Below, piece after piece: positions 1-64,000 of a stretch of 64,000 bases of DNA. The DNA lies in assembly GCF_032854445.1 (NCBI RefSeq), contig NC_088300.1, forward strand, positions 38,222,458 through 38,286,457. Reading direction: 5' to 3'. The stretch's first letter is position 1. Each line of letters begins with the position of its first letter. The notes under the pieces are model-generated. The model was not told the DNA's origin. It saw only the letters and a list, made by a program, of their open reading frames with translations, and did not search any database. A program made the translations under genes and the position numbers. Source of the stretch: Liolophura sinensis. Its lineage: Eukaryota > Mollusca > Polyplacophora > Chitonida > Chitonidae.

Positions 1-8
1 TTGGAATT

Positions 9-1998
9 ATGATGAGGAGCTGGAAGGTTGTGGCCAGTTTGCTGGGCTTCTGGCTCATCATCCTGCTGTACATGAGCATGAACCTGTTCCAGGCCGACAA
101 CTCTGAAAGAGCAGAACGGCAGCTTGTTCAGGCCATAGGGGAACTAGATGTGCTCAAGTCCCAGAATGAAGAGCTCAAGAAACTGGCTGTAGAACTAAAG
201 TAAGTCTGTTCGTATTTTGAGTTATCTCCCTTGTACGGAAATCTTCATGACCCTCTGCATTGATTAGATTTAAGGAGGCAGTTTTTGGAAGCTGAGGGGC
301 GTATGAAGATGGACATGACTCATAGTAAGCTTCTTTAGTCTCCAGATATGAACATTTACCATTGACGTCAATTCACTATAAGAGTGTAGCTTAATTATTA
401 CATATGTTTTGTCAATCCTCAAAACATGATTATTAGAACATCTGGCCCCAGTGATTCTAGTTTGAAGGGGTAATGTAACATTTCAGTAGTTAAATACACT
501 CATGTAACGCCTAGAGAATACTTCTGCACATAAGTATATATTTGTAATTGATACTTTCATTTTATTGTTTAATTAGTAATTTTATTCTAAGTGTTGCATA
601 ATGATGTTCATATTTTAAAATTGTGTTGATCTCTTTTTAGGGACATAAAGATAGCAAGTCTTGCTGGTGCTGGGAATGTAGAGGCAGTAAAGGAGATACA
701 GAATAAGCTAGATAAAGCCTCAAAAAACATTTTTAAAATGTCAAATAACGTGGACTCAGATGAAAGTTTTCAAAATGGTAAGAGAGCATCATTGCCTGAT
801 CTTTTTTTTCCTGTTGTGTGCTGTATCTGCATGAGGTGCACTTTTTTATAAGTGTACTTATTTGAGTTATATATATGTTTTACACTGAACTGTGACTTCA
901 TCACCACTGGACAGATAAAAAAAAACCATGCAGACCTTGTTGAAAGGCTTCAGACCTAACAATGACCTTACCACATTTCTAGTCCAAAAATGTATGCATG
1001 TACAATGCTGATTTGTAGGCCATAAATTAATAAGGACTTTTTGGCATTGAAAAGAGAAATCACTGATAACGGTAAAAATAGAGCATCCCTTTCATTGAGT
1101 AAACTGTCTTTGTGCACGTCTTACCAACCAAATATAGGGTTGTGCAAGTAAAGCTCGAAAAAGAAGACCATGTCAGTGTTCACGGAAATTCTTCATATGG
1201 AAAGAAAGAAGGCCATATAAAATGTTAAGGGCGTTATCTCATCAGTACAGTTTAACCTATTTTAGGGTAACCTCTCCACGTACCTACAGCCAGATAAATT
1301 AGAACATCATTTAAAAGTGTGAAATTCACTTGATCAGCTAGAGCCGAGCCTTTTGTACTGCAGGTACATGTATATCAGATACCAGGAATGAATGTACTGC
1401 TCACTTGCACTTGCTGCCATGATGGATCCCTGACATAAGAATTCCATGGTCTCTTCTGGAGTGTACGTTACGGTATCTGCACATTAAATTCTCCTGTTAG
1501 ATATCCAGTATGACAATGAGTACTTCTCTCTAAGTACATAAATAGACGCTGTCTTCATATGATTCTGCATCTGCCTCTCAACATTAATGGGTTCATACAG
1601 TCACGGCAATGTAGGATCTATGAATATATGATAGCTTCGACAAAAGTTATATAAAGGAACGCTGTGAAGACTAGAATCCATTCCAGTTACATGTATATAA
1701 CATAGTTTATTACTAGTAGCTGGCGTACAGCATACTAGAACTAATGCCATACATGTATCTGCCCATAACATTATAAAACAAGCAAGGTGGTTCATGGTAC
1801 ACATACATAATATGAAGTTGCGAGGAAATATCTCTCATCTATCTCAAGGATAGACCTAGAGTCAATTCTCTGTATTTGTGTACATGCCTTACTCTCTCTA
1901 TATATGTATGTTTCCATATCTCTTCTCCTGTACAAGATGTTGATCAAACCTTATATACATCTTTGTTGTTTATATGCAATTATAGTTTCCATAACTAT

Positions 1999-2035
<37 letters not shown>

Positions 2036-5000
2036 GATTGGTGTTTTGGTAAGAGGCTCCTGGGTCATTACGCTGCTCTAGTGCGCTATCCAACTGAGCT
2101 TTATATAAGTAACATGGCAACTAGAACATGTTCTGCCTCGCCTGTAGTGCCTATCCCTACTGGGTGTCATAACATTATGCTGCCTAGCAGGTTCTAGCCA
2201 GTCTAATCCTTATTTAATCCTGTATTGCAAATATCTGAATGAATTCAACACTTCAGTAATAAAAAGACAATACAATTGACATCAGATATGTCACTTTGTA
2301 ATATTCCTATTTATAGATGAACACGCCACAATGTATTCTGGAAAAACTGACTACTTGCTGATAATTACATGCAAACTACCAATTATTTTCCCCTAATTTG
2401 TGAGCATCGACGCTTGTATTTTTAATAACATCGCTCCTGTGAGCTATCAAACCAGAGGTAAGAAAAGACATGCAGAGTAACTTGTAACACAATGGCAAAC
2501 ATCTCTCTACTTGTGCACTTCTAGTGCAAATCATTTTCACAGTATTACTTCTTGTCAGATTGGCTTGTCTGGATCTTAAACTCCAAATACAACAAACCTC
2601 TAGCGTCTGTGTTGCTTTGCATCGTTTAACAGATAAATCTTCAGCTCCAAATACCAAGTATGAACAAGGTCGTCGCAAAGTTGGCACAGATGCTCAGGAG
2701 TTTTGGTTCTATATGAAGGCTAACCTAAAGAAGGCGAGTAGTTTGGCATCGGGGAACACAAAACTGGTGCAAAAATTAAATGACATGTTGTCACTTGGGG
2801 CAGCTTTTGACAGGTGAGTGGCTGCACAAGATATGGGATTGATAACTCAAGAACTGCATATAGCTGCATGGGAACAACTCCTGGTTACAATCTTGTCTAA
2901 CATGCTCTTCGTGGTATCTTATCATAGTCATGGGTAGTGCATGTAGCTTTGAGTCATAATTTATAATAATGAATTTAAATGTTTGCAATTCTTTCATTCA
3001 ACGTTTGATTTACCTGTTCATGTATCACAGGCTTATTTTTACCTGAGTTACATCAGGTATTATTCTTTGTAGTGTACATCTTGGAAACTTTGCTGAGTTT
3101 ATAAAAGGTAACCATTATTACTCAGTGAGTTGTGGACATTCTATTGCCTTGCAGGACCCTGAGCAATGATATAAAGCAGTTGGTTAAAGAAGATGGTTTC
3201 AGTGGCTGGAGGAAGGCCGAGGCTAAGCAGTTGGGTCAGCTGGTTCAGGACAGGATACATCAGTTACAGGTAGGGGCTTAGACAGATGCCATGTGTGTAA
3301 ATGATTAAGACAGTATGACAATAGAACGCAATTTTTTGTCAGTGACATTGTAGTGCGTGTGTACTTTATGAGCACATACATCAATGATTGTGACGTAATG
3401 AAGGAAAGAACGAGTTCAAAGCTTTGGACTGTCTTAATACAAGCAGGAATGAGTTTTACGAGTTCTCCATTAGTGAACAGTGTTTCCCTTGCAAATACTG
3501 TGAATGAAACAGTGTGGTTGTTTCTTGTGCAAGAACAGTGAATAGAACAATGGGATTAGTTTCCCTTGAAAGTACAATGAAGACAACAGTGTGATAGGTT
3601 TCCCTTATAAAAGTAATCAATAGAACAGTTTGACTTGTACTTTACATGTATTGGGAATAGAACAGTGTTGTTGGTTTCTCTTGCAAACATAGTGAATAGA
3701 ATGGTATGATTGGCTTCCCTTTCAGAACCCTAAAGACTGTTATTCTGCGAAAAAGCTGGTTTGTAATCTGAGTAAGGGCTGTGGGTATGGATGTCAGCTC
3801 CACCATGTGGCCTACTGTTTAATCATAGCTCTTGCAACAGACCGTACCTTCATCTTGGAGTCCAAGAGCTGGAGATATGCCCCAAAAGGCTGGGAGACAG
3901 TCTTCCTGCCCCTCAGTGAGACTTGTTTGGACAGGTCAGGCCAGGATACCAAAATGTGGTCAGGTAAGTGGGTACTGCATAGTATGCTGATATAGTGTAA
4001 TGTCAGTTAATGGCAAAATAACTCTATACATGGGAGTAAAGAGGCTGAAAGTTACCATGATGATTTGTCTTAATCTAAACTGCAGAAGTCTGTCTTAATT
4101 TTTATTTTGCTGTGGAGAACTTTAAGTTTTTCAATTTTACTTTGATTTTTTTAAAAACTAGATTATATGTATTGTTAATAAAGTTTAGAAACGATAAAAG
4201 TTAAGAAGACTGAGACACATTTTTGAAGAGTTATTTTTTAGGTAGAAATAACTAGAAACATGTAGGGATGAAGAATGTACAAAGAACAAATTTATCTTTA
4301 TAATGCATACCTTAATACAAATGGATGTTTAGTACAGATGTAACTGACATCAAGGTTATGTGTTAATAGAGACTAATCATGAGAAGCTGTATCGTTTGAT
4401 GATGATTAGTTTTAGCAGCATTTTAGCATTTGAGGCTGTTAGTGGTGGCACTGCCCTGATGATTAGTTCAAAGCCAAATAAAAAACCCTGGACCTTTGTT
4501 ACTTGTTGGTATGAATGCTTTGTTGGGGACAGGAAAGGAGAAAAAATATGTTGCGTAATGTTGGCTAGCAAAGAAGCTGCAGAGATCTGCATTCCAGCCA
4601 TACCTATTGGGCTGATGTGGATGAGTTCTACTTTTGCCTGGTTGTTAAAGTGTGAACGAGCTAGCGAGTGCAATATAACTGCATGCGGCGTGATTGCCAT
4701 AACTTTAAAAGATACATATAGGCATGTGGACGGTGTGAAATACATGTACAATAAATAAATATATGTAATATTGTCTTTACCAGGGTCTAGTAACTTGAAG
4801 GATGTAGAAGTGGTAGAACTCCCCATCCTAGACAGCTTACATCCTCGTCCTGACCATCTACCCCTGGCTGTACCTAAAGACCTTGCTGACAGACTCACCC
4901 GTATCCATGGCAACCCATCCGTCTGGTGGATTGGTCAGATTATCAAGTATCTGTGCCGGCCAGTTCCCAAACTGCAGTTGGATATTGAGGCCACTAAAGC

Positions 5001-7595
5001 TGACCTGGGATTTAAAAAGCCAATTGTTGGGTAATGTTGCTTTCATGTATAATGTTGTTAGCATGTTATTTTGATGGAGGGTTTTTTGAGGAGGGGCCGA
5101 ACATAGCAATGTGCTCTTTTTACAAAATCGTCAGGCTTTTTTAGGGGGAGGTGGAGTGGAGAGCATAATCATATGAATTTTTTAATGGTTTAATCTTTGT
5201 TTATTTGGTGAAAAGCAGTGTACATTGTGTATGATTTGATGTCTTATCATGGTCTCCTGTTTCTTGCCGTGCAGAGTCCATGTCAGGAGGACAGATAAAG
5301 TTGGTTCAGAAGCTGCGTTCCATGCCATTGAAGAGTACATGGAATTTGTGGAGGAGTACTATGACAAGCTGGAGCAGAAACAGAAAGTGGATAAACGACG
5401 AGTCTACCTGGCCAGTGATGACACCACAGTTTTAAATGATGCCAAAACAAAGTAAGAGGGGAATTGGTCATCATTGCTTATATTATCAAGGGTACATAGC
5501 CCATGCAGCTGTAGCATTTAGTCTGAATACCTTAACACTGAATACTTTTACACTAGCCAGTTGTTTTAGAAAGAGTGCATATAACTAAGAAAAATGTTGG
5601 CATACCAGATTCTGGTCACTTTTGTTACTGTGGCACTGTTTGTTAGATTGGTTAAGTCAAGACCAAATTAGCTTTTACAACATTAACAAAATACGCTGTA
5701 TATGCACATTGCTTTGATGATGTCTAAGGTGATGTGACAATAACTTTGTCAGATATCGTGGTGATCAGCTTTGATGTGAACAGCAAAATATGAATATACA
5801 TTCAGATCCATTTTGATATACATGGGTACATGGGTTTGTTCTAGCGTTTCACTGTGTCAATCTAGACGGTTTCTTACAAAAAATCAAATGACCTAAAATT
5901 ATAAGAAATCAAATGTAAATTTCCTTAAAAATCAAATGCCTTATGATAAAAATATCAGGCTTAATTGACGTGTGTATGCTATCTTCATTAAAAACAAAAA
6001 AGGTATCCGTATGGTTTTGCCGCAGTGGTTACATGTTCATATTTTCTATGCTGGTAGTGAGGGTCCATGTTTCAATTTAGGTATGCAACTGCTTTATATC
6101 AGGGGTTCTGATATAAAAGACGTATGTACAGTGTACCCAATGTATTGTGACATCTTGAAAGTGAAAGATAAGTGTGATGGGTTTTAGTCTTGTGTAATAT
6201 TAGCCAGCGGGCTGTGCAGCCGTGATTTGCTCAGCCAAGATGGCAAAAGGGTGCCCTAATTTTGCTGACATGGCTTGACTAAATGGACTCGCCTAAGTGC
6301 TGCTCCCCTACCTACGTTACTGTCACTGTCCTTTTCTGATCCTCAGGATCACATAACCATCCATATAGAGCAACCCTATAATCAGTCCAGCAGAATCAGG
6401 TAAAACTGGTTGCATCATTAAACCCATTGTGCTTTATACTTGTTGAACATCATTTCTCTTGAGCTGACAGTTTCTGATTTCCCATTCTTAGGCATGCACT
6501 ATCTGTGTAATGTATGAATGTAATAATGTGTGTACATGATGAAACTGCCGTGTCACCCTGGGTGAATATTTACACCCTAAAAGATAACACAGATGTTTAT
6601 GTGTGGACAATTTTCAATTTATTTCATCAAGGTACATGTTTTAGTTTGCAGTGGCAGCAGGCCCTGTTACCATATTTTGCATAAATTACCTTTATTTTGA
6701 TCTTCTTGAAGGTTTCCATCATATGAATTCATTAGTGATGTCACCATTTCCAAGTCGGCTGGCCTTGGCACAAGATACTCTGATAGCTCCCTAAGGGGCA
6801 TAATCCTGGATATCCACTTCCTCTCTATATCAGACTACCTGGTCTGTACCTTCTCATCACAGGTACATAAAACACACCTTTCCTTCACGCTTTCTCATAC
6901 ATGAACTAATCTCATGTAAGCTTCTTTCATGATGATCTTTGTAATGTATTTCCCTTAAAGTTTTTAAGCTGCGTTTTCTCAACTGCTCCTGGCTTCACAA
7001 GAATGAATTCTGCAAACTCTGAAATCTTTGGTTCACTTTTTACATTAAAATTAAATGCTGTTATCAAAACAGCTGAGATCAGGTACAGCTTCATGCCTAT
7101 ATCTCATTTGTTGATTGAAAACATGCAGATAATATTTTGGGGAAAGGATAGAAGATATACAATTCTGGGGACAAAATCCCATGGAAAGAAAAGTACTTTG
7201 TAACGGGTACAGCCTAAGTACAGTCCACATTAATAACTTGTGTCTGCTTTGTGTCTTTTTTTTTTCTCAATTAGGTTTGTCGGGTGGCCTACGAGCTCAT
7301 GCAGACCATGCATGTGGATGCTTCTGCAAACTTCCATTCCTTAGATGACATATTTTACTTTGGTGGACAAAATGCTCATAACGTTCTGGCAGTGGAGAAA
7401 CACGTTCCTGGTGGAAAGGATGAAATTGAACTAGAACCTGGTGACTTGATTGGTGTAGCTGGAAATCACTGGAATGGTTTCTCCAAGGGAATGAACAGGC
7501 GTACCGGTCAGAATGGACTATATCCGTCATACAAAGTGGTGGAGAAGCTTGAGGTAGCGGATTTTCCCAAATTTAAGGTATCAGAAGACAGTTGA
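9..7595 (+). CDS. FUT8: FUT8, alpha-(1,6)-fucosyltransferase, complete nine-exon coding region
   Basis: Transfers fucose from GDP-fucose in alpha-1,6 linkage to the innermost GlcNAc of N-glycans (core fucosylation) in the Golgi. Exons: 9-199, 641-777, 2633-2813, 3155-3269, 3726-3963, 4784-5030, 5275-5451, 6712-6862, 7275-7595; all introns are GT-AG and phases join exactly to 585 residues (human about 575). It is a type II membrane protein: a short cytosolic tail, one hydrophobic anchor (residues about 7-27), then a coiled-coil-like stem (about 30-110). The catalytic region holds CGYGCQLHH near 225, [12 protein letters not shown] near 310, and the donor-binding HVRRTDKVG at about 371-379 with the tandem arginines kept. 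[18 protein letters not shown] near 499 leads into a C-terminal SH3 domain (about 510-571, [21 protein letters not shown]). Start: ATG at 9, with a second in-frame ATG at 12; only 8 bases precede it, so 5' UTR exons and promoter lie outside the window. Nothing in the coding sequence is broken. Confidence 0.97.
2006..2100 (-). mobile_element. Internally deleted SINE (family B), head joined directly to tail
   Basis: Read on the minus strand, the sequence begins with the tRNA-like head of family B (a GCTCAGTTGGATAGCGC-type A box, then GTAATGACCCAGGAG) and jumps straight to the family tail (AAAACACCAATC followed by AAATA repeats). The middle of about 150 bp, present in the full copies at 40301-40544 and 55774-56038, is missing. 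The plus strand shows the tail as TTTA repeats at 2009-2034. It lies in FUT8 intron 2. Confidence 0.75.
3473..3725 (+). repeat. Decayed 38-39 bp minisatellite ending at a FUT8 splice acceptor
   Basis: About seven diverged units begin near 3473 (partial), 3500, 3538, 3577, 3615, 3654 and 3692. The unit consists of GTGAATAGAACAGTGTGAT followed by TGGTTTCCCTTGCAAACA or similar. The last unit reads GGCTTCCCTTTCAG and ends exactly at the AG before FUT8 exon 5 (3726). The pyrimidine tract used for splicing is therefore part of the repeat. Confidence 0.75.
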
Positions 7596-7875
7596 TAGGA
7601 AATGTGATCATACATATACTCTGGCCACCTCATGTGCTTAGTTGGTCATTCCAATATGAGTAATTCTCCGAAAAAAAAAAAAAAAAAAAAACAGAAGTGA
7701 AGGTGACAGAGGCATGAAGAACTATGTCCAGTTTGTCTTATTTAATTCTACATTTTTGTGATTGTATTTTGTGCCATTTGTTACATAGTTGAATTCCAGT
7801 GTAAAACTGCAGATGATTGTTCTGTTGTACTTTATAAATATTCACCTAAATAAAGACACATGTTCATTGTGAAAT
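7596..7875 (+). other. FUT8 3' UTR with poly(A) signal
   Basis: AT-rich sequence follows the FUT8 stop codon. It contains a run of 20 A residues at 7671-7690 and a canonical AATAAA at 7849-7854, followed by T/G-rich sequence. The cleavage site is inferred to lie within about 30 bases of the signal. The internal A run could prime oligo-dT artefactually and mimic an earlier 3' end. Confidence 0.6.
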
Positions 7876-8037
7876 CCAAGTGTACATACTGGACAGGTAT
7901 GTACATGTACTTCATATGAAGTAATTATAACAGAATAAGAGGACTCCTTCAACTGCATTTAATAGTTTAAATGTGTATATGTTTGATATCCAAATATTGT
8001 AGTGTCATGGATTTTGTTTAGTACGTATCAAGATTCT

Positions 8038-8136
8038 GCCCGGTTTCCTCTGAGCATGTTTATGGCAGCCGTTGTATAAGTGAAATATTGTCGAGTACAG
8101 CATAAAACAACAATCAAATAAATCAAATAAATAAGT
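8038..8136 (+). mobile_element. SINE family B, 3' tail fragment
   Basis: Contains CTGCCCGGTTTCC, then GCCGTTGTATAAGTGAAAT, a GAGTACAGCATAAAAC block and an AAATAAATC tail. This matches the 3' half of the full copies at 40301 and 55774. The 5' half is absent. Confidence 0.75.
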
Positions 8137-8679
8137 ACATAAGATGTACTTACAGAACAACATGAAGAGTTATTGGTGTGAAAAACAGCTAGTATTTTCT
8201 CATTTAACAAGAAAAATAGTATCTGCATGTTTTAGTGGCCCGAGTTATATTTTACCACATTTTATCAGTAGTTCTACAGCTCTTAAACCACAACACAGTG
8301 TCGTTGTTAATATGGGCACTCTGTTCACTGATATGACCAGTGCATACTATGTTAGGGATTTATAGTTAAGAAATTGATTTTTATTCATTATTTTTTATTC
8401 ATTATTTAAGGGATGGTTATATATTATGAATTTAGACATAGAATTGCAGGTGGTTCCTGTTTCATTCTATGTGTACCTACATGTACTATTTTTACTGAAT
8501 TTTTAAGAGAAAGTCTTGTTATTGATTTTGTTCAGTTTTGTACATCAAGTACATGTTTTACTGACTGTGTTGACTAAAAGTCTTAACTTTTCCCCAAGTA
8601 CGCATTAGTATTATTTGTAAAAGATTTGGCTGAGATTTTGTAATGGCATGTATAGAATGACAAGTTCATATATAATATT

Positions 8680-8715
8680 TATATATATATATATATATAG
8701 ATAGATAGATAGATA
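8680..8715. repeat. AT and ATAG microsatellite
   Basis: A TA dinucleotide run passes directly into four to five ATAG units. Confidence 0.9.
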
Positions 8716-9219
8716 CTAAATCAAATTTGTACGCATACATGTACAAGTTGGAATCATTGAAGAATATTTTGATCAGTGTGCGAACACTGTTATGTTGTGA
8801 TCACATGGACTGTGTCACGTCATTTGCTGATGTGGCAGTAAGAAATGTGAGCGTATGTGTGAGATAATGCCTATATGTACATGATGTTATTTGTACAAGC
8901 CATATTATGGTGCAAGACTGCCATTAACTTAATTCAGTCATGATTGATGTCTTATCTCAGTTTCAGTTTGAAATTAACATGAGGTCCTTTTAGACTGATG
9001 TACATGTAACTTTGGTGTCATATCATTTTCTAAGTAGAAGAAAAAATCCAAGAATGTCGCATGCACATGATGTGTAAATGAGAATGCTGAGGAATGCATC
9101 AGGTGGTCAAACTATTTGGCAAAATAATTACATGTATGTACATTTAGTAAAATGAAGGCGCTTGGTGCACATCTGTTCATAAAGGTTTATGTAGATGACT
9201 GACTGTAGATATATATACA

Positions 9220-9223
<4 letters not shown>

Positions 9224-9265
<42 letters not shown>
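9224..9265. repeat. AT dinucleotide microsatellite
   Basis: Uninterrupted TA repeat of about 20 units. Confidence 0.9.
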
Positions 9266-9268
<3 letters not shown>

Positions 9269-9785
9269 TGCATATGTATAGCAGTTTTGATCTGAGTCAT
9301 TTGATGTAGCTTCTTGCGTGTCAAGACAGTCAAATGTGTGTGATTTTACTTCAGAAACAAATTCATCCAAGGTCGTTTACCATATGGATCATACATACAT
9401 GTATGTATACATATAAATTGTTTTGAATCAGTCATGAGGAAGGTTTCATTGGTCGAAGCAGATTTGTGCTCACATCTTGCCTGTCTCAAAAAAGGAAGTT
9501 TTCCAAAAAAAAAAAAAACCTGAATAAATTAGATAAAATAAAATAAGAGGATGCCATAGGTTTGTGTTGTGAATATTTTGTGATATTGATATTTGCCTTT
9601 TTCTCCCATAGAATTTAATTAAAACCAGGTCTGACATCATTAGTGTGCTTTTTCATTTTAGACCTTTATTACACTTCCAATGCTCTTTAATATAGGCATA
9701 ACAACAGTGCAAATACACATGCATGAAACTTACAAGTAACAAGACTCACATTGTGCAGTATGACTGCAATTTTCACCAGCTCAAA

Positions 9786-10147
9786 TAGGGGAGTTACGAA
9801 GTCAAACTTTTTTATTACTAAAGGTAAAAAAAAGGTCTCCTGTATCATGTGACCTGTCAAAAATGTTAGGCAACAATTGCAGGATGTTACTATAACAGGG
9901 GCATCTGAAAAAAAGTTATTAAGAGTAGACTAAGAGTAGACAGAGAAAACTAAGGAGCTGAACGTTTGTGAACTTGAGAAGCTTCTAACGGAAAGCATTG
10001 TTATTTGTGCCTCGTGAACACGGTGAGACAAGTGCCCAATAAATTATTGTCCACAAAGGTTGCCTAACATTTTTCACAATAGGCATGATGCAGGAGGACT
10101 GTTTTTACCTTCAACGACAAAAGACTTAAAACATCCAAACTCCCCTG
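9786..10147. mobile_element. Small hAT-like MITE with inverted arms
   Basis: The left arm (about 9786-9880) and right arm (about 10050-10147) are inverted copies. Both ends read AGGGGAGTT inward, and both arms share GGTAAAAA, TCCTG, ATCATG and AAAATGTTAGGCAAC in the same order. The flanks resemble an 8-bp target duplication, with CTCAAA identical in the last six bases on each side (9780-9785 and 10150-10155). The ends and 8-bp flank size fit the hAT superfamily. The 362-bp element has no coding capacity. Confidence 0.6.
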
Positions 10148-11764
10148 TTCTCAAACATTTATCTGTAAAGCCTAATACTGCTTGCAGGGGCCAGATACTT
10201 GAGCTCCACACATTTTTGATTGATGTTTCACTAAATTGTGATGATTTTTGAGTGAGGAAGTTTAAGTTCCCTTCATTTTACTTCATCTTTCCATTGTATA
10301 CTTGGCCTGTGGGCAGTAATACCATGTAATTGTCAGCTATTTTATTTTTGTTCATTTACCAAAATTAATTTACAGTGAGGTTTAGTTGTTAACATTAGCC
10401 ATCATTTAAAGTTTAAAATACATGTATGTATATTTACACTAATGCCGAGAGTTCTGTAACTTCTTGCACATCTACACTTGTGATTATAGGACTCTCTTTT
10501 ACTTCTCTTATACTTTTAGTGCTATACATTCCGAAACTGTTTGATAATACATGTAACGCACACTTCTGTATGCCCGTAGTAGCTTTATACATCTGTGTTC
10601 ACATTGCTGTTTGAGTTTGTCAACTGACTGACCTTGACTCTTCCATTCTTTTTGTTTATATGCATTAAAGTGTCATTCACAAAATGGCATGTAATATTCA
10701 AGATTAATTTGCTGGCTTGTACTTAGATACTTTCAGTGTGATTTGATGTATGGGCAGTTTGTTCTAAAGAAGTGCACATTTTTCTTCAGTGTTCATGAGC
10801 AAAGTAGGCCCTACATTTATTTTTGGTGTATAATAAAAATGTCAGATTTCAGTGGAGTATTCCATGGTATATCCATCAGGTAAACATCACTGGTATTGTT
10901 TTGTATTTTAAATTGCATTTTATATCTTAAACATAGTATGTATCTGAACACAGGCCTTTCCTACATCCAGATACATCTATGTGTTTAGTCTGAGTATGTG
11001 TGTGTGTTGTTGCAGTGTTCTGAAAGTGTGCGCTCTAAAGTATATTCATTGAAAGGTGTAGCAAAGCATATGATGATGGAAGTTGCATGGAGCTTGGCTG
11101 GATGAACACACCCTGTATCCCTCAGATATGCTACGCAACAGGATACTTCATTGATTGCTGTTGGTGAAGGGTTTATTTGGTGATGTTTACAGATTTTACT
11201 AATACATGTGTTATTTCTTTTGGAGAATAGCATGTGTGTTAAAAGAAAGACAAATAATATAAACTACGATACATCTATTTGAGGTATAGAAACAGACTTA
11301 AACAACAACAACCAGTTCATTCTGACATGCTGGTAACTCTTATTTAAATTTCAACTTTTATCTGGAATTCTTACTCAGCTGTGGGATGCACCGTATTAGG
11401 GAAACTGAAAATATGACGTTGTGTGAGTCGTATCCCACATTTATATAGCTGTAAGTTCCACGTCATGGAAACAGCTGTATTTTGGGAACATTGAAATGAG
11501 AAAAATATTCTGCTGAAGCTCCCTGAACTATATGTAACAGCTATCACAATATTTTCTTTCATCATTGCTTTATGTGAAGTTTATTGTTTGCAAAGTAAGG
11601 TTTAGCCATTGGAGTTGTTTCTCAAAGGGCCATTAATTCTGTGTAACAAAGTCATAGGCCCTATTTGGCATGATAGTGTAACGTATTTTAACAGCTTTTA
11701 AAACAAACATAACAAATAACATTAATGATATTTTGTATATTTTTCATATTTATAAATGTGTTGT

Positions 11765-11855
11765 CTGCTAGCCACCTATAATGCTGGCTGCCATCGTATA
11801 AGTGAAATATTCATGAGTACGGTGTAAAACATCAATCAAATAAGTAAATGAATAA
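11765..11855 (+). mobile_element. SINE family B, 3' tail fragment
   Basis: Contains CTATAATGCTGGCTGCCATC, then GTATAAGTGAAATATTCATG, a GTGTAAAACATCAATC block and an AAATAAGTAAAT tail. This is the same tail as the full family B copies, somewhat diverged. Confidence 0.75.
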
Positions 11856-12779
11856 ATAGAAATGTGTTAATGGAGTGTTTATCCAGAAGTATTTGTAAAA
11901 GAACTTCAGAACCTTAATTAAATTTTAGTCATGAAATACATTCATGCTCAATGCCATTATCTGTGGGTCTGACCCTTAACTTTTGTCCTGTATCTGTTGA
12001 GATTTGGACCTCCTTGTCAAACAGTTGATGATGAACTGAAATATGTATTAGAGCTAGTTGTCTAAAGTGAGAATAGAAAATTAAGATACTTGTGAGATGG
12101 CTTGGTAGTATATTAATTTACGTTGGTGCAACACATTTTTTATGTTTTCATTTGTCAAGATCGGATCATTTACAGAACAGGCATGTAGTCCATATGATCG
12201 ATCTGGGGACTATAGCTACATGTATACCATTAGAGGTATGCATCTATCGTCAACATTAAGCCTACAACCAACCATCTAAGCTACGCGAATGTCGCACTCT
12301 TACATTTCAGATCTTCATTTTCATTTGGAGTGATTATAACCTTACAAATTATATAATACATCATAGTCCCAGGTTTTATCAGAGGATATATGGACCATCT
12401 GCACCAAAGTTTGTTTAGGCCAGCTGATAACATCTTTTTCAGAATAATTGGCAGCTTGGTGATATTGATCGAATGTGGATGAACACTATTTTCTATATTG
12501 TCATTGGCAAATGACAAAATCATTCTACATGGTAACATGTATATGTAATGTTGATTTCGTGCAGTTTAGTTTTCTGGCTGCTTATCACTAATAGTGTTTT
12601 AGCCATCTGTGTTTAACTGAAATAAAACCCCAGACATTTTATTAGTTCATTCATAGTCTTTTGTATTATCATTAGTATGGTAAATTAATTATGCTAGCAG
12701 TTCCAAACATGGAGAGGGAATTTGTGGATTTTCTTGCTCTCACTATTCATAGGGCTGTGAAGACAGCAATTGAAAAAGT

Positions 12780-12960
12780 GGCTAACAAAGCTTGTGTGAC
12801 AGTTTGTACACTCATAACGTTCATGGACCGGCCAATACACCGATCCATTCTCCGCCGCGTAGGCCACGCCTCCCTTACCGACGCCATAGCAACGCCCAAG
12901 GTCGGACATAAAATGTAAACATGGCGGCCGGTTCAAATTTCAACTTGCTGCCTCAGGAAA
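12780..12960 (+). promoter_or_regulatory. CpG-rich candidate HECTD1 promoter / non-coding first exon
   Basis: In an AT-rich, CpG-poor background, about 110 bases here hold roughly a dozen CpGs. A CCAAT box lies at 12832-12836 and GC-box-like CCACGCC follows. An RFX half-site-like GCCATAGCAAC lies at 12883-12893. A perfect YY1-type AACATGGCGGC lies at 12918-12928. It is about 1.4 kb upstream of the HECTD1 start codon, on the correct side. The promoter call is inference from composition and motifs; a divergent or unrelated promoter is possible. Confidence 0.45.
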
Positions 12961-14330
12961 TTTCTACTGATTAATACTGTGAAATAAAATGAAATTTCTT
13001 CTCAGAATAAATGACACCACTCACTATGAAGATCATGATGGTGATTATAAAGCAATTTCACCGAAATCATTTTGATGTTAATGCCTGCGATTTAAACACC
13101 AATCACTATGCAGCTGAAAATTATGACAGTGATTTTAAAAGCTGTTTTTATCATACAGCCAATTAATTTTACACACCTCACTTTTATGTCAGCTCCTGCA
13201 GGGAAAGAAAAGCTGAAAATTGGAGTGGAATATGCTCATACATCTCCAGTTCCACAAAAAACTTCAAAATACCCATGTATTAACAGAAAAAAAAAACAGT
13301 CATAAAAGGTATTGAATAACTTGCACCATTACAATGACCAAGAGTCTGAGCAGAGCGTCATGGTCGACTGAGCATTTATGAGAGGTCAGGAGTTCAACGC
13401 TATGTTCAGTCACATGATAGGCTGTATAGGAGGTATATTGGCCTACATATTTCAATGTGACTTTATGGCGTGGTCACTAACATTTAAGGAAAGCACAATG
13501 GCTGGTCAGTCAGGCTACTGCGTCAGGCATAGGCCTACATACACATTATCGTGACTTTTCAGTGGGGTGTAAGAATTCACTTGTCAATCTATTGGTGGGG
13601 GGGAAGTTTCATTGGCAAACATTAATAAGCACTGCAAAATTGAATTGCTTGCAAATATAAGTGTATTACAATGTTAACCAGGCCTAGAAGCATATTCCTG
13701 ATCAACTAGAAGAAAAATTTAAATTAGAAAAAAAAAATTAAAGTAAAACCCGGTGCGGGTCTATCAGCATCTTCCAGTAACCGAAAAAAGAAAATTCCCC
13801 AGCCCGAAATGAGTGGGAAAACATTTAAACTAAGGGGAGACCACTCTGAATGACTAATGACGAACCACCGTGTGAAAAATGAAAACGAGGCTTGATATTT
13901 CGGAGGGTTTTGTTCTTCCCAGCAGGATTTATTTGATCCTTTGTTTACCGAAAATATGTGGTATTAAGGAGCTGGGGACGACAGCGTAGGCCTGGGAGAA
14001 GGCTATCTGACAGTTCTGTTTTCCCAGGGAGTAAAAACTTCTGTGTCACATGTGAAGGAATCAGCCAAAGAAAAGCAATTTCAATCTGCGTGTCATAACT
14101 AACACAAGATTAGCGTATTACTTCCCACCAACACAAATTGTGTTCAACGGGAAACACAGTGTTATGTTGACATTTCTTTCTGAAGTTATTTTATGACCTC
14201 CGGTCGCCCACTAGGGCAAGAGAAATCATTTATTTAATGGGCGACTTCGTTCTTAACAAAGCCCAGCTCATAGGTACAAAAATAGATATTACCTGCTCGA
14301 CATTGGCGTAAGATAATATCATCATTCAAA

Positions 14331-57983
<43,653 letters not shown>

Positions 57984-59905
57984 AACACTCTACAAAGTGG
58001 GAACATTGCAGCTCGAGGAAATCACTGTTATATTAAAGATTCAAAAGTTCAGAATAAAGGCTGTGATTGGAATTTGGCTTCCAGCTGTAGCTGTTGAGAT
58101 GTGTAAAATATGGTGTGGACAAGGACAATGGAGACTGTCGATTAAGTCTGGATCTGTACAAGTTCCCTCATGGCTGTGAAGATGGATTTCAGTAATTTTG
58201 TTTTGGTAGAACTTTTAGCGAAAATTGTGAAATCAGCAATGGTGACAAGGCTGTGTTAATCCAGGATCTTGAAGGTGGATGTTTAGTGCCAAGGTGGCAG
58301 CCAACATATAAGTTGTGTGATTCATTGTGATAGAAATTTTTCGCTTGCTTTCAGAGAGACCAGATCGTATTAAAGGGAAATGCGTGGTGAATACAGCTCT
58401 ATAAATACAAGTTGATTGGAATGCTGTAATGAATATGTCCAAGAAGACCATTGTACTTAAATCATGTGACAAGACATGCTTTATTGACAGTCACTACCAC
58501 TGCAGTACTTGTTCGGCATTTTCTGTTTTGTATATGAATTTTGGGGAATGCTTATAACACTATTCAAGTTTCCTCTCCTCCTGCTTTCATTCATCAGTAT
58601 TGATCCATGTAGTTAACTATTTAGCGTCTATGGTGATCATGTATTCCAAACACTTATATGAAGTGGTTATTGCTAATTGTGATTAACGTTGGCTTTTCTC
58701 CCCCCCCCCCCACTGTGTGCTGTTGCTCAGTCAGGTATGTGAAGGGTGAAGTGATATCTCTTGACCATGTGTGTGTGTGTATGGATGGGGTCTGTGAACG
58801 AATGAATGAATGAGCCTGTATTAACAAAAATATGATGCGTGCAAACAGAGCGTGATATGTACATGTAGGCTTCAAGTAGTTTTAAGTTCAGCTTTTCCAA
58901 CCTAAATGTAAAGTTGCTCCTCCATTCAAATGAGTGAAACTCGTTTACGAAGATATACATCGAAATAAATTGTTTGGGAAATACATGTGAAACTTCCATT
59001 AGTTTCCACTTTCACAAAACTGCATCAGTCAGTTTTTTCATAACTTGCCCAGTAAATCATGTCACTTTATGGCGCTCTGACCCAGGAGTCATTTGTGAAA
59101 AAAGTTACCTGAACTTGGGTGATGGCCCCATATTGGTAGAGCTGGTTACAATATTTACATTTAGGGGCATCGGCCTTGTGGCACACATCCGCATAGTGTT
59201 GGACCCGGTACAGTGTGAGAGTTTTGGTCATCACAGTGCTAGATAGTCTAGTCAGGACCAGCATTGGTTCAGGCACACCTGGCTCCAGGCAGTTTGGCCT
59301 TATATTAACTATTTATTTGAGTTTCCTGGGGTCTGTAGTAATGTTCATTGTTCTTTGTGTAAATAAGCACCTTCCTGGTTTCACTCTAGCGATTTTGCAA
59401 ACATGCGATTAATGTTGTTCTGCATCAAAAGAGTGTAAAATGTGATTGGTTGTGAACCATTTGACCCTTTAGCTAATGAAAAATGATTGGAATCCACATC
59501 TTTTATTGATAACACATGCATTTCTATCATCACTGGTTTTGATGTGAAACAATCGCTTTGGTTGGTTTGTGTATGGTATGGTTCTGGAGTGATCAGAGTT
59601 GAAGCAGTGGTGGAAATTACTCGATAGAAACACGAGTTGGTATCTCGTAAAGCGTATTACCTCGATATCGGGTGTATCCGCCATGTGCCTTACACTCTTT
59701 AGAAACAGAAAAACATTAATCGCATGAAAACCAGGGAAGGGGTTGGGGGGGGGGGGAGTCCTTTTGTGTATAGAAGAGAGGGTGCGTGAGCATGAGCCTG
59801 TGTGTGTTTCAATATTAAAAGACTTGCTACCAAATGTACACCCTAAGCCATTCTCAAAAACATTATAATGTTTTCTCAATAAAACATACTGTTTGAACTA
59901 AAGTT
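57984..59905 (+). other. Probable HECTD1 3' UTR
   Basis: Follows the HECTD1 stop. AATAAA occurs early at 58053-58058 and again at 59878-59883. The later one has a T/G-rich downstream element, giving possible short and long 3' ends. A C tract lies at 58701-58711 and a G tract near 59745. No open frame resembles a gene. Confidence 0.5.
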
Positions 59906-60120
59906 GTCTCTGTCCTTAATTTAGGCAGGATAGGGGGTCATTCCGTTTGCAGTGACTTCGAGGCGGTTTTTGAAATATGGCCCTTTAGAAACACCTTGTA
60001 TTGTTCACTTGTTCTGGAAACCTTTTTAGATAATTAATTTACTATTCAAGAGGACAGAATCGGGAAATCCACCTGCTGGGGTTTTCCTACCCAGGCTTTC
60101 AGAATAGCAATACCTTTACG

Positions 60121-61560
60121 TACTGCCACCTGTAAACAGCGTCCATCTGCCATAAACGTCCACTTTCAGCCGTGACAAAACAATTTTCCATGTTAAACAA
60201 CCTGTAATATCCGGGCACCTGTCCAACGCGTCTAGCGGCCAATATATTTGGCGACCAAATTCTATATCTGCCTGTCCTGAGCGGCCGAGACTTTCAAAAG
60301 TAATGATGATTGCCGCGTTGGACATTCAAAAACTTCAAAATGGCGACCACATGCTGCGGAAGTTTTTGTAGGGATTAAAAGTTACAACCTGCCACTTTGT
60401 GATGACAAGTGAAGTGTGATCATTATTGGTGAATGGCGATGAAGTCTCTTGTTCTTTAATGAGGCCCAGCTGGCCATAGTCTGGACACTCCGGAAATCCA
60501 CTGCTGCAGTGGATTAACTCCATGCTGAGGTCCGAGCTATGAATGCCATAAATAGCGGGCAAACTGGGATATAATCTGACCTCCTGTGGTTCCTGCCATG
60601 AATGGTTTCTTTCACAAATTACCAGTTGGTAGAGCGTCCGCTTCGGGACCGGTAGATCCAGGATCAATCCTTGATCGAGTCACACCTAAGACTTTAAAAG
60701 AGGAAGTTGTAACTTCCTCGCTTGGCGTTCAGCATGAAGGGGATAGTGCAACGACTGGTTGACCCGTATCAGTATAATGGCTCGGGCGGGGCGGCTTACT
60801 TACATTCGGTAAGTCGTCTCAGTGAAGCAGCACTAAATAAAAGAGCAGTGGAAATCCGTCCTGCAACAAGGAGGCACATTACACGTACATGCACCCTAAT
60901 GATTCCTTCGTCGTCATATGACTGAAAAATTGTTGAGTACGACGTTAAACCCCAAGCACTCACTCACTCACTCACAAATTACCTGGCTTGCTTGACCATC
61001 ATCTTTGCAGGGAAATGGTGGTGTGTTTTCATTTCGCGTTGCCTGTTCCGAACATATGGAGAAATTGATCTTCCTTCACTCGTACATTTTGTTGTTGTTG
61101 GTGTTTCACCGGTAATGGCAAATATGATTGACTGGATTTTCGAGCATCTGAGAAGTCTGCCATTTACAGACCAAAAATTTGTTAGAATAGTTATTTATAC
61201 CTACGCAGGCCAAACTGGCACATGGCTTTCTTGGGTTTGACAATGATAGGAAGAAAGTTCTCCTGTCATACGTGCCCTGACCTGAGACTCTTTCTGTAAG
61301 TGCCTGCACCCCACAAAACTTGAAATTATTGAGTTATTATTTCACTACAATTGTTATATTTCTCTGAAATGTATGTAGCAGAACAGATTAATGTTTTAAC
61401 AATTATTTATAAGTTTACTATGTACATGAGCAGATTTGCTGAAACTTAATTCAGTTGTGATTTGGCTTGGCCTTCACAACCTGTCTTACGTGGCCAACTG
61501 TCATATGCGTCCACTTTTTACAGCTCCCTTCACTGTCCGCATAGAACAGGTTTGCCTGTA
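60121..61560. mobile_element. Tigger/pogo-like non-autonomous element inserted in the inverted repeat
   Basis: The ends are rich in Tigger-style half-repeats: TACTGCCACCTGTAAACAGC at the left and, reverse-complemented, TACAGGCAAACCTGTTCTAT at the right. Internal blocks CGGGCACCTGTCCAACGCG and CCTGTCCTGAGCGGCC (left) and ACCTGTCTTACGTGGCC (right) are typical of this group. It interrupts arm 1 of the large inverted repeat at a TA. No transposase is seen; the interior also carries a SINE. Confidence 0.55.
60624..60971 (+). mobile_element. SINE family A with 12-bp target duplication, nested in the Tigger-like element
   Basis: Starts inside the tRNA-like head (AGTTGGTAGAGCGTCCGCTT), followed by the full family A body and CACTCACTCACTC end. 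TCACAAATTACC is repeated exactly at 60612-60623 and 60972-60983. Confidence 0.9.
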
Positions 61561-62554
61561 TATTCAATACTTCTTGAGATAATAGCCCTTAAACATCACA
61601 CTTTGATCAACACTTTTTTTTAATAACATTATTGCTTTCAAGTGAACACAAAGTCTGCCACAATATATAGACAGAAAAAGGATATAGGACAGTTATTACA
61701 GAAAATTCTACAAGCTGAGAAGATGAAGTTCAATGAAGTGGCAATAACCAACAATTCACTCTGAGTAACCATGTTATTGAATCCCTTATGAACTTGCTAT
61801 TTATTTTGCTGATAAGCAGTGTAGAACATTTCTGGAATACTACTTTAATTACTTCATCTTAGTGGCTGACTAACATTTCTGGAATACTATTTTAATTAAT
61901 TTAGCTTTAGTGGCTGACTTTATGTGACTTCAAATTTTAAGATGTATGATATACATGATCATAAAGTGTGTCACGTGATTAGCTTTTAAGAATTTACTTT
62001 CAATAGGAGTAGAGAACAACTCTTGAATTTTCTTCCATCGTTAGTGAAGAGATGTATCTTGATGTGAGAAAAAATTCAAAGAGCTGTCCAACTGTCAAGG
62101 CAAACAAAAAAAAAGGGGGGTTAATTGCAAAGTCATTTCTCCTAGAGCATAGTTCAGGCACCAAGCACATGTAAGATAAAGAAAAAGTGATCAGGCCTTC
62201 TTGTGAAAATGACCATGTACCTAAATAACACTAACCAGGTAACAAAGATCTATATAATTTCACCTGACCTATGACAGCTCACTGAAAAGGCAAAATTTAC
62301 CAAAGGCGTTAATCAGAGTGTAATGTTTAAGGGCTATTATTTCAAAAAGTACTGAGTATTTCACTTTTATGAAAGCCTGAGTAGGAAAACCCCATGAGGT
62401 GGATTTCACGGCCTTTAGTCCCCTTGAGTAGAAATTACAGCCATCTAAAACTGCTTCCAGAACAAATAAGCATTTCGAGACTGTTGAAAATGAACAGAAC
62501 ATGGTGTTTCTAAAGAAACATCTCTCAAAAACAACAGCTGAAATGGAATGACCC

Positions 62555-63312
62555 AAAATATTGTAACATTATGAAGTCCAGTTAGAATTAAACAACTTTG
62601 TCTTTTTGCCATCAGCTTAGAAAGAACAATCATGCTAAATGACCAAAAATTTCATCTGTAACTTACCCATTTTTTCTGATTCTAATAGTTCTATTGATTT
62701 TAATTTTGAGGTTTGCTCGGAACATGGGATGATATTCTGCTGGAAAGTTGTACGTTTCAGTACAACTTTCCAAGAATTGGTTGTTTAAAATTTCCAAGAA
62801 TTGGTGGTTTACTCCACAGACATGTGTACTTGATTTAAGAATAATTAATAAATAAATATCTATTTATTAGTAAACTGTCCATTTCAGAGGTTGGCATTGG
62901 AGTAACCAAATTTTCTATAACCATTCATCAACTCAAAATTCAGGAATGCGCTTGCCAACGAAAAATGATCGCCACACATGTACAGTCATAAGGCAATATT
63001 TCTTCTCCTGTTCAGGGCTTTTATTATGTACACTGAAATCATAAAGATGTTATACAAGACAAAACTACATATAAAGGCACATCAACTGTACACAGAAAGA
63101 CGCATATAAATACAATTAAGAAATGTGGAGTCACAAATTGCTTTATGTACAACTCTAAAAATTACAGATATTTATAAATAGAAGATTTGGTTAGTGGACT
63201 CAAATGATGTGACCTTCCAACATGCACCCACCCAGAGCCCTTCTTTCATTTCCTTTCCCTATGATTTAGTTTCGCTCCCCTCGTACAGTTTAACATTCTC
63301 CTTTGCTGATTA
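62555..63312 (-). other. Probable HYLS1 3' UTR / downstream region
   Basis: AT-rich sequence downstream of the HYLS1 stop on the minus strand. Minus-strand AATAAA signals lie at 63020-63025 and 62863-62868. No coding sequence is recognised. Confidence 0.4.
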
Positions 63313-63810
63313 TCAGAAATCCTCTGGTAGGTCAGTCAATGGGACATTTCCTTGTGCTATGTCCATTCGCACTTGCCACCTTAGAGCTGAACGTTTCTTC
63401 TCTGTGGGAACTACATAGGAGTTGGGAACATAGGTCTTTTGTGGTCTCTGTATTAAAGAAAAAAATTTCCCTCTTAGTCAAGTCTTGATTTTTTCTTAAA
63501 TCCTAAGGATAAAGAAATATGCATCTTCTTCTTTTTTAAGAAACAGATTCAAGGTCAATGATGATACTAGCTTTGATGTTCAACTGAACGGAGATTCTAA
63601 CTGATTTATGCTTAGAAACATGACTTACTTTATACTCCATTGTGTCACGACACAACATCTGTTCTCGGACATTCCAGCGTAGTCTCTTGTGAGCTTTCTC
63701 TCCTGGTACACGATTGGCTGCCCATGACTGTCGGAACTGCTGACCTCTGGCAACAGGGTCACACTTCCTCAGGTTACGGGTATGAGGGTGGTCAGCTGAC
63801 CTTAGAATAA
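63313..63810 (-). CDS. HYLS1: HYLS1, centriolar/ciliogenesis protein, last two coding exons (5' partial)
   Basis: HYLS1 is a centriole-associated protein required for cilium formation. Two exons on the minus strand are clear: 63810-63629 and 63447-63313 (stop TGA at 63315-63313), joined in phase 0 across a GTAAGT...CAG intron. The first encodes [40 protein letters not shown] and [14 protein letters not shown]. The second encodes [37 protein letters not shown] and ends PEDF. This matches the conserved C-terminal HYLS1 box and the following [18 protein letters not shown] block. The acceptor at 63811 (TTTTAG) implies a split codon whose first base lies in an upstream exon, not identified here. 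The rest of the gene lies beyond the window. It is convergent with HECTD1. Confidence 0.92.
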
Positions 63811-64000
63811 CTAAAACATGAACAGCAAACTTCAGGCATTTACAGATTGATTTATTTGATTGGTGGTTAAACAAAAATTATTCACATACATGATGCTAGT
63901 CAGGTGTAAAGACAAAGAAAACCCGAAAATAAGTATATGGTAAATGATGTCAAGTTTTGACTGTCGGTTTCTGTCGTTTACTTTGCCACGGGCTGAGTTG

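Follow-up and report, generated by a model that had tools for sequence, protein, structure and literature searches.

Relative order of nested mobile-element insertions read from an inverted repeat with one occupied and one empty arm

An outer inverted repeat at positions 59935-62554 of the 64-kb stretch of DNA analyzed here (the window) carries in one arm a 1,446-bp insert that is absent from the other arm, and the insert in turn holds a SINE between the two copies of a perfect 12-bp duplication. The nesting permits a relative chronology to be read from one molecule: an inverted repeat, then a DNA-transposon-like insert, and then a SINE, an order that we regard as very probable. These nested mobile-element fossils are an ordinary, well-preserved case of a known phenomenon, with no departure from known kinds.

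An interrupted arm and its uninterrupted partner

With the insert set aside, the outer repeat measures ∼1.17 kb and has arms of ∼240 to 260 bp. The outer part of arm 1 (59935-60112, plus strand) starts with GGGTCATTCC, stops at the TA target, and aligns with the outer portion of arm 2 when the latter is reverse complemented; the inner part (61561-61624, plus strand) follows the insert. Arm 2 (62295-62554, minus strand) is uninterrupted. Between the arms lies an A+T-rich center (61625-62294) to which no strand is assigned. This center also holds a tandem pair, a 47-bp duplication at 61825-61919.

Local alignment of the two parts of arm 1 with the reverse complement of arm 2 gave scores of 94 (59935-60107) and 71 (61560-61624), while same-strand comparison with arm 2 gave 19 and 14. 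Chance similarity was excluded as the source of the match by three controls. Shuffled sequences reached at most 27 for either part (200 shuffles each), random 260-nt stretches of the window (n = 300) reached at most 26 and 24, and BLAST of the region against the whole window returned E values of 3e-16 and 7e-12. In that search the main matched blocks were 79% and 84% identical, and in a global alignment several indels, the largest of 24 nt, separated the arms. The similarity breaks off in arm 1 near 60107-60113 and picks up at ∼61560, with no such break in arm 2. The arm alignment proposed in the sequence-only reading gave a match far above chance on both sides of the interruption, and arm 2, which had been placed ∼0.7 kb downstream in inverted orientation, lies 670 nt from arm 1.

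The site without the insert can be located by two marker words, CAGGCTTTC and ATAATAGCCC, each of which occurs once per strand in the window. They stand at 60092 and 61579 in arm 1 and, as reverse complements, at 62371 and 62331 in arm 2. Their spacing is 1,478 nt in arm 1 versus 30 nt in arm 2, so that arm 1 carries 1,448 nt of extra DNA, equal to the 1,446-bp insert plus 2. The empty site lies inside the 30-nt spacer of arm 2 (62341-62370), which contains TA. Both of the corresponding earlier claims, that ∼1.44 kb interrupts arm 1 between the marker words and that arm 2 has the same flanks joined by a TA-containing spacer, agree with these measurements.

For the position of the joint, flanks were joined at 1,800 pairs of cuts (45 left by 40 right) and each product was aligned to arm 2; on the assumption of a TA duplication, 20 of the 1,800 were consistent cuts. 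The best of these placed the insert at 60113-61558, with no strand assigned, between TA dinucleotides at 60111-60112 and 61559-61560 (both plus strand); it scored 144 and was gap-free across the joint to arm 2. The runner-up, in which the insert ends at 61560, scored 142. Because three of the 1,800 cuts, all without a TA duplication, scored 1 to 2 points above the best TA cut (146, 145, and 145 versus 144), a TA duplication at the joints is favored, not proven, and we treat the two dinucleotides as a putative target duplication. Two other placements were rejected. A left end at the TA at 60121 improved the end-to-end match of the insert (8 versus 2) but gave a poorer empty site (130 versus 144). 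The global alignment also placed seven arm-2 bases within the insert at 60407-60413, which we take to be a cheap-gap artifact because the joint alignment of cut pairs puts these bases at the joint. The arms and the insert delimited by the sequence-only reading are thus real, but its bounds required adjustment: the arms begin at 59935, and the insert is best described as 60113-61558 plus one TA.

Identity of the insert

By its right end only, the insert is pogo/Tigger-like. This end reads CAGGCAAACCTGTTCTATGCGG from outside and adjoins TA; the bases next to the TA are CAGGCAAACCTGT, whereas the left end at the best TA is CCTTTACG, not CAG. The motif ACCTGT(3-9)GYG, one of six patterns tried, all of them chosen after looking at the sequence, has seven occurrences on the two strands of the window. 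Four fall within the insert, where the rate elsewhere in the window would predict 0.05, at 60128, 60217, 61479, and 61551 (minus strand), near both ends. The right terminus and this motif may resemble the ends of pogo/Tigger elements.

Several searches of the insert gave null results. Terminal inverted repeats at the TA pair 60111/61559 scored 2, a value that 55% of random TA pairs equal or exceed, and the best end match among the 20 TA pairs scored 8, reached by 9% of random pairs (95% level, 9). Local end-to-end alignments of the insert were equaled by 134 of 500 and 138 of 1,000 shuffles. No Pfam family, including CENP-B/helix-turn-helix and DDD transposase domains, was matched at E values up to 1 in 10 of the 12 insert frames. 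A non-autonomous derivative need not carry a transposase. A single IMG/VR contig matching a degenerate 20-base pattern of the right end was set aside, with about one chance match expected by a rough estimate.

These results bear on the name Tigger-like, which the sequence-only reading had given to this DNA. TA on both sides at the best TA-consistent cut, a right end that begins CAG, and the ACCTGT motif are compatible with it; the insert differs from pogo/Tigger elements in having ends unmatched above background, no trace of a transposase in the 10 frames scanned of 12, and a length of 1,086 bp once the SINE and one of the two duplicated words beside it are subtracted. It is also quite possible, if short of probable, that the insert is a TA-targeting element outside this group, such as an undescribed MITE or a different Tc1/mariner relative, or that it is composite and its left end has decayed. 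The background-level end repeats and the missing transposase would both suit such an element, as would a left end that reads CCTTTACG and not CAG, but CAGGCAAACCTGT next to the TA and ACCTGT motifs near both ends would fit pogo/Tigger termini. On balance, the insert works like a TA-duplicating DNA transposon whose membership in pogo/Tigger is plausible but unproven; pogo/Tigger is the likeliest group, and we hold that assignment with slightly better than even confidence. If the insert is a Tigger element, it would be a decayed or non-autonomous derivative, because Tigger copies from eight mollusc species are described as 1,609 to 3,452 bp long when full, with 15- to 25-bp inverted repeats when intact, and with TA duplications (PMC9219625). 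Two further papers give a range of 1.20 to 5.20 kb for pogo elements (PMC7386202) and describe Tigger elements as polyphyletic (PMC7325037).

The SINE within the insert

A tRNA-like SINE with an ACTC-repeat tail occupies 60624-60971 on the plus strand. It is bounded by the left (60612-60623) and right (60972-60983) copies of its target duplication, TCACAAATTACC, also on the plus strand. The word is found at 60612 and 60972 only, with none on the other strand of the 64-kb window, and the perfect 12-bp duplication previously ascribed to a SINE inside the insert is accordingly exact and unique in the window.

Related stretches are dispersed in the window, at 38461-38775, 21643-21789, 17384-17579, and 23085-23378, one of them nearly full length; weaker matches at 55445-55509 and 40484-40530 cover the 3′ part of the SINE only. 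Our alignment of copies took the four best places in the window and left out the two 3′-part matches. An 11-bp duplication, with one mismatch, flanks the copy at 38.4 kb, and between this duplication and the first base that the 38.4-kb copy shares with the 60624-60971 copy lie 17 further nucleotides. Because of these extra nucleotides in the 38.4-kb copy, the SINE at 60624-60971 is probably 5′ truncated, ending ∼17 nt short of that copy. Another dispersed repeat family was seen at 40297-40545, 55375-55523, and 55782-56040; its members are 88 to 97% identical, and two of them show similarity to the 3′ part of the SINE as well.

In the alignment of copies, the 5′ part of the SINE contains words that, judged by eye, may be box A- and box B-like. 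ARAGORN (bacterial code) reported no tRNA in the window, and Rfam gave no match at gathering scores. The element shares with tRNA-derived SINEs a simple-repeat tail, putative tRNA-like words in its 5′ part, a target duplication, and dispersed related stretches in the window. Among mollusc SINEs, a Nin-SINE has been described from a limpet (PMC11121367). An exact 27-base pattern of the SINE tail was absent from viral and prokaryote contig collections, both of which exclude animal genomes by design. Plasmid records held no match to the region, and a narrow text search of papers did not find the tail.

Order of insertion and nature of the outer repeat

The insert contains the SINE, whose flanking duplication consists of insert sequence, and the insert itself is in one arm and missing from the other; the nesting and the order inverted repeat, 1.45-kb insert, SINE are, for these reasons, very likely correct. 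The order proposed in the sequence-only reading is supported by three features, namely the empty site, the TA dinucleotides that border the insert at the best TA-consistent cut, and the duplication around the SINE; CpG content supports it loosely. The ratio of observed to expected CpG is 0.25 in the inverted repeat (9 seen, 36.2 expected), 0.62 in the insert (30 of 48.6), and 0.99 in the SINE (20 of 20.3), with medians of ∼0.35 in like-sized windows elsewhere. Only the SINE exceeds the 95% point of like-sized windows (0.81 at 348 nt); the inverted repeat and the insert, for which the 95% point is 0.68, fall within the 5 to 95% range. Taken piecewise, the values are less orderly: 0.11 in the repeat center, 0.33 in arm 2, 0.53 in outer arm 1, 0.49 in the right part of the insert, and 0.72 in its left part, the low value of the inverted repeat stemming mostly from its center (61625-62294). 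The rise along the inferred order is a loose, independent hint. Progressive CpG loss would fit, but the CpG content of the founder sequences may have been unequal from the start.

With one occupied and one empty arm known here, the 1.45-kb segment could instead be original to the arm family and have been lost from arm 2 by deletion. We consider this very unlikely: flanks joined at the TA-bounded cut align to arm 2 without a gap at the joint, an outcome that a random deletion would rarely produce, and CpG ratios differ overall between insert and inverted repeat, though those of their pieces overlap. What the outer repeat itself represents is a separate matter. Each arm has an abrupt end at GGGTCATTCC, a pattern expected from the two termini of a single element, and these sharp ends suggest that the repeat is a transposon. 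The longest exact word common to its two 30-nt flanks, compared for exact words only, was 4 nt and out of register, so that its outer ends show no target duplication, and BLAST at E values up to 0.01 found no further copies of the arms in the window, the sole partner of each being the opposite arm. Both findings suit a reading, possible though on the doubtful side, in which the arms do not belong to one transposon and are either independent copies of a repeat in opposite orientation or the product of a local inverted duplication. Of the triple-nested transposons described in the sequence-only reading, then, the nesting and the sharp GGGTCATTCC ends stand, but the outermost member shows neither a target duplication nor another copy in the window; it may be a decayed long-inverted-repeat transposon or two opposed copies of a repeat. 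That it belongs to an undescribed long-inverted-repeat family, with GGGTCATTCC ends and without recognizable target duplication, seems unlikely; if it did, such a family would have an unusual insertion mode.

The arm homology, the empty site, and the SINE with its duplication are observed here, and the nesting follows from them; the course proposed below goes further and infers which transposase family acted, what the inverted repeat is, and by what enzymology each insertion took place. A decayed element with opposed arms of ∼240 to 260 bp would have lain between two convergent genes. A non-autonomous, TA-duplicating DNA transposon would have entered a TA in arm 1 by cut-and-paste, with duplication of the TA. 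Later, a tRNA-derived SINE would have entered the insert by target-primed reverse transcription, with ∼17 nt of its 5′ end missing and a 12-bp duplication made. Nested insertions are an established means of ordering elements, and in transposition-in-transposition, or interruption, analysis the activity of elements is reportedly ordered by which interrupts which (PMC3014933, PMC2517846). The present case likewise takes its order from which element interrupts which but differs in that it concerns one locus, where the opposite arm of the molecule itself supplies the empty site. If its orthologous sites in related species were examined, the locus could act as a marker.

Judged by domain matches, the nested elements sit between two predicted convergent genes. 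HECT-domain stretches lie upstream on the plus strand, the last of them within 57528-57980 (E value, 4.3e-26), and a HYLS1 C-terminal domain lies downstream on the minus strand, within 63536-63874 (E value, 9.2e-17); 8 of 57 stop-to-stop frames were scanned for domains. Such genes point to an animal host, and the style of the SINE may point to a mollusc. Just upstream of arm 1, at 59402-59726, is a shorter, MITE-like inverted repeat with 37-nt arms that are 89% complementary and 251 nt apart; the longest exact word common to its flanks is 4 nt. Elsewhere in the window, a tandem array at 25417-26430 comprises 21 copies of a 48-bp unit with 94% matches.
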